Origin: Neisseria subflava
Lineage (GTDB): Bacteria; Pseudomonadota; Gammaproteobacteria; Burkholderiales; Neisseriaceae
DNA: 64,000 nucleotides
Direction of reading: 5' to 3'
NCBI RefSeq assembly: GCF_024205745.1
Contig: NZ_CP073117.1
Location: 682,001 to 746,000 of the forward strand
This document shows, piece after piece, positions 1 through 64,000 of this stretch. Made by a program: the position numbers and the translations under genes. Numbering within the stretch: the stretch's first letter is position 1; each line of letters starts with the position of its first letter. The notes below the pieces were generated by a model. The model made no database searches. It worked only from the letters and a program-made list of their open reading frames with translations, and had not been told where the DNA came from.

Positions 1-1040
1 TCGCGCACACCACCGTGCAACCTACGTCCGTCCAAAAACACTTCTCCTTTGCCGTCTTCATCACGGATAGTATCGTATCTGTCGGCACGGTAGGTGTCGT
101 AACCTCTGCCCCCGTACAGCTCGTCTTTACCCTCATTACCAGCCAAAAGGTCATTGCCGTCCCCACCTTTAAGCTTATCGTCCCCACTGCCGCCCAGCAT
201 CCTGTCGTTCGATTTTGTCCCCGTCATCACATCATTACCCGCATCACCGTACATAGACGCACCGCCGTTCAGACGGGTAGTTGGTTTGCCGTGCAGTAGG
301 CTTTGACGGTCGACCGCGCCGTTTGCATTGACGCTGTTGCCTCTACTATCGCCGAAAGTATCGTAATTTGCCATATGCTTGACGAAACCGACCATGTCTC
401 TTTGCCTTAATCCTGCCTCGGCAAAATCTTTTTCAAAAGCGGTCCGGCGGTGCATAAAGAAGAGAATGTCGTTTTCGTAGTAAGACAACCTGACCGACCC
501 GTTCGTACTCGGATACATCCCATACATATTTTCACGGGCAAGCAAATCTTTGACCTGCTCATAACTTTTACCTTTGACTTGGGGATAAAGACCGCCGCTG
601 ATATGGGTGTTGTACGCTCTGCCGTTGCGCCGCTCTTCGTAAGCGACCATACGCGCCTCGTTGTAAATCGCTTCGGCTTCGCCGTAGCCTCGGGCTTGGG
701 CGTAGGATTTGGCAGTAAGGTAGTAATCAACCGATTTGGCTTGATTTTTACCTAATGCATGTCCAACTTCATGGGCTAAAATTCGGGCAGTAATGTATTG
801 AGAATTTGGCTCAAAATAGATATTTCCTTTTTTAGGGCTGTAATAGGCACCTGAGCCTTTATTAGGAATTTCAAGAAAACTTTTCCCTTTCCCAATAAAT
901 TCATTGATTTGCGCAACCAATTCTTCATCAGCTTTTATCCTGTCCAACTCCGTCATGGTAGAATTAGGCATTCTTTTATTATGGAAACCAAGTTTCTTTA
1001 ATTCAGCTTCTGCCTGTTGATTTAATATTATATTTGCCAT
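1..1040 (-). CDS. RTX-repeat protein with HExxH zinc-protease motif, 3' end off the window
   Basis: The frame opens with ATG at 1038-1040 and stays open for 346 codons to the left edge, so the C-terminus is missing. No signal peptide is visible. Residues 90-94 read HEVGH, a classic HExxH zinc-protease motif, with acidic residues 30-45 positions later (YNEAR, AYEER) that could give a third ligand. Residues about 265-320 are glycine-aspartate nonapeptides of the RTX calcium-binding type (GGSGDDKLK, GGDGNDLLA). This architecture suggests a secreted, calcium-dependent protease or toxin. It resembles FrpA/FrpC only in its repeats. The lipoprotein gene upstream ends 9 bases before this start, so they are probably co-transcribed. 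The catalytic role is inferred from the motif; the exact family (M91-like is possible) is unsure. Confidence 0.75.
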   Translation of the reverse strand, partial: MANIILNQQAEAELKKLGFHNKRMPNSTMTELDRIKADEELVAQINEFIGKGKSFLEIPNKGSGAYYSPKKGNIYFEPNSQYITARILAHEVGHALGKNQAKSVDYYLTAKSYAQARGYGEAEAIYNEARMVAYEERRNGRAYNTHISGGLYPQVKGKSYEQVKDLLARENMYGMYPSTNGSVRLSYYENDILFFMHRRTAFEKDFAEAGLRQRDMVGFVKHMANYDTFGDSRGNSVNANGAVDRQSLLHGKPTTRLNGGASMYGDAGNDVMTGTKSNDRMLGGSGDDKLKGGDGNDLLAGNEGKDELYGGRGYDTYRADRYDTIRDEDGKGEVFLDGRRLHGGVR

Positions 1041-1049
1041 AAAAACTCC

Positions 1050-1700
1050 TTAATTCATCGGACTCATTTCAAGATTGCTATAAAAAGAAAGAGCTAAAAT
1101 AGCACCAGTACCTGAATTTGTAGCAATCATCTCTCTACCATTTTCTCTCCAATAATAATGAAACCGTTCTTTAATTGAATCACTTTCTTTTCTATCCACA
1201 AAGATTGTGTCCGTATAATAGGAATCTGGCATTTCATCTTCTGTAGGAACAGGAAGAAAAGCAGGAAAGGTATTCTCAGGAAAAATACTTCCTTTTTTTT
1301 CTCGATATTTTTTTGTCATTGATATGTATATATTTGTTTTATAAGACGTATGCTCGATAACAACATACATTCCAATTGGTGACTCTATATCTAAATACTT
1401 TGGCATCTCAGGGTAGCTGTCTATTACTGGAACTTTCCATATTTCTTTCAATTCTTCGGCATGCATCACATACAGACAGTCATCTTTAAACGCTGTTTCG
1501 TACATCTGTTTAATCAAATCATCACGACTTTCCACTTTATGCAACATTCTGCGGCAGCGATTTCGTACCTGTTCCATCATCGTTTCTTTCTTTACAGTTT
1601 GGGTATTTGGGGAATGTTCTTTGTTCCTACTACTACTTACTTGTTGAGTGCAGGAACTCAATAAAAAAACAGTTAATACGGCAGTTGACGACAGTTTCAT
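1050..1700 (-). CDS. Predicted lipoprotein, unknown function, paired with the RTX protease-like gene
   Basis: The 216-residue product begins with a lipoprotein signal peptide: a KLSS n-region, a hydrophobic core (AVLTVFLL) and lipobox LLSSC, giving a lipidated Cys near residue 17. The mature part is charged and soluble-looking, without repeats or membrane segments. I do not recognise the family. Its stop lies 9 bases before the metalloprotease-like RTX gene, so the two form a likely operon, with the lipoprotein first. A lipoprotein coupled to a toxin-like gene could be an immunity protein, a surface anchor or a secretion partner (compare FrpD with FrpC in meningococci). This is inference from position. 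A run of eight A (T8 on the plus strand at 1313-1320) inside the gene is a possible slippage site. Confidence 0.7.
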   Translation of the reverse strand: MKLSSTAVLTVFLLSSCTQQVSSSRNKEHSPNTQTVKKETMMEQVRNRCRRMLHKVESRDDLIKQMYETAFKDDCLYVMHAEELKEIWKVPVIDSYPEMPKYLDIESPIGMYVVIEHTSYKTNIYISMTKKYREKKGSIFPENTFPAFLPVPTEDEMPDSYYTDTIFVDRKESDSIKERFHYYWRENGREMIATNSGTGAILALSFYSNLEMSPMN

Positions 1701-1768
1701 GCATAGTCTCCTTTTTAGACTGTATATTTAAATAAATTTCTTCCGAGAAGTTTAGACAACTTTGATTT

Positions 1769-3664
1769 CTATTGCGCATCTTTAAACCCGCGTTTCAAAT
1801 GCACCATCAGCAACGCCACCGCCGCAGGGGTTACGCCGGAAATTCGGCTTGCCTGTCCAACGGTTTCGGGTTTGTGCTGGTTGAGCTTTTGCTGCACTTC
1901 GGCGGATAAACCTTTGACTTTGCTGTAATCGATGTCGTCGGGCAGCTTTAAGGTTTCGATGTCGCGGCGGCTGTCGATTTCTTCGTTTTGGCGGTCGATA
2001 TAGCCTTGGTATTTGACTTGGATTTCGACTTGCTCAATCACGTTTTCAGGCAGCCTGCACTCGGGTTGTGCGCCTTCGAGCGTCATCAGTGCGGCGTAGT
2101 CGAGGTTCGGGCGGCGCAGGAGGTCGTGCAGGTTGGCTTCCCGGCTGAGTTTTTGCCCGAACACGCGGATTTGTTCGTCTTCGGCGAGTTTTTGCGGCGT
2201 GTACCACGTTGTTTTCAAACGTTGGATTTCGCGTTCGATGGCTTCGCGTTTTTCGTTGAACATACGCCATTGTTCTTCACCCACCAAGCCGATTTTGTAG
2301 CCGTCCTCGGTCAGGCGCATATCGGCGTTGTCTTCCCTGAGTTGCAGGCGGTATTCGGCGCGGCTGGTGAACATTCGGTAAGGTTCGTTCACGCCTTTGG
2401 TGATGAGGTCGTCCACCAATACGCCGAGATAGGCTTGTTCGCGGCGCAGCAGGAGCGGGTCTTGTTCGCGGATGTATTGCACGGCATTTGCGCCTGCGAG
2501 CAGGCCTTGCGCGGCGGCTTCTTCGTAACCGGTGGTGCCGTTGATTTGTCCGGCGAAGAAGAGGCCTTGGATGGTTTTGGTTTCGAGGCTGGCTTTGAGG
2601 TTGCGCGGATCGAAGTAGTCGTATTCGATGGCGTAGCCGGGGCGCAGGATATGGGCGTTTTCGAGGCCTTTCATGCTGCGTACAAGCGCGATTTGAATAT
2701 CGAACGGCAGGCTGGTGGAGATACCGTTTGGGTAGTATTCGTGCGTAGTCAGGCCTTCGGGTTCGAGGAAAATCTGGTGGCTGTCTTTGTCGGCGAAGCG
2801 GTTGATTTTGTCTTCGATAGACGGACAATAACGCGGACCCACGCCTTCGATTTTGCCGGTAAACATCGGGCTGCGGTCGAAGCCTGATCGGATGATGTCG
2901 TGGGTTTGCGTGTTGGTATGCGTAATCCAGCAAGACACTTGGCGTGGGTGCATATCGGCGTTGCCGCGTACAGACATTACGGGAACGGGTGTGTCGCCGG
3001 GCTGTTCGGTCAGTTGGGAGAAGTCAATCGTGCGTCCGTCAATACGCGGCGGCGTGCCGGTTTTCAGACGGCCTTGAGGCAGGTTCAATTCGCGTAAACG
3101 ACCGCCCAAGGATTTGGCGGCTGGATCGCCGGCGCGGCCACCTTCGTAGTTTTCCAAACCGATGTGGATTTTGCCGGACAAAAACGTGCCTGCGGTCAAC
3201 ACGACGGCGCGTGCTTTAAACTCCACGCCCATTGCGGTCACCACGCCGCTGATGCGTTCTCCGTCGAGCGTGACGTCTTCGACGGCTTGTTGGAAAAGGT
3301 CGAGGTTTTCTTGGTTTTCCAACATCTCGCGGATGGCGGCTTTATATAGGATACGGTCGGCCTGCGCGCGTGTGGCTCGTACTGCCGCGCCTTTGCTGGC
3401 ATTCAAGCGGCGGAACTGGATACCGGATTTGTCGGTGGCCAGTGCCATCGCGCCGCCCAGTGCGTCGAGTTCGCGCACGAGGTGGCCTTTGCCGATACCG
3501 CCGATGGAAGGGTTGCACGACATTTGGCCGAGGGTTTCGATGTTGTGTGAGAGCAGCAGGGTTTGCGCACCCATACGTGCGGCGGCAAGTGCAGCTTCGG
3601 TACCGGCATGGCCGCCACCGACGACAATCACGTCGTAGGTTTTGGGATAAATCATGTAAGTCAT
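1769..3664 (-). CDS. mnmG: tRNA uridine-5-carboxymethylaminomethyl modification enzyme MnmG
   Basis: MnmG, with MnmE, places the 5-carboxymethylaminomethyl group on U34 of tRNAs reading two-family codons, using FAD, NADH and methylene-tetrahydrofolate. The 631-residue protein has the family's usual length. Near the N-terminus it has the FAD-binding glycine loop [12 protein letters not shown], followed by the signature [18 protein letters not shown] second conserved block, [21 protein letters not shown], sits near residue 370. The C-terminal helical domain ends in KRGFKDAQ. The alternative start MIYPKTYDV, three codons later, is equally plausible. DUS-rich spacers isolate it from its neighbours, so it is probably monocistronic. 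Confidence 0.97.
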
Positions 3665-3684
3665 GTTTATGTGTTCTGTAAAGG

Positions 3685-3722
3685 TTTCAGACGGCCTTTT
3701 GTTGATCAGGCCGTCTGAAAAA
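3685..3722 (-). terminator. Inverted DUS pair, likely amgK terminator
   Basis: Two AG-form DUS copies in inverted orientation form a 12-13 bp stem with a short loop, 26 bases beyond the amgK stop. On the minus strand the stem runs into a T-rich stretch, so it should end amgK transcription ahead of mnmG. Confidence 0.7.
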
Positions 3723-3747
3723 TGGAATCAAATCTTAAAAACCAAGC

Positions 3748-4752
3748 TTAGAAGGTATAGCCTGTTTCCAATTCGTCATCGCCGACCAATTCGACCAGCA
3801 ACGCATAGAGCGGTGCCAAATCGTTGTAACGGCGCGATACGCGGCGCAAGTAGTTCAAGAAGCGCGGGATTTCCGGGCGGTATTTGTCTTTGTCGTCGCG
3901 GTAGTACAGGCGTGCAAAAATACCGGCCACTTTCAAATGGCGTTGTACGCCCATCCATTCAAACCAACGGTAGAACTCGTCAAACTCGGCAGGCACAGGC
4001 AGCTCGGCAGCGCGTGCTTTTTCCCAGTAACGGATGACCAAGTCCAATACAAATTCTTCTTCCCATTCGATAAACGCATCGCGCAGCAGCGACACCAAAT
4101 CATAAGAAATTGGGCCGTAAAGCGCGTCTTGGAAGTCCAACACGCCCGGGCGGCCTTTTGCCAGCATTAGATTGCGGACGATAAAGTCGCGGTGGACATA
4201 AACTTTAGGTTGCTCCAATAAGGGCGGCAACAGTGTATCAACGGTTTGCTGCCACAACTGGCGTTGCTTGAAGGTCAGCTCGCGGCCCAATTCTTTGGCC
4301 ACAAACCATTCGGGGAACAAGTTAATCTCGCGCAGCATGACTTCGCGGTCGTATTCCGGCAGTTTGCCGGGTTGGCTGGCCTTTTGCAGTTCGATCAGTT
4401 CGTCGATGGCTTCGAGCAGCAGGGCTTTGTGGGCGGTTTCGCTGTTTTCCTGATTCATGGCGGTCAGGAATGTGGTATTGCCCAAATCGTTCAACACCAT
4501 AAAGCCCAATGCTTCATCCACATGAAGCACTTGCGGCACATTGACCATATTAAACAATTTTTGCACTTTCAAATACGGTGCAACACTCATCTTCTCAGGA
4601 GGCGCATCCATACAGATGACGGTTTGGCCGTCTGAAAACGTCGCGCGGAAATAACGGCGGAAGTCGGCATCGGCTGCCGCAAAGCTCAATTCGAACGGCT
4701 GGTTCGGGTAAACAGACTCCAGCCAGTTTTGTAATTCGGTTTGTCGTTGCAT
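3748..4752 (-). CDS. amgK: N-acetylmuramate/N-acetylglucosamine kinase AmgK (phosphotransferase family)
   Basis: The 334-residue protein has the aminoglycoside-phosphotransferase fold: the catalytic motif VHRDFIVRNLM near residue 186 and the metal-binding block LDFQDALYGPISYDLVSLL shortly after. In Pseudomonas and Neisseria this family phosphorylates the anomeric position of MurNAc and GlcNAc, in the recycling route that bypasses early MurNAc synthesis. Its divergent position next to lptD (69 bp gap) is the same neighbourhood known in other Gram-negatives, which supports the assignment. The usual partner nucleotidyltransferase gene murU is not adjacent here; mnmG follows instead. The start at 4752 gives MQRQTELQNWL and no longer frame is credible. 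Confidence 0.87.
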   Translation of the reverse strand: MQRQTELQNWLESVYPNQPFELSFAAADADFRRYFRATFSDGQTVICMDAPPEKMSVAPYLKVQKLFNMVNVPQVLHVDEALGFMVLNDLGNTTFLTAMNQENSETAHKALLLEAIDELIELQKASQPGKLPEYDREVMLREINLFPEWFVAKELGRELTFKQRQLWQQTVDTLLPPLLEQPKVYVHRDFIVRNLMLAKGRPGVLDFQDALYGPISYDLVSLLRDAFIEWEEEFVLDLVIRYWEKARAAELPVPAEFDEFYRWFEWMGVQRHLKVAGIFARLYYRDDKDKYRPEIPRFLNYLRRVSRRYNDLAPLYALLVELVGDDELETGYTF

Positions 4753-4821
4753 AGCGGTATCGCAGAATTTCAGGTTACAATAACCGCTATTCTAACTGGC
4801 AAACCGATTTAAGGGGCGATT

Positions 4822-7221
4822 TTGGCTCGTTTATTTTCACTCAAACCCTTGGTACTCGCCTTAATTATGGGCTTTGGCGCAACAGCCGTGCGCGCGGAAG
4901 ATGCTTCTGTTCCGCAGGCAGAAGACTATACCCCTGCCCACACCGCTGCATCCAAACCGGCAAAAACCAGCCAAAGCGAAGCCGATCCGCTTTCTTTGGG
5001 CAGTACTTGCCTGTTTTGCGACCACGAAGATGCCAAGCCGGCCGAAACCGCCGAAATCAAACGTAGCGGCGAGCCTGCCCTGCCTGCCGATTACACCCGC
5101 GTCAACGCTGATAAAATAGAAGGTCAGACCCAAGTCGGCGTCCGTGCCGAAGGCGATGTCATTGTCGAGCGCAATGCCGATGTTCTCAACGCCGATTGGG
5201 CGCAATACGACCAAGCCACCGATACCGTTACCGCCGGCGACCGCTTTACCCTGTATCAAAACGGTTCGACCGTATCCGGCGACCAATTGGTTTACAACCT
5301 CAAAGACCAAACCGGTTCCGGCACTGCCGTACGCCTCAATACCGAACAAGGCGGCCGCCGCCTTCAAAGTGTCAGCGAAAAAGCCGAACTCAAAGGCAAA
5401 GGCCTCTACAAACTCATCAATACCAAATTCAACACCTGTTCGCCCGGCGATGCCAGCTGGTATATCCAAGCGCAAAGCATTGAAGCCGATGAATCGACAG
5501 GTATCGGCGTGGCCAAACACGCTTCGCTCGTATTCGGCGGCGTACCCGTCCTCTACACGCCTTGGGCGGACTTCCCCATCAACGGCAACCGCAAAAGCGG
5601 CCTGCTCGTTCCGACCATTGCCACAGGTTCAGACGGCCTTGAGCTGAGCCTGCCCTACTACTTCAACCTTGCGCCGAATTTGGATGCCACCATCCGCCCG
5701 GGCATCATCAGCAAACGCGGCGTGCAACTGGGCGGCCAAGTCCGTTATCTGAAACCGAATTACAGCGGCGAAGTCGATGGCGACTGGATGCCCAACGACC
5801 AAAAAAGCGTCCACAACAACCGCTACCAGTTCAAATGGAAACACCAGCAGCAGCTGAACGGCAAAATCAGCGGCGGCATCAACTACAACCAAGTTTCCGA
5901 CGACGATTACTACCGCGACTTCTACGGCCGCGAAGACATCGCGCGCAACGTCAACCTCGACCGTCAGGCATGGCTCAATTACAGCGACAAACTGCTAGGC
6001 GGCAGCTTCGACGGCTCGTTGCGCGTACAAAAATATCAAACGCTTGCCAACCAAGACGGTTATAAAGACGAACCTTATGCCATCATGCCCCGTCTGACCG
6101 GCCGTTGGCAAAGCCATCTCGGCAAAGCGCAACTCAACGTGTTCGGCCAATTTACCCGTTTTGACCACGATACCAAGCAAGACGGCAGCCGCGTGGTGCT
6201 CTACCCGAGCGTCAAATGGGACTTCCACAACCAATGGGGCTACATCCGGCCTAAAGTCGGCGTACACGCCACTTATTACAGCCTCAACAGCTTCAACGGC
6301 CAAAGCAGCCGCAATGTCAGCCGCGTCCTGCCGATCATCAACGTCGACAGCGGCCTGACTTTCGAGCGCAGGGCCCGTCTATTCGGCGGAGAATACCTGC
6401 AAACGCTCGAACCGCGCCTGTTTTACAACTACATTCCGACCAAGTCCCAAAACGACCTGCCTAATTTCGACAGCTCCGAAAACAGCTTTACCTATTCGCA
6501 GCTGTTCCGCGAAAATCTGTATTCGGGCAACGACCGCATCAATTCGGCCAACAGCCTGACGCTGGCCACACAAAGCCGTATCCTCAACCCCAACACCGGT
6601 GCAGAACTCTTCCGTGCAGGTATCGGCCAGAAGTTTTATTTCAAAAAAGACAACGTCCTGCCTGACGGCAACGTCAGCAATTATCCGCGCAGCCAATCCG
6701 ACTGGGTAGCCTTTGCACACGGCAACATTACCCCGAGCACCCGCATTGATTTGGACATCCACTACAACCAAAACCTAAGCCGTGCCGAAAGCTACGCCGC
6801 AGGGATTACCTACAACCCCGAACCCGGCAAAGTCTTAAGCGCGCGCTACAAATACGGACGCAACGAGCGCATTTATCTGCAAGCCAACGGCGACTATTTC
6901 TACGACAGGCTCAGCCAAATCGACCTTGCCGCCCAATGGCCGTTGAGTAAAAACCTGTATGCCGTTGCCCGTTACAACTACGAAATCGAAGCCAAAAAAC
7001 CGCTGGAAATGCTCATCGGTGCAGAATACAAAAGCAACTGCGGCTGCTGGAGCGCAAGCTTGGTCGGCCAACGCTATGTTACCGGCGAAAACAGCCACAA
7101 AAACGCCGTATTCTTCAACCTCCAACTCAAAGACTTGAGCAATATCAGCAACAACCCATTCGAAAAACTCCGCTTAGCCATCCCCGGTTACAGCAAAACC
7201 AACGAGGTAGTCAAACAATGA
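4822..7221 (+). CDS. lptD: LPS-assembly protein LptD
   Basis: LptD is the outer-membrane barrel that, with lipoprotein LptE, inserts lipo-oligosaccharide into the outer leaflet. The 799-residue product starts at a TTG codon (MARLFSLKPL), followed by a signal peptide ending near residue 25 (AVRA). An OstA/LptA-like jellyroll covers roughly residues 95-200, and the beta-barrel runs from about 290 to the end. A Cys pair at residues 63 and 66 (STCLFC) and a second pair near the C-terminus (NCGC) match the disulfides that gate LptD maturation. The stop overlaps the surA start (ATGA), so the two are translationally coupled. The protein is clearly homologous to, but substantially different from, the meningococcal LptD I remember. 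Confidence 0.96.
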   Translation: MARLFSLKPLVLALIMGFGATAVRAEDASVPQAEDYTPAHTAASKPAKTSQSEADPLSLGSTCLFCDHEDAKPAETAEIKRSGEPALPADYTRVNADKIEGQTQVGVRAEGDVIVERNADVLNADWAQYDQATDTVTAGDRFTLYQNGSTVSGDQLVYNLKDQTGSGTAVRLNTEQGGRRLQSVSEKAELKGKGLYKLINTKFNTCSPGDASWYIQAQSIEADESTGIGVAKHASLVFGGVPVLYTPWADFPINGNRKSGLLVPTIATGSDGLELSLPYYFNLAPNLDATIRPGIISKRGVQLGGQVRYLKPNYSGEVDGDWMPNDQKSVHNNRYQFKWKHQQQLNGKISGGINYNQVSDDDYYRDFYGREDIARNVNLDRQAWLNYSDKLLGGSFDGSLRVQKYQTLANQDGYKDEPYAIMPRLTGRWQSHLGKAQLNVFGQFTRFDHDTKQDGSRVVLYPSVKWDFHNQWGYIRPKVGVHATYYSLNSFNGQSSRNVSRVLPIINVDSGLTFERRARLFGGEYLQTLEPRLFYNYIPTKSQNDLPNFDSSENSFTYSQLFRENLYSGNDRINSANSLTLATQSRILNPNTGAELFRAGIGQKFYFKKDNVLPDGNVSNYPRSQSDWVAFAHGNITPSTRIDLDIHYNQNLSRAESYAAGITYNPEPGKVLSARYKYGRNERIYLQANGDYFYDRLSQIDLAAQWPLSKNLYAVARYNYEIEAKKPLEMLIGAEYKSNCGCWSASLVGQRYVTGENSHKNAVFFNLQLKDLSNISNNPFEKLRLAIPGYSKTNEVVKQ

Positions 7222-8207
7222 ACTTCAAACCCCTGATTCTCGTCGCCGCACTCACTCTCGCAGTAGGCGCACACGCCGCCCCTAAAGCCAAAGCAAGCAA
7301 AGCGCGTGCAGCCAAAGCAGCTGCCGTCAGCGCAACCACCATGCCTGCCGTACAAAGCGGCGTACATCTTTCAGACGGCATTGCCGCGGTTGTCGACAAC
7401 GAAGTCATTACCCACCGTCAAGTAGAACAAGCCGTGGCACAAGCGCGTCAAACCATGCCTAAAGGCACACAAATGGACGCCAACGAGCTGCGCCAACAGG
7501 TTTTGGCACAAATGATCAACCAATCCCTGATCCTCCAAGCCGGCAAACGCCGTAATATCCAAGCAACCGATAGCGAAATCGAAGCCGTTATCGCGCACAA
7601 CCCCAACATCAAAAATCCGTCTGCCGCCGTCCGTCAAGACATCGCCGACAGCATTATTGTTGAAAAAGTGCGCCAACAAGCCATCATGCAAAACAGCCGC
7701 GTGAGCGACTCCGAAGTGGCACGCTACATCGAGCAGGCCAAACAACAAGGCGTAACCCTGCCTGAAGCAGACCCTGTGCGCCAATACCATGCCCAACACA
7801 TCCTCATTAAAGCCGACAACGACAATGCCGCCGTCGGCGCAGAAAGCACCATCCGCAAAATCTACTCACAGGCCCGCAGCGGCGCAGATTTCGGCGGTTT
7901 GGCACGCCAATACTCGCAAGACAGCAGCGCCGGCAATGGCGGTGATTTGGGCTGGTTTGCCGACGGCATGATGGTTGCCCCATTTGAAGAAGCCGTCCAC
8001 AAACTCAAACCCGGCCAAATCAGCGCCCCTGTCCGCACCCAATTCGGCTGGCACATCATCAAGCTGAACGACGTCCGCGAAGCAGGTACACCTGAAGAGC
8101 GCCAACAAAACGCCGTCCGCCAATACCTGTCCCAACAAAAAGCACAACAGGCGACCACCAACCTCCTGCGCGAACTGCACAGCAGCTCATACGTTGACGT
8201 ACGCTAA
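7218..8207 (+). CDS. surA: Periplasmic chaperone / peptidyl-prolyl isomerase, SurA family
   Basis: This protein escorts unfolded outer-membrane proteins, including LptD, across the periplasm. The 329-residue product has a signal peptide ending AVGAHA, a low-complexity Ala/Lys linker, a SurA N-terminal helical domain (about residues 50-165: IAAVVDNEVITHRQVEQAV) and a single parvulin domain (about 190-290: YHAQHILIKAD ... GGDLGWFADGMM ... TQFGWHIIKL). E. coli SurA has two parvulin domains, so this is the shorter neisserial form. The ATG overlaps the lptD stop by four bases, so chaperone and client are coupled. A DUS hairpin terminator follows at 8246. Confidence 0.92.
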   Translation: MNFKPLILVAALTLAVGAHAAPKAKASKARAAKAAAVSATTMPAVQSGVHLSDGIAAVVDNEVITHRQVEQAVAQARQTMPKGTQMDANELRQQVLAQMINQSLILQAGKRRNIQATDSEIEAVIAHNPNIKNPSAAVRQDIADSIIVEKVRQQAIMQNSRVSDSEVARYIEQAKQQGVTLPEADPVRQYHAQHILIKADNDNAAVGAESTIRKIYSQARSGADFGGLARQYSQDSSAGNGGDLGWFADGMMVAPFEEAVHKLKPGQISAPVRTQFGWHIIKLNDVREAGTPEERQQNAVRQYLSQQKAQQATTNLLRELHSSSYVDVR

Positions 8208-8245
8208 TCGCGCGTATTGTTAAAAAGGCAGAAATCCGTACAATA

Positions 8246-8280
8246 AGGCCGTCTGAAATCCATTGTTCAGACGGCCTTTT
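8246..8280 (+). terminator. Inverted DUS pair terminator of lptD-surA
   Basis: AGGCCGTCTGAA and its inverted copy flank an 11-base loop, and the hairpin is followed by TTTT. It lies 39 bases past the surA stop. Confidence 0.85.
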
Positions 8281-8321
8281 CTCCTTTTACTTAAGCAACC
8301 CATTGATTAAAGCACCCCATC

Positions 8322-9131
8322 ATGCCCATCCGTCCCAACTGGCAAACCGCTACCCTGCTGCAAGCCGAAGAAACCTCCGTTACCTCCGCCCACACCGGCC
8401 GCACCTACCGCATTCAAGCCGCGACACTCGGCGAGCGTCCGGCAGGCGGCTATCCCGTGCTGTATATCCTTGACGGGGATGCCTTTTTCCCCGCCATCCT
8501 CAATATGGCGCAATCCCTGCTCATCAACCCCATCACCCAAAGCCATGCCGCCTGTCTGATTGTCGGTATCGGCTACACTGGTGGCAACATCCGCGACCTA
8601 AGCCAACGCGCACTCGACTACACGCCACCGCTGCCCGACAACGCGCCCGAATCCGAACGCAAACAATACGGCCAAGCCGACCGCTTCAGCCGCTTTATCG
8701 ATGACGAACTCTCCGCCCTGCTCAACAGCAAATACCGCATCGATACCCAAAACCAAGCCGTCTTCGGCCATTCGTTCGGCGCACTGTACGGCCTCTATTC
8801 CCTGTTCACCCGTCCCGAACGATTCCGCCATTATTTGCTGGTTTCGCCGTCTATCTGGTGGCAAGACCGCCGCGTACTTGATTGGCTGCCCGACGCTTTG
8901 CCGCAAGGAATCGGCATCCGCCTCGGCGCAGGCGAGCATGAAGGCAGAAACAACCGTCCCGACCAAACCAGCCGCGGCATGGTCGCACAAGCTAAAATCC
9001 TTGCCGGCACTTTGCACCACCTCGGCGCAGATGTCCGCTTTACCCTCTACCCCAACGCCAATCACGGCAACGCCCCGTTTTACGCCCTGACCGACTGCAT
9101 CGAATATTTGCGCGGCGCATGGCAGCGTTGA
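8322..9131 (+). CDS. Alpha/beta-hydrolase esterase (esterase D / Fes-IroE-like)
   Basis: The 269-residue protein shows the alpha/beta-hydrolase esterase signature: strand YPVLYILDGDAFF, oxyanion region VGIGYTGG, nucleophile elbow GHSFGALYGL (serine near residue 148), a later acidic residue and the C-terminal catalytic histidine in NANHGNAPFY. This PF00756-type fold includes ferric-enterobactin esterases (Fes/IroE), S-formylglutathione hydrolase and broader carboxylesterases. I see no signal peptide, so cytoplasmic action is likely. There is no siderophore gene cluster nearby, so a siderophore-esterase role is only one option. ATG at 8322 follows a weak ribosome site. Confidence 0.8.
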   Translation: MPIRPNWQTATLLQAEETSVTSAHTGRTYRIQAATLGERPAGGYPVLYILDGDAFFPAILNMAQSLLINPITQSHAACLIVGIGYTGGNIRDLSQRALDYTPPLPDNAPESERKQYGQADRFSRFIDDELSALLNSKYRIDTQNQAVFGHSFGALYGLYSLFTRPERFRHYLLVSPSIWWQDRRVLDWLPDALPQGIGIRLGAGEHEGRNNRPDQTSRGMVAQAKILAGTLHHLGADVRFTLYPNANHGNAPFYALTDCIEYLRGAWQR

Positions 9132-9225
9132 AGCAGGTTTGCCAAACATCGAGGCCGTCTGAAACGCAAACTTAGAAGCGTATTGAACCTATTGGATCGA
9201 TCTAAAATCCAATTATAAAAAGGCC

Positions 9226-9245
9226 GAGACCTTTGCAAAGGTCTC
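9226..9245. repeat. 20-bp palindrome formed from two IS1106-type terminal ends
   Basis: GAGACCTTTGCAAAGGTCTC is a perfect palindrome. Its halves equal the outer 14 bases of both ends of the insertion sequence at 42498-43714, merged across the TTTGCAAA they share. It is preceded by AGGCC, as is the intact element. It looks like a deletion scar of an IS copy or a minimal miniature element, and could also act as a terminator hairpin. Confidence 0.6.
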
Positions 9246-9262
9246 GGGGCATGAAAAAGGGA

Positions 9263-9297
9263 GAGGCTACCTGAAAAATAGATTTTCAGGTAGCCTC
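9263..9297. terminator. Hairpin of two AGGCTACCTGAA (Eikenella-type DUS) copies
   Basis: GAGGCTACCTGAAAA and its exact inverted copy form a 15-bp stem with a 5-base loop between convergent genes. The core is the DUS dialect described for Eikenella, not the local AG-DUS. It can serve as terminator for the esterase gene and for the DUF1269 gene coming from the other side. Confidence 0.75.
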
Positions 9298-9364
9298 AAA
9301 CCGGTTTGGCATGCATCCGAAACGGAAAATTTGAGCGGTTACATACCTTGGGTTGGTGGCAGTG

Positions 9365-9985
9365 TTATTTCAACTTGGCTGCCAATTTGTCGAATTTTTG
9401 TTTGATGTCGGCCTTGAAGGCTTCCACTTTCTCTTTGCGCTCGGCTTTGCGCTGTTTTTTCCAAGCTTCGTGTGCCTGACGTGCCACTTCTTCCTGCGCT
9501 TCTATTGCTGCCAATACGTCCTGTTGGGCAACGGCTGCATCTTGCCGGAGAATAACGGTTTTGAAACGGTGGAAGAAGGCATCCAATACAGCTTCGTCGG
9601 ATTCTTGCGCCAAAATAATGATTGCAGTACTGCCGTTATCCAGTTTTTTGGCTGTATTTTCCAGCAACGCCCCCTCTTCCAATGTTTGGGCAGTACCTGC
9701 ATCACTGCCGATGAGTGCGCCAGTAGCTCCACCCAACAGAACACCGATAGGACCGCCGAGAATGCCGACCAGTGAACCAATGAGGCCGCCCGTCCATGTG
9801 CCTTCGACCGTATTGGCGGTAAAGTCGGTGCTTTCTGCTGGGATAATCAGGTCATTTTCCTTTTTAACCAAAACGGCTTGTGCCACCAAAGCATCTGTTG
9901 TCTGCGAGTAAGCTTTCAATTCAGAAAAGGCTTGATAAGCTTCGCTGGAGATGTTGAATAAGGCAACGATGATGTTTTGTTTCAT
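9365..9985 (-). CDS. DUF1269-like protein with glycine-zipper segment
   Basis: I place the start at ATG 9983-9985 (MKQNIIVALFN), preceded by GGAG on the minus strand, rather than at an upstream ATG that adds 19 unlikely residues. The 206-residue product has an alpha/beta N-terminal half, then a membrane-inserting glycine-zipper segment (GGLIGSLVGILGGPIGVLLGG, about residues 72-95), and ends in a strongly basic coiled helix (EAWKKQRKAERKEKVEAFK). This matches DUF1269-type membrane-associated proteins of unknown role. A G9 tract lies 70 bases upstream of the start, in the likely promoter region, and could make expression phase variable. Confidence 0.75.
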   Translation of the reverse strand: MKQNIIVALFNISSEAYQAFSELKAYSQTTDALVAQAVLVKKENDLIIPAESTDFTANTVEGTWTGGLIGSLVGILGGPIGVLLGGATGALIGSDAGTAQTLEEGALLENTAKKLDNGSTAIIILAQESDEAVLDAFFHRFKTVILRQDAAVAQQDVLAAIEAQEEVARQAHEAWKKQRKAERKEKVEAFKADIKQKFDKLAAKLK

Positions 9986-10054
9986 AAGTCCACTCCCGTA
10001 GATTGAAAGATTTAAGAACATACAAGTTGTATGCAGTGTCATTGTAAATTACAA

Positions 10055-10063
10055 GGGGGGGGG
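10055..10063. repeat. G9 homopolymer tract in an upstream region
   Basis: Nine consecutive G (C9 on the minus strand) lie 70 bases upstream of the DUF1269 gene. On the minus strand the tract directly precedes TTGTAA and TTTACA, which are -35-like hexamers. Tracts of this length are slippage-prone in Neisseria. Confidence 0.8.
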
Positions 10064-10203
10064 AGCAATGCGGCAAACGGAACTTTACCTATGTACAGCC
10101 TGTAGAACCGGCAAACGGATAACGAACAATACCCAGCCTTTTGCCTGTAGGAAATCGTCGCATTGTTCACACCACAAGTTGAGAAAAATAAGCCTGCAAG
10201 ACC

Positions 10204-11091
10204 TCAAGCGTCGTCTGAAATCCGTTTCCATTCCAAAGCCAAATCATACAGCGCCTTTTTATTCTCGCCGGTAATCTTGGCGGCAAGCTCGGCAGCTTGT
10301 TTGGTCGGCAACTCGGCCGCAAGGATTTTCATGGTGTTTTGCGCCGCCTCGGGCAAATCGCTGTGTTTCTCTTTCACCGCAGGGTGCAACACCAGCACCA
10401 TTTCTCCACGCGTTTGGTTGCTGTCGTTTTTAAGGGCGGCTTGGATTTCGGCAACCGTGCCGCTGAGGAAGGTTTCAAACGTTTTGGTGATTTCGCGTGC
10501 CAAAGTCAAACGGCGTTCGGGGAACTGCGCGGCCATATCCGCAAGGCTTGCTTCGATACGGTGTGGCGTTTCAAACATCACAATCGGAAAATCGGCTTCC
10601 GCCCATTTGGCCAACAGCTTTTGACGTTCGCCGGCTTTAGGCGGCAGGAAACCGTTGAAGTAAAAATCGGATTCCGTCACACCTGCCACGCTCAACGCCC
10701 CCATGACCGCGCTTGCGCCGACCACAGGCACCACTTTAAATCCGGCTTCGCGCACGCGGGCGGCAAGTTTCGCACCGGGATCGCAAACCGCAGGTGTGCC
10801 CGCATCCGAAACTTGGGCGACGCTCAGGCCGTCTGAAAGATAGGCGATGATTTTATCGGCCATTTGCTGCTCGTTGTGTTCGCGCACGCTCACGAGTTTG
10901 CCCTGAATGCCGTACGCACTCAAAAGCTGGGCGGTAACACGGGTGTCCTCGGCGCAGATAATGTCGGCCTTTTGCAGCACGGCCAGCGCGCGCAGCGTTA
11001 TGTCGGCTAAATTGCCGATGGGTGTGGCGACAACGTATAATGTCTGTTTTTCGATGCTGTCGACGGCTTTTTGCAGGTGTTTTGTGTACAT
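10204..11091 (-). CDS. rsmI: 16S rRNA (cytidine-1402 2'-O)-methyltransferase RsmI
   Basis: RsmI adds the ribose 2'-O-methyl group to C1402 of 16S rRNA in the decoding centre, using SAM. The 295-residue protein belongs to the tetrapyrrole-methylase superfamily. Signatures are VVATPIGNLADITLRAL near residue 20, ICAEDTRVTAQLL, the glycine-rich VSDAGTPAVCDPG and FETPHRIEASL. The length is typical. It is divergent from yraN, with a single DUS in the 65-bp spacer. The region beyond the stop (to 10055) holds no other credible gene; the two small plus-strand frames there have no support. Confidence 0.95.
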   Translation of the reverse strand: MYTKHLQKAVDSIEKQTLYVVATPIGNLADITLRALAVLQKADIICAEDTRVTAQLLSAYGIQGKLVSVREHNEQQMADKIIAYLSDGLSVAQVSDAGTPAVCDPGAKLAARVREAGFKVVPVVGASAVMGALSVAGVTESDFYFNGFLPPKAGERQKLLAKWAEADFPIVMFETPHRIEASLADMAAQFPERRLTLAREITKTFETFLSGTVAEIQAALKNDSNQTRGEMVLVLHPAVKEKHSDLPEAAQNTMKILAAELPTKQAAELAAKITGENKKALYDLALEWKRISDDA

Positions 11092-11156
11092 AGATTCAAG
11101 GCCGTCTGAAACGGCGTCTCTTTAAAAACAATGATTATATAACGGGTAAACTTTTC

Positions 11157-11504
11157 ATGCGCTTAAACCACAAACAGGGGGCGGCGGCTGAAGATGCGGC
11201 GCTGGCATTCCTGCTGGGCAAAGGCTGCTCGCTGCTGGCGCGGAACTGGCATTGCGCCTACGGTGAAATCGATTTAATCGTCAAAAACGGCGGTACGATT
11301 GTGTTTGTTGAAGTAAAATACCGCAAAAACCGAGGTTTCGGTGGTGCCGCATACAGCATCCCGCCGTCCAAATTATTGAAATTGCAACGAAGTGTAGAGT
11401 ATTATCTGCAAAAGCACGGGTTGAACCATGCGCCCTGCCGCCTGGATGCGGTACTGATTGAGGGCGACGGCCAACCCGAATGGATCCAAAATATTACAGG
11501 TTAA
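11157..11504 (+). CDS. yraN: YraN family (UPF0102) endonuclease-like protein
   Basis: The 115-residue protein carries the restriction-endonuclease-like core of the UPF0102 family: the early Glu-Asp pair in YGEIDLIV and the EVK of VFVEVKYRK, an apparent PD-(D/E)XK metal site. Family members are thought to be nucleases in DNA or Holliday-junction processing, but the role is not settled. It is the first gene of a plus-strand run with gmhA and the BON lipoprotein. Four bases separate its stop from the gmhA start, indicating co-transcription. Confidence 0.88.
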   Translation: MRLNHKQGAAAEDAALAFLLGKGCSLLARNWHCAYGEIDLIVKNGGTIVFVEVKYRKNRGFGGAAYSIPPSKLLKLQRSVEYYLQKHGLNHAPCRLDAVLIEGDGQPEWIQNITG

Positions 11505-11508
11505 CCTC

Positions 11509-12102
11509 ATGACAACATTACAAGAACGCGTTTCCGCGCATTTTGCCGAGAGCATCCGCGCCAAGCAGGAAGCCGAAAAAGTACTGGTCGAGCCGACCGC
11601 ACAGGCTGCCGAGCTGATGCTGCAATGCCTGATGAACGACGGCAAAATCCTGGCCTGCGGCAACGGCGGTTCGGCTGCCGACGCGCAACACTTCGCCGCA
11701 GAAATGACCGGCCGTTTTGAAAAAGAACGCATGGAATTGGCCGCCGTCGCGCTGACAACAGACACTTCCGCCCTGACCGCCATCGGCAACGACTACGGTT
11801 TCGACCATGTATTCAGCAAACAAGTGCGCGCGCTCGGACGTGCCGGCGACGTATTGGTCGGCATCTCCACCTCCGGCAACTCCGCCAACGTCATCGAAGC
11901 CATCAAAGCGGCACACGAGCGTGACATGCACGTCATCGCCATGACCGGCCGCGACGGCGGAAAAATCGCCGCCATGCTCAAAGATACTGACGTTTTGCTC
12001 AACGTCCCTTATCCGCGCACTGCCCGCATTCAGGAAAACCATATTTTGCTGATTCACGCCATGTGCGACTGCATCGACTCCGTCCTGCTTGAAGGCATGT
12101 AA
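11509..12102 (+). CDS. gmhA: Phosphoheptose isomerase GmhA
   Basis: GmhA converts sedoheptulose 7-phosphate to D-glycero-D-manno-heptose 7-phosphate, the first step in making the heptose of the lipo-oligosaccharide inner core. The start MTTLQERV at 11509 gives 197 residues, the usual length; the longer frame upstream overlaps yraN. The SIS fold is evident from CGNGGSAADAQHFAAE (about residues 50-65), ISTSGNSANVIEA near 120 and the C-terminal helix with ENHILLIHAMCDCID. Loss of this gene gives deep-rough LOS in Neisseria (family knowledge). It lies in an operon with yraN and the downstream lipoprotein gene. Confidence 0.96.
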   Translation: MTTLQERVSAHFAESIRAKQEAEKVLVEPTAQAAELMLQCLMNDGKILACGNGGSAADAQHFAAEMTGRFEKERMELAAVALTTDTSALTAIGNDYGFDHVFSKQVRALGRAGDVLVGISTSGNSANVIEAIKAAHERDMHVIAMTGRDGGKIAAMLKDTDVLLNVPYPRTARIQENHILLIHAMCDCIDSVLLEGM

Positions 12103-12111
12103 CCCTTTCTT

Positions 12112-12144
12112 TTCAGACGGCCCATCCCTTAAAGGCCGTCTGAA
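12112..12144 (+). terminator. Inverted DUS pair between gmhA and the BON lipoprotein gene
   Basis: An 11-bp DUS stem has an 11-base loop and no T run after it. It may be a weak or leaky terminator, or merely a paired uptake site. Confidence 0.45.
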
Positions 12145-12175
12145 CACCCAACCGTCCATACCCAAGGAAAAGGAT

Positions 12176-12787
12176 ATGAAGAATATCAAACGCTACGCCC
12201 TCCCCGTTCTGACTGCGACCCTCTTAAGCCTGAGTCTGAGCGGCTGTGTCGGCGCACTGATCGGCGGTGCAGCCGTCGGCACCAAATCCGCCGTCGACCG
12301 CCGCACCACCGGCGCACAAACCGACGACAACGTTATGGCACTGCGCGTCGAAACCACCGCACGCTCCTACCTGCGCCAAAACAACCAAGTCGAAGGCTAC
12401 AAGCCCAAACTGAACGTTGTCGGTTACAACCGCCACCTGCTCCTGCTCGGCCAAGTGGCTACCGAAGGCGAAAAACAATTTGTTGAACGCATTGCCCGTT
12501 CCGAACAAGCCGCAGAAGGCGTGTACAACTACATCACCGTTGCCTCACAAGCGCGTTCGCTCGGCGACGTGACCAACGACACCTGGGGTACATCCAAAGT
12601 CCGCGCCTCCCTGTTGGGCCTCAGCCCGGCCACCCAAGCACGCGTCAAAATCGTGACTTACGGCAACGTGACCTATGTGATGGGTATTCTCACGCCTGAC
12701 GAACAAGCCCGCGTGACCCAAAAAGTCAGCACGACCGTCGGCGTACAAAAAGTCGTGACCCTCTATCAAAACTACGTTGCCAATTGA
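12176..12787 (+). CDS. BON-domain outer-membrane lipoprotein (DolP/YraP-like, GNA2091 homologue)
   Basis: ATG at 12176 follows AAGGAAAAGGAT and gives 203 residues. The signal peptide ends in lipobox LSLSGC, so the protein is lipidated at about residue 23. Glycine-rich IGGAAVGTKSAV follows, then two BON domains: residues about 50-118 (LRVETTARSYL ... LGQVATEGEK) and 120-195 (TWGTSKVRASL ... VMGILTPDEQ). In E. coli the DolP family binds anionic phospholipid and protects outer-membrane integrity. The meningococcal homologue GNA2091 is a vaccine accessory antigen. Its place after yraN and gmhA matches the order I know from meningococci. Confidence 0.88.
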   Translation: MKNIKRYALPVLTATLLSLSLSGCVGALIGGAAVGTKSAVDRRTTGAQTDDNVMALRVETTARSYLRQNNQVEGYKPKLNVVGYNRHLLLLGQVATEGEKQFVERIARSEQAAEGVYNYITVASQARSLGDVTNDTWGTSKVRASLLGLSPATQARVKIVTYGNVTYVMGILTPDEQARVTQKVSTTVGVQKVVTLYQNYVAN

Positions 12788-12803
12788 TTCACAGGCAACC
12801 CGG

Positions 12804-12827
12804 GGCCGTCTGAATATTCAGACGGCC
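12804..12827 (+). terminator. Perfect DUS palindrome after the BON lipoprotein gene
   Basis: GGCCGTCTGAA, TA and the inverted copy form an uninterrupted 24-bp palindrome, 17 bases after the stop. The T run is poor, so termination strength is uncertain. Confidence 0.6.
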
Positions 12828-12854
12828 ATTCCTCCAACGATTACCTGCCACATC

Positions 12855-13460
12855 ATGTCCAAGAATAATAAAACCCCTTTCCAACTTAAGCCCAAACACC
12901 TAATCCGCGCTTTATTCCTTGTCAGCTTTATCGCCGTCGCAGCCCTTGTTGCCGGCGTATTCAGCACCCTAAACTCCGGTAAAACCGACGTACCCGAAAA
13001 AAGCCCTGCCGAACAAACCGACACACGCATTGAAGTTTGGCGCCCCAACGGCACTGTCGAACCTGAAACCGTTCAGCCTGCCAAAGACAGCGACGCAAAA
13101 ACCGCCTCCGGCAACCCGATTGTTCCCCAAACCGAAAAAAGCGACAACGCCGAAGAAGGTGCAAAAAACGACCGTCCTGCCGCACACCGCAGCAAACGCA
13201 CAGAAAACAAACGCGCTGAAGCCGACAAATCAGAAAACACACAATCCGATAACAGCAGTTCTGCCGCTCCAAACAAACCGAAAGCAGACAGCCAGCCGGT
13301 AGAAAACAAAACCGCAAGCAATAAACCTGCCGCACAAGCAGTAGAAAACAAACCGGAAAAAGCCAAAGCCCCCGAGTCCAAACCGACTCCGAAAGCCGAG
13401 CCCGAGGCCAAACCACAAGCCAAGCCGCGCAATAAAGACAATCTCGACAACCTGTTTTAA
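12855..13460 (+). CDS. Membrane-anchored Lys/Ala/Pro-rich protein, unknown function
   Basis: I choose MSKNNKTPFQL at 12855, because the upstream extension is encoded by the DUS hairpin. The 201-residue product has a short basic cytoplasmic tail, one hydrophobic segment (about residues 18-40: ALFLVSFIAVAALVAGVF), then about 150 residues of low-complexity charged sequence rich in Lys, Glu, Ala, Pro and Asn (VENKTASNKPAAQAVENK). It ends RNKDNLDNLF. No catalytic motif is visible. The topology is that of TonB-like or periplasmic spacer proteins, but it has no TonB C-terminal domain. The function is unknown. Confidence 0.6.
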   Translation: MSKNNKTPFQLKPKHLIRALFLVSFIAVAALVAGVFSTLNSGKTDVPEKSPAEQTDTRIEVWRPNGTVEPETVQPAKDSDAKTASGNPIVPQTEKSDNAEEGAKNDRPAAHRSKRTENKRAEADKSENTQSDNSSSAAPNKPKADSQPVENKTASNKPAAQAVENKPEKAKAPESKPTPKAEPEAKPQAKPRNKDNLDNLF

Positions 13461-13481
13461 ACAGACGGCACACCCGTCCCG

Positions 13482-13507
13482 TTCAGACGGCCCCCATGCC
13501 GTCTGAA
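13482..13507 (+). terminator. Short-loop DUS hairpin before map
   Basis: TTCAGACGGC and GCCGTCTGAA form a 10-bp stem with a 6-base loop. The second copy is the AT form (ATGCCGTCTGAA), which is rarer in this window. Confidence 0.5.
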
Positions 13508-13523
13508 ACAAGAAGGAAACCTC

Positions 13524-14302
13524 ATGGACAAAGTCATCATCAAAACCCCCGAAGAAATCGAAAAAATGCGCGAACTCGGCCGCTTGGTCGCCGAAGCCCT
13601 CGATTACATCGGCCAATTCGTCAAACCCGGCGTCACCACCAACGAAATCGACAAACTCGTTTACGACTACCACGTCAACGTCCAAGGCGGTTATCCGGCC
13701 CCCTCAACTACGGCAACCCGCCCTACCCGAAATCCTGCTGCACCTCCGTCAACCACGTCATCTGCCACGGCATTCCCGATGACAAGCCGCTGAAAGAAGG
13801 CGACATCGTCAACATCGACCTGACCATCAAAAAAGACGGCTTCCACGGCGACTCCAGCCGCATGTTTACCGTCGGCAAAGTCTCCCCGATTGCCCAACGC
13901 CTGATCGACGTGACCCACGCCTCCATGATGGCGGGTATCGAAGCAGTCAAACCCGGCGCCACCCTCGGCGACGTCGGCTATGCCTGCCAACAGGTTGCCG
14001 AAAATGCCGGCTACTCCGTAGTACAGGAATTCTGCGGACACGGCATCGGCCGCGGCTTCCACGAAGCACCGCAAGTAGTCCATTACGGCCGCAAAGGTCA
14101 GGGCCTCGTCCTCAAACCGGGCATGATTTTCACCATCGAGCCGATGATCAACCAAGGCAAACGCCATCTGCGCATCCTGAACGACGGTTGGACAGTGGTC
14201 ACCAAAGACCGCTCACTCTCCGCCCAGTGGGAACACGAAGTTTTGGTTACCGAAACCGGCTACGAAATCCTTACCATCAGCCCTGCCAGCGGTAAGCCTT
14301 AA
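13524..14302 (+). pseudogene. map: Methionine aminopeptidase, type I, with a one-base frameshift
   Basis: Map removes the initiator Met from nascent proteins. Residues 1-59 (MDKVIIKTPEEIEKMREL to VQGGYPAP) lie in one frame. From LNYGNPPYPKSCCTSVNHVICHG onward the M24 peptidase continues in another frame. It carries the metal ligands in NIDLTI, GDSSRMF, GHGIGRGFHEAP, FTIEPMI and QWEHEVLV. The shift falls in a C5 run at 13699-13703, where six C would restore one continuous 259-residue reading frame. Map is normally essential, so a sequencing or assembly error or a second map copy is more likely than true loss. A real slippage variant is also possible. Ribosome site AAGGAAAC precedes the start. 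Confidence 0.88.
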
Positions 14303-14318
14303 CCTTGAAAAAACCTTC

Positions 14319-14350
14319 AGGCCGTCTGAAAATATAGATTCAGACGGCCT
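14319..14350 (+). terminator. Inverted DUS pair after map
   Basis: Two AG-DUS copies form a 12-bp stem with an 8-base loop, 17 bases after the map stop. Confidence 0.75.
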
Positions 14351-14705
14351 GAAATTTATTCGCATTCTCAACCTAGAAAACCGAATAAAAACTCGAAATT
14401 AAGTTTTTACCCAAATTGAATTGTTTAATTATGTAAAAATTTGCTTACGCCATATTTAAGATAAACGCATAATTTGATGATTTATATAATGAAAATTTAC
14501 CGAAATAATGAATTAAGAAATATTTACACAAATTATGGCAGACAGAGGAAAACTTCTTTCGAATATACTGTCTAATTATCTAGATCAGTCATTTGCAATA
14601 CGCCCACATATCACCCCAAACGCCTACAGGAAAGGGATGCCGGCATTCTTGCAGACCCATTTTTATGCCTAGAGGCATGCAACAAATACCACATAAGGAA
14701 GATTC
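14351..14705. other. AT-rich leader region of the small HTH gene
   Basis: This 355-base stretch has no credible gene. It is very AT-rich from 14380 to 14590, then carries two small palindromes close to the HTH gene (annotated separately). A promoter is likely but I cannot assign hexamers with confidence. Confidence 0.6.
14637..14678 (+). promoter_or_regulatory. Two related palindromes, possible operator of the HTH gene
   Basis: ATGCCGGCAT at 14637-14646 and ATGCCTAGAGGCAT at 14665-14678 share the half-site ATGCC/GGCAT. The second ends 27 bases before the ATG of the HTH gene. Paired dyads directly upstream of a small regulator fit autoregulation; the link is inferred. Confidence 0.4.
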
Positions 14706-14999
14706 ATGAAATCGTTCGAAAAAATTGAAAATATCCGCGATATCCGTAAAAAACTCGGCCTGAACCAAATGGACTTCTGGAGTCGCATTGGTGTGACTCA
14801 ATCCGGTGGTTCCCGTTACGAATCAGGCCGCAATATGCCTAAACCTGTACGCGAATTGCTGCGTTTGGTACACATTGAGCGCGTAGATTTGGCTAAAGTT
14901 AACCGTGACGACTTGGCCGTTGCTTCCCTGCTGAAAAACCGCGACCCTGAGTTGTACGCTTCTCTGAAAAAAGAAGCCAAAGCCGACAAAAGCAAATAA
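14706..14999 (+). CDS. Small XRE-type helix-turn-helix regulator
   Basis: The 97-residue protein has a helix-turn-helix of the Cro/CI type at about residues 9-55 (IRDIRKKLGLNQMDFWSRIG, then GGSRYESGRNMPKPVRELL). The tail is charged and ends KEAKADKSK. ATG at 14706 is preceded by AAGGAAG. The length and the lack of a sensor domain suggest a DNA-binding repressor or an antitoxin-like protein, but no toxin gene adjoins it. It stands alone between DUS terminators, with two candidate operator dyads upstream. Confidence 0.8.
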   Translation: MKSFEKIENIRDIRKKLGLNQMDFWSRIGVTQSGGSRYESGRNMPKPVRELLRLVHIERVDLAKVNRDDLAVASLLKNRDPELYASLKKEAKADKSK

Positions 15000-15013
15000 T
15001 CAAGCTATTCAAA

Positions 15014-15047
15014 AGGCCGTCTGAAATTCGTTTTCAGACGGCCTTTT
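15014..15047. terminator. Bidirectional DUS hairpin between the HTH and yheT genes
   Basis: AGGCCGTCTGAA and its inverted copy enclose a 10-base loop, with A-rich and T-rich flanks on the two sides. It serves the HTH gene and possibly the convergent YheT gene. Confidence 0.8.
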
Positions 15048-15093
15048 TCCTTTCTACACCCTAAGGGCATGTCGCATACATGCTCTTTTCTAT

Positions 15094-16044
15094 TTACGGC
15101 TGATACTGTTTGAAATAGTCCAACACCGTTTGCGGCAGCCATTGCAGATTCAGACGGCCTTGATCGCGGCTGACAAAGCCGACATGACCGCCGTATACCG
15201 GTTGCAGCAGCGTAACGGCCGAGGACACATCCCGCCCGGTCGGCAGGGCTTCCGGCGGCAGGAAAGGGTCGTTGACGGCATTGAGCAGCAGCAACGGCGT
15301 ATTCACGCCTTTCAGAAACGGTTTGCAGGAATTGCGGCGGTAGTAATCGTGGCGGTCGGCAAAACCGTGTAACGGCGCGGTAAAGCGGTCGTCAAAGTCG
15401 CCAAGCGTTTTGCAGTTTTGCTGGCTTAAGGCCGTCTGAAACCGGGGAATCGCCTGGGCTTTCGGCAATAGCGAATTTAAAAAATAGCGCGTGTAAATCA
15501 GTCGCGTCATGCCCTGATCGAAACGCGTACCGGCGGCCACGGCATCAACCGGTGCAGAAACGACGGCAGAAGCGCGCGGAACGGCATTGCTGCCCTGCTC
15601 GCCCAAATATTTAGCCAAAGCATTGCCCCCCAAAGAAACGCCGACGGCGTAGATGGTTGAATAGCGTTGTGCCAGCGTGTTGAGCATAAAGGCAATTTCG
15701 GGCGTATCGCCGAGGTGGTAAAACACGGGCGCGGTGTTTTCTATGCCGCCGCAACTGCGGAAATGGGCAACTACGCCGTTCCAACCGCGCTGCTGTACGG
15801 CTTTCATCAGCTCGACCGCGTAATGGCTTTCGCTGCTGCCTTCCAGTCCGTGGAACAAAACCACCAGCGGCGCATCGGGATTGGCGCTGTCGACAAAATC
15901 GTAGGCAACTTGGGTTTTGCCGGTACTGTCGGGCAGAAGCTCGCGGCGGTAGTCGGGCGCCTTGCCTTGCAGCAGCTTGGCAAACAGGGTGTCGGCATGG
16001 CCGTTTCTGAGCCAATAAGGCGTGTTGGGTGAACGTGTATTCAT
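15094..16044 (-). CDS. YheT-type alpha/beta hydrolase
   Basis: The 316-residue protein belongs to the UPF0017/YheT branch of alpha/beta hydrolases. Features include the N-terminal NGHADTLFAKLL, LVVLFHGLEGSSESHY (oxyanion region), HFRSCGG, the nucleophile elbow GVSLGGNALAKYLGE (serine near residue 145), an acidic residue in NAVNDPFLPPEALP and the catalytic His in YGGHVGFV. Substrates are unknown; related enzymes act on esters or lipids. A DUS within the gene encodes part of the RLNLQW region. Its start lies 12 bases beyond the stop of the PAP2 gene, which is transcribed in the same direction, so co-transcription with PAP2 and the CinA-like gene is likely. Confidence 0.87.
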   Translation of the reverse strand: MNTRSPNTPYWLRNGHADTLFAKLLQGKAPDYRRELLPDSTGKTQVAYDFVDSANPDAPLVVLFHGLEGSSESHYAVELMKAVQQRGWNGVVAHFRSCGGIENTAPVFYHLGDTPEIAFMLNTLAQRYSTIYAVGVSLGGNALAKYLGEQGSNAVPRASAVVSAPVDAVAAGTRFDQGMTRLIYTRYFLNSLLPKAQAIPRFQTALSQQNCKTLGDFDDRFTAPLHGFADRHDYYRRNSCKPFLKGVNTPLLLLNAVNDPFLPPEALPTGRDVSSAVTLLQPVYGGHVGFVSRDQGRLNLQWLPQTVLDYFKQYQP

Positions 16045-16056
16045 GATTTATTTCTT

Positions 16057-16683
16057 CTATTTTTCAGACGGCCTGAAGATGAGCATATACACCAGCAAGG
16101 CAGTCAGCGTGCCGTTTGTCCAGCCTGCCCAAACGTCGGTGGGATAATGCACGCCCAAATAAATGCGTGAAAACCCGGTCAACAGGGCAAAGGAAATACC
16201 GCCTATCCAAGCGGCGCGGCGGTAGCGCGTGCGGCGGCAAAGCAATATCAGCATGACGGCAATGGCGGCGGAAAACGTACTGTGGCCGCTGGGAAAGGAA
16301 AAATTGCTCTCTTCAATCAGGCGCGGCCAAAGCAGCGGGCGTTCGCGGGCAAACCATACCTTCACAATCAGCATGTTCAAAGTCGGCACCAATGCCGCCA
16401 ACACGCAAAACAGTGCTTCGCGTTTCTTATCGGCAAAATACAGGGCGGCGGCAACCGCACCGATCAGCGGCACGGCAATCGCGGTTTTGCCCAGATAGTG
16501 CAACACGGTGGCAATCGGGTCAAACCATGTTCCCGCGTGGGTATGGACGGCGTGCATCAGAGGCGGCTCAAAAGCGAAGCCGCCATATTGAGCCAGCCAA
16601 ATGCCGATGATGAGGGTTGGCGGTAAAAACAGCAAAGAGGTAAAAGTCAGTGCGCGTCTGGATTGGGCTGGGGATAAGTGCAT
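16057..16683 (-). CDS. PAP2-family membrane phosphatase
   Basis: The start MHLSPAQSRRAL at 16681-16683 overlaps the stop of the upstream CinA-like gene; the longer frame is internal to that gene. The 208-residue integral membrane protein has the three phosphatase motifs of the PAP2 superfamily: KVWFARERP (motif 1), SFPSGHSTFSAA (motif 2) and SRIYLGVHYPTDVWAG (motif 3). There are about five to six hydrophobic segments. Candidate substrates are undecaprenyl diphosphate, phosphatidylglycerophosphate or lipid A phosphates; the sequence does not decide. Coupling to the upstream gene is by overlapping stop and start. Confidence 0.88.
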   Translation of the reverse strand: MHLSPAQSRRALTFTSLLFLPPTLIIGIWLAQYGGFAFEPPLMHAVHTHAGTWFDPIATVLHYLGKTAIAVPLIGAVAAALYFADKKREALFCVLAALVPTLNMLIVKVWFARERPLLWPRLIEESNFSFPSGHSTFSAAIAVMLILLCRRTRYRRAAWIGGISFALLTGFSRIYLGVHYPTDVWAGWTNGTLTALLVYMLIFRPSEK

Positions 16684-17483
16684 TATTCCACCGTTTCTTT
16701 CAAAGTCGCGCCAATCGCCTGCAAACCCTGCAACGCATCTTCCCACGCCGCATCCAGCAATCGGCAGGCCTCGCCTTCCGCTTTGATGCCGAACTCGATA
16801 TGCGGCGGAGTATAACGGCCGTCTGAATCGGTACGGCTCACTGTGGGCAGGCTGTACGAGCGGATACCGGCGTAGGTACGCTCAAGATGTTCCATAATCG
16901 GCGTAATGCGAGATTCGGGTTGGTTGAACACATACACGCTGCGGCTGCCGCGTTCGGTTTGGTTAAAGCGGTCGGCGTAATAAGTTTCCAATACCCATTC
17001 GGCCATCGGGTGCGCCATCACGGGGAAACCGGGAAAGAAATAATGCTCGCAGATGGAAAATCCGGCGATGTTGTTAAACGGATTGGGCACCAATTCCGCG
17101 CCTTCGGGAAAATCCGCCATCTTCAGGCGTTGGGCGTGTTCCGGCGAATCAAGCGGTTCACCGCGTTTCCGGGTCACGCCTTCGATAAACTTAGCGGCTT
17201 CAGGATGGCGGACGACAGGCAAATCCAAAGCGGCCGCTGCGGCTTGGCGCGTGTGGTCGTCAGGCGTAGAACCGATACCGCCGGTCACGAAAGTCGGCAG
17301 GCCGTCTGAAAAGCTGCGGCGCAGCTGCTTGACCAGCAAATCGGGTTCGTCAGGCAGATATTGCACCTGATTGAGCTTCAGTCCATGCGATTCCAGCAGG
17401 GATTTAAAAAAGGCAAAATGCTTGTCTTGACGGCTGCCGTGCAGGATTTCGTCGCCGATGATGATGAGGTTAAAAGCGTTCAT
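16683..17483 (-). CDS. CinA-like molybdopterin-binding-domain protein
   Basis: The 266-residue protein has the MoaB/Mog-type fold of the competence/damage-inducible CinA N-terminal domain: NLIIIGDEILHGSRQD at the start, FVTGGIGSTPDDHTRQA near residue 70 and PFNNIAGFSICEHYFFPGFPVM. The C-terminal nicotinamide-deamidase domain of full CinA is absent, so this is the short COG1058-type form. The reported activity of the family is ADP-ribose pyrophosphatase; the substrate here is not known. It is divergent from argG and is the first gene of a run with the PAP2 phosphatase. Confidence 0.85.
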   Translation of the reverse strand: MNAFNLIIIGDEILHGSRQDKHFAFFKSLLESHGLKLNQVQYLPDEPDLLVKQLRRSFSDGLPTFVTGGIGSTPDDHTRQAAAAALDLPVVRHPEAAKFIEGVTRKRGEPLDSPEHAQRLKMADFPEGAELVPNPFNNIAGFSICEHYFFPGFPVMAHPMAEWVLETYYADRFNQTERGSRSVYVFNQPESRITPIMEHLERTYAGIRSYSLPTVSRTDSDGRYTPPHIEFGIKAEGEACRLLDAAWEDALQGLQAIGATLKETVE

Positions 17484-17560
17484 GATGAGGTTTCTTTAAT
17501 ACGGCCCCCCGAACATTCAGACGGCCTAATTGCTGACAATGTATTCCATTTATAAGATAA

Positions 17561-18937
<1,377 letters not shown>

Positions 18938-18942
18938 AATCA

Positions 18943-18966
18943 GGGGGCTTTAAAGCCCCCTTATTT
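18943..18966 (+). terminator. Rho-independent terminator of argG
   Basis: GGGGGCTTTAAAGCCCCC is a perfect 18-bp palindrome followed by TTATTTTT. It is one of the few terminators here not built from DUS. Confidence 0.9.
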
Positions 18967-18979
18967 TTAAAGGAATAAA

Positions 18980-19195
18980 ATGAAAGAATATAAAGCCGTC
19001 ATTTATCAAGAGAACCTGCTTTCCAGTTTGGTTTTCGGCAGCGCCAAAATCAATCCGGTCAAATTCAGCGATTTCCTCAACAGCCACGCTTCGCAAGGCT
19101 GGAAGGTCGTTACCATGGAAAAAGACCAGCGCCGCATGCTGCTGTTTTTCGTGCGTGAAGCCTACGTCGTCATTTTGGAAAAAGAACGTGTTTAA
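18980..19195 (+). CDS. DUF4177 small protein
   Basis: The 71-residue protein has the compact DUF4177 pattern: an initial strand MKEYKAVIYQ, a helix over NPVKFSDFLNSHASQGWKVV and closing strands MLLFFVREAYVVILEK. Such proteins are small cytoplasmic alpha/beta folds of unknown function. Ribosome site AAAGGAAT precedes ATG at 18980. Its stop overlaps the likely GTG start of a small membrane protein, so the two are coupled. Confidence 0.75.
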   Translation: MKEYKAVIYQENLLSSLVFGSAKINPVKFSDFLNSHASQGWKVVTMEKDQRRMLLFFVREAYVVILEKERV

Positions 19196-19403
19196 ACTCG
19201 GCGTCTATGCCTGTCTCGGATTGTTCGTCAGCTGGGTGTTACTCTTGATTTTGCAACTGTGGTTTTCCTTCGTCGATGCCGATTTGTTTCTCAAAATCAC
19301 CCTGACCATGGCAGGTCTTTTCATTATCATTCTGGCCAGCTTACTGGTAATCAGCCAGTATTTTTCCGAAAAGAAAATGAAAGACGACGGATTTATCAAC
19401 TGA
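19188..19403 (+). CDS. Small two-helix membrane protein coupled to the DUF4177 gene
   Basis: I favour GTG at 19188, which overlaps the preceding stop (GTGTTTAA) and gives a 71-residue protein starting FKLGVYACLG. An ATG at 19155 is also in frame but would overlap the DUF4177 gene by 41 bases. Two hydrophobic segments (LFVSWVLLLILQLWF and FIIILASLLVISQYF) are joined by a short acidic loop, and the tail is charged. I do not recognise the family. Tight coupling suggests it anchors or partners the DUF4177 protein. Confidence 0.6.
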   Translation: MFKLGVYACLGLFVSWVLLLILQLWFSFVDADLFLKITLTMAGLFIIILASLLVISQYFSEKKMKDDGFIN

Positions 19404-19471
19404 TACTATTTCGGGAATCACCATGTGTGCTTTATCCGAAACCTTAACGCAACATCCTTGTTTAATAGACG

Positions 19472-19503
19472 AGGCCGTCTGAAATTTAAGTTTCAGACGG
19501 CCT
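19472..19503 (+). terminator. Inverted DUS pair
   Basis: Two AG-DUS copies form a 12-bp stem with an 8-base loop, between the small membrane protein gene and the DUF3290 gene. Confidence 0.75.
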
Positions 19504-19532
19504 TATTACCCTTCCCAAATTTATCAAATACC

Positions 19533-19982
19533 ATGAAATTCTTTTCTCACTTTTATCTTGAAAATCATATGTATTTCCATGACTACTTGAAATATATCCT
19601 GATTTTCGCCGCCCTCGTCATCCTCCTGCTCGCCGTATCGCAATACCTGCGCCACCGCATGGACACCAAATACCGCGACCTGAGCATTATTGCGCTGTTG
19701 TTGCTCATCCTCATCTGCGGCACGCAATATCTTTCATACAGCGAGCGTCAAAACTTTGCCGCCGATACTTCGCGCATGGTAGGTTTTCTCAATGCCTTGA
19801 TTGAAAACCAAAAAGTTGAAAAACAAGATATCATCGTCAACAGCACGCGCCTGTTCAACGGCATGATTATCGGCATCAAAAACCAATACTACGAAGTCCA
19901 TTTCAATCAAGACTTCTCCGCCTACACGCTGACACCCATCAATTTGGTCAACAACAATATCGAACTCATCGATAAAGAATAA
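19533..19982 (+). CDS. DUF3290 membrane protein
   Basis: I choose ATG 19533 (MKFFSHFYLEN), since DUF3290 proteins begin with a similar aromatic stretch before the first helix; an ATG at 19569 is the alternative. The 149-residue product has two membrane segments (YILIFAALVILLLAV and LSIIALLLLILICGT), then a soluble domain of about 85 residues (MVGFLNALIENQKVEKQD ... YYEVHFNQDFSAYTL). The gene is 14 bases upstream of a DUF421 gene. This pairing recurs mainly in Firmicutes and suggests a two-component membrane complex of unknown role. No strong ribosome site is visible. Confidence 0.7.
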   Translation: MKFFSHFYLENHMYFHDYLKYILIFAALVILLLAVSQYLRHRMDTKYRDLSIIALLLLILICGTQYLSYSERQNFAADTSRMVGFLNALIENQKVEKQDIIVNSTRLFNGMIIGIKNQYYEVHFNQDFSAYTLTPINLVNNNIELIDKE

Positions 19983-19996
19983 CAGGATACACACAC

Positions 19997-20629
19997 ATGG
20001 AAGCATACTCCCTGCTCGCCCTCAAACTGCTGATGGGTATTTTAGGTTTGATTTTGCAAATCAACCTCTTAGGTAAAGGTAACCTCGCGCCGACCTCCGC
20101 CATGGACCAAGTGCAAAACTATGTACTCGGCGGCATCATCGGCGGCGTGATTTACAGCGACAGCGTCGGCCTGTTGCAATTTTTCCTCGTGCTGATTTTG
20201 TGGACGCTGTTGGTCTTGAGCCTGAAATTCATCAAAAACCACAACCGCTGGGTCAAATCCGTAATTGACGGCAAATCCGTCTGGGTTATCGTCAACGGCA
20301 AAATCCAAACCGATGAATGCATGAAAAACGGCATCAGCGCACACGACCTCATGTTCAAACTCCGCGCCGCCGGCATCTACGAAATCTCTGCCGTCAAACG
20401 TGCCGTGATGGAACAAAACGGCCAGCTCGCCGTCATTAAGTACGGCGACGAAAGCCTGCGCTATCCACTGATTACAGACGGCCAAGTTGACCCCGACATC
20501 CTCGAAATCATTAAGCGTGATGAAGAATGGCTGCAACAGGAACTTGACCGCCTCCACCTTGAAGCCTCGCAAGTCTATATCGGCGAATACATAGACGGAA
20601 AATTGGTAGCACACCGTTATCCTTCTTGA
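19997..20629 (+). CDS. DUF421 (YetF-type) membrane protein
   Basis: The 210-residue protein has about three N-terminal membrane helices (LLALKLLMGILGLILQINLLG, the GGIIGGVIYSD block and LLQFFLVLILWTLLVLSL). A cytoplasmic domain with the YetF pattern follows (WVIVNGKIQTDECMKNGISA, HDLMFKLRAAGIYEISAVKRAV). YetF-type proteins assist envelope or spore processes in Bacillus, but no role is established in Neisseria. ATG 19997 follows ACAGGA. It is co-transcribed with the DUF3290 gene and ended by a DUS hairpin. Confidence 0.8.
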   Translation: MEAYSLLALKLLMGILGLILQINLLGKGNLAPTSAMDQVQNYVLGGIIGGVIYSDSVGLLQFFLVLILWTLLVLSLKFIKNHNRWVKSVIDGKSVWVIVNGKIQTDECMKNGISAHDLMFKLRAAGIYEISAVKRAVMEQNGQLAVIKYGDESLRYPLITDGQVDPDILEIIKRDEEWLQQELDRLHLEASQVYIGEYIDGKLVAHRYPS

Positions 20630-20641
20630 TTTGAAAATAGC

Positions 20642-20675
20642 AGGCCGTCTGAAACCTTGATTTCAGACGGCCTTT
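20642..20675. terminator. DUS hairpin between convergent DUF421 and DUF488 genes
   Basis: AGGCCGTCTGAA and its inverted copy enclose a 10-base loop, followed by a T5 run on the plus strand. It can serve both converging genes. Confidence 0.8.
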
Positions 20676-20701
20676 TTGTATTCAGCTCAAACACTGATTT
20701 T

Positions 20702-21073
20702 TTAATCGCGATATTCAAACCTTGCACCCAAAAATTGAGCCAGCGCAGAGACGTGGGAATGTCGGGGATCTTTGACGGCGGTCAGCAGCAGGATATTGCC
20801 ATGTTGCCGCTCCAAATCCAGCAGCTGCTTGATGGCGACCTGCTCGGTATCACCATGTAACTCTTCATGATAACGGCTAACAAAACCGTCGAAATTTTGA
20901 GTCGGATTTTCGTGATACCAGCGGCGCAGGTTTGCACTGGGCGTAATGTCTTTCAGCCAAAGTGCGGTGGCGAAAACCTCTTTGCGGACGCCGCGCGGAT
21001 AGAGGCGGTCGATAAAGACGGCGGTCTGCTCGGTATTGGGCTGATAAGCGTAAATGCGTTGTACGGTAAACAT
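20702..21073 (-). CDS. DUF488 family protein
   Basis: The start is ATG at 21073 (MFTVQRIYAYQPN); a TTG five codons upstream is the alternative. The 123-residue product has the DUF488 signatures IDRLYPRGVRKE near residue 25, a WLKDITPSANLRRWYHENP block and a C-terminal strand LLLTAVKDPRHSHVSALAQFL. Members are small cytoplasmic proteins of unknown biochemical function, sometimes stress linked. AAGG lies 9 bases upstream of the ATG. A DUS hairpin separates it from trpC upstream. Confidence 0.8.
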   Translation of the reverse strand: MFTVQRIYAYQPNTEQTAVFIDRLYPRGVRKEVFATALWLKDITPSANLRRWYHENPTQNFDGFVSRYHEELHGDTEQVAIKQLLDLERQHGNILLLTAVKDPRHSHVSALAQFLGARFEYRD

Positions 21074-21096
21074 TATGTCTGCCTTCAAATCGATTC

Positions 21097-21122
21097 AGGC
21101 CGTCTGAAAATTCAGACAGCCT
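21097..21122 (-). terminator. Imperfect DUS hairpin after trpC
   Basis: AGGCCGTCTGAA pairs with TTCAGACAGCCT, with one mismatched position and a two-base loop, 15 bases past the trpC stop. Confidence 0.65.
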
Positions 21123-21136
21123 GATGTTTTTAGGGT

Positions 21137-21919
21137 TTAAAACAGTTTTTTGACTTCGGCTTCGATATCGTCGGCTCGCATAAAGGTTTCGCCGATCAGG
21201 AAAGTATGCACGCCGTGGCTGCGCATGAAATCGACGTCTTCTTTGTTGCGGATGCCGCTTTCGGTGACAACGGTTTTGCCGTTCAATTCAGGCAAGAGGT
21301 CGAGGGTTTGTTGCAGGGTCACTTCAAACGTACGCAGGTTGCGGTTGTTGACGCCCCACAACGGCGTGGTCATGTTGCGGCATTTTTCCAGCTCGGACGC
21401 ATCGTGCAACTCCAACAATACAGTCATGCCCAATTCATGGGCAACGGCTTCAAAACGCTCAAGCTGCTCTGCTTCCAAGGCGGCGGCAATCAGAAGAACC
21501 GCATCCGCACCCCACGCGCGCGCCTGATAGATTTGGTATTCGTCGATGATGAAATCTTTACGCAAGACCGGCAGCGCCACGGCCGCACGCGCCTGTTTCA
21601 AATACTCGGGCGAGCCTTGGAAATAAGGTTCATCCGTCAACACGGACAAACAGGCCGCACCCGCTTTTTCATAGGCAACGGCGATTTCGGCAGGATTAAA
21701 ATCAGGACGGATCAGGCCTTTGCTCGGGCTGGCTTTTTTGACTTCGGCAATAATGGCAGGCAGATTCTGCGCGTGTTTTTCACGGATCAAGCCGATAAAG
21801 CTGCGAACCGGCGCGGCAGCCTGCGCTTGGGTTTTGATGTCTTCCAAGGAAACGGCGGCTTTTTGGGCGGCTACTTCTTCTGCTTTGGTGGCAAGGATTT
21901 TGTTGAGAATATCGGTCAT
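21137..21919 (-). CDS. trpC: Indole-3-glycerol-phosphate synthase
   Basis: TrpC closes the indole ring in tryptophan synthesis, from carboxyphenylamino-deoxyribulose phosphate. The 260-residue protein is the stand-alone form, not fused to TrpF. Signatures of the TIM barrel are [19 protein letters not shown] (catalytic Lys near residue 59), [34 protein letters not shown] and [15 protein letters not shown]. No other trp gene adjoins it, as is usual in Neisseria where the pathway is scattered. Confidence 0.96.
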
Positions 21920-22022
21920 GGCGTTTTTCTATTGGGGCTGATTTTCGGGTTTGAATCGTGCAACATGCTGCCGCAGATTAGATTTCAGACGGCCTGAATG
22001 CCGCTATTTTAATGGTTTGAAA

Positions 22023-22047
22023 AAAGGCGGGCAAGAATGCCCGCCTT
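22023..22047 (-). terminator. Rho-independent terminator of mqo
   Basis: AAAGGCGGGC and GCCCGCCTTT form a GC-rich stem with a 5-base loop, followed by T residues on the minus strand, 16 bases past the mqo stop. Confidence 0.88.
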
Positions 22048-22062
22048 TGTGTCTGCTTCCAT

Positions 22063-23535
22063 TTAGTGATGAATGCCCAAAACGGACGCGTTGTGGCTGA
22101 TGATTTCGTCCGCCAAAGATGGATTGTCGTTTAGCTTGATACCGTAGCCAGGCACCAATTCTTTCAGACGGCCTGACCATGATTCGGCATGATCGGGGAA
22201 GCATTGGTGGACGAGTTTGATCATCAGCGGAACTGCTGTCGATGCACCAGGAGACGCACCCAGCAATGCGGCCAGCGAGCCGTCGGCATGGGCGACGATT
22301 TCGGTACCGAATTGGAGTACGCCGCCTTTTTTCGGGTCTTTTTTGATGATTTGCACACGCTGACCGGCGGTAATCAGTTCCCAATCGTCAGGATTGGCTT
22401 CCGGATAGTAGTCGAGCAGCGAGGCGAAGCGTTCTTCTTTGGTTTTGCGCAATTCGCCCAAGAGGTATTTGGTCAGCGGCATATTGTCCCAACCGGCGCG
22501 GAGCATAGGATAGAGGTTGTCCATTTGGATGGACATCGGCAAATCCATGAGCGAGCCTTGTTTGAGGAAGTTGGGGCGGAAGCCTGCATACGGGCCGAAC
22601 ATCAAATGGCGTTGGCCGTCCACGTTGCGGGTATCCAAATGCGGAACGGACATAGGGGGCGCGCCGACGGAGGCTTGGCCGTACACTTTGGCGTTGTGTT
22701 GCGCGGCCGTTTCGGGATTGCTGTTGCGGAAGAAGAGGCCGGAAACCGGAAAGCCGCCGTAGCCTTTGCCTTCGGGGATACCGGATTTTTGCAGCAGGGT
22801 CAGTGCGCCGCCGCCTGCGCCGAGGAAGACGAAACGGGTGCGGAGTGTCAACGGGTCGTCATCCTCTTTGGTGCTGCTGGTTTTCAGCACCCATGCTCCG
22901 TCCGATTCGCGGTTGAGGTCGTCGACATGACGGTTGAATTTGATTTTTACGCCTTTGTCGCTCAAGTATTTGACCATCTGGCGGGTCAGGCTGCCGAAAT
23001 CGACGTCTGTGCCTTCGGCGGAATAGTTGGCGGCAATGGGTTGGCTTTCATCACGACCGTTGACAACCAGCGGCGCCCATTCGGCGATTTTGGTGCGGTC
23101 GGTAGAAAACTCCATTTTTTCAAAGAGTTTTTGGTTTTTGAACACGTCGAAACGTTTTTGCAGATAACTGCAATGGTCGGCGTTCATCACCAGCGACATA
23201 TGGGGGACGGAATTGATGAAAGAACGGTCGGTCAGTTTGCCTTCTTCGACCAAAGTCGCCCAAAATTGGCGGCTGATATGGAATTGTTCGGCAATATTGA
23301 GGGCGCGGGTCGGATCGATCGTGCCGTCGGCAGTCAGGGGCGCATAGTTCAATTCGCACAGCGCAGAGTGTCCCGTACCGGCATTGTTCCATGCATTTGA
23401 TGATTCCAACGCTACATCTTCCAAGCGTTCGATCAGGGTGATTTCCCAAGATGGTTCGAGTTCTTTGAGCAATACGCCCAAAGTGGCGCTCATAATGCCG
23501 CCGCCTACTAATACGACATCGGTTGCTTCAGCCAT
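22063..23535 (-). CDS. mqo: Malate:quinone oxidoreductase
   Basis: Mqo is a membrane-associated FAD enzyme that oxidises malate to oxaloacetate and passes electrons to quinone; Neisseria uses it in place of a soluble malate dehydrogenase. The start MAEATDVVLVGGG at 23533-23535 has AGGAG upstream, and the nine-codon longer frame is rejected. The 490-residue protein has the FAD loop VLVGGGIMSATLGVLLKEL, WNNAGTGHSALCELNY, VFLGAGGGALTLLQKSGIPEG and FGPYAGFRPNFL. A GC hairpin ends the unit. Confidence 0.96.
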   Translation of the reverse strand: MAEATDVVLVGGGIMSATLGVLLKELEPSWEITLIERLEDVALESSNAWNNAGTGHSALCELNYAPLTADGTIDPTRALNIAEQFHISRQFWATLVEEGKLTDRSFINSVPHMSLVMNADHCSYLQKRFDVFKNQKLFEKMEFSTDRTKIAEWAPLVVNGRDESQPIAANYSAEGTDVDFGSLTRQMVKYLSDKGVKIKFNRHVDDLNRESDGAWVLKTSSTKEDDDPLTLRTRFVFLGAGGGALTLLQKSGIPEGKGYGGFPVSGLFFRNSNPETAAQHNAKVYGQASVGAPPMSVPHLDTRNVDGQRHLMFGPYAGFRPNFLKQGSLMDLPMSIQMDNLYPMLRAGWDNMPLTKYLLGELRKTKEERFASLLDYYPEANPDDWELITAGQRVQIIKKDPKKGGVLQFGTEIVAHADGSLAALLGASPGASTAVPLMIKLVHQCFPDHAESWSGRLKELVPGYGIKLNDNPSLADEIISHNASVLGIHH

Positions 23536-23966
23536 GGTTTTACTCCTACTAAAGTCAGGCATGGTTTGCCTTGTGGTTATCTATCATTATAAACAACTGA
23601 TTTCAGAGGAATTATTTTTTGGTTTTGTTGTGTGTGAAACTTTTTGCCTGCTGAGTTTCCGAGCGTAAATGGCGGAAGGCAGTTTCGGTTTGGGTTCCAG
23701 ATTTCAGGTCTTTATAATATGTTATTAAGAATTTAGTAGATTTTACGGAGAAATGCAAAGATTTTCTGTTCGGTTCATATAAAAATAATAGATTAGGCCG
23801 TCTGAAAACGTTTTCTTACCCTTTATCTGCCAATGTTTGCAAAGAAAAAAGAATTTTTCATTTCTTTTTTAATTGACTGCTTTTGTCAGCAATTTCGGTG
23901 GCAAACTAACGTGAATCAACCGCCGATCTGCTATCATTTCAACTTATTTCCCCAAGGCAAACCGCC
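23536..23966. other. Divergent intergenic region between mqo and a membrane protein gene
   Basis: This 431-base region holds no credible gene. It is AT-rich, with one AG-DUS near 23795, and must contain the mqo promoter and probably that of the plus-strand gene. I cannot assign hexamers confidently. Confidence 0.6.
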
Positions 23967-24461
23967 ATGTACCTGACTCAAGAAAAGCCCTACCGCCCCC
24001 TATTGGTCGCACTGATGTTCCTCACCCTGCCGCTGGCGATGATATTGCACAATATCGTGCAAATCGCCTTTTCAGACGGCCAAGGTCTGTTGGTTACGGT
24101 CAAAGACGGCGCGTGGGCATGGCAAAGCGGCTGGCAGGATTCCGTCGCATGGTTTGTCTGCGGCATGTTTGCCTTCCTCAACCTGCCGATTGCCGGCGGA
24201 CTGACCAAGCTGGCGTATAAAAAAATGATGCGCCGGCATTCGCGTTACGCCATCTTCCTTGCCGGTGTCGCAGCGTGTGCCTCGGCGGCGGCGGGTTTGA
24301 TTTTTGAAGCCATCTTAGGCAATGCCGCATTGGCCGGTATGCGCGGGCAAGGCGTGTTCTACTACACCCTCTCCGTATGGATCATCGCCATGCTGACCCT
24401 GCCTAAACAGCTCACGCGCGCGCCGGAGCAGCCCATCGTCTTTCACAAAATGAAACGTTGA
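23967..24461 (+). CDS. Four-helix inner-membrane protein, unknown function
   Basis: The 164-residue protein has about four hydrophobic segments (LLVALMFLTLPLAMIL, SVAWFVCGMFAFLNLPIAG, YAIFLAGVAACASAAAGLIF and FYYTLSVWIIAMLTL), with short charged loops and a basic tail (FHKMKR). I do not recognise the family. A DUS lies within the coding sequence (residues SDGQG). The next gene, rsmG, begins 82 bases later after another DUS, so linkage is uncertain. Confidence 0.6.
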   Translation: MYLTQEKPYRPLLVALMFLTLPLAMILHNIVQIAFSDGQGLLVTVKDGAWAWQSGWQDSVAWFVCGMFAFLNLPIAGGLTKLAYKKMMRRHSRYAIFLAGVAACASAAAGLIFEAILGNAALAGMRGQGVFYYTLSVWIIAMLTLPKQLTRAPEQPIVFHKMKR

Positions 24462-24543
24462 TTCAACAGGCACAAACATTTTCAGACGGCATGCTTTCCG
24501 TTACCATTACATCCAACGCGTTTTAACCAATAAGGAATAACAA

Positions 24544-25173
24544 ATGAATCAGGCGCAACAGCTCCGCGACGGCATACAGGCACTGGGTTTGGACATCGAC
24601 GAAGCCAAACAGGCCAAACTCCTAGACTATGCCGCCCTGCTGCAAAAGTGGAACAAAACCTACAACCTGACCGCCCTGCGCGATCCCGCCCAAACCGTCA
24701 GCCATCATCTGCTCGACAGCCTGACCCTCCTGCCCTATATCGAACACGCACAAACCATGCTCGACGTAGGCTCCGGCGGCGGACAGCCCGGCATACCCAC
24801 CGCCATCTGCCGTCCCGACCTTGACATTACCCTCCTCGATGCCAACACCAAAAAAACCGCCTTTCTGCAACAAGCCGTCATCGAACTCGGCCTTAAAAAC
24901 GTCCGCGTCATCAGCGGCCGCGTAGAAGCCGCTGCCGACTGCCGCGCCGACGTCATCACCAGCCGCGCCTTTGCCGAACTCGCCGACTTCGTCAACTGGA
25001 CCGAGCACCTCCTCAAAGACGGCGGCTACTGGGCAGCCATGAAAGGCGTATATCCGCAAGAAGAAATCGACAAACTGCCCGAAAGCGTCGCCGTCGAAAA
25101 AGTCGAAGCATTGCACGTCCCCCAACTCAATGCCGAACGCCATATCGTCATCATCCGTAAAAAGGCCGTCTGA
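24544..25173 (+). CDS. rsmG: 16S rRNA (guanine-527 N7)-methyltransferase RsmG
   Basis: RsmG methylates N7 of G527 in 16S rRNA using SAM; its loss gives low-level streptomycin resistance. The 209-residue protein shows KWNKTYNLTALRDP, HHLLDSLTLLPYI, the SAM loop MLDVGSGGGQPGIPTAI and LDANTKKTAFLQQAV. ATG 24544 follows AAGGAATAAC. It precedes parA, the common gidB-parA order near replication functions, with a 67-bp gap. A DUS overlaps its 3' end. Confidence 0.96.
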   Translation: MNQAQQLRDGIQALGLDIDEAKQAKLLDYAALLQKWNKTYNLTALRDPAQTVSHHLLDSLTLLPYIEHAQTMLDVGSGGGQPGIPTAICRPDLDITLLDANTKKTAFLQQAVIELGLKNVRVISGRVEAAADCRADVITSRAFAELADFVNWTEHLLKDGGYWAAMKGVYPQEEIDKLPESVAVEKVEALHVPQLNAERHIVIIRKKAV

Positions 25174-25240
25174 AAACAACCCAAGCATACCGAATAACGG
25201 TACAATCCAGCCATCCACACTTAACACGACAGCAAAGCAC

Positions 25241-26011
25241 ATGAGCGCACAAATCCTCGCCGTCGCCAACCAAAAAGGCGGAGTCGGCAAAACCACCACC
25301 ACCGTCAACCTCGCCGCCTCCCTGGCCTCCAAAGGCCGCCGCGTCCTCGTCGTCGACCTCGACCCCCAAGGCAACGCCACCACAGGCAGCGGCATCAACA
25401 AAGCCACCATCGAAAACGGCGTTTACCAAGTCGTCCTCGGCGAAACCGACATCCCCGACGCCGTCGTCCGCAGCAAAGAAGGCGGCTACGACGTATTGGG
25501 CGCCAACCGCACACTGGCCGGCGCAGAAGTCGAACTCGTCCAAGAAATCGCACGCGAAATCCGCCTCAAAAACGCCCTGCAGCTCGTTGCCGACGACTAC
25601 GACTACGTCCTCATCGACTGCCCTCCGTCCCTGACCCTGCTCACCCTCAACGGCCTGGTCGCCGCCAACGGCGTCATCGTCCCCATGCTTTGCGAATACT
25701 ACGCCCTCGAAGGCATTTCCGACTTAGTGGCCACCGTCCGCAAAATCCGCCAAGCCATCAACCCCGACCTCGACGTAACCGGCATCGTCCGCACCATGTA
25801 CGACAGCCGCAGCCGCCTCGTCGTCGAAGTCAGCGAACAGCTCAAACAACACTTCGACAACCTGCTCTTCGACACCGTCATCCCCCGCAACATCCGCCTT
25901 GCCGAAGCCCCCAGCCACGGCCTCCCCGCCCTCGCCTACGACGCCCACGCCAAAGGCACCCAGGCTTATCTGGACTTGGCCGATGAACTGATTGCGCGTT
26001 TGGAAAAATAA
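25241..26011 (+). CDS. parA: ParA/Soj chromosome-partitioning ATPase
   Basis: ParA-type ATPases, working with ParB, move replicated origins apart. The start MSAQILAVANQKGGVGKTTT at 25241 gives 256 residues. The deviant Walker A KGGVGKTTTTVNLAASLA is followed by Walker A' VVDLDPQGNATTG and Walker B VLIDCPPSLTLLTLNGL. parB would be expected next but does not follow here: a DUS hairpin, a dispersed inverted repeat and a truncated mutM follow instead. This suggests the segment downstream of parA has been rearranged. Confidence 0.94.
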   Translation: MSAQILAVANQKGGVGKTTTTVNLAASLASKGRRVLVVDLDPQGNATTGSGINKATIENGVYQVVLGETDIPDAVVRSKEGGYDVLGANRTLAGAEVELVQEIAREIRLKNALQLVADDYDYVLIDCPPSLTLLTLNGLVAANGVIVPMLCEYYALEGISDLVATVRKIRQAINPDLDVTGIVRTMYDSRSRLVVEVSEQLKQHFDNLLFDTVIPRNIRLAEAPSHGLPALAYDAHAKGTQAYLDLADELIARLEK

Positions 26012-26031
26012 ACAGAAATATGAATATAAAA

Positions 26032-26069
26032 AGGCCGTCTGAAAGTTAAAGAGTACTTTCAGACGGCCT
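26032..26069 (+). terminator. Inverted DUS pair after parA
   Basis: The DUS stem is extended by GAAAGT/ACTTTC pairing, followed by a T-rich stretch 20 bases after the stop. Confidence 0.82.
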
Positions 26070-26100
26070 TTGGTTTGATTGGAAAGAACATTTTAAAAAG

Positions 26101-26194
26101 ACCGCGTGCGTGCGTATCGCACACACCCTACGCATAAATTTCAAATTCTTTGTGATTCATTTGTAGGGTGTGTGCCCAAAGGCACGCATGCGGT
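26101..26194. repeat. 94-bp element with 31-bp imperfect inverted repeats
   Basis: Left arm 26101-26131 (ACCGCGTGCGTGCG ... ACACACCCTAC) pairs with right arm 26163-26194 (GTAGGGTGTGTGCC ... GCATGCGGT) around an AT-rich centre. A related 31-bp unit lies inside hrpA near 30315. It looks like a dispersed non-coding repeat, and it abuts the break point of the truncated mutM. Confidence 0.7.
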
Positions 26195-26207
26195 TTGATG
26201 CAGGCCA

Positions 26208-26447
26208 CTACTTGCTGCCCGACATACCCAAATGAACCAGCGGCACGCCTGTGTCAAAACGAATCAGCAGGTATTTGGCACGGCGGCGGCATTCACGCAC
26301 CACCAACCCGCGCAGGGTTTCAGGCAGCGCAGGCGGGATTTGCCAGCGCAGCTTGGGCTCACGGACGGTTACGGCGGAGACGGTTTGGTTGAGGATATGC
26401 GGAGCGATACCGCGTAGGGTGGTTTCTACTTCGGGAAGTTCGGGCAT
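26208..26447 (-). pseudogene. mutM: Truncated formamidopyrimidine-DNA glycosylase (N-terminal 79 residues)
   Basis: Fpg/MutM excises 8-oxoguanine. The fragment starts with the required catalytic Pro and motif [14 protein letters not shown] and continues to [11 protein letters not shown]. It then stops, whereas complete enzymes run to about 270 residues with an H2TH domain and a zinc finger. The match breaks immediately after the GMSGS codons and unrelated sequence follows, leading into the inverted repeat at 26101-26194. The fragment lacks the DNA-binding C-terminal half, so it is non-functional as MutM. A second full copy elsewhere is possible. Confidence 0.85.
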
Positions 26448-26726
26448 GATGGGGATGTGATTTTGGAGTGTGGATTATTATTAAGGGGAAAGGTAATTTG
26501 AAAATAGGTTTTATAGTGCGTGCCGAACAAACACAACGGAATCAACCGTAAATCTTTCCTGTTGTTTTTGAAAGAATTCAAGTTCCATTTTAACTTTAGC
26601 ACACCTTCCAAACAGCTTAAAAGTACTGCATCGGCAGTGTGGAATTTAGGACTTATCTAGTACAGCGTCAAAATTTTTTAGATAACCTATTTTTCATGGT
26701 TTTTAACTTGCTCATAGATTTAGTTA
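26448..26726. other. AT-rich spacer between the mutM fragment and the ATPase/nuclease cassette
   Basis: This 279-base stretch has no open frame with coding character. I see no hairpin terminator or known repeat. It may be part of the imported cassette, whose base composition it shares. Confidence 0.5.
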
Positions 26727-27323
26727 TTACACGAATCCTATTATTTTATCTAGAGAAATTTTCCCTTCCCTGCCAATTATTTGATCTATACGCACAAATT
26801 TAAATTCTTCATCAGTGTTATTTTCATTTATAGGATGACGAAATGTTTTACACTTTGGTATCATGTAATTTGGTCTAGTAACACCTGCTCGAGAAATAAT
26901 ACGCACGCTATTACAGTCAATATGATAATGGTTTGCTATAATGCCTATTAAATACCTCACATAAATACGTGAATTCATGAGTTGAATTTTTGTATCTTTA
27001 GTATTTGGCTTATCTGATTTTAAATCAAAAATTAGTACGCAATATTTTCCATTATTCATAAAAAAAATAACCAAATCACAACCTTTATTTATACCCGCTG
27101 TTGTTTTATTTAAATAGCAAGATAATTGTTTAAAATGAGCTCCTTTTGAATTACAATCTAGAGTAAATGCAAAAGAATTTTTAGGGATGCGTTCTATTAA
27201 TAATTTATTTAGTTTGCTATCTTTAGAATTTTCCTTTAATGGTAAAGTATCGTACTCTTGATGACTCGTATCTAATGCTAAAACAACATCAGGACAAATA
27301 ATCTCCTTAAGGCTATTAATCAC
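26727..27323 (-). CDS. Small AT-rich protein, possible PD-(D/E)XK nuclease, partner of the ATPase
   Basis: I choose GTG at 27321-27323, which overlaps the ATPase stop (GTGATTAA) and has GGAG seven bases upstream; a longer ATG start at 27341 is possible. The 198-residue product contains LDCNSKGAHFKQLSCYL, then GCDLVIFFMNNGKYCVLIFDLKSDK. That is an Asp on one strand and a D-x-K on the next, the spacing of a restriction-endonuclease-like core. A second basic block is NSVRIISRAGVTRPNYMIPKCKTFRHP. I do not recognise the family, and the nuclease call is inference. Codon use is very AT-rich compared with the surrounding housekeeping genes. Confidence 0.6.
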   Translation of the reverse strand: MINSLKEIICPDVVLALDTSHQEYDTLPLKENSKDSKLNKLLIERIPKNSFAFTLDCNSKGAHFKQLSCYLNKTTAGINKGCDLVIFFMNNGKYCVLIFDLKSDKPNTKDTKIQLMNSRIYVRYLIGIIANHYHIDCNSVRIISRAGVTRPNYMIPKCKTFRHPINENNTDEEFKFVRIDQIIGREGKISLDKIIGFV

Positions 27324-28691
27324 GTAAATTCTCCATTCCATAAAATATATTTTCTGACAATCTATTAGCTTTCTCGATAAGACAATCAAATATTTCCATA
27401 TTCATTCCATATAATCCAACCTCAATAGAATTGATCTTGTGATCACCAGTTAATGAATACGCTTTTACTTGTTCTGGTCTCAAAATCTCATGACTATCAA
27501 TATACTCTTCTTTTAATATAGCATTTTTATTTTTAAAATTAGAACTCAGCATAATTCTATTATTTAACTCCCTAATAAGATAATCGCTATGAGTTGTAAT
27601 AAGAATTTTTATCCCTGAATTTACTAAAGAAGCTAATAGACCTGCCATTTTTCTTTGATTATCGGGGTGCAAGTTTAATTCCGGTTCATCAATAATTAAT
27701 AAGCCATTAGGCTCTGCAAGATAATTAACATACATATCTATTAAAAATAGTGATTTAATAGATGAAGATGCGATATAAACAGGAACATTTACTTTGTCTC
27801 TGTTTCTCTCCTTTTTAGGTACAAAGACAACTTGTTTGTCAATAGATTTATAACTCCCCCCAGCATGTTTGATAGACTATCTAAAATGTATTTATATTTT
27901 TGCTGGTCAGATTTTATAAAGCTTTTTCTTTTTAAGATACTATCATAATCTCTTATAGTAGTTATATTATCTTGAATTGGCTGTGCATATCTTGAACGCA
28001 TAACGTTAATTAATTCAATAGGATTTACTTTTTCAGAAGCAGTTATATGTTCTAATATAGCATTCTTACTTATATCTAATTCTTTATAAAATAGAGAAAT
28101 TCCTGTTCTTTCTGATGTAATAACAAAAGGTCTGGGTAGTACGCTACGGAAAAGATATTCAGCGATTTGATTGCTAATGACACTATTTAAAATACTATTA
28201 GGTACACGTAAATTTTTACTTTCATCATCAGTTTGGAGAGTTACTGTTAAATGAATATCCTCTTTTTCTTTATTAAAAATTAGGCTTTCTTTCTTCCCGA
28301 ATTGAACAATGCTTTTATATTCGTCTTCAAAGTTAAATTTAAAGTCTTTTAGTTCAAGAGCAATTTGTGATTCTCCAAAAAAATCATCAATTGTATTAAA
28401 ATAGTCATCTAAATCAGAAGAAAATTCTTTTGATGCTTGGTCAATATATAAGGAAATGTTTTCTGAATAAAATTGCAAATTAATCTCTACGGTACCCTCT
28501 TGGCGGAGTTCTGAAATTGTTTCGCTAGATAATTGTAAATCTATCAACCTTCTAAAGTACCTAATAAAACCATAGATTGCATAACTAATATAAGTTTTTC
28601 CAACATTATTTGGACCGCAGATAACAGTTAAGTCTCCTACTTCAACATTTCCGTTATCTATATTTCCTAATTTTTTAAATTTAAAATTCAT
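27316..28691 (-). pseudogene. OLD/RecF-like AAA ATPase, frameshifted at a G6 tract
   Basis: The first frame (28691 down to about 27862) starts MNFKFKKLGNIDNGNVEVGD and has Walker A GPNNVGKT at residues 26-33. The second frame continues SYKSIDKQVVFVPKKERNRD and carries Walker B LLIIDEPELNLHP and the H-loop ITTHSDYLI. The two meet at a run of six G (C6 on the plus strand, 27856-27861) coding MLGG. Seven G would restore one 458-residue protein. The fold matches the AAA_15/AAA_21 ATPases of OLD-type nucleases, PARIS, Septu and similar anti-phage systems, but no TOPRIM domain is present. It begins 19 bases after the hrpA stop and is coupled to the small gene that follows. It may be phase variable, decayed or a sequencing error. 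Confidence 0.8.
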
Positions 28692-28710
28692 TTTATTTCC
28701 TATACTAGTA

Positions 28711-31665
28711 TTACTTGGGAAGATTTGACCAAATGTTTTTTAATCTTTTAACTGAAACGTGATATTGTGTTTTCAATTCCTGAGCGAATAATGATACCCG
28801 AAGTTCCTCAATCTGCCAACGAAACGCAGCGAGGTCGTCTGAAACGGTTAATCCTTGTTTTATCAAGCTATCTGTTTTTTCTTGCCACATATTTTCCAGC
28901 TCTTGAATATCGGCTTCGCGGGCTGCGTCGCGGGCGGGGTTGCTGCTGTATTTTTCGAGGCGCAGGGTCATGGCTTTGAGGTAGATGGGGAGGCGCGGCC
29001 ATTGTGTCCATGGGGTATGGCTGGCGAAGCCGGGGGCAAGCAGGGTTTGCAGGCGTAGTCTTAGGAGGTGGGTCAATGGATGTTTGCCGAGTTTGCCGTT
29101 GAGTTCGGCGTAGGCGGCTGCGATTTCCTGCAAGTAGCGGCTGAGGGCTTCTTTGACGGCGGGCAGGCGGCTGCGGGCGCGTTTGATTTGTTCTTTAAAG
29201 GCTTTTTCGTTGCGCGGCAGCTCGTCTTCGCCGATAAAGGCGCGGTCGCAGACGGCCTGTGTAAGGTCGTCGCGCAGGGTGTCGGCGTTGATGTGTTTGA
29301 GCAGCATGGCGGCTTGGGTGAAGCCTTGGATGCCTTTGTTCAAATCTTTTACCTGCTCTTTTAATTGCAGCTTCATCAATTCAATGACACCTTGACGGTG
29401 TGCCTGCTCTACGGCTTCTGTGGTATCAAACAGGCGCAGGGCGATGCGGCCGTCTTTTTCTTTTTGCAGACCGAGGTAGCCGGTAAGCTGTTGTTTGCCG
29501 CGTGCGAATTTGATGGATTCGGGCAGGGTGCCGATGTCCCATGTGGTCACGTTGTCGCGCTCAAATTCTTGGGTGTTGTCGCGGAAGGTGACGGCGGCGG
29601 CTTGGCCGAGCTGTTGTTGCAATTCGTGCAGTTTGCGGCCGCCGGCAAGCTCTTGTCCGCCGTCGTCGATAATGCGCAGATTCAGATAGCAGTGTTCGGG
29701 CAATTCTTGCGCCGCCCATGCGTCTTGGTCGATTTGCTCGAGAATCCGCATATCGCCGGCGCTTTTGGCGATAAAGTGTGCCAACTGGGGAATGATGGCC
29801 GCTTGGCGGTCGGGATTGCTTTCGAGGAATTTGGTGATGAAATCAGGTACGGGCACGCAAATGCGGCGGATTTGCTTCGGCAGTGCTTTAATCAGCAGCT
29901 GGATTTTTTCGCGTAACATACCGGGCACCAGCCATTCGAGTGACGGCGCGTGCAGGCGGTTGAGGACGGTCAGCGGCACGGTCATGGTCACGCCGTCGAG
30001 CGGATGGTGCGGCTCGAAGCGGTAGGAAAGTTTGAACTTGCCGTCTGCGGTTTGCCAGAATTTGGGGAACTGTTCTTCGGTAATGTGCGCGGCGGCGTGT
30101 TGCATCAAATCGTCGCGGCTGAGGAACAGCAGACGCGGATTGTCGCGCTCGGCGGTTTTGAGCCAGGCTTCAAAAGTGCGGATATCGGCAAGGGGCAAAG
30201 GTTTCAGACGGCCTTTTTGAGATGCAGGCTGCTTTTTGGGTTTGGGACCGTCTGAAACATTTTGTCGGGTGTGTGAACTCGGTTCACGCTCGCGGTTGGA
30301 TGCATCTTTGGAATCCGCGTGCGTGGCTTGCGCCACACGCCCTGCGTTGCGCTGGTTTGCTTGTCCGTTTTGTCCGGCTGTCTTGTCCGACTGGGTTTGT
30401 CCACCCTCTTCGCTTCCCCAAACGCCGCCTTTCGCGTCTTTCCACACCAGCTCGGGCAGGCGTTCGTTATAAAACGCAAACAGGGCTTCGTCATCGACCA
30501 ATACGTCTTGCTTGCGCGATTTGTGTTCGAGCTCGGTAATTTCTTTAATCAGCTTTTTATTGTGGGCAAAAAAGGTCGTCTGAAGATTGCTTTCCTGTGC
30601 CACCAATGCGCCGCGGATAAAGATTTCGCGCGCTTCTTCGGGCGCAACTTTGCCGTAAGACACGGGGCGGCGCGGCAATACGGTCAGGCCGTAAAGCGTT
30701 ACCCGTTCGCTGGCGACGACTTCGCCGCGTTTTTGTTCCCAGTGTGGCTCGAAATAATGGTAGCGGACGAGGTGCGGCGCTTCCTGCTCTATCCATTCGG
30801 GCTGGATAACGGCGACGTCGCGCGCGTAAAGGCGCGTGGTTTCAACCAATTCTGCCGCCATCACCCATTTGGGTTTGGCTTTGAACAGGGCGGAGGCGGG
30901 GAAAAGGTGGAAACGGCTGCCGCGCGCGCCGGTGTAGTCGTTGCCGTCGGGCGATTTCATGCCGACGTTGGCGATAAGGCCGGTGAGCAGGGCACGGTGG
31001 ATTTGTTCGTAGCCGGCTTCTTTGGCGGCACGGATTTGGGCGCGGTGTTGTTTCTTATCCAGTTGTTTTTGTTTGAGTTTGGCCGCCAAATCTTGGTCGC
31101 CTTGGCTTTCAGACGGCCTTAATTGCTCTTGGGTAGGAGGTTGTCGAAACGCGGCTTCTTTGGTGGTCAAACCCATTTCAATCGCGGTTTGGGCAAGCTG
31201 GTGGTGTAGCTCGCGCCATTCGCGCATACGCAGGTGCGACAGGAAATATTGGCGGCACCATTGCACCAGCTGCTTGTTGGACAAACCCTTGTCGCGCTCG
31301 CGCTGGAAGCTGTCCCAAATGTTCAGATAGGCAAGGAAGTCGGATTGCTTGTCGGTAAAGCGCTCATGCGCCTTGGCGGCGGCATCGCGCGCTTCCAGCG
31401 GCCGCTCACGCGGGTCTTGAATCGACAGTGCGGACGCAATCACCAATATTTCCGCCATACAGTCGTGTTTCTTCGCCGCCAGCAAAATGCGCGCAATTTT
31501 CGGATCGATGGGCAGGCGCGCCATTTGTTCGCCGAGCTTGGTCAGGCGGTAGCGCGTGTTGGCACCGATATGGCCCGAACTGTTTTGCAGGCCGTCTGAA
31601 ACATTGGCTGGATTGGATCGGGCATCCATGCCTGATCCGCGTACTTGGTTTTTCATATTTTGCAT
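28711..31665 (-). CDS. hrpA: HrpA helicase, C-terminal part of a split gene
   Basis: This 984-residue frame matches HrpA after the RecA-like core: YRLTKLGEQMARLPIDPKIARILLAA, LVIASALSIQDPRERPLEARDAA (ratchet/winged-helix region), an OB-fold region near LYARDVAVIQPEWIEQEAPHLV, and the long DUF3418 C-terminus. The DEAH motifs lie in a separate frame at 33447-34841. The first 30 residues before SSGHIGANTRYRL are probably not native. Residues about 390-490 (SDKTAGQNGQANQRNAG to QPASQKGRLKPL) are low complexity and contain a dispersed repeat and DUS. Whether the fragment is translated is unknown. HrpA resolves stalled or collided ribosomes in E. coli (family knowledge). Confidence 0.85.
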   Translation of the reverse strand: MQNMKNQVRGSGMDARSNPANVSDGLQNSSGHIGANTRYRLTKLGEQMARLPIDPKIARILLAAKKHDCMAEILVIASALSIQDPRERPLEARDAAAKAHERFTDKQSDFLAYLNIWDSFQRERDKGLSNKQLVQWCRQYFLSHLRMREWRELHHQLAQTAIEMGLTTKEAAFRQPPTQEQLRPSESQGDQDLAAKLKQKQLDKKQHRAQIRAAKEAGYEQIHRALLTGLIANVGMKSPDGNDYTGARGSRFHLFPASALFKAKPKWVMAAELVETTRLYARDVAVIQPEWIEQEAPHLVRYHYFEPHWEQKRGEVVASERVTLYGLTVLPRRPVSYGKVAPEEAREIFIRGALVAQESNLQTTFFAHNKKLIKEITELEHKSRKQDVLVDDEALFAFYNERLPELVWKDAKGGVWGSEEGGQTQSDKTAGQNGQANQRNAGRVAQATHADSKDASNREREPSSHTRQNVSDGPKPKKQPASQKGRLKPLPLADIRTFEAWLKTAERDNPRLLFLSRDDLMQHAAAHITEEQFPKFWQTADGKFKLSYRFEPHHPLDGVTMTVPLTVLNRLHAPSLEWLVPGMLREKIQLLIKALPKQIRRICVPVPDFITKFLESNPDRQAAIIPQLAHFIAKSAGDMRILEQIDQDAWAAQELPEHCYLNLRIIDDGGQELAGGRKLHELQQQLGQAAAVTFRDNTQEFERDNVTTWDIGTLPESIKFARGKQQLTGYLGLQKEKDGRIALRLFDTTEAVEQAHRQGVIELMKLQLKEQVKDLNKGIQGFTQAAMLLKHINADTLRDDLTQAVCDRAFIGEDELPRNEKAFKEQIKRARSRLPAVKEALSRYLQEIAAAYAELNGKLGKHPLTHLLRLRLQTLLAPGFASHTPWTQWPRLPIYLKAMTLRLEKYSSNPARDAAREADIQELENMWQEKTDSLIKQGLTVSDDLAAFRWQIEELRVSLFAQELKTQYHVSVKRLKNIWSNLPK
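30315..30345. repeat. 31-bp dispersed repeat unit inside hrpA
   Basis: CCGCGTGCGTGGCTTGCGCC and the following 11 bases resemble the left arm of the element at 26101-26131 (CCGCGTGCGTGCG ... CACACCCTACG). GTGGC/GCCAC forms a small internal hairpin. It is read in frame as part of a low-complexity insertion in HrpA. Confidence 0.55.
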
Positions 31666-31730
31666 AGTCTTGTCGGTCGGGCATCTTCCCCGACATCATC
31701 TAAATTTGTCTTTATTGGTTTTCACGCCGC

Positions 31731-33308
31731 TTATTGCGGATAAACATATTCCGCCTTGCCGTCGCGAATGTTCAAGCTGCCTGCATCACCTGTAATCAGA
31801 TTGCCCGTTACCGAGCCTTCGCGACAACCTGAAACCGGCATATCGTAGCCCAGCGTGTGAATCAGGAACGTTGAAAGCTGCTGATGGAAGGCAATCTCGC
31901 AAGGCGCAAAAGCCTGGTTGGCAGCCTGTTGCACGGCCTTATCCGGGCTGTACAACACCAGCGGCACGAGATAGCTGTCGGGCTGCACTGTACCTTGATT
32001 GTAGGTATCCTGGCGCACATACTGGCCATGATCAGAGGTATAGGCAAACAGCCAGTTGCCGTCAGGCTGCTTTTGCAGCTGCTCGAATACGGTTTGAATC
32101 ATTTGGTCGGTTTTATGGATGGTGTTGTCGTACTTATCCACAATATTGGCTTCGCCGAAAACTTTATCTTGAGGCTGCAACAATGCGCCGTATGGGACAT
32201 GCGAACCGCGTTGGTGCAACACAATAAAATGCTTGCCCTGCTGCAAATTGATTTTGTCGAACAGCGGCAGCAGCTTCTCATCAGGCATATTGTCGCCGTT
32301 GCCATAGCCAAGCTGCGTCGGCTGAATCAGATGGTCTATCCATTTCTTACCGATTAAGTTCAAAATCGCCATCTCGTTTTCCGCCTGCGCGCTGTAAAAA
32401 TACGTTTCATAACCCTGCTCTTTGGCGAGGCGGAACATATTGGTATCGCCGCTGCTGATTTGCTCATAGCCGTTGGCATGCGGTATCGCATTGAAAAAGC
32501 TGGGCAGGGACACAGCCGTCATCAAAGCGGCGGAATAGCTTTGCTTCACAATCGGCTTAAATTCGGCTTGCGAAAGCTGGGTCAAAAACGGCGAAGTTTC
32601 GCGTCCGTAGCCAAACAATTTCAAATGCGCCGCGCTTTCGCTTTCGCCCATAATCAGGACGATATTTTGAACACTGCCCTGCCCGATTTTGCTTGGCGCT
32701 GGCTGTTTGAACACAGGAATCTTGCTTAAATCAAACAACTGATACGGCAACACGCGCCCGACAAAATAACCGAAGCTGAAATAATTGGCTTTGATACGGC
32801 TGTATGTCGGTTTGGGCGAAATACCGTGTTCCTGCGTTGTACTGAATGAGCGTCCAAAAATCAGCAACATCGCCGCAATAAATAAAATATCGGCGGCAAA
32901 ATGCGTCTTACGGCGGAACTTGGCAAGGCTGCAAAACAACACGACTTCCAACACGCCCCACAACACAGGCAGCCACAACTTATCCAACATCGACGCGCCC
33001 GCGCTGCCGACTTCGGTAACCTCTTTCAGCATCAGCCAATAATTAATGCCCGTCATCCAACTTTGATAAACCGCATAATGCACATTGTTGGCAATAATAC
33101 TGAACGCAAAAAATACCGCAATCAACAAACGCGTCGCCTTATACCGCGCAAACAGATACAGCGCAGCAATCACAAATGTCAGCGCAAACGTTTCCGCCAT
33201 TTTCGCAACCGGCAGGGTTTCAATCCCAAATACAAAGCGATAGGCAATTTCGCTGGCAGTAAGTAAAGACGAATACAGAACAAGCGTGAATAAAGATTTT
33301 TTCATCAT
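31731..33308 (-). CDS. lpt3: LOS phosphoethanolamine transferase, Lpt3-like
   Basis: The 525-residue protein has about five N-terminal membrane helices (residues 1-150), then a periplasmic sulfatase/alkaline-phosphatase-fold domain: IVLIMGESESAAHLKLFGYGR, the catalytic-threonine region SAALMTAVSLPSFFNAIPHA, FIVLHQRGSHVPYG and FAYTSDHGQYVR. As I remember meningococcal Lpt3, which adds phosphoethanolamine at O-3 of heptose II of the LOS inner core, this sequence is nearly the same; Lpt6 or EptA are the alternatives. ATG 33308 or the next ATG at 33305 may be used. The gene lies between the two halves of hrpA, bordered by DUS copies, so it appears inserted there. Confidence 0.82.
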   Translation of the reverse strand: MMKKSLFTLVLYSSLLTASEIAYRFVFGIETLPVAKMAETFALTFVIAALYLFARYKATRLLIAVFFAFSIIANNVHYAVYQSWMTGINYWLMLKEVTEVGSAGASMLDKLWLPVLWGVLEVVLFCSLAKFRRKTHFAADILFIAAMLLIFGRSFSTTQEHGISPKPTYSRIKANYFSFGYFVGRVLPYQLFDLSKIPVFKQPAPSKIGQGSVQNIVLIMGESESAAHLKLFGYGRETSPFLTQLSQAEFKPIVKQSYSAALMTAVSLPSFFNAIPHANGYEQISSGDTNMFRLAKEQGYETYFYSAQAENEMAILNLIGKKWIDHLIQPTQLGYGNGDNMPDEKLLPLFDKINLQQGKHFIVLHQRGSHVPYGALLQPQDKVFGEANIVDKYDNTIHKTDQMIQTVFEQLQKQPDGNWLFAYTSDHGQYVRQDTYNQGTVQPDSYLVPLVLYSPDKAVQQAANQAFAPCEIAFHQQLSTFLIHTLGYDMPVSGCREGSVTGNLITGDAGSLNIRDGKAEYVYPQ

Positions 33309-33392
33309 TAATATTTCACAATAAAAAATTTACCGATTGGGTTTTAAAACCCAATATTCCCTTTTCAATAGTTTTTAGTTTCTCAATGATTT

Positions 33393-33457
33393 AGGCCGTC
33401 TGAAAATGAAACATGGCCTGCCATTTGATTAAGAAAGATTTTATTTTCAGACGGCCT
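33393..33457 (-). terminator. Widely spaced DUS pair at the hrpA/lpt3 junction
   Basis: Inverted AG-DUS copies at 33393-33404 and 33446-33457 enclose a 41-base loop. The second copy supplies the TGA stop of the hrpA 5' fragment. It could terminate transcription from hrpA before lpt3. Confidence 0.6.
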
Positions 33458-34841
33458 CCACCGCCCCCAATTCCAGCAATACCTGAAAACCGTCATTGAT
33501 ATACCGCGAGTCGGGCATTTCTAAAAATGGGAATGCTGCTACGTCGCCCAAGTTCAGTGATGCCATGCGTAGGATGACGGCGGCGAGGTTGCTGCGGACG
33601 ATTTCAGGGTCGGTGAATTCGGGGCGGCTGTTGAAATCTTCTTCTGAAAACAGTCGGATACATACGCCTGCGGAGACGCGGCCGCAGCGGCCGGAGCGTT
33701 GGCGGGCGGCGGCTTGGGAGATTTTTTCGACATGAAGCTGTTCCACCTTCGCCCGCGCGGAATAGCGTTTGACGCGCGCGAGGCCGGTGTCGATGACGTA
33801 TTTGATGCCCGGCACGGTGAGCGAAGTTTCGGCGACGTTGGTTGCTAACACGATGCGGCGTTTCGCGCCTGAAGGGTGGAAGATTTTGTGCTGCTCGGCG
33901 TGCGACAGGCGTGCGAACAGGGGTAGGATTTCGTCGTTGCGGCGCAGCGTGGATTTGCGCAAGGCTTCGGCGGCTTCGCGGATTTCGCGCTCGCCCGGCA
34001 GGAACACCAAAATATCGCCTTCGCCGTAGCGTGCCAATTCGTCCGCCGCATCGACAATCGCGTCGGTCAGCTCGACTTCTGCGTCGTCTTCGTCTTTGCT
34101 GGTCAGCGGGCGGTAGAGGATTTCGACGGGATAGGTGCGTCCGCTCACTTCCAACACGGGCGCGCCGTTGAAGTGTTGGGAGAAGCGTTCTGCGTCTATG
34201 GTTGCCGAGGTGATGATGACTTTCAAATCGGGTCGGCGCGGCAGCAGTTGTTTCAGGTAGCCCAAGAGGAAGTCGATGTTCAGGCTACGTTCGTGCGCTT
34301 CGTCGATGATAATCGTGTCGTAGGCGGCGAGATAACGGTCGGTCTGGGTTTCTGCCAACAGGATGCCGTCGGTCATCAGCTTGACACAGGCATCGCGCGA
34401 GGTGTGGTCGGTAAAGCGCACTTTATAGCCGACTGCACTGCCAATTTCGGATTTCAGCTCTTCGGCAATCCGCTCTGCTACGGAGCGCGCGGCCAAACGG
34501 CGCGGCTGGGTATGCCCGATCAGCCCCGCCGCCCCGCGCCCGAGTTCCAAACAAATCTTGGGCAACTGCGTGGTTTTGCCCGAACCGGTTTCGCCGCAAA
34601 TAATCGTTACCTGATTTTCAGCAATGGCTTTTTTGATTTCGTCGAGTTTTTCGTGAACGGGCAGCGTGTTGTCGAATTCGGGCTTGGGCAGTTTGGACAG
34701 GCGTTGCAGATAGAGGTCGTGCGATTTTTTGTATTTTTCCTCAACCTTGGCCAAGCCGCCGTATTTATTGGGGTTTTTAAAGGCAGATCGCAGAAAATGG
34801 CGGTCTTTGGAGAGAGTTTGGGCGAAATCGGGTTGCGGCAT
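33447..34841 (-). CDS. hrpA: HrpA helicase, N-terminal DEAH core of a split gene
   Basis: The 464-residue frame contains the DEAH-box RNA-helicase core: motif [15 protein letters not shown] (about residue 82), Ia [16 protein letters not shown], motif [18 protein letters not shown], motif [13 protein letters not shown] and motif [14 protein letters not shown]. It runs up to [13 protein letters not shown], where a DUS-encoded TGA ends it. HrpA is usually about 1300 residues; the missing ratchet and C-terminal domains are in the frame at 28711-31665. The 1.8 kb between them holds lpt3. All ATPase motifs are present, so this fragment might still bind RNA and ATP, but normal HrpA function is doubtful. 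Confidence 0.88.
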
Positions 34842-34889
34842 GATGGTGCAATAAATTGAATAATGTGAAAAGAATGGAATTATAGCAAA

Positions 34890-34933
34890 AGGCCGTCTGA
34901 AACTTGCTTGCTTTCAAGTTTCAGACGGCCTTT
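34890..34933 (-). terminator. Extended DUS hairpin after rsfS
   Basis: The AG-DUS stem is extended by AACTTG/CAAGTT pairing, giving about 18 bp with T tracts on both sides. It ends the carbonic anhydrase-nadD-rsfS operon. Confidence 0.85.
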
Positions 34934-34949
34934 GTATGGATAAACCGTT

Positions 34950-35336
34950 TTAGTCGGCGGCGTGCCAAGGTTTTTGCATACCGGCGTGGAAACTCGGTTT
35001 TTCTCCGCCCCACAAGGTGTCGATGTCGTAGAAGTCGCGCACGGCAGGGAGCATGACGTGGACAACGAGGTCGCCTGCGTCGACGAGCGTCCATTCGCCG
35101 CTGTCGCCTTCGGTGCTGAGGATTTCGAAACCGGCTTCTTTCAAATCGACGGCAACGTTGTTCGCCAGTGCTTTGACTTGGCGTGTGCTGTCGCCGCTGG
35201 CAATAATCATGCGGGCGAACAGGGAGGTTTTGTCTTGGGTTTCCAAAACAGAGATGTCTTTGGCTTTGATGTCTTCGAGGGCGTTTACGGCCACTTCGAC
35301 CATTTTTTGCAGGTCTTGCAATTCTTGTTCGTTCAT
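34950..35336 (-). CDS. rsfS: Ribosome silencing factor RsfS
   Basis: RsfS binds ribosomal protein L14 (uL14) and blocks 30S-50S joining when nutrients are short. The start MNEQELQDLQKMVEV at 35334-35336 gives 128 residues; the longer frame includes a DUS upstream. The family pattern is clear: VAVNALEDIKAKDISVLET, MIIASGDSTRQVKALANNV and WTLVDAGDLVVHVMLPAVRDFYDIDTLW. Its position directly after nadD is the conserved order in many bacteria. Confidence 0.95.
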   Translation of the reverse strand: MNEQELQDLQKMVEVAVNALEDIKAKDISVLETQDKTSLFARMIIASGDSTRQVKALANNVAVDLKEAGFEILSTEGDSGEWTLVDAGDLVVHVMLPAVRDFYDIDTLWGGEKPSFHAGMQKPWHAAD

Positions 35337-35394
35337 TATTTTCCTAGTTGAAATGTTTTCAGACGGCATTATAGCTTATCTGCCTGAATAAACG

Positions 35395-36000
35395 CTATTT
35401 TTCATAGAGTTTGTGTTGGCGGATGTACTGGGCGACGGGTTGCGGCAGGCCGTCTGAATGGTGCGTTTTGGCGAGATTGGCACGGATTTGGGTGGAGCTG
35501 GTGTTGTGCAACGGCGCGTTGAGGATGCGGACGCTGCCGTTTTGCAGGGCTTCGCCGAGCCATGCGTGCAATTCGCGCGGGGTTTTGTTGAGGTTGTCGC
35601 CCTGGCGCATGGCGATGGCGATATGGGTCTGGCGCACGAGGGTTTGCCATTTTTTCCATGTGTGCAGCTGCATCAGGCTGTCGCTGCCCATCAGCCACCA
35701 CAGTTGCGCGCCGGGAAACTGCTGGCGGAAGATTTGGACGGTGTCAAACGTATAAGTCGCGCCGTCGCGGACGATGTCGCAGTCGCTGGCAGCGAATTTC
35801 GGCTCGTCGGCGATGGCGAGTTCGACCATATTGAGGCGCTCTTTCGCCGGCGTGCGCGTGCTGTCTTTGTGGTACGGGTCGCCTGCCGGCAGGAAGACGA
35901 CAAGGTCCAAACCGATTTCGTCGGCGAAGGCGCGGGCGATGTGGAGGTGGCCGTTGTGGATGGGGTCAAACGTGCCGCCGAATAATCCGATGTTTTTCAT
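35395..36000 (-). CDS. nadD: Nicotinate-nucleotide adenylyltransferase
   Basis: NadD makes deamido-NAD from nicotinate mononucleotide and ATP. The 201-residue protein has the nucleotidyltransferase signature GLFGGTFDPIHNGHLHIARAF at the N-terminus, WWLMGSDSLMQLHTWKKW in the middle and the second motif SSTQIRANLA near the end. It lies 18 bases after the carbonic anhydrase gene and 58 bases before rsfS, forming an operon. A DUS is embedded in the 3' coding part (HSDGLPQP). Confidence 0.96.
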   Translation of the reverse strand: MKNIGLFGGTFDPIHNGHLHIARAFADEIGLDLVVFLPAGDPYHKDSTRTPAKERLNMVELAIADEPKFAASDCDIVRDGATYTFDTVQIFRQQFPGAQLWWLMGSDSLMQLHTWKKWQTLVRQTHIAIAMRQGDNLNKTPRELHAWLGEALQNGSVRILNAPLHNTSSTQIRANLAKTHHSDGLPQPVAQYIRQHKLYEK

Positions 36001-36018
36001 TTCGTGGTGGTGTCTGCG

Positions 36019-36603
36019 TTAAATGTTTTGGCCGTCTGAAGCAGGCTGGCTGCCGTCAACAATCAGGTTGAGCTTGCCTGTGGTCGGGTGGATGACCAGG
36101 CCGTGGATGGCGATGTTGTCGGGCATCAGCGGATGTTTGCGAATCAGCTCGACGGTATGGCGCACGCTGTCTTCGACGTTGTCAAAACCGGTCAGCCAGC
36201 CGTCCAAATCGATACCGGCATTGCGCAGGGTTTCGATACGGTCGTCGGGGATATTGCTGTCGTGTACGCGTTGGAGGAATTCCTCGGCATGCAGTCCGCG
36301 CATACCGCAGTCGTGGTGGGCAATGACCATGATTTCTTTGACTTTGAGTTCAAATACGGCCACCAACAAACTGCGCATCACCGAACCCCAAGGGTGGGTC
36401 ACCAGCGCGCCGGCGTTTTTGATGAGCTTGGCATCGCCGTTTTTCAAGCCTAAAGCATTGGGCAACAATTCAATAATGCGTGCGTCCATGCAGGAAAGAA
36501 TGGCCAGCTCGCGGCCGGGGTATTTGTTGGTGAAATATTTTTCGTACTCTCCCGATTCAACGAAATGTTGGTTGTAGGAAAGAATATCAGTCAATTCACT
36601 CAT
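36019..36603 (-). CDS. Beta-class carbonic anhydrase
   Basis: The enzyme interconverts CO2 and bicarbonate. The 194-residue protein shows the beta-class zinc site: Cys38 and Asp40 in ILSCMDARI, and His96 and Cys99 in VIAHHDCGM. IKNAGALVTHPWGSVMRSL lies between them. It resembles the YtiB-type compact beta enzymes rather than the alpha-class periplasmic anhydrase also known in Neisseria. It leads the unit with nadD and rsfS. An ATG at 36603 without a strong ribosome site is the best start. Confidence 0.9.
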   Translation of the reverse strand: MSELTDILSYNQHFVESGEYEKYFTNKYPGRELAILSCMDARIIELLPNALGLKNGDAKLIKNAGALVTHPWGSVMRSLLVAVFELKVKEIMVIAHHDCGMRGLHAEEFLQRVHDSNIPDDRIETLRNAGIDLDGWLTGFDNVEDSVRHTVELIRKHPLMPDNIAIHGLVIHPTTGKLNLIVDGSQPASDGQNI

Positions 36604-36726
36604 GATGATGTACTCGTTTCGGATGGTTTACTCTATTATAGCGGTTTTCAAGGGGTATGGTCGTTTTGCAAATTCGCCGTAAACGGCTAAAATCGACGTA
36701 TCTTTAGTTCTTTTGGAGGATGTGCC

Positions 36727-37617
36727 ATGTCTCAGTCTTTCCGTTTTGAACAGGTATTCACCCTCGATGTCCACGACGCATTGTGGGATTGGGCGCAGAC
36801 AAGCTATGGCGCATCCGACGATTGGTGCATTCTGTATCTCAACGGCCTGCCTTTAGGCCGTCTGAACCCGTTATGGCGCGAACGCCTCGGGCAAGATTGG
36901 ACAGGCAGGCAGTCAATCCTTTCAGATGGCCTGAATTTGGAAACCGACAGCTGGGCTCAGGTGGGCGATAGTTTGCAAACGCTGGCGCAACAATGGCGCG
37001 ATTGCGGTTGGCTCAAAGGTTGGCGCGGTGAAAAGTTTGACATCTGCGACCAGTCGGGCAAGCCTTTATGCGCACTCGAACGCGCCGCCTTTCGTCCGTT
37101 CGGCCTGATGAGTCAGGCAGTGCATTTGAACGGATTGGTCGAAACAAAAGACGGTCTGCGCTTTTGGATAGGCCGCCGCAGTCCGCACAAAGCCGTCGAT
37201 CCGAACAAACTCGACAACCTGACCGGCGGCGGCATCAGCAGCGGCGAGAGGCCGTCTGAAGCCGTCTGCCGCGAGGGCGAAGAAGAAGCAGGCATTCCCG
37301 CTTCGTTAACACCCCATATCCGACCGACCGCCCAAATATATAGTTTGCGCCCCGTTAATCGCGGTGTCCACAACGAAATCCTGTATATCTTCGACATCGT
37401 CCTGCCCGAAGGCTTCCAACCCGCCAACCAAGACGGCGAAGTCGCCGGTTTTGAACTGATGGACATCCCCACCCTGCTCGATGCCATGTTGGGCGGACAC
37501 ATGATGCACGATGCCCAGCTGGTCACGATCGAAGCCTGCCGGCGATACGGCCTGATCGACCCTAAACATCCGCTGTCCGCATGGCTCGACAGCATCCGTT
37601 GCCGACCCCATTTTTAA
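36727..37617 (+). CDS. Nudix hydrolase with N-terminal DUF4743 domain
   Basis: Residues 1-120 form a DUF4743-like domain (DDWCILYLNGLPLGRLNP ... FRPFGLMSQAVHLNG). Residues about 135-290 form a Nudix domain with box GGGISSGERPSEAVCREGEEEAG at 168-190, retaining the catalytic REx2EE Glu residues. Similar proteins in yeast and plants hydrolyse damaged thiamine diphosphates; the substrate here is not known. GGAGG lies 10 bases upstream of ATG 36727. A DUS encodes four residues inside the Nudix box itself. The ABC ATPase gene follows 15 bases later, so the two are probably one transcript. Confidence 0.88.
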   Translation: MSQSFRFEQVFTLDVHDALWDWAQTSYGASDDWCILYLNGLPLGRLNPLWRERLGQDWTGRQSILSDGLNLETDSWAQVGDSLQTLAQQWRDCGWLKGWRGEKFDICDQSGKPLCALERAAFRPFGLMSQAVHLNGLVETKDGLRFWIGRRSPHKAVDPNKLDNLTGGGISSGERPSEAVCREGEEEAGIPASLTPHIRPTAQIYSLRPVNRGVHNEILYIFDIVLPEGFQPANQDGEVAGFELMDIPTLLDAMLGGHMMHDAQLVTIEACRRYGLIDPKHPLSAWLDSIRCRPHF

Positions 37618-37632
37618 AGGCCGTCTGAAACC

Positions 37633-38574
37633 ATGTTGCAACTCAAAAACATCAACAAACGCTTCGGCAGCAAAACCGTTGCCCAAGACATTAATCTAAA
37701 CGTCGAAGCAGGCGAAATCCTCGCCGTACTCGGCCGCTCCGGCTGCGGCAAATCCACCCTACTCAAAACCATCGTCGGCCTGGTGCGTCCTGACAGCGGC
37801 GAAGTCTGGCTCAACGGCGACAACATCACCGACATGCCGTCTGAAAAACGCAATATCTCGCTGATGTTTCAAGACTACGCCCTTTTGCCGCATTTAACCG
37901 CCCTCGACAACGTCGGCTTCGGCCTCAAAATGCGCCGTCTGCCCAAAGCCGAAATCGAAGAACAATCCATGCAGGCCTTGCGCGACATCGGTTTGGAACA
38001 CGAAGCGCAACGCAAACCCGAAAGCCTCTCCGGCGGCGAACAGCAACGCCTCGCCCTCGCACGCGCCCTCATCACGCGCCCGTCGCTGTTGCTCTTGGAC
38101 GAAGCCTTCTCCAGCCTCGACACCCACCTGCGCCACCACCTGCGCACCCTGACCGCCGAACGCATCCGCAGTCAAAACATCCCCGCCATCCTCGTGACCC
38201 ACTCCGCCGAGGAAGCCTGCACCATGGCCGACACCATCGCCATCATGCACGAAGGCCGCATCCTCCAACACGGCACGCCGGAAACCCTTATCCGCCGCCC
38301 CGTCAACGCCCAAGCCGCCCTGCTGCTCGGTTTGGCCAACACCGGCGACACACGCTACATTCCCCAACATGCCATCCGATTCGACCCAAACGGCACGGCT
38401 GTCCGCATCAGCGAATCTGTCCCCCTCGCCGAAGGCACACGTCTCACCCTCGCCCATCCGCAATACGGCGATTTGATTTGGTATCCCCATGCCGACCACG
38501 ATACGGACAAACCGCAAACCGGACAGGAAATCCGCATCAGCGTGGATGAAAATCAGATTGTTTGGTTTGATTGA
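37633..38574 (+). CDS. ABC transporter ATP-binding protein (iron/spermidine-type), no permease nearby
   Basis: The 313-residue subunit has Walker A LGRSGCGKSTLLKTIVG (about residues 33-49), the Q-loop MFQDYALLPHLTALDNVGFGL, signature LSGGEQQRLALARAL, Walker B LLLLDEAFSSLD and the H-loop LVTHSAEEA. A C-terminal regulatory (TOBE-like) domain of about 80 residues follows. This layout is typical of importers for iron(III), sulfate, spermidine or thiamine (FbpC/PotA/CysA group). No permease or binding-protein gene is adjacent, so the substrate cannot be told. A DUS of AT form lies in the gene (DMPSEKR). Confidence 0.87.
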   Translation: MLQLKNINKRFGSKTVAQDINLNVEAGEILAVLGRSGCGKSTLLKTIVGLVRPDSGEVWLNGDNITDMPSEKRNISLMFQDYALLPHLTALDNVGFGLKMRRLPKAEIEEQSMQALRDIGLEHEAQRKPESLSGGEQQRLALARALITRPSLLLLDEAFSSLDTHLRHHLRTLTAERIRSQNIPAILVTHSAEEACTMADTIAIMHEGRILQHGTPETLIRRPVNAQAALLLGLANTGDTRYIPQHAIRFDPNGTAVRISESVPLAEGTRLTLAHPQYGDLIWYPHADHDTDKPQTGQEIRISVDENQIVWFD

Positions 38575-38599
38575 ATGTGATGGAGATTAAAAAAGAAAA

Positions 38600-38632
38600 A
38601 GGCCGTCTGAAATTTAAGTTTCAGACGGCCTT
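38600..38632. terminator. DUS hairpin between convergent ABC ATPase and valS genes
   Basis: AGGCCGTCTGAA and its inverted copy enclose a 9-base loop, with poly-A on the left and T residues on the right; suited to both directions. Confidence 0.82.
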
Positions 38633-38648
38633 GTCTATTCAATCAAAA

Positions 38649-41477
38649 TCAGTCTTTCAACTTCGCCAACTGAGTTTGAACTTTTGCCATTTTGTCTTCC
38701 AATTCCGCCAAATCGGCTTTGTCTTTTTCCACCAAATGCGCGGGGGCTTTTTCGGTGTAGCCGGGTTTGGAGAGTTTGGCATTGAGTTTGTCCAAGGCTT
38801 TTTGCAGCTTCTCGGCTTCTTTGCTCAAACGGGCGGTTTCGGCGGCTTTGTCGATTTCAACTTTCAGCATCAGGCGCGCGCAATTGCAGACGGCGCTAGG
38901 TGCGTCTTCGCTTTCGGGCAGCCTGTCCACTGTTTTGGCTTCGGTCAGGCGCGTGAGGGCGGGCAGGTATTTCAGCAGCGCTTCAGGCACACTGCCTTCC
39001 ACAAACAGCGGCGCTTTCACGTTCGGGGCAATGCCCATTTCGCCACGCAGGTTGCGCACGGCGCCAATCAGGTCTTGCAGTTGCGCCATTTGGTCAAAAG
39101 CAGCCTGCACGATTTTTTCCGGGTCGGCTTTGGGATAAGCGGCCAGCATAATGCTGTCGGCGGTTTTGGCATTGGCCAGAGGCGCAACGACCTGCCACAG
39201 TTCTTCGGTAATGAAAGGCATGATTGGGTGCAGCAGGCGCAGGATGGCTTCGAGTACGCGCACGAGGGTGCGGCGTGTGGTGCGCTGGGTTGTCGGGCAG
39301 CCGGTTTGGATTTGCACTTTTGCCAGCTCGATGTACCAGTCGCAATATTCGTTCCACACAAATTCGTACAGCGTTTGTGCGGCAAGGTCGAAGCGGTAGG
39401 TTTCAAAGGCTTCGGTAACGGCGGCTTCGGCTTGTTGCAGTTTGCCGATAATCCATTGGTCGGCAAAGGTAAACGCCAACGGCTGCATTTCGTCTTGACC
39501 GCAGTCTTTGTCTTCGGTGTTCATCAACACGAAATTGGTGGCGTTCCACAATTTATTGCAGAAGTTGCGGTAGCCTTCGGCGCGTTTGAAGTCGAAGTTG
39601 ACGCTGCGGCCGAGGCTGGCGTAGCTCGCCATGGTGAAGCGCAATGCGTCCGCACCCATGCTCGGAATGCCTTCGGGGAAGAGTTTTTTGGTTGCTTCTT
39701 CCACTTTCGGCGCAGTTTCGGGTTTGCGCAGGCCGGTGGTACGTTTTACCAGCAGTTTTTCCAAGTCGATGCCGTCGATCAAATCCACAGGGTCGATGAC
39801 GTTGCCTTCGGATTTGGACATTTTTTTGCCTTCGTGGTCGCGCACGATGCCGTGGATGTACACGTCTTTAAACGGCACTTTGCCGGTGAAGTGGGTGGTC
39901 ATCATAATCATGCGCGCCACCCAGAAGAAGATGATTTCGTAGCCGGTGACCAAGACGTTGGACGGCAGGAAGGCTTTGAGTTCATCAGTTTCAGACGGCC
40001 AGCCGAGCGTGGAGAACGGCACGAGCGCGGAGGAGAACCATGTGTCCAATACGTCTTCTTCGCGGGTCAAACCGGTTTTGCCGGCTTGTTTTTCGGCTTC
40101 CGCCTGATTGCGGGCGACGTAAACATTGCCTGCTTCGTCGTACCATGCAGGGATTTGATGCCCCCACCACAGTTGGCGCGAGATACACCAGTCTTGGATG
40201 TTGTTCATCCATTGGTTGTAGGTGTTGACCCAGTTTTCAGGGATAAAGCGCACTGCGCCGCTATCAACGGCTTTTTTGGCTTTGTCGGCAAGGCTTAAGC
40301 CTTTGAATTCGCTGTCAGGCTCGCCGCCGTTTGGCGTGGCGGACATGGCGACAAACCATTGGCTGGTCAGCATCGGCTCAATCACCGAACCTGTACGGTC
40401 ACCTTTCGGCGTCATCAGCGTGTGCGGTTTGATTTCAACCAAGAAGCCTTGTTCCTGCAAATCGGCAACCATTTGTTTGCGCGCGGCAAAGCGGTCTAAG
40501 CCTGCGTATTTTTCAGGCAGGGCAAAACCTTGTTGCGCTTCGCCTTTGAAGTTGAACACTTCGGCGTTTGCCAACACTTTGGCTTCCAAATCGAACACAT
40601 TAATCAGGCGCGTGTCGTGGCGTTTGCCGACTTCGTAGTCGTTGAAGTCGTGCGCAGGCGTGATTTTCACGCAGCCGGTGCCGAAGTCTTTTTCAACGTA
40701 TTCGTCAGCAATCACGGGGATGGTGCGGCCGGTCAGCGGCAGGATTAATTCTTTGCCGATTAAGTGGGTGTAACGTTCGTCTTCAGGATTGACGGCTACG
40801 GCCACGTCGCCCAGCAGCGTTTCGGGACGGGTAGTCGCCACGATCACGGCTTCGGCAGGATTGTCCGCCAGCGGATAGCGGATGTGCCACATAGAGCCTT
40901 GTTCTTCCACGCTTTCCACTTCCAAATCAGACACTGCGGTACCCAATACCGGATCCCAGTTCACCAAGCGTTTGCCGCGGTAAATCAAGCCTTGCTCAAA
41001 CAGGCGCACGAACACTTCGGTCACGGTTTCGGCGCGCACGTCGTCCATCGTGAAATACTCGCGCGTCCAGTCGGCAGAGCAGCCCACGCGGCGCATTTGT
41101 TGGGTAATCGTACCGCCGGAAACTTCTTTCCATTCCCACACTTTTTCCAAGAATTTTTCGCGGCCCAAGTCATGACGGGACACGTTTTGCGCGGCAAGCT
41201 GACGTTCAACTACGATTTGCGTGGCGATGCCCGCGTGGTCGGTGCCGGGAATCCAGGCGGTATTGCAGCCTTTCATGCGGTAGTAGCGGGTCAGGCCGTC
41301 CATGATGGTTTGGTTGAAGGCATGGCCCATGTGCAGCGTGCCGGTTACGTTAGGCGGCGGCAGTTGGATGGAGAAAGACGGTTTCGTCAAATCCATATCA
41401 GGCTGGAAATAGCCCTGCTCTTCCCAGTTTTGATAATGTTTGGATTCGATTTCGGCTGGATTGTATTTGTCTAACAT
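38649..41477 (-). CDS. valS: Valyl-tRNA synthetase
   Basis: ValS charges tRNA-Val. The 942-residue class I synthetase has HIGH-type motif [15 protein letters not shown] near residue 45, an editing (CP1) domain in the middle with [31 protein letters not shown], the KMSKS loop [14 protein letters not shown] near residue 565, an anticodon-binding domain and a C-terminal coiled coil ([18 protein letters not shown]). The length is normal. The long open frame on the opposite strand is a shadow. It is flanked by DUS hairpins and is probably monocistronic. Confidence 0.97.
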
Positions 41478-41531
41478 GATGGAACTTTGTGAAATTAAGG
41501 TTATTTTTGATGTGCGGATTATAACGCAAAA

Positions 41532-41560
41532 AGGCCGTCTGAATCATTTCAGACGGCCTT
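41532..41560. terminator. Short-loop DUS hairpin between the ZIP transporter and valS genes
   Basis: The DUS stem has a 5-base loop and T residues on the side serving the minus-strand ZIP gene, which stops at 41574. Confidence 0.8.
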
Positions 41561-41573
41561 TGGCATACGGGTT

Positions 41574-42383
41574 TTAAAAATGGAACAATACCAGGCTGAC
41601 GGCAATCACCGCCATACCCGTTGTCAGGCCGTAAACGGTTTCATGGCCGTCTGAATAGCGTTTGGCGGCCGGCAGCAGCTCGTCCAACGCCAAAAACACC
41701 ATCACACCGGCTATCACGCCAAACACCGAACCAAATACGGCAGGCGATAAAAACGGCTGTAAAACCAAATAGCCCAAAGCCGCACCCAAAGGCTCGGCCA
41801 GGCCGGATAGCAGGCACGCCCATACCGTTTTCTTACGGCTTCGGGTGGCAAAATAAACCGGCGCGGCGATGGAAATGCCCTCCGGAATATTATGGATGGC
41901 AATCGCCAAGGCCAAAGGCATCCCGACCGCCGGATTTTCCAAGGTGGCAAAAAACGTCGCCAAGCCTTCGGGGAAATTGTGCGCAGTAATCGCAAACGCC
42001 GCCATCATGCCGACTCGCGCGATATGGCGGCGTTTGCTTTCTTGAAACGACGGGTCTTGCGCGTCTAAGGTTTCATGCGGGTTCGGCACCAGGCGGTCAA
42101 TCAGCGCGATGCCGCCCATCCCGGCCAAAAATGCCATGGTCGCCGCCGCAAACGCGTGGTCTTTATCATAAATTTCAGCGAACGCCTCGCTGGATTTACT
42201 GAAAATCTCCGTCAGGGAGACATACACCATCGCACCGCCGGCAAATGCCAAACCAAACGACAACACGCGCGGATTGGGCGTTTTGGAAAACATTACCAAG
42301 CCGCTGCCTAATACGGTAAACAAACCGGCAGCCAACGTGATGGAAAAGGCGACAGCCAAATTGGACATCGAAAAATCGGGCAT
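41574..42383 (-). CDS. ZIP-family metal transporter (ZupT-like)
   Basis: ZIP proteins import zinc and sometimes other divalent metals. I choose ATG 42383 (MPDFSMSNLAVAF); the longer frame would need a TTG start. The 269-residue protein has eight hydrophobic segments and the two metal-site helices HNFPEGLATFFATL and HNIPEGISIAAPVYFA (about residues 143-180), which carry the conserved His, Asn, Pro and Glu residues. A histidine-poor cytoplasmic loop lies between helices 3 and 4 (RLVPNPHETLDAQDPS). The N-terminal serine-rich residues are cytoplasmic or periplasmic; topology is not certain. No Zur box is obvious upstream. Confidence 0.85.
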   Translation of the reverse strand: MPDFSMSNLAVAFSITLAAGLFTVLGSGLVMFSKTPNPRVLSFGLAFAGGAMVYVSLTEIFSKSSEAFAEIYDKDHAFAAATMAFLAGMGGIALIDRLVPNPHETLDAQDPSFQESKRRHIARVGMMAAFAITAHNFPEGLATFFATLENPAVGMPLALAIAIHNIPEGISIAAPVYFATRSRKKTVWACLLSGLAEPLGAALGYLVLQPFLSPAVFGSVFGVIAGVMVFLALDELLPAAKRYSDGHETVYGLTTGMAVIAVSLVLFHF

Positions 42384-42497
42384 GAGAAAACCTGCGCTCA
42401 AAGCTGGGACAGGTTTAGACTAACACTTTTTAATGCGCATGATAATAGTTATTATTTATTTTATTGATTGGATACACGGATTTTGAAACAAAAGGCC

Positions 42498-43714
42498 GAG
42501 ACCTTTGCAAAATTCCCCAAAATCCCCTAAATTCCCACCAAGACATTTAGGGGATTTTCCATGAGCACCTTCTTCCAGCAAACCGCACAAGCCATGATTG
42601 CCAAACACATCGACCGTTTCCCACTATTGAAGTTGGATCAGGTGATTGATTGGCAACCGATCGAACAGTACCTGAATCGTCAAAGAACCCGTTACCTTAG
42701 AGACCACCGCGGCCGTCCCGCCTATCCCCTGTTGTCCATGTTCAAAGCTATCCTGCTCGGACAATGGCACAGCCTCTCCGATCCCGAACTCGAACACAGC
42801 CTCATCACCCGCATCGATTTCAACCTGTTTTGCCGTTTTGACGAACTGAGCATCCCCGATTACAGCACCTTATGCCGTTACCGCAACTGGCTTGCGCAAG
42901 ACAACACCCTGTCCGAATTATTGGAACTGATCAACCGCCAACTGACCGAAAAAGGCTTAAAAGTAGAGAAAGCATCCGCCGCCGTCATTGACGCCACCAT
43001 TATCCAGACCGCCGGCAGCAAACAGCGCCAGGCCATAGAAGTCGATGAAGAAGGACAAGTCAGCAGCCAAACCACACCGAGTAAAGACAGCGATGCCCGT
43101 TGGATAAAGAAAAACGGCCTCTACAAACTCGGTTACAAACAACATACCCGTACCGATGGGGAAGGCTATATCGAGAAACTGCACATTACCCCCGCCAATG
43201 CCCATGAGTGCAAACATCTGTCGCCTTTGCTAGAAGGGATAGCCGAAGGCACGACTATCTATGCCGATAAAGGCTATGACAGTGCGGAAAACCGTCAATA
43301 TCTGGAAGAGCGTCGACTGCAGGACGGCATTATGCGCAAAGCCCACCGTAAACATCCGCTGACGGAAGCGCAAACCAAACGCAACCGATATTTGTCGAAG
43401 ACCCGTTATGTGGTCGAACAAAGCTTCGGTACGCTGCACCGTAAATTCCGCTATGCGCGGGCAGCCTATTTCGGGCTGCTCAAAGTGAGTGCGCAAAGCC
43501 ATCTGAAGGCGATGTGTTTGAACCTTTTGAAAGCCGCCAACAGGCTAAGTGCGCCTGTAGCTGCCTAAAAGGCGGCCGGATGCCTGATTATGGGGTGTCC
43601 GGGGAGAAAAAAGGGGGAATTTGGGTAAAATCAGGAGTAATTGGAGGCGAAAACAGCCGAAAACCTGTGTTTGGATTTCGGCTGTTGGAAGGAAAGGAAT
43701 TTTGCAAAGGTCTC
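42498..43714 (+). mobile_element. IS1106-type insertion sequence (IS5 family), intact
   Basis: The ends are 19-bp perfect inverted repeats: GAGACCTTTGCAAAATTCC at 42498-42516 and its complement at 43696-43714. AGGCC is present directly on both sides (42493-42497 and 43715-43719). The right copy is the first five bases of an intact DUS, so the element entered a DUS and duplicated AGGCC. It contains one complete transposase gene. The 146 bases between transposase stop and right end carry no gene. Confidence 0.9.
42561..43568 (+). CDS. IS5-family transposase (IS1106 type)
   Basis: The 335-residue DDE transposase starts MSTFFQQTAQAMIAKHID. The N-terminal DUF772-like part contains LLSMFKAILLGQWHSLSDPELEHSL. 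The catalytic core has the first Asp in AAVIDATIIQ, the second in TTIYADKGYDSAENRQYL and the Glu in YVVEQSFGTLHRKFRYARA, as expected for IS5 enzymes. It is complete and looks active. It closely resembles the IS1106 transposase I remember from meningococci. An adjacent palindrome AAATCCCC/GGGGATTT upstream of the ATG may limit read-through from outside promoters. Confidence 0.93.
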   Translation: MSTFFQQTAQAMIAKHIDRFPLLKLDQVIDWQPIEQYLNRQRTRYLRDHRGRPAYPLLSMFKAILLGQWHSLSDPELEHSLITRIDFNLFCRFDELSIPDYSTLCRYRNWLAQDNTLSELLELINRQLTEKGLKVEKASAAVIDATIIQTAGSKQRQAIEVDEEGQVSSQTTPSKDSDARWIKKNGLYKLGYKQHTRTDGEGYIEKLHITPANAHECKHLSPLLEGIAEGTTIYADKGYDSAENRQYLEERRLQDGIMRKAHRKHPLTEAQTKRNRYLSKTRYVVEQSFGTLHRKFRYARAAYFGLLKVSAQSHLKAMCLNLLKAANRLSAPVAA

Positions 43715-43747
43715 AGGCCGTCTGAAAAATAATTTTCAGACGGCCTT
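43715..43747. terminator. DUS hairpin beside the IS right end
   Basis: AGGCCGTCTGAAAA and its inverted copy form a 14-bp stem, 39 bases beyond the dadA stop. It was the dadA terminator before the IS inserted into its outer edge, and it remains complete. Confidence 0.8.
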
Positions 43748-43785
43748 TAAATTTGAAATGTCACTAAACCTTATCGCTTTCCAGC

Positions 43786-45042
43786 TTAAGCCTGATAGCG
43801 CGACAGGCTCAAATCATCGCTGCGGATTTCGGTGTCTTTGCCGCTCACGATATCGGCGGTTAATTTTGCCGAACCCAGCGACATGGTCCAGCCCAAAGTG
43901 CCGTGGCCGGTATTTAGGAATAAGTTTTCAAAGCGGGTGCGCCCGATTAACGGCGTGCTGTCGGGCGTCATCGGTCTGAGGCCGCTCCAGAACAATGCCT
44001 GGCTCAAATCGCCGCCTTCTGGGAACAAGTCGTTGACGACCAAAGCCAAGGTTTCACGGCGTTTTTTGGGCAGTTTGATTTCGTAGCCCGACAATTCCGC
44101 CATGCCGCCGACGCGGATTCTGTTGTCAAAGCGCGTGATGGCGACTTTGTAGCTTTCATCCAAGACGGTGGAGACCGGCGCGCCATCGGAATTTGTGACC
44201 GGCAGGGTCAAGGAATAGCCTTTAACGGGATAAATCGGCAGATTGAGGTCTAACTGCGCCAAAACCGTCCTACTGAAGCAGCCGAGCGCGCAGACAACGG
44301 CATCTGCTTCAAACCGCCCTGTTTCGGTTTCAACGGCTTTGATGCGCAGCCCGTTGTGGTCGATGCGGCGGATGGTTTGGTTGAAATGGAACTGTACGCC
44401 TTTTTCCAGACAGAGTTGGTACAGGTTTTGGGTGAAGAGGTGGCAGTCGCCGGTCGCGTCCGCAGGCAGGTGCAGTCCGCCGGCAATTTTGGCGGTAACG
44501 CGTGCCAGCGCAGGCTCGAATTCTGCGCATTCTTCGGGTTTCAGACGACGGTACGGCACGCCGTAGCGTTCCAAAACAGCAATGTCTTGTTCTGCCGCTT
44601 CGACTTCTTTGGTTTGGCGGAAAATCTGCAACGTCCCTTTTTTACGCCCTTCAAAATTCATGCCGGTTTGCGCTTCAAAACGGCGGAACATTTCACGGCT
44701 GTATTCGGAAATCCTGACCATGCGCTCTTTATTGATTTGATAGCGCGCTGCCGTGCAGTTTTGCAGCATTTGCCACAGCCATTCGATTTGATACAGGCTG
44801 CCGTCAGGGCGGAACAGCAAAGGCGGATGGCTTTTAAACAGCCATTTCAGTGCTTTGGTCGGGATACCGGGTGCAGCCCAAGGCGTGGTATAGCCGTAAG
44901 AAAGCTGGCCTGCATTGGCAAAACTGGTTTCCATCGCCACGCCCTCGGCGCGGTCGATGACCGTTACTTCATATCCTGCCTCTGCCAGATACCACGCGGA
45001 AGATACGCCGGCCACACCAGCACCTAAAACAAGCACTTTCAT
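43786..45042 (-). CDS. dadA: D-amino acid dehydrogenase small subunit
   Basis: DadA is a membrane-associated FAD enzyme that oxidises D-alanine and other D-amino acids, passing electrons to the respiratory chain. The 418-residue protein starts [23 protein letters not shown] (FAD loop), continues with [20 protein letters not shown], and has [16 protein letters not shown] and [18 protein letters not shown] near the C-terminus. GAGGAGG lies seven bases upstream of the ATG. A Correia element begins 30 bases upstream, and an alanine/glycine symporter gene comes next upstream in the same direction, which suits alanine use. Confidence 0.95.
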
Positions 45043-45071
45043 TGTGTTCCTCCTCTGACTTTTTTCAAAAA

Positions 45072-45178
45072 TATAGTGGATTAAATTTAAACCAGTACGG
45101 CGTTGCCTTGCCTTGCCGTACTATTTGTACTGTCTGCGGCTTCGTCGCCTTGTCCTGATTTAAATTTAATTCACTATA
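45072..45178. repeat. Correia repeat enclosed element (107 bp)
   Basis: The element begins TATAGTGGATTAAATTTAAA and ends with the near-perfect complement (TTTAAATTTAATTCACTATA, one difference). The core carries CAGTACGGCG and GTCTGCGGCTTCGTCGCCTTG, which are typical of Correia elements. TA is repeated at the right edge as expected for the target site. It lies 30 bp upstream of the dadA ATG, where its ends can create promoter hexamers, and transcripts through it can fold into an RNase III substrate (known for the family). Confidence 0.92.
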
Positions 45179-45189
45179 TAATAGATATT

Positions 45190-45215
45190 AGGTCGTCTGA
45201 AAATTCAGACGACCT
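45190..45215 (-). terminator. Hairpin of AGGTCGTCTGAA copies (N. mucosa-type DUS)
   Basis: AGGTCGTCTGAA and its exact inverted copy have a two-base centre, 7 bases past the symporter stop. The T at position 4 is the mucosa-type dialect, conserved in both arms. Confidence 0.75.
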
Positions 45216-45221
45216 TAGGCA

Positions 45222-46613
45222 TCAATGCGGCAATTCGCCGTTTTTGATTTTTTGTTTGAAGTCGCGTGTTTCATTGACGATAACTTTCGCCATCAACAAA
45301 AGTGCAATCAGGTTGGGTAAGGCCATCAAGCCGTTGAATGTGTCCGAAGCCAGCCACACCAAATCAAGGCTCAAAACGGTACCCAGCATGACCGAAGAAA
45401 CATAACCGACACGGTACAAACCGGCAAACTTCTCGCCGAAGACGTAAACCGCGCATTTCTCGCCGTAATAACACCAACCGAGAATGGTTGAGTAAGCAAA
45501 GAAAATCAGGCCGATGGTCACAATCCAACCGCCGATGCCGGGCAGCATTTTTTGGAAAGTGACGGTTGTCAGCGCCGCGCCGCTCAATTCAGGTTTGACA
45601 AACTCGCCACCTGCGCCGAGCAGACCCATGACCAACACGATACCGGTAATCGAGCAGACAACGATGGTGTCCAAAAAAGTACCGGTCATGGAAACCAAAG
45701 CCTGACGGACGGGGTGGTCGGTTTTCGCGGCTGCGGCGGCAATCGGTGCAGAACCCATACCCGCCTCATTGGAGAACACGCCGCGCGCCACGCCGTAGCG
45801 GATGACTGTACCGATGGCACCGCCTGCCACGGCTTGCGCGCTAAACGCATCGGAGAAAATCAGTTTGACGGCAGGCATCAGTACATCGGAATTAATCACG
45901 ATAATGGCAATACCGCCTACTACATAAAACACAGCCATGGCAGGTACGATAAAGGACGCGGCTTTGGCGATGCCCTTAATGCCACCCAAAAGCACAATGG
46001 CCGTTAATACGGTCAATATCACGCCGGTGTAGGCAGGTTCGACACCGAAGCTGGTTTGCACTGCCTGCGCAACCGAGTTGGACTGCACCGAGCTGCCGAT
46101 ACCGAATGAAGCGAATGTGCCGAACAGCGCAAACGCGACGGCCATCCATTTCCAGTTTTTGCCCAAGCCTTTTTCGATGTAGTACATCGGGCCGCCGGAC
46201 ATTTCACCTTTGGAATTGGTGACGCGGTATTTCACCGCCAACACGCCCTCGCCGTATTTGGTTGCCATGCCGAAAATGGCGGTCATCCACATCCAAAATA
46301 CCGCGCCCGGGCCGCCGGTTACCACCGCAGTCGCCACACCGGCGATGTTGCCCGTACCGATGGTGGCGGACAGCGCGGTCATCAACGCCGCAAAATGGGA
46401 AATATCGCCTTCGTGGTCTTCGCCGTCTTCATGCTTCTTTGACGGCACAAACGCCTGTTTCAGCGCATAACCTAACATGGTGAACTGCAAGCCTTTCAGC
46501 AAAACGGTCAGCAAAATGCCCGTACCGACCAGCAGCATCAACATAATAGGTCCCCAGACCCAGCCGCTGATGGTTTCGAAAAAGGCTTTGAGATTATCTA
46601 AAAAAAATTGCAT
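45222..46613 (-). CDS. Alanine/glycine:cation symporter (AgcS family)
   Basis: The 463-residue membrane protein belongs to the sodium:alanine symporter family. The signature region GGPGAVFWMWMTAIFGMATKYGEGVLAVKYR (about residues 95-125) and the block VFSNEAGMGSAPIAAAAAKTDHPVRQAL are present, with about ten hydrophobic helices. It imports alanine or glycine with Na+ or H+. A downstream dadA in the same direction, beyond a Correia element, suggests linked D/L-alanine use. A second family member, only partly similar, lies at 58500-59924. Confidence 0.92.
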   Translation of the reverse strand: MQFFLDNLKAFFETISGWVWGPIMLMLLVGTGILLTVLLKGLQFTMLGYALKQAFVPSKKHEDGEDHEGDISHFAALMTALSATIGTGNIAGVATAVVTGGPGAVFWMWMTAIFGMATKYGEGVLAVKYRVTNSKGEMSGGPMYYIEKGLGKNWKWMAVAFALFGTFASFGIGSSVQSNSVAQAVQTSFGVEPAYTGVILTVLTAIVLLGGIKGIAKAASFIVPAMAVFYVVGGIAIIVINSDVLMPAVKLIFSDAFSAQAVAGGAIGTVIRYGVARGVFSNEAGMGSAPIAAAAAKTDHPVRQALVSMTGTFLDTIVVCSITGIVLVMGLLGAGGEFVKPELSGAALTTVTFQKMLPGIGGWIVTIGLIFFAYSTILGWCYYGEKCAVYVFGEKFAGLYRVGYVSSVMLGTVLSLDLVWLASDTFNGLMALPNLIALLLMAKVIVNETRDFKQKIKNGELPH

Positions 46614-46920
46614 GGCTTTCTCCTTTGTCTGTTTTATTTTTTATGCACTACTTTTTGTAGTGTCATGTAATTTCAGCACAGAATATTCAATAAGACAATA
46701 TCTTTCTTTTTAAAAAGATTTTTGAGGTTTTACCCTAAAAAGATATCTATTTAGACCGACCAGATTGTTTACAATCCGCTAAAAATAAAGGCTGCGGCCG
46801 AGATAAAATGCCAAATGAAAGTTAATCAACCATCAATTAAGACTGCAACAATTAAAATGACACAATCGACAAATGGCACATTATTGAAAAATACAAATGC
46901 GCAAATCTTGTTTAAAAAAA
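46614..46920. other. Intergenic region upstream of the AgcS gene
   Basis: About 300 bases without a gene. It is AT-rich, with a small dyad (ACTACTTTTTGTAGT at 46647-46661) close upstream of the symporter ribosome site that may be regulatory. I see no RNA gene or repeat. Confidence 0.5.
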
Positions 46921-46962
46921 GCCTCAGGCCGTCTGAAAGATGGTTTTCAGACGGCCTGAGGC
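46921..46962 (-). terminator. Extended DUS hairpin after the ATP-grasp gene
   Basis: GCCTCAGGCCGTCTGAAA pairs with its inverted copy, giving an 18-bp stem with a short loop, 31 bases past the stop. Confidence 0.85.
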
Positions 46963-46992
46963 TTGTTATTTATAAAGTCAGGTTGATGAATG

Positions 46993-47835
46993 TTACCCAA
47001 GCAACTGTGCCAACACTCGGGCAAAGCGTTCCGTCGTGCCTTCGCTGGTGTGCAAATACAGGGCAGGTTCGATGAGTTCCAATTCATTGAGCAGGAAGGT
47101 GTCGCCAACCAATGTGCCGTCCACTCGGGCGTAAACCGGCATTTGCGGCAAAGCGGCCAGTACGTCTTGCGCGGCACGGACGGCAAACTCGGGCGGCTCG
47201 ATACCGAACACCGACACGCCATAGGCCGAGTTGGCGCGCCATTCTCCTTGTGGCGGCTGACGGCGTACGGCATGGCTGAATATACCGTTGAAAAACACCA
47301 GCGAGGTTTCGCCTGCTGTTTCGATTTCGCGGATATAAGGTTGAACAATCATGCCTTGCGGATAATCCGCCATATCCACGTCCAATATCTCCGCACAAAC
47401 TTTGACCACGCCTTTGCCACTCTGCCCGAATGCCGGCTTGATGACTGCTTCCGTCCAGCCATGTCGGTTCAGGATGTCGGCCAATTCGGCTTTTTGCGGC
47501 GGAACGAACACGCTGGGAATCACTTGCGTGCCGCTCGCCGCCAAATCGCACAAATAAGTCTTTTCCATATTCCAAGCCATCAGCTCGGGCGGATTGATAA
47601 AACGCTGCCCCGCCTGCTCGGCTTGCTCCAACCATTGGCGGAAGGCTTCGGGCTCGGCGGCATAATCCCATGCACACAAAGGCAGCAAAAATGGCGCGGA
47701 CGGATGGTTTTGCCACGCATCAAATACGGTTTTCACGCCCATGGTTTCCAAGCATGCCGCCAATGTTTTCAGGTTGTCCGATGGTTCGGGATAAGTTTGG
47801 CAGGTAATGAGTGCCAAAACGGTTTGCTCGGTCAT
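46993..47835 (-). CDS. ATP-grasp enzyme, RimK-like, substrate unknown
   Basis: I choose MTEQTVLALITCQTYPEPS at 47833-47835, a better start than the 15-codon longer frame. The 280-residue protein has an ATP-grasp fold: ATP-binding Lys in AVIKPAFGQSGKGVVKV (about residue 145), the adenine strand GMIVQPYIREIET, SLVFFNGIFSHAVRR and the metal-binding end LLNELELIEPALYLHTSEG. Enzymes of this group join a carboxylate to an amine or thiol, as in glutathione synthetase, RimK and the cycloserine enzyme DcsG. No pathway genes are adjacent. It is divergent from the photolyase gene. Confidence 0.8.
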   Translation of the reverse strand: MTEQTVLALITCQTYPEPSDNLKTLAACLETMGVKTVFDAWQNHPSAPFLLPLCAWDYAAEPEAFRQWLEQAEQAGQRFINPPELMAWNMEKTYLCDLAASGTQVIPSVFVPPQKAELADILNRHGWTEAVIKPAFGQSGKGVVKVCAEILDVDMADYPQGMIVQPYIREIETAGETSLVFFNGIFSHAVRRQPPQGEWRANSAYGVSVFGIEPPEFAVRAAQDVLAALPQMPVYARVDGTLVGDTFLLNELELIEPALYLHTSEGTTERFARVLAQLLG

Positions 47836-47960
47836 GATTGCCGCCTCGTTGCTAAAACCAAAATTATATAGCAAAATCAAACCAAAAGATTTTTCAGACG
47901 GCCTGATACATGAGGCTGATTCTGATAAAATGGTCTCCCCTTTTCCGTCGGAACATGCTC

Positions 47961-49196
47961 ATGAAATCTGCTCACGTCCTTGTCTGGTTCCGCCGCAACC
48001 TCCGCCTGCACGACAATGCCGCGCTTAATGCCGCCGTTGCAAGCGGTTTGCCCATCGCCTGCGTCTGGGTCAACCAAAGGCCGTCTGAAAACCACAATCC
48101 GCGTCAAAGCCTGTTCCACTATCAAGCCGCGCAAGAACTGCATACCCGTCTGGCGGCGCACCATATTCCTTTATATGTCGTCGCTTCCGATGAAGACCTC
48201 CTCCCCTTGGCTGCTGCGCTCAATGCCCATACCGTCATCACAGACGAAGCATACACCGAAGCCGAAATCCGCCAAGACAACCACCTCTGGCACAATTTCG
48301 ACCGAGCAGGCATTGCCCTGCAACACGCCAACGACCGCGGCATTTTGGCCAAAGCCCCCCTTATGGATGCCAACGGCCTGCCCTACACCGATTTTACCGC
48401 CTATAAACAGGCATGGTTGCAGGCTTATTCAGGACAAAGGCCGTCTGAAACCGAATTGCCTGTTCAAACCGGACAAAACGTTCCACTGTTTCCAGCCTAT
48501 ACCGGCGCGGTATTGCCTGCCTATCAGCAAGGCGGCGAAACCGCAGCCTTAACGCAATGGCACGCGTTCAAACAGAATTTGGTTCACTACCCGATTACCC
48601 AAAACTTTCCGGCACGAAAAAACACCAGCCTCCTCAATGCCTACCTGTCCGCAGGCTGCATTTCCCCGCACCTGCTGGCCGCCGAAGGCTTGGCAAACCG
48701 ACATTTCGAGTGGCTGGACAAGCTCATTTTCCGCGACTACTGCTACCAACTCGCCTACCACCGCCGCCTGCCCGAAACAACCGATGCCGCTCCGGTACGC
48801 GAATACTGGCGACACGGCCAAACCGGCGTGCCCATCATCGATGCCTCCATCCGCGGCCTCGAAGCCACCGGTCACTTACACCCCGTTCTCCAGCAGCTGT
48901 GCGCCCACTATTTCTGCCATGCGCTCAACTTCGACCCCAACCAAGGCATCGCGTGGACAGCCTCCGTCCAAACCGGCACCGACCCCGCGCTCAACCAAGC
49001 CAACTGGCACCTCGCCGCACAAGACCCGGCCACCGTCCGCTATACCCACCGTTCGCATCAAATTGATCCCGACGGCAGCTACATCCGCAGTTACGTCCCC
49101 GAATTGGCGCACCTGCCGTCTACCCTTATCCACACGCCGTGGGCCGCCGCCGATGACATCGACGCACATGGCTACCCCTTTCCCAAGGCCGTCTGA
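47961..49196 (+). CDS. phrB: Deoxyribodipyrimidine photolyase
   Basis: Photolyase splits UV-induced cyclobutane pyrimidine dimers with blue light. MKSAHVLVWFRRNLRLHDN at 47961 is the usual N-terminus, and GGAAC lies just upstream; in-frame starts at 47955 and 47910 are less likely. The 411-residue protein has the antenna domain (residues 1-130) and the FAD domain, with TSLLNAYLSAGCISPH, LIFRDYCYQLAYH, PIIDASIRGLEATGHLHP and the tryptophan-rich NQGIAWTASVQTGTDPALN and QANWHLAAQDPATVRYTHR. The stop TGA is supplied by a DUS at the 3' end. It is slightly shorter than E. coli PhrB. Confidence 0.93.
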   Translation: MKSAHVLVWFRRNLRLHDNAALNAAVASGLPIACVWVNQRPSENHNPRQSLFHYQAAQELHTRLAAHHIPLYVVASDEDLLPLAAALNAHTVITDEAYTEAEIRQDNHLWHNFDRAGIALQHANDRGILAKAPLMDANGLPYTDFTAYKQAWLQAYSGQRPSETELPVQTGQNVPLFPAYTGAVLPAYQQGGETAALTQWHAFKQNLVHYPITQNFPARKNTSLLNAYLSAGCISPHLLAAEGLANRHFEWLDKLIFRDYCYQLAYHRRLPETTDAAPVREYWRHGQTGVPIIDASIRGLEATGHLHPVLQQLCAHYFCHALNFDPNQGIAWTASVQTGTDPALNQANWHLAAQDPATVRYTHRSHQIDPDGSYIRSYVPELAHLPSTLIHTPWAAADDIDAHGYPFPKAV

Positions 49197-49337
49197 AACC
49201 TGCGTTCACACCAAAAAACCACACTAAATACAGCTGAAAAACGTTCAAACAAAATATTTTGGTTTTAGACGGCCAAACAGATTGAATAGCCAAGATTTAC
49301 ACGGTAAACTTACGTCATTAAAAAATTTTATTATTTC

Positions 49338-50063
49338 ATGACAATGAAACCCGCATTCGACATAAAAACGTCACGTTTGGACGTCTTATCCATCCATCTG
49401 CACACCGCAGATTTAACCGAATTGGAAGAATTCCTGCGCCAACTGGCAGGCCAATCCCAAGACGAATTCGTTCCCTTCATTTTAGACGTACAAGATTTCG
49501 ACCACCCCGAATCCATCGATTTGGGCGGCATGATTTCCCTGTTTGCCCGTTACGGCATGCAAATCTTAGGACTGCACCACACCAGCGACACATGGGCGGC
49601 AGCGGCGGCACGTTACCACTTGGTATTCAAACAAGGTAACTCCACCCAGGCAGCCGACACACAGGCAGCACCTGCTCCGCGCCAAGCACCGCAGCCGCAA
49701 GACGTACAAGCCACCGTCATCAACAATCCGACCGTATTGGTCAGCACGCCCGTGCGTACCGGCCAGCAGGTTTACGCTGAAAACGGCGACCTCATCGTCA
49801 CCGGCATCGTCAGCCAAGGTGCGGAACTTATCGCCGACGGCAACATCCATATTTACGCCCCCATGCGCGGCAGAGCGTTGGCCGGTGCAAAAGGCAATAC
49901 CAACGCACGCATCTTTATTCATTCCATGCAGGCCGAATTAGTCTCCGTTGCAGGTATCTACCGCAACTTCGAGCAAGACCTGCCCGAGCATCTGCACAAA
50001 AAACCCGTACAAGTATCATTGCAAGACAACCGACTGGTTATCAGCGCAATCGACGCCGAATAA
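49338..50063 (+). CDS. minC: Septum-site determining protein MinC
   Basis: MinC, activated by MinD, blocks FtsZ assembly away from midcell. The 241-residue protein has the N-terminal MinC_N domain (FDIKTSRLDVLSIHLHTADL ... ARYGMQILGLHHT), a Gln/Ala/Pro-rich linker (residues about 95-125) and the C-terminal beta-helix with the glycine-rich GDLIVTGIVSQGAELIADGN and IYAPMRGRALAGAKGN. ATG 49338 and a second ATG two codons on are both possible. It heads minC-minD-minE-oxyR. Confidence 0.95.
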   Translation: MTMKPAFDIKTSRLDVLSIHLHTADLTELEEFLRQLAGQSQDEFVPFILDVQDFDHPESIDLGGMISLFARYGMQILGLHHTSDTWAAAAARYHLVFKQGNSTQAADTQAAPAPRQAPQPQDVQATVINNPTVLVSTPVRTGQQVYAENGDLIVTGIVSQGAELIADGNIHIYAPMRGRALAGAKGNTNARIFIHSMQAELVSVAGIYRNFEQDLPEHLHKKPVQVSLQDNRLVISAIDAE

Positions 50064-50089
50064 ACATCAGTACTTAAAAAGGAAATATC

Positions 50090-50905
50090 GTGTCCAAAAT
50101 CATCGTAGTAACTTCAGGTAAAGGCGGCGTAGGCAAGACCACTACCAGCGCCAGCATCGCAACCGGCCTGGCCCTGCGCGGCCACAAAACCGCCGTGATC
50201 GACTTCGACGTCGGTTTGCGCAACCTTGACCTGATTATGGGTTGCGAACGCCGCGTCGTATACGACCTCATCAACGTCATCCACGGCGAAGCGACTCTCA
50301 ATCAAGCCCTGATTAAAGACAAAAACTGCGAAAACCTCTACATCCTGCCTGCATCGCAAACCCGCGATAAAGACGCACTGACCCGCGAAGGCGTGGACAA
50401 CGTGATGAAAGAGCTGGCCAGCGAAAAAATGGGCTTCGAATTCATCATCTGCGACTCCCCTGCCGGTATCGAACAAGGTGCACTGATGGCACTCTACTTT
50501 GCCGACGAAGCCATCATTACCACCAATCCGGAAGTATCCAGCGTCCGCGACTCCGACCGCATCCTGGGCATTTTGCAAAGCAAATCCCGCAAAGCCGAAC
50601 AAGGCGGCACTGTTAAAGAGCACCTGCTGATTACCCGCTACTCCCCTGAGCGCGTAGCCAAAGGCGAAATGCTGTCTGTACAAGACATCTGCGACATCCT
50701 GCGTATTCCGTTGATCGGTGTGATTCCTGAATCACAAAACGTTCTGCAAGCTTCCAACGCCGGCGAACCTGTCATCCACCAAGACAATGCCGCAGCAGCA
50801 GAAGCCTACAAAGACGTTATCGCCCGCCTCTTGGGTGAAAACCGCGAAATGCGTTTCCTCGAGGCTGAGAAGAAAAGCTTCTTAAAACGACTGTTCGGAG
50901 GTTAA
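50090..50905 (+). CDS. minD: Septum-site determining ATPase MinD
   Basis: MinD is the membrane-bound ATPase that recruits MinC and oscillates with MinE. GTG at 50090 is the start, with AAGGAAA upstream. The 271-residue protein has the deviant Walker A SGKGGVGKTTTSASIATGL, IDFDVGLRNLDLIMGCERR and FIICDSPAGIEQGALMAL. The C-terminal amphipathic membrane helix is EKKSFLKRLFGG. It is 26 bases after minC, and minE starts 3 bases after its stop. Confidence 0.97.
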   Translation: MSKIIVVTSGKGGVGKTTTSASIATGLALRGHKTAVIDFDVGLRNLDLIMGCERRVVYDLINVIHGEATLNQALIKDKNCENLYILPASQTRDKDALTREGVDNVMKELASEKMGFEFIICDSPAGIEQGALMALYFADEAIITTNPEVSSVRDSDRILGILQSKSRKAEQGGTVKEHLLITRYSPERVAKGEMLSVQDICDILRIPLIGVIPESQNVLQASNAGEPVIHQDNAAAAEAYKDVIARLLGENREMRFLEAEKKSFLKRLFGG

Positions 50906-50908
50906 TAC

Positions 50909-51178
50909 ATGTCACTGCTCGATATGCTGTTCGGCAGAAAGCCGAAAACCGCCACAGTCGCGCGCGACCGCCTGCAAATCATCATCGCGCAAGAGCGCGC
51001 ACAAGAAGGCCAAGCCCCGGACTATCTGCCGACCCTGCGTAAAGAGTTGTTGGAAGTCCTGTCCAAATACGTCAACGTATCATTGGACGACATCCGCATC
51101 TCCCAAGAGAAACAAGACGGCTTGGACGTTCTTGAGCTGAACATCACCCTGCCGGAACAAAAAAGGCTTAACACATGA
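50909..51178 (+). CDS. minE: Cell-division topological specificity factor MinE
   Basis: MinE stimulates the MinD ATPase and restricts MinC/MinD to the poles. The 89-residue protein starts [25 protein letters not shown], with the amphipathic membrane-targeting helix and the anti-MinCD region, and continues into the dimerising domain ([19 protein letters not shown]). GGAGG overlaps the end of minD. Its stop overlaps the oxyR start (ATGA), so oxyR is translationally coupled. Confidence 0.97.
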
Positions 51179-52095
51179 CCTTGACCGAATTGCGTTACAT
51201 CGTAGCCGTCGCACAAGAACGTCACTTCGGACGTGCCGCACGACGCTGCTTTGTCAGCCAGCCCACCCTCTCCATCGCCATCAAAAAGCTGGAGGAAGAG
51301 CTGTCGGTATCTCTGTTCGACCGTAGCAGCAACGACATCATCACGACCGAAGCGGGCGAGCGCATTGTCGCCCAAGCCCGCCGGGTTCTGGAAGAAGCAG
51401 AACTCATCAAGCACCTTGCCAATGAAGAGCAAAACGAATTGGAAGGCGCATTCAAACTCGGCCTGATTTTTACCGTTGCCCCCTACCTTCTGCCCAAGCT
51501 CATTACCGCGCTGCGTGAAACTGCGCCGAAAATGCCGCTGATGCTGGAAGAGAACTATACCCACATCCTGACCGAGTCGCTCAAACGTGGCGATGTCGAT
51601 GCAATCGTCGTTGCCGAGCCGTTCCAAGAGCCGGGCATCGTGACCGAGCCTCTGTATGACGAACCTTTCTTCGTCATTGTTCCCAAAGGCCATCACTTTG
51701 AAGAACTCGATGCCGTTACACCTCAGCTTTTGAGCGAAGAACAAGTGTTGCTGCTGTCCGAAGGCAACTGTATGCGCGACCAAGTGTTGGCAAGCTGTTC
51801 CGAATTGGCCTCCAAACAGAAAATCCAAGGTTTGACCAATACCCTGCAAGGCAGCTCCATCAACACCATCCGCCACATGGTTGCCAGCGGTTTGGCCATC
51901 AGCGTCATGCCTGCTACCGCATTGACCGAAAACGACCATATGCTTTTCAGCATTATCCCGTTTGAAGGCAATGCGCCGCAGCGCCGTGTCGTTTTGGCCT
52001 ATCGCCGCAACTTTGTCCGTCCGAAAGCACTGACTGCTTTGCGTACTGCCATTTTGCAATCGCAACTGACCGGTGTAACCTTCGTCAACGAATGA
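51175..52095 (+). CDS. oxyR: Hydrogen-peroxide sensor OxyR (LysR family)
   Basis: OxyR controls catalase and other peroxide-defence genes; in Neisseria it acts largely as a repressor that peroxide relieves. The 306-residue protein has the LysR helix-turn-helix near residues 18-40 ([20 protein letters not shown]) and a substrate domain with the two redox cysteines exactly at 199 and 208 ([15 protein letters not shown]). The gene overlaps minE by four bases; the minE-oxyR link is conserved in Neisseria. A DUS palindrome terminates the operon. Confidence 0.96.
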
Positions 52096-52108
52096 ACCGC
52101 AAAACAAA

Positions 52109-52138
52109 AGGCCGTCTGAATATTCAGACGGCCTTTTT
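52109..52138 (+). terminator. DUS palindrome terminator of minCDE-oxyR
   Basis: AGGCCGTCTGAATATTCAGA and the remaining bases form a 26-bp perfect palindrome followed by T5, 13 bases after the oxyR stop. Confidence 0.88.
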
Positions 52139-52158
52139 ATTTTTAACCGAATAAAGGA

Positions 52159-52371
52159 TTAGTAGCGGGTATGAACCTGACTGCCGATAACGCCACCCAA
52201 AGCCGCACCACCCAAGGTAGAGCCGGTATCGCCACCAATCAAGTTACCTGCCACGCCACCCAATACCGCACCAGCAGCAGTGTTGCGTTGGGTTTGAGTC
52301 ATATTGGCACATGCACCCAAAGAGGCAGCCAGCATGATCAAGGTCACAGTTTTTGCAAAAGTTTTCTTCAT
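52159..52371 (-). CDS. Small glycine-zipper lipoprotein
   Basis: MKKTFAKTVTLIMLAASLGAC at 52369-52371 is a lipoprotein signal peptide with lipobox SLGAC (Cys near residue 21). The mature 50 residues carry a double glycine zipper (AGAVLGGVAGNLIGG and STLGGAALGGVIGSQ), as in OsmB/SlyB-like outer-membrane lipoproteins. The total length is 70 residues. The function is unknown; such zippers insert in the outer membrane. The upstream 254 bases to the divergent membrane-protein gene are AT-rich and hold the promoters. Confidence 0.8.
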   Translation of the reverse strand: MKKTFAKTVTLIMLAASLGACANMTQTQRNTAAGAVLGGVAGNLIGGDTGSTLGGAALGGVIGSQVHTRY

Positions 52372-52625
52372 GGTTTGATTCTCCATCAGGGTTTAAGCTG
52401 TATATGGAGCAGTATGGCACAACCTTTCATTAATATGTTTTCTGATAAGTAAAGACAGATTAAACTAAGATAACGCTTTTGATGAACGGTTAACTTCAAA
52501 AACAAACGGAAATTCCAATAGAATATTTATAAAATTTAATATATTTGGCATAAAATTGCGCATACATCAACCGCATTTGGTAGTGATACAATGACGACTT
52601 GTCTGAACTACCGGAAACACCCGTC

Positions 52626-53075
52626 ATGAGTACCTACGCACTGGCACACATCATCCACGTTTATTGCGCGATTGCCTTTGTCGGCGGCGTATTTTTCGAA
52701 ATGCTGGTTCTCTCCGTTTTGCACACCGGCCGCGTTTCGCGTGAATCGCGCCGCGAAGTCGAACGTGCCATGTCCCATCGTGCCGTCCGCGTGATGCCGA
52801 TTGTCGTCATCGCCCTTTTCATCAGCGGCATCGTTATGGTGTACAACCGTTATCTGCCAATGTTGCACCATCCTCTCGACAGCGCCTTCAGCATTATGTT
52901 GAGCATCAAAATCCTGTTGGCAGTAAGCGTTTTGATACATTTTGCCATCGCCGTTGTCAAAATGGCCCGATACACCCTCACCGTCGGCTGGTCGAAATAC
53001 ATACACGCCGTTGTCTTCAGCCATATGCTGTTTATCGTCTTTTTTGCCAAGGCGATGTTCTACCTGTCTTGGTAA
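52626..53075 (+). CDS. CopD-like four-helix membrane protein
   Basis: I choose ATG 52626 (MSTYALAHIIHVY); the longer frame needs a TTG start. The 149-residue protein has four hydrophobic helices with conserved histidines near their ends (AHIIHVYCAIAFVGGVFFEM, LLAVSVLIHFAIAVV, YIHAVVFSHMLFIVFFAKAMF). This pattern resembles CopD-type and other haem- or copper-linked membrane proteins, but no metal genes are nearby and the function is unproven. It ends 33 bases before the TerC gene, probably in one transcript. Confidence 0.65.
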   Translation: MSTYALAHIIHVYCAIAFVGGVFFEMLVLSVLHTGRVSRESRREVERAMSHRAVRVMPIVVIALFISGIVMVYNRYLPMLHHPLDSAFSIMLSIKILLAVSVLIHFAIAVVKMARYTLTVGWSKYIHAVVFSHMLFIVFFAKAMFYLSW

Positions 53076-53108
53076 ACCTTACCCATACCCCACACACAAG
53101 GATTTTTT

Positions 53109-54083
53109 ATGACCCAATACCCGTCCGTCGGCTCGCCGATGTTTTACGGCATCTTCTTTATTGCCGTCTTAATCATGATCGCCATCGATATGGTATCGCT
53201 GAAAAAAAACGGCGCCCACAAAGTCAGCATCAAAGAAGCCCTCGCCTGGAGCGGCATTTGGGTGGCCGTATCCTGCGCATTTGCAGGCTGGCTCTATTTT
53301 GAACTGGCTGGCAACCCGACTTACGGGGCCGTTGTCGCCAAAGAAAAAGTCCTCGAATTCTTCACCGGCTATGTACTCGAAAAATCCCTTGCCGTCGATA
53401 ACATATTCGTTTTCCTGATGATTTTCGGCTACTTCAAAGTCGAACCCAAATTCCAACACCGCGTCTTGCTCTATGGCGTATTCGGTGCCATCGTCCTGCG
53501 CGCCATCATGATCTTCATCGGCGCCGCCTTGGTACAACAATTTGAATGGATTTTGTACCTCTTCGGCGCGTTCCTCTTATACACCGGCATTCACATGATG
53601 AAGCCCGAAGCCGAAGCTGAAGAAGACCTTTCCCAAAACAAGATCCTGACCCTGCTCAAAAAAGTCATCCCAACCAGCCAACAGTTTGACGGTGAAAAAT
53701 TCTTTACCCTTGAAAACGGCAAACGCATCGCTACACCGCTTTTGCTGGTATTGATTATGATCGAATTGAGCGACGTCATCTTTGCCGTGGACAGCATCCC
53801 CGCTATTTTTGCCGTAACCACCGACCCTTTCATCGTCCTCACTTCCAACATTTTTGCCATCTTGGGCCTGCGTGCCATGTACTTCTTACTGGCAGACTTT
53901 GCCGAACGCTTTATTTTCCTCAAATACGGCTTGGCTTTCGTATTGAGCTTTATCGGCATCAAGATGCTGATTATGCACTGGGTGCATATCACGATTTCCA
54001 TCTCCCTGTCCGTCGTCTTCGGCGCACTGGGCGCGTCCATCCTGACTTCTTTGGTATATACGCGTCAGCAAGAGAAAAAATAA
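53109..54083 (+). CDS. TerC-family integral membrane protein
   Basis: The 324-residue protein has about nine hydrophobic segments and the TerC hallmarks: EKSLAVDNIFVFLMIFGYF (residues about 97-115), LLYGVFGAIVLRAIMIF, ELSDVIFAVDSIPAIFAVT and YFLLADFAERFIFLKYGLA. The paired acidic residues in these blocks are thought to bind metal. Family members (Alx, TerC) export Mn2+ or metallate secreted proteins. There is no yybP-ykoY-type leader, only 33 bases separate it from the preceding gene. A DUS hairpin ends the unit. Confidence 0.9.
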   Translation: MTQYPSVGSPMFYGIFFIAVLIMIAIDMVSLKKNGAHKVSIKEALAWSGIWVAVSCAFAGWLYFELAGNPTYGAVVAKEKVLEFFTGYVLEKSLAVDNIFVFLMIFGYFKVEPKFQHRVLLYGVFGAIVLRAIMIFIGAALVQQFEWILYLFGAFLLYTGIHMMKPEAEAEEDLSQNKILTLLKKVIPTSQQFDGEKFFTLENGKRIATPLLLVLIMIELSDVIFAVDSIPAIFAVTTDPFIVLTSNIFAILGLRAMYFLLADFAERFIFLKYGLAFVLSFIGIKMLIMHWVHITISISLSVVFGALGASILTSLVYTRQQEKK

Positions 54084-54098
54084 TCTACCGATATAAAA

Positions 54099-54128
54099 AG
54101 GCCGTCTGAACATTTCAGACGGCCTTTT
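54099..54128. terminator. DUS hairpin between the convergent terC-family and lipoprotein genes
   Basis: The DUS stem has a 3-base loop with TTTT following, 15 bases past the TerC stop and 18 bases before the convergent lipoprotein stop. Confidence 0.82.
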
Positions 54129-54146
54129 CAAATATCAAACACTAGC

Positions 54147-54545
54147 TTATTTAGCAGCGTCTTTCAATTTGTCGGCAGCTTCTTGAGTCGCATCGGCTGC
54201 TTTACCCATAGCGTCTTTAGCTGCGTCTTTGGCAGCATCTTTAGCATCAGAAACCGCTTCTTTAGCTTCTTCAACCGCTTTACCGGCAGCATCTTTAGCG
54301 TCAGAAACTGCTTTATCTGCAGTTGCTTTAGCATCTGCAGCAGCGTCTTTAACATCAGAAACAGCTTGCTCAGCCGCACCTTTGGCTTCAGAAGCAGCAG
54401 CATCAACAGCAGAAGCTGCATTTTCAGCAGCAGTGTTTACATCGGAAGCAACAGCAGAAGCCGCCTCTTGGGTTTCTTTTTTCGCTTCTTGTGTACACGC
54501 CGCCAAGCCGGCTACCATCATTGCAGCAATCAATAATTTTTTCAT
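54147..54545 (-). CDS. Helical-repeat lipoprotein (Ala/Lys/Asp-rich)
   Basis: The 132-residue product has signal peptide MKKLLIAAMMVAGLAACTQEA with lipobox LAAC (Cys17). The mature region is made of irregular 11-residue helical repeats of the KDAAxDAK type (SDAKDAAGKAVEEAKEAV, SDAKDAAKDAAKDAM), like LEA/apolipoprotein repeats, and is almost free of aromatic residues. Such a rod would lie along a membrane or reach through the periplasm. Meningococci have comparable small repeat lipoproteins (Ag473 type); I cannot confirm orthology. The function is unknown. It is ended by the DUS hairpin shared with the TerC gene. Confidence 0.8.
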   Translation of the reverse strand: MKKLLIAAMMVAGLAACTQEAKKETQEAASAVASDVNTAAENAASAVDAAASEAKGAAEQAVSDVKDAAADAKATADKAVSDAKDAAGKAVEEAKEAVSDAKDAAKDAAKDAMGKAADATQEAADKLKDAAK

Positions 54546-54686
54546 GTTGTATATCCTTTGGTCTAAAAAATATCTGTCAAAACTGACAGACTAAAAAATC
54601 ATAACATAATAAACGCTCAAAAAAGGGAGAATTAACGCCAAATAACAGCTGGTTTACGTTTTTTGAAAAAAATTTCAAAAAAACAG

Positions 54687-54715
54687 TTGACGAAAAGAAA
54701 CAAGCTACCTATAAT
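54687..54715 (+). promoter_or_regulatory. Sigma-70 promoter of tRNA-Lys
   Basis: TTGACG at 54687-54692 and a perfect TATAAT at 54710-54715 are separated by 17 bases. The expected start is near 54722, about six bases before the mature tRNA. Confidence 0.85.
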
Positions 54716-54727
54716 GCACAGCTTATT

Positions 54728-54803
54728 GGGTCGTTAGCTCAGTCGGTAGAGCAGCGGACTTTTAATCCGTTGGTCGAGCGTTCGAATCGCTCACGACCCA
54801 CCA
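54728..54803 (+). tRNA. tRNA-Lys (anticodon TTT)
   Basis: A 76-base cloverleaf: acceptor stem GGGTCGT/ACGACCC, D-loop AGTCGGTAGA, anticodon loop CTTTTAA with TTT, T-loop TTCGAAT, and CCA encoded at 54801-54803. A strong promoter and a hairpin terminator flank it, so it is a single-gene unit. Confidence 0.97.
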
Positions 54804-54810
54804 AATATGA

Positions 54811-54840
54811 AAACCTGCTTTGAAAAAAGCAGGTTTTTTT
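54811..54840 (+). terminator. Rho-independent terminator of tRNA-Lys
   Basis: AAACCTGCTT and AAGCAGGTTT form a stem with a short A-rich loop, followed by a T run, 7 bases after the CCA end. The remaining 260 bases to aldA are AT-rich with no gene. Confidence 0.9.
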
Positions 54841-55103
54841 ATATTCTCCATCAAGCCTTTCTTCACTCAATACCTCCATTATTATCAACATCAAGAATAT
54901 TCGAGCTTTGTCACAATGCTGTTATAGATATAACTCAAAGCATCACCAACCTCTTGAATCAATCAAACCCAACTCCCCACCCATCATCTTTTTCTAAAAA
55001 CTTCCAAATACCTACCATCAACCCACGCCAAATCCTCTTGTATGCCAGACAATTTAGGCATAGACTAAAACTACATCCAACTACAATAACAGGAGAAGGT
55101 TTG

Positions 55104-56546
55104 ATGAAACAACTGTCTATGTATATCAACGGCCGCTTTGAAACCGACTTTAACGGCACATGGCGTGATGTATTGAATCCGGCAACCGAAGAAGTCATCG
55201 CGCGTGAGCCTAAAGGTGGAAAAGCCGATGTTGATCGTGCCGTTGCCGCAGCCAGAGATGCACAAACTACATGGGAGCGTTTGCCTGCCGTTGAACGCGG
55301 CGCATACCTGCGCAAAATTGCCCAAGGCATCCGCGAACGCGCCGACGAGCTGACAGATACCATTGTCGCCGAAGGCGGCAAAACCAAAGATTTGGCACGC
55401 ATAGAAGTCATGTTCACTGCCGATTATCTCGACTATCAAGCAGAATGGGCGCGCCGTTATGAAGGCGAAATCATCCAAAGCGACCGTCCGCGCGAAAACA
55501 TTTTATTGTTCAAACGTCCTTTGGGCGTGATCGCCGGCATTTTGCCGTGGAACTTCCCATTCTTCCTGATTGCCCGCAAAATGGGCCCGGCTTTGGTAAC
55601 AGGCAATACCATCGTCGTCAAACCAAGCAGCGTTACCCCAATTAACTGCCACATCTTTGCTGAAATCGTCCATGCCTCAGGCTTACCGGCCGGCGTATTC
55701 AACGTCGTTAACGGCCCGGGCGCAGAAATCGGCAATGCCTTGGCATCGCATCCACAAGTCGATATGGTCAGCCTGACCGGTTCTGTCGATGCCGGCCGCC
55801 AAGTGATGGAAGCCGCCGCCGCCAACATCACCAAAGTCTCACTGGAACTGGGTGGCAAAGCCCCTGCCATCGTTCTGAAAGATGCCGACTTGGATCTGGC
55901 CGTCAAATCCATCTTGGCTTCACGCGTGGGCAATACCGGCCAAATCTGTAACTGCGCCGAACGCGTGTATGTCCACAACAGCCTGAAAGACGCGTTTATC
56001 GAAAAAATGACCGCCGCCATGAAAGGCGTGCGCTACGGCAACCCGGCCGAAGCCGAAGCAGGCGCGCTGGAAATGGGTCCGCTGATTGAAGAGCGCGCTG
56101 TCAAAGCCGTTGCCGAAAAAGTGGAACGCGCCGTCAAACAAGGTGCGACACTGGTCTGCGGCGGCAAACGCGCCGAAGGACGCGGCTATTTCTTCGAACC
56201 GACCCTGCTGACCGATACCGACAACAGCATGGACATCATGAAGGAAGAAACCTTCGGCCCCGTCCTGCCGGTTGCCGCTTTCGATACGCTCGATCAAGTC
56301 ATCGCTTTGGCAAACGACAGCGAATTCGGCCTGACCAGCTCCGTCTATACCACCAATCTGAATGAAGCGTTTTATGTAACCCGCCGCCTGCGTTTCGGCG
56401 AAACCTACATCAACCGCGAAAACTTCGAAGCCATGCAGGGCTTCCATGCCGGTTGGAAAAAATCAGGTATCGGCGGCGCGGACGGTAAACACGGTTTGGA
56501 AGAATATCTGCAAACCCAAGTTGTTTATTTAGAAACCGATATCTAA
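55104..56546 (+). CDS. aldA: Aldehyde dehydrogenase, AldA type (lactaldehyde/glycolaldehyde)
   Basis: MKQLSMYINGRFETDF at 55104, with AGGAGAAGG upstream, gives 480 residues; the longer open frame has no coding character before this. The NAD-dependent enzyme has PWNFPFFLIARKMGPAL, the cofactor region SLTGSVDAGRQV, catalytic Glu in LELGGKAPAIV and the catalytic Cys in GNTGQICNCAERVYV. The C-terminal block FEAMQGFHAGWKKSGIGGADG is nearly that of E. coli AldA, which oxidises lactaldehyde and glycolaldehyde. No fucose or glycol pathway genes adjoin it, so the true substrate is open. Confidence 0.9.
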   Translation: MKQLSMYINGRFETDFNGTWRDVLNPATEEVIAREPKGGKADVDRAVAAARDAQTTWERLPAVERGAYLRKIAQGIRERADELTDTIVAEGGKTKDLARIEVMFTADYLDYQAEWARRYEGEIIQSDRPRENILLFKRPLGVIAGILPWNFPFFLIARKMGPALVTGNTIVVKPSSVTPINCHIFAEIVHASGLPAGVFNVVNGPGAEIGNALASHPQVDMVSLTGSVDAGRQVMEAAAANITKVSLELGGKAPAIVLKDADLDLAVKSILASRVGNTGQICNCAERVYVHNSLKDAFIEKMTAAMKGVRYGNPAEAEAGALEMGPLIEERAVKAVAEKVERAVKQGATLVCGGKRAEGRGYFFEPTLLTDTDNSMDIMKEETFGPVLPVAAFDTLDQVIALANDSEFGLTSSVYTTNLNEAFYVTRRLRFGETYINRENFEAMQGFHAGWKKSGIGGADGKHGLEEYLQTQVVYLETDI

Positions 56547-56574
56547 CTGCCGATACGGCCCTTCATGAAACAAA

Positions 56575-56615
56575 AGGCCGTCTGAAACCGATTTTTCAGG
56601 TTTCAGACGGCCTTT
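56575..56615 (+). terminator. DUS hairpin after aldA
   Basis: The AG-DUS arms are extended by AAACC/GGTTT pairing and followed by TTTC, 29 bases after the stop. Confidence 0.82.
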
Positions 56616-56725
56616 CTGCCTTTATAGAAAAAAACACCGACATCGCGTAAAATAGAGCCAATTTTTCACTTTATTCAGGCCGTCTGCAAACTCCGGCAGC
56701 CTGACTCATTTTTCCGGAAAACACC

Positions 56726-58237
56726 ATGAGCGAACAAAACAATCCGCAAATCGAGCCGCAGTTGGACGAAAACCAAATCATCGCCCTGCGCCGCGAGAAA
56801 CTGCACAACATCCGCAAAGAACGCAACGCCTACCCTAACGATTTCAAACGCGACAGCTTTGCCGCCGACCTGCATACCCAATACGGTGAAATCAGCAAAG
56901 AAGAACTCGACCCGCAAGGCATTCCCGTCAAAGTGGCCGGCCGCATGATGCTCAAACGTCAAATGGGCAAAGCCAGCTTCGCCACCATTCAAGACGTTAC
57001 CGGTCAAATCCAGCTTTATCTGAACAACAAAGGCGTGAGCCAAGAAGTTTTGGATGATTTCAACCATTGGGACTTGGGCGACATCATCGGCGCGGAAGGT
57101 ACTTTGTTCAAAACCAACCACGGTGAATTGACCGTGCGCGTGTCCAACATCCGTCTGTTGTCCAAATCCCTGCGCCCTCTGCCGGACAAACACAAAGGTT
57201 TGAGCGATCAGGAAACCAAATACCGTCAACGCTACGTTGATTTGATTGCCAACGAAGAATCGCGCAATACCTTCATCAAACGCAGCCAAATCATCCAATC
57301 CGTACGCAATTTCATGGTCAACGAGCATTATTTGGAAGTTGAAACCCCAATGATGCACCCGATTCCGGGCGGTGCGACAGCAAAACCATTCGTTACCCAC
57401 CACAACGCTTTGGATATCCCGCTCTACCTGCGCATTGCGCCCGAGCTGTATCTGAAACGCTTGGTTGTCGGCGGTTTGGAACGCGTGTTTGAAATCAACC
57501 GCAGCTTCCGTAACGAAGGCATGTCCGTACGCCACAACCCTGAATTCACCATGATCGAATTCTACGAAGCTTTCTCCGACTACGAACGCATGATGCAAAT
57601 GGCGGAAGACATCATCCGCAACGCTTCCCGCGCGGTAAACGGCACGGCAAAAATCAACTACAACGGCAAAGAAGTCGATTTGGAAAGCCCGTTTGAACGC
57701 CTGACCATTCTCGGTGCCATCAAGAAATACAATCCGCACTACACCGATGAGCAGTTGAACGATGAAGAATGGCTGAAAAAAGAAATCGTCAAACACGGCG
57801 AAAGCCTGCCTCCTTCTCCGGGCATCGGCAGCCTGCAGCTTGCCTTGTTTGAAGGTTGCGCCGAGGGCAAACTGTGGAACCCGACTTTCATCATCGACTA
57901 CCCTGTCGAAGTGTCGCCATTGGCACGCGCATCCGACAGCAAACCGGGTTTGACCGAACGCTTCGAGCTTTTCGTTGTCGGCCGCGAATTGGCAAACGGC
58001 TACTCTGAGTTGAACGATCCGGAAGACCAAGCCGAACGCTTCAAAGCGCAAGTGGCCCAAAAAGACGCCGGCGACGACGAAGCCATGCACTACGATGCCG
58101 ACTACATCCGTGCAATGGAATTCGGCCTGCCGCCGACCGGCGGCTGCGGCATTGGCATCGACCGCTTGGTCATGTTGCTGACCGATTCGCAAACCATCCG
58201 CGACGTGATTCTGTTCCCGCAAATGCGTCCCGAATAA
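56726..58237 (+). CDS. lysS: Lysyl-tRNA synthetase (class II)
   Basis: LysS charges tRNA-Lys. The 503-residue class II enzyme has an OB-fold anticodon domain (about residues 60-170: [26 protein letters not shown]), motif 1 in [18 protein letters not shown], motif 2 in [26 protein letters not shown] and motif 3 in [20 protein letters not shown]. The length is typical. DUS hairpins lie on both sides. Its proximity to tRNA-Lys, about 1.9 kb upstream, is probably coincidental. Confidence 0.97.
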
Positions 58238-58255
58238 CGCATTGAAATAAAATCA

Positions 58256-58297
58256 AGGCCGTCTGAAAACAAGACTCTGTTTTCAGACGGCCTTTTT
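58256..58297 (+). terminator. DUS hairpin after lysS
   Basis: The DUS arms are extended by AAAAC/GTTTT pairing, with T5 following, 19 bases past the stop. The next 200 bases to the AgcS gene are AT-rich and probably hold its promoter (an extended -10, TGCTAGAAT, at 58425-58433). Confidence 0.85.
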
Positions 58298-58499
58298 GTT
58301 CAAATATGTAAACCGGGAAAATTAAAATCGATAAATCCTTTACATCATAATAATAAAATTACATGATAATCAAAAAGATAATATAAAAAAGAATATGTAA
58401 ACGTTTTTCAGTTTGTTGACAGTCTGCTAGAATACATCCAGTTACAGACAGCCTTCACACACAGGCCGTCTGAAAATGCAGAAACTCTGAAAGGTTTGT

Positions 58500-59924
58500 A
58501 TGGATCAATTTTTCGAACAGCTTCACGGCTGGGTAAACGCCATCAACGACCCAATGTGGTCGGGGTTGGTATATATGCTTTTAGGCGCAGGCCTCTTTTT
58601 CACCGTTACTACCGGTTTTGTACAATTCCGCCTCTTCGGTCGCAGTATCAAAGAAATGTTGGGCGGCCGCAAACAAGGTGATGATCCGCACGGAATCACA
58701 CCGTTCCAAGCATTTGTTACCGGCTTGGCCAGCCGCGTAGGCGTGGGCAACATCGCCGGCGTGGCGATTGCCATCAAACTTGGCGGACCGGGCGCGGTGT
58801 TCTGGATGTGGGTAACCGCCTTAATCGGCATGAGTTCGGCGTTTGTCGAATCTTCACTGGCCCAACTGTTCAAAATCCGCGACTACGACAACCACCACTT
58901 CCGCGGCGGCCCCGCCTACTACATCACTCAAGGCTTGGGACAAAAATGGCTGGGCGTTTTGTTCGCCCTGAGCCTGATTTTCTGTTTCGGCTTTGTATTT
59001 GAAGCTGTACAGACCAATACCATCGCCGATACCACCAAAGCGGCATGGGGCTGGGATCAACACTATGTCGGCGTCGCCCTGGTCATTCTGACCGCCCCGA
59101 TTATCTTCGGCGGTATCCGCCGCGTATCCAAAGCCGCGGAAATCATCGTTCCGCTGATGGCAGTTTTATATCTCGTCATAGCACTCTTCATCATTGCTAC
59201 CAATATTTCCCTGATTCCTGACGTGTTCGGTCAGATTTTCTCCAACGCGTTCAACTTCGATTCGGCTGCAGGCGGTTTCCTCGGCGGTCTGATTTCGACC
59301 ACCATGATGCAGGGTATCAAACGCGGTCTGTATTCCAATGAGGCGGGTATGGGTTCCGCGCCAAACGCCGCAGCCGCAGCCGAAGTGAAACACCCCGTCT
59401 CCCAAGGCATGATTCAAATGCTGGGCGTTTTCGTCGATACCATCATCGTCTGCTCATGCACCGCCTTTATCGTCTTGACCTATCAACAGCCTTACGGCGA
59501 CCTGAGCGGTGCAGCGCTGACCCAAGCGGCAATCGTCAGCCAGGTAGGCGAATGGGGCGCGGGCTTCCTTGCCGTCATCCTGTTTATGTTTGCCTTTTCA
59601 ACCGTTATCGGTAACTATGCCTATGCCGAGTCCAACGTCCAATTCATCAAGAGCCATTGGCTGGTTACCGCCGTTTTCCGTATGCTGGTTTTGGCATGGG
59701 TCTACTTCGGTGCAGTTGCCAACGTACCCTTGGTATGGGATATGGCAGACATGGCAATGGGCATCATGGCATGGATTAACCTCGTCGCCATCCTGCTCCT
59801 GTCCCCACTTGCCTTCCTGCTGTTGAAAGACTACACAGCCAAACTAAAAATGGGCAAAGCCCCAGAGTTCAAACTCTCCGAACACCCTGGCTTGAAACGC
59901 AAAATCAAATCCGATATCTGGTAA
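58500..59924 (+). CDS. Alanine/glycine:cation symporter (AgcS family), second copy
   Basis: The 474-residue protein has about ten to eleven membrane helices and the family blocks GLASRVGVGNIAGVAIAIKLGG, PGAVFWMWVTALIGMSSAFVE and GLYSNEAGMGSAPNAAAAAEVKHPVSQGM. It shares these signatures with the protein at 45222-46613 but differs through most of its length, so it is a paralogue rather than a recent duplicate. It probably imports alanine, glycine or a related amino acid with Na+. A single DUS and AAAGG precede ATG 58500. Confidence 0.92.
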   Translation: MDQFFEQLHGWVNAINDPMWSGLVYMLLGAGLFFTVTTGFVQFRLFGRSIKEMLGGRKQGDDPHGITPFQAFVTGLASRVGVGNIAGVAIAIKLGGPGAVFWMWVTALIGMSSAFVESSLAQLFKIRDYDNHHFRGGPAYYITQGLGQKWLGVLFALSLIFCFGFVFEAVQTNTIADTTKAAWGWDQHYVGVALVILTAPIIFGGIRRVSKAAEIIVPLMAVLYLVIALFIIATNISLIPDVFGQIFSNAFNFDSAAGGFLGGLISTTMMQGIKRGLYSNEAGMGSAPNAAAAAEVKHPVSQGMIQMLGVFVDTIIVCSCTAFIVLTYQQPYGDLSGAALTQAAIVSQVGEWGAGFLAVILFMFAFSTVIGNYAYAESNVQFIKSHWLVTAVFRMLVLAWVYFGAVANVPLVWDMADMAMGIMAWINLVAILLLSPLAFLLLKDYTAKLKMGKAPEFKLSEHPGLKRKIKSDIW

Positions 59925-59930
59925 CACCAA

Positions 59931-59960
59931 AGGCCGTCTGAAATTTCAGACGGCCTTTTT
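59931..59960. terminator. DUS hairpin after the second AgcS gene
   Basis: The DUS stem has a 3-base loop with T5 following, and lies 19 bases from the 3' end of the convergent tracrRNA. Confidence 0.82.
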
Positions 59961-59978
59961 AATCCCTGCCATTGAGAC

Positions 59979-60085
59979 AAAACGATGCCCCTTAAAGCAG
60001 AAGCCTTAAGGGGCAGAGCGTTGCGGCACATCTTTTCAGACGGCCTTATTGTAGCAACGTTTCTCATTTCGCAGTGCAACAATAT
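59979..60085 (-). ncRNA. tracrRNA of the type II-C CRISPR-Cas9 system
   Basis: Read on the minus strand, the RNA starts near 60085 with an anti-repeat (60083-60048, GTTGCACTGCGAAATGAGAA then CGTTGCTACAAT). It continues through AATAAGGCCGTCTGAAAAGA and GTGCCGCAACGCTC, and ends in the hairpin GCCCCTTAAGG/CTTTAAGGGGC followed by TTTT. Order and sequence match the tracrRNA known for N. meningitidis Cas9. A DUS lies in its central part. It pairs with the crRNA repeat, allows RNase III processing or direct loading, and guides Cas9. It is divergent from cas9. Confidence 0.93.
60048..60083 (-). repeat. CRISPR anti-repeat (36 bases) within tracrRNA
   Basis: The plus strand reads as a degenerate copy of the 36-base neisserial CRISPR repeat, keeping TTTCTCATTTCGCAGTGC and the outer ATTGTAGC/ACAAT. 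It is single, without spacers, so it is an anti-repeat and not an array. Confidence 0.88.
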
Positions 60086-60091
60086 GGACAG

Positions 60092-60120
60092 ATTCTAATT
60101 CCAAATCGGCACCCAGTCAA
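60092..60120 (-). promoter_or_regulatory. Sigma-70 promoter of tracrRNA
   Basis: On the minus strand TTGACT (60120-60115) and TAGAAT (60097-60092) are separated by exactly 17 bases. Transcription should start near 60085, just before the anti-repeat. Confidence 0.8.
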
Positions 60121-60193
60121 GCATTTCATTTGCATGGAAATACTTACCTAGGATATATTTATACTTACTAAACATCACATTACGGAGAAACTG

Positions 60194-63100
60194 ATGGCTG
60201 TATTCAAACCCAATCCAATCAACTACATCCTCGGCCTCGATATCGGCATCGCATCCGTCGGCTGGGCGATGGTAGAAATTGACGAAGAAGAAAACCCCAT
60301 CCGCCTGATTGATTTGGGCGTGCGCGTATTTGAGCGTGCAGAAGTACCGAAAACAGGCGACTCTCTCGCAGCGGCAAGACGCTTGGCTCGCAGTGTTCGC
60401 CTCCTGACCCGCCGTCGCGCCCACCGCCTGCTTCGAGCCCGCCGCCTATTGAAACGCGAAGGCGTATTACAAGCCGCCGATTTTGATGAAAACGGCTTAA
60501 TCAAATCCTTACCGAATACACCATGGCAACTTCGCACAGCCGCATTAGACCGCAAACTAACGCCTTTAGAGTGGTCGGCAGTCTTACTACATTTAATCAA
60601 ACACCGCGGCTATTTGTCACAAAGAAAAAACGAGGGTGAAACTGCCGATAAGGAACTTGGCGCTTTGCTTAAAGGCGTAGCTGACAATGCCCATGCCTTA
60701 CAGACAGGCGATTTCCGTACTCCGGCCGAATTGGCTTTAAATAAATTTGAGAAAGAAAGCGGCCATATCCGCAACCAGCACGGCGATTATTCGCATACGT
60801 TCAGCCGCAAAGATTTGCAGGCAGAGCTGAATGTACTGTTTAAAAAACAAAAAGAATTCGGCAATCCGCATATTTCAGACAGCCTTAAAGAAGGTATTGA
60901 AACCCTGCTGATGGCGCAACGCCCTGCCCTGTCCGGCGATGCTGTTCAAAAAATGTTGGGGTATTGCACCTTTGAGCCGACAGAGCCGAAAGCCGCTAAA
61001 AACACCTACATCGCCGAACGTTTCATCTGGCTGACCAAGCTGAACAACCTGCGTATTTTAGAGCAAGGCAGCGAGCGGCCATTGACCGATACCGAACGCG
61101 CCACGCTTATGGACGAGCCATACAGAAAATCCAAACTGACTTACGCACAAGCCCGTAAACTTTTGGATCTAGACGATACCGCCTTTTTCAAAGGCTTGCG
61201 CTATGGTAAAGACAATGCCGAAGCCTCAACATTGATGGAAATGAAGGCCTACCATGCCATCAGCCGTGCGTTGGAAAAAGAAGGATTGAAAGACAAAAAA
61301 TCCCCATTAAACCTTTCTCCCGAATTACAAGACGAAATCGGTACGGCATTCTCCCTGTTCAAAACCGATGAAGACATTACAGGCCGTCTGAAAGACCGTG
61401 TACAGCCCGAAATCTTAGAAGCGCTGTTGAAACACATCAGCTTCGATAAGTTCGTCCAAATTTCCTTGAAAGCGTTGCGCCGAATTGTGCCTCTAATGGA
61501 GCAAGGCAAACGTTACGATGAAGCCTGCGCCGAAATCTACGGAGACCATTACGGCAAGAAGAATACAGAAGAAGAGATTTATCTGCCGCCGATTCCAGCC
61601 GACGAAATCCGCAACCCCGTCGTCTTACGCGCCTTATCTCAAGCACGGAAAGTTATTAACGCCGTTGTGCGCCGTTACGGCTCCCCTGCACGTATTCATA
61701 TTGAAACGGCAAGGGAAGTAGGAAAATCGTTTAAAGACCGCAAAGAAATCGAAAAACGCCAAGAAGAAAATCGTAAAGACCGGGAAAAAGCCGCCGCCAA
61801 ATTCCGAGAGTATTTCCCCAATTTTGTCGGCGAACCCAAATCCAAAGATATTCTGAAACTGCGCCTGTACGAGCAACAACACGGCAAATGCCTGTATTCG
61901 GGCAAAGAAATCAACTTAGGCCGTCTGAACGAAGAAGGTTATGTCGAAATCGACCATGCCCTGCCGTTCTCGCGCACATGGGACGACAGTTTCAACAATA
62001 AAGTGCTGGTATTAGGCAGCGAAAACCAAAATAAAGGCAACCAAACTCCTTACGAATACTTCAACGGCAAAGACAACAGCCGCGAATGGCAGGAATTTAA
62101 AGCGCGTGTCGAGACCAGCCGTTTCCCACGCAGTAAAAAACAACGGATTCTGCTGCAAAAATTCGATGAAGATGGCTTTAAAGAACGCAATCTGAACGAT
62201 ACGCGCTACGTCAACCGTTTCCTGTGTCAATTCGTTGCCGACCGTATGCGGCTGACAGGTAAAGGGAAAAGACGTGTCTTTGCATCCAACGGGCAAATTA
62301 CCAATCTGTTGCGCGGCTTTTGGGGATTACGCAAAGTGCGTACGGAAAACGACCGCCATCACGCCTTGGACGCCGTCGTCGTTGCCTGCTCGACCGTTGC
62401 CATGCAGCAGAAAATTACCCGTTTTGTACGCTATAAAGAGATGAACGCGTTTGACGGTAAAACCATAGATAAAGAAACAGGAGAAGTGCTACATCAAAAA
62501 ACACACTTCCCGCAACCTTGGGAATTTTTCGCACAAGAAGTCATGATTCGCGTCTTCGGCAAATCGGACGGCAAACCCGAATTTGAAGAAGCGGATACCT
62601 CCGAAAAACTGCGTACCCTGCTCGCAGAAAAATTATCTTCTCGCCCAGAAGCCGTACACGAATACGTTACGCCACTGTTTGTTTCACGCGCGCCCAATCG
62701 GAAGATGAGCGGGCAAGGCCATATGGAGACTGTCAAATCCGCCAAACGACTGGACGAAGGCATCAGCGTGTTGCGCGTACCGCTGACACAGTTAAAACTG
62801 AAAGACTTGGAAAAAATGGTCAATCGGGAGCGCGAACCTAAGCTATACGAAGGACTGAAAGCATGTTTGGAAGCACATAAAGACGATCCTGCCAAAGCCT
62901 TTGCCGAGCCGTTTTACAAATACGATAAAGCAGGCAACCGCACCCAACAAGTAAAAGCCGTACGCGTAGAGCAAGTACAGAAAACCGGCGTATGGGTGCG
63001 CAACCATAACGGCATTGCCGACAACGCAACCATGGTGCGCGTAGATGTGTTTGAGAAAGGCGGCAAGTATTATCTGGTTCCGATTTACAGTTGGCAGGTA

Positions 63101-63442
63101 GCGAAAGGGATTTTGCCGGATAGAGCTGTTATCGCTTTTAAAGATGAAGAAGATTGGCAACTTATTGATGATAGTTTTAACTTTAAATTTTCATTACATC
63201 CTAATGATTTAATTGAAGTAATAACAAAAAAAGCTAGAATATTTGGTTACTTTGCCAGCTGCCATCGAGGCACAGGTAATATTAATATACGCATTCATGA
63301 TCTTGATCATAAAATTGGCAAAAATGGAATACTGGAAGGTATCGGTGTCAAAACCGCCCTTTCATTCCAAAAATACCAAATCGACGAACTGGGCAAAGAA
63401 ATCAGACCATGCCGTCTGAAAAAACGCCCACCTGTCCGTTAA
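60194..63442 (+). CDS. cas9: CRISPR-associated endonuclease Cas9, type II-C (NmeCas9-like)
   Basis: Cas9 cuts DNA guided by crRNA and tracrRNA. The 1082-residue length equals Nme1Cas9. Asp16 of RuvC ([13 protein letters not shown]) and His588 of HNH ([11 protein letters not shown]) are present; an arginine-rich bridge helix ([20 protein letters not shown]) follows RuvC-I. RuvC-III has [12 protein letters not shown]. In the PAM-interacting domain, His1024, Thr1027 and Asn1029 (CHRGTGN) match the residues that read N4GATT in Nme1Cas9, so the same PAM is predicted. From about codon 975 to 1050 codon use turns AT-rich, a mosaic sign. GGAG lies 6 bases upstream of ATG 60194. The gene contains at least three DUS. 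Confidence 0.97.
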
Positions 63443-63450
63443 ATTAATCT

Positions 63451-63487
63451 ATCCCTGTTTCAGACGGCCTGAAGCAGGGATTTTTTA
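63451..63487 (+). terminator. Hairpin with DUS core between cas9 and cas1
   Basis: ATCCCTG/CAGGGAT arms extended by TTTCAG/CTGAA enclose the DUS core and are followed by T6. It should end most cas9 transcripts, and cas1 may depend on read-through or its own promoter. Confidence 0.75.
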
Positions 63488-63507
63488 TATCAAAATAAGG
63501 GGAAAAC

Positions 63508-64000
63508 ATGACTTGGCGCAGCCTGCTTATTCAAAACGGCGGCAAACTATCCTTGCAACGCCGGCAACTGCTGATTCAACAAAACGGCGAGTCCCACACC
63601 GTACCGTTGGAAGACATCGCCGTTATTATCATCGAAAACCGCGAAACCCTGATTACTGCCCCGCTTCTGTCAGCCTTAGCCGAACATGGCTCAACCCTGC
63701 TGACATGTGACGAACAATTCCTGCCCTGCGGACAATGGTTGCCTTATGCCCAATATCACCGCCAACTTAAAATCCTCAAGCTGCAGCTGAATATAAGCGA
63801 ACCCTTAAAAAAGCAACTCTGGCAACATATCGTCCGCCAAAAAATCCTGAATCAAGCATTTATCGCAGACGAAACAGGCAATGATCTTGCAGCTAAACGG
63901 CTGCGCTCTTTGGCAGTCGAAGTCCGTTCAGGCGATACAGGAAACCGTGAAGCCCAAGCTGCCGCCCTCTACTTTCAAGCCCTCTTTGGAGAAAAATTTA
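63508..64000 (+). CDS. cas1: CRISPR-associated integrase Cas1 (5' part, cut by window end)
   Basis: Cas1, with Cas2, inserts new spacers into the array. The frame starts MTWRSLLIQNGGKLSLQRRQLLI at 63508, with AAGGGGAAA upstream, and stays open to the window end (164 codons). It shows the beta-strand N-terminal domain of type II Cas1, with PLEDIAVIIIENRETLITAPLLSALAEHG, and the start of the helical domain (KRLRSLAVEVRSGDTGNREAQAAALYF). The catalytic Glu and His residues lie further on. It follows cas9 directly, the usual type II-C order cas9-cas1-cas2-array. Confidence 0.95.
   Translation, partial: MTWRSLLIQNGGKLSLQRRQLLIQQNGESHTVPLEDIAVIIIENRETLITAPLLSALAEHGSTLLTCDEQFLPCGQWLPYAQYHRQLKILKLQLNISEPLKKQLWQHIVRQKILNQAFIADETGNDLAAKRLRSLAVEVRSGDTGNREAQAAALYFQALFGEKF

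What the first reader, a model, noticed from the sequence alone, without database searches (positions are those of the whole stretch)
26727..28691. AT-rich two-gene cassette: OLD/RecF-like ATPase plus small PD-(D/E)XK-like protein, candidate anti-phage system
An ATPase with Walker A GPNNVGKT, Walker B LLIIDEPELNLHP and H-loop ITTHSDYLI is translationally coupled (GTGATTAA) to a 198-residue protein with a possible D...DxK nuclease core. This ATPase-plus-small-effector logic is shared by Septu, PARIS, Gabija-like and AbiL systems, yet the effector has no HNH, TOPRIM or helicase motif that I can see. The pair is far more AT-rich than its neighbours and sits between a split hrpA and a truncated mutM, as an imported island would.
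Basis: partly seen in the sequence, partly recalled or inferred. Interest (0 to 1): 0.8.

Follow-up and report, generated by a model that had tools for sequence, protein, structure and literature searches.

The report
Swappable phage-defence cassette beside hrpA
The two AT-rich genes look like a known type of phage-defence pair (an ATPase plus a small nuclease, called PD-T4-4) with a broken ATPase gene, and they sit at a spot just after the hrpA gene where related bacteria carry many different, often defence-related, gene cassettes.

Summary
The pair is real and is a PD-T4-4-type anti-phage system. The ATPase's two pieces match PADLOC PD-T4-4_A (2e-78, 5e-50) and the 198-aa protein matches PD-T4-4_B (4e-45). 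The small protein is very probably a PD-(D/E)XK nuclease: in an alignment of 46 (window plus 45 relatives), E31, D83, D/E100, K102 and Q114 are each kept in 43 to 46 rows, and an AlphaFold model (pTM 0.85) fits. PD-T4-4 and WonAB are published, so the kind is known. The ATPase gene is frame-broken near 27.85 kb, between Walker A and Walker B, so this copy is probably off. The split hrpA and truncated mutM were not made by this insertion. The larger result is the site. The 500 bp after hrpA are under 0.40 GC in 32 of 40 genus genomes, against 0 of 25 beside mutM. Cassettes differ; PADLOC defence models match in 17 of 29 relatives scanned (Hachiman, AbiL, type II R-M, DRT2, OLD/Gabija-like and others). 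Species with 88-97% identical flanks carry unrelated cassettes. Unmatched cassettes at the site are candidate new defences.

The parts
27789..28691 (-). ATPase gene, first frame (300 aa): Walker A; PD-T4-4_A profile positions 1-294 of 460
27316..27876 (-). ATPase gene, second frame: Walker B, H-loop, C-terminal extension; PD-T4-4_A profile positions 317-459. The two frames overlap near 27.85 kb, where the gene is broken
26727..27323 (-). Small partner protein (198 aa), PD-T4-4_B, predicted PD-(D/E)XK nuclease (E31, D83, D100-x-K102, Q114)
26500..28742 (.). AT-rich cassette; hrpA-side homology ends at 28742 against five relatives, 28741 against G036, 28748 against G004 and G019. The far edge (about 26.5 kb) is approximate
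28711..31665 (-). hrpA, C-terminal half; its last ~31 bp do not match the relatives and seem to come with the cassette. Anchor gene of the insertion site
26208..26447 (-). Second, truncated mutM copy (79 aa) on the far side of the cassette; a like fragment in G036 and G005; full-length near hrpA in G004
25130..26011 (+). parA-like gene (name recalled): conserved far flank in G024, G037, G036, G035, which carry other cassettes

Best explanation
A PD-T4-4-type defence cassette that was exchanged into a standing insertion site at the 3' end of hrpA. In an intact system an OLD-type ABC ATPase (A) is thought to dimerise on ATP, sense infection, and hold and license the small PD-(D/E)XK nuclease (B), whose activation stops phage production; this is inferred from published WonAB. 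In this genome A is frame-broken between Walker A and Walker B, so neither piece can build an ATP site; B is open but probably idle. Shown here: family membership of A and B by profile, the conserved nuclease motif, the tight A-B operon, the frame break, and different cassettes between conserved flanks. Inferred: anti-phage action, the sensor/licence mechanism, loss of function in this copy, and exchange by transformation with homologous recombination in the flanks (the minimal mobile element model).
Confidence: 0.82

Rival explanations
1. The ATPase is a phase-variable gene, switched by a short base run at the break, so the system is off here but on in sister cells, as is common for some Neisseria genes (recalled).
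For: The frame break lies at or beside a short mononucleotide run in a genus known for such switching (sequence; switching recalled).
Against: The run is short; none of 11 near relatives shows the motif I wrote for that place, and runs of six or more Gs occur in only 14 of 99 relatives' ATPase genes. Only one genome of the species is held.
Confidence: 0.1
2. The frame break is a sequencing or assembly error in a run of identical bases and the pair is intact and active.
For: Everything else in the pair is clean: B is open, the A-B overlap is kept, both pieces score strongly, and 89 of 99 relatives' ATPases are open for 430 aa or more.
Against: No reads or second assembly were available; the genome is a single contig rated 99.99% complete.
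Confidence: 0.25
3. The hrpA-3' site is only a neutral spot that tolerates any foreign DNA, not one enriched for defence.
For: 12 of 29 scanned relatives' cassettes had no counted PADLOC match (one of them a helix-turn-helix match only), and some loci hold other things (a toxin-antitoxin-like pair by eye in G028, a 2484-aa ORF in G043, normal-GC genes in G013, G016 and G020).
Against: 17 of 29 scanned relatives' cassettes match defence models, several near the full model length (Hachiman, PDC-S06, type II R-M). Of 20 cassette proteins scanned with Pfam, none matched a transport or metabolism family.
Confidence: 0.2

Closest known systems
PD-T4-4 (Vassallo et al. 2022, PMC9519451, passages; domain table of PMC10952713, passages)
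   Same: ATPase domain PF13175 (AAA_15) and a PD(D/E)XK part are listed for PD-T4-4; PADLOC models of both parts match here; in E. coli found on mobile DNA (an ICE-like element).
   Different: Here chromosomal, at a gene-anchored exchange site with no integrase seen in the cassette; the ATPase is frame-broken; B is 36-39% identical to an Escherichia albertii plasmid relative.
WonAB (PMC12137116; sections 7 and 8 and passages read)
   Same: OLD-ABC ATPase plus PD-(D/E)xK nuclease; the authors state similarity to PD-T4-4; both parts needed; acts by abortive infection without lysis; the nuclease is lost when the ATPase is inactivated.
   Different: Prophage-borne; the authors note differing ATPase inserts and C-terminal extension against PD-T4-4. 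Direct comparison with WonA/WonB sequences was not done.
Septu, PARIS, Gabija, OLD, AbiL
   Same: Same broad logic of an OLD/RecF-like ATPase with a nuclease or other effector (recalled); the ATPase pieces match several of these models more weakly.
   Different: No HNH, TOPRIM or helicase match in the partner.
Minimal mobile elements of Neisseria (definition read in PMC3082526 and PMC2784325 passages; Snyder 2007 not held)
   Same: Different whole-gene cassettes between conserved genes, exchanged by homologous recombination.
   Different: Here one side is always the end of hrpA across the 40 genus loci compared, while the far side changes between species groups. Whether the hrpA site is on the published list could not be checked.

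Membership tests
PD-T4-4 | ATPase matches PD-T4-4_A | tested here: met
   PDLC04033 2.3e-78 (frame 1) and 4.6e-50 (frame 2); PDC-M47A is close behind in frame 1 (1.8e-67; frame 2, 2e-38)
PD-T4-4 | Partner matches PD-T4-4_B | tested here: met
   PDLC04035 3.6e-45 over residues 1-179
PD-T4-4 | A directly followed by B in one operon | tested here: met
   8-nt overlap; 94 of 99 relatives alike
PD-T4-4 | Both genes open | tested here: not met
   ATPase in two frames; this lowers 'functional PD-T4-4', not family descent
PD-T4-4 | Protects against phage | not testable with these tools
   No experiment
PD-(D/E)XK nuclease | D...(D/E)xK with conserved E and Q (motif recalled) | tested here: met
   E31 44/46, D83 45/46, D/E100 46/46, K102 46/46, Q114 43/46
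PD-(D/E)XK nuclease | Restriction-enzyme fold | tested here: inconclusive
WonAB | Sequence relation to WonA and WonB | not tested
   WonAB sequences not fetched; relation only as stated in PMC12137116
Minimal mobile element | Different gene cassettes between the same conserved genes | tested here: met
   parA group, five genomes with five cassettes; 501-aa-gene group, four with four
Minimal mobile element | Exchange by homologous recombination after transformation | not testable with these tools
   Sharp homology edges fit it; mechanism not shown

The most novel reading that the evidence does not exclude
The last codons of hrpA are a standing exchange port for immune cassettes in Neisseria and near genera: each species plugs in a different defence module there, the cassette often supplying hrpA's final codons. 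The cassettes with no counted PADLOC match (G007/G011 three-gene set; G036 set with a DUF4325 protein; G025/G006 GHKL-ATPase protein; G044 TPR protein; G029, G008/G012, G017, G034 and others) are undescribed defence systems. The site would serve as a discovery trap and a marker of immune turnover by transformation.
Probability: 0.55. Interest if true: 0.72.

Novelty: new member of a known kind. Interest (0 to 1): 0.5.

Why it matters
The pair extends PD-T4-4 to Neisseria and strengthens the nuclease assignment of its small partner. More useful is the site: one short place in the chromosome where 18 of the 40 genomes compared (window included; 30 of them scanned) show a match to a known or candidate defence model and about ten more carry AT-rich cassettes that no counted defence model recognised. 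It gives a ready list of candidate new systems, a test bed for how naturally competent bacteria trade immunity cassette by cassette, and a possible marker for phage-resistance differences between strains.

Tried and rejected
Rejected: that the insertion split hrpA (halves also apart in G009 and G035, one frame in G036; hrpA frames of 985-996 aa also in G005, G024, G037 and G039, not examined further except G024) and that it disabled the only mutM. Not supported: prophage or plasmid carriage here. B had no match among phage records; a viral-contig scan with B alone found no relative, although the ATPase profile found 19 viral-contig loci and plasmids hold relatives. A precise site-specific integration point was considered: most edges lie in the last ~30 bp of hrpA, but some cassettes keep what looks like an ancestral tail and terminator, so the point is not exact. 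No sequence match of the B profile in the PDB; Foldseek gave only weak rows, several unrelated. A second structure job was not used.

Rows dropped: of 46 genus genomes, 40 loci were compared. G030 and G031 had no hrpA match; G014 and G015 end within 300 bp of hrpA; G033 and G042 (fragmentary hrpA) were not fetched. Of 73 AT-rich ORFs listed in 35 loci, 50 from 29 relatives went to PADLOC. L103, L091 and L108 were left out as homologous to scanned ones, and L075, L078, L079, L100, L101, L102 and L106 as lacking a clear AT-rich cassette. The HTH-only match of G032 is not counted. The PADLOC control was 10 of 30 eligible proteins. The mutM control used 25 of the 26 loci L043-L068 (one too short) and left out the hrpA-linked copies L039-L042. 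From other genera, 20 of 34 hrpA matches were fetched. The class search scored at most four candidates a genome, so its count is a lower bound.

Papers: seven searches bear on the site. None of the papers they listed names, in title or abstract start, a defence hotspot at the helicase gene hrpA of Neisseria; some lists were capped and most papers were seen only as listings. Searches were on PD-T4-4 and WonAB. PMC9519451, PMC10952713, PMC3082526, PMC2784325 and PMC2911385 were seen as passages; PMC12137116 as passages and sections 7 and 8. Snyder 2007 is not held, so its list of sites was not seen. Gene names (parA, rsmG, mqo, trpC, hrpA), the DUS and Neisseria phase variation are recalled or by sequence likeness; the genus name rests on L177, a Neisseria sp. 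MAG contig of the same length (201,165 bases) and content as G029's.

Full report
WHAT IS THERE. The cassette lies on the minus strand between hrpA's C-terminal half (28711-31665) and a truncated mutM copy (26208-26447). GC falls to 0.27-0.29 over 26.75-28.7 kb against a window mean of 0.51; the only other 1-kb stretch under 0.36 GC lies near the window's start. The small ORF (26727-27323, 198 aa) starts on GTG inside the end of the ATPase frame. The ATPase is in two frames: 27789-28691 with Walker A, and a frame open from 27876 to 27316 with Walker B and the H-loop.

WHAT IT IS. Against PADLOC the two ATPase pieces match PD-T4-4_A (2.3e-78 over profile 1-294; 4.6e-50 over 317-459) and the small protein matches PD-T4-4_B (3.6e-45). 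Pfam gives AAA_15 and AAA_21 above their cut-offs for the ATPase and nothing for the small protein; NCBIfam gives nothing above cut-off. PD-T4-4 was found by functional selection in E. coli (PMC9519451, passages). WonAB, a related ATPase-nuclease pair that its authors liken to PD-T4-4, stops phage ICP1 by abortive infection and needs both proteins (PMC12137116, sections 7 and 8).

THIS COPY IS PROBABLY OFF. The break separates Walker A from Walker B. 89 of 99 relatives have an ATPase frame of 430 aa or more, so intact copies exist. In WonAB, ATPase-dead variants lose the nuclease, so B alone is likely idle (inference). A sequencing error cannot be excluded. Phase variation is possible but finds no support in relatives.

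DISTRIBUTION. B matches 2 of 46 genomes of the genus, own included; the second is divergent (32% identity) and has an open 456-aa ATPase. The PD-T4-4_B model matches 2 of 399 sampled genomes of the order; PD-T4-4_A matches 12 of 369 of the class at 1e-40. On plasmids, 22 records carry relatives: Klebsiella 12, Escherichia 9, Bernardetia 1. The distribution is scattered, as expected for a mobile defence system.

THE SITE IS THE LARGER RESULT. I compared the DNA downstream of hrpA in 40 of the 46 genus genomes (39 relatives plus the window). The first 500 bp are under 0.40 GC in 32 of 40; in bins from 4 kb on, 0 to 3 of 32-34 are. At the main mutM locus 0 of 25 are, upstream or downstream. PADLOC at E <= 1e-6 found a defence model in 17 of 29 scanned relatives' cassettes: CapP/RmrA-like (G024), type II R-M (G037, G019, G041), an OLD-like ATPase with PD-T4-4_A as best match (G026), cll (G023), NsnA (G035), PDC-S59 (G010), AbiL (G040), OLD-like (G027, G005), a cytosine methylase (G009), ATPase-TOPRIM with PD-Lambda-5_B/methylase (G018), Hachiman (G021), PD-Lambda-5_A-like beside a cytosine methylase (G045), PDC-S06 (G002) and DRT2 (G028, 1.4 kb after hrpA's stop) (G045 methylase by Pfam). 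G003, not scanned, carries a pair 73% and 57% identical to G035's. At protein level 23 of 50 cassette proteins match against 1 of 10 control proteins 5-10 kb away (Fisher p 0.04). The one control match is a DRT2 in G044, so the wider neighbourhood is not wholly clean.

SWAPPING IS SHOWN BY SHARED FLANKS. The window, G024, G037, G036 and G035 share the hrpA end (88-94% nt) and the parA side (94-97%) yet hold five cassettes with no detected likeness at the limits used. G007, G018, G026 and G023 share both flanks (92-96%) and hold four. G009, G005 and G019 share flanks and hold three (the G009 and G019 methylases are 31% identical), while G022 and G039 lack an AT-rich one; G025 and G006 share one cassette at 99.5% protein identity while G040, with the same far flank, has AbiL. 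On the hrpA side pairwise homology between different cassettes ends at locus nt 563-627, with hrpA stops at about 597-609; the window's edge is 28742 against five relatives, 28741 against G036 and 28748 against G004 and G019. So many cassettes bring hrpA's final codons with them. Some keep what looks like an ancestral hrpA tail and terminator, so the edge is a zone and not one exact point. In 20 loci from other genera of the family, 8 are under 0.40 GC directly after hrpA: 5 clear (L110-L113, L129), one marginal (L115) and two from AT-rich genomes that say nothing; 12 are not.

COMPARISON AND NOVELTY. The pair is a new member of a known kind. The exchange pattern fits the minimal mobile element model (definition read). 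Seven searches of the held library listed no paper that announces the hrpA helicase 3' end as a defence site (lists partly capped), and the original site list (Snyder 2007) is not held. The most novel reading is that hrpA's 3' end is a dedicated port for immune cassettes and that the unmatched cassettes there are new systems. Pfam on 20 cassette proteins gave HATPase_c_3 (G025), TPR (G044), DUF4325 (G036), DUF2806 (G034), DUF4747 (G004) and a cytosine methylase (G045), and nothing for the other 14.

Noticed in passing
window 31665-34841: hrpA is split into a 464-aa and a 984-aa frame with a 525-aa membrane/sulfatase-like ORF (31731-33308, by eye) between them. G024 has the same middle ORF at 97% (its hrpA N half was not found in the 7.4 kb fetched), G009 and G035 have gaps of about 2.3 and 1.1 kb there, and G036 is intact, so a second exchange place may lie inside hrpA.
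   Followed up: partly
L070 686-2883 (oriented) and L103 1154-4263 (oriented): A three-gene AT-rich set (about 370, 143 and 212 aa) with no Pfam or PADLOC match in L070, shared by two species at 64-70% protein identity at the same site; the copy in L103 is interrupted by a transposase-like ORF (by eye).
   Followed up: partly
L087 and L099: A 665-691-aa GHKL-ATPase-like protein (HATPase_c_3) is the main AT-rich cassette gene, 99.5% identical between two species.
   Followed up: partly
L107 and L108 (downstream of hrpA): A second, partial copy of the hrpA 3' end (59-60% identity) lies about 0.8 kb downstream of the first, as if cassettes had been stacked, each with its own hrpA tail.
   Followed up: no
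window, whole: 68 of 84 DNA uptake core words read AGGCCGTCTGAA; none lies between 26.06 and 30.2 kb, and a variant (AGGTCGTCTGAA) sits at 28832 in the hrpA end.
   Followed up: no
window 1050-1700: A second AT-rich stretch holds a 216-aa ORF with a lipoprotein-like start (by eye).
   Followed up: no
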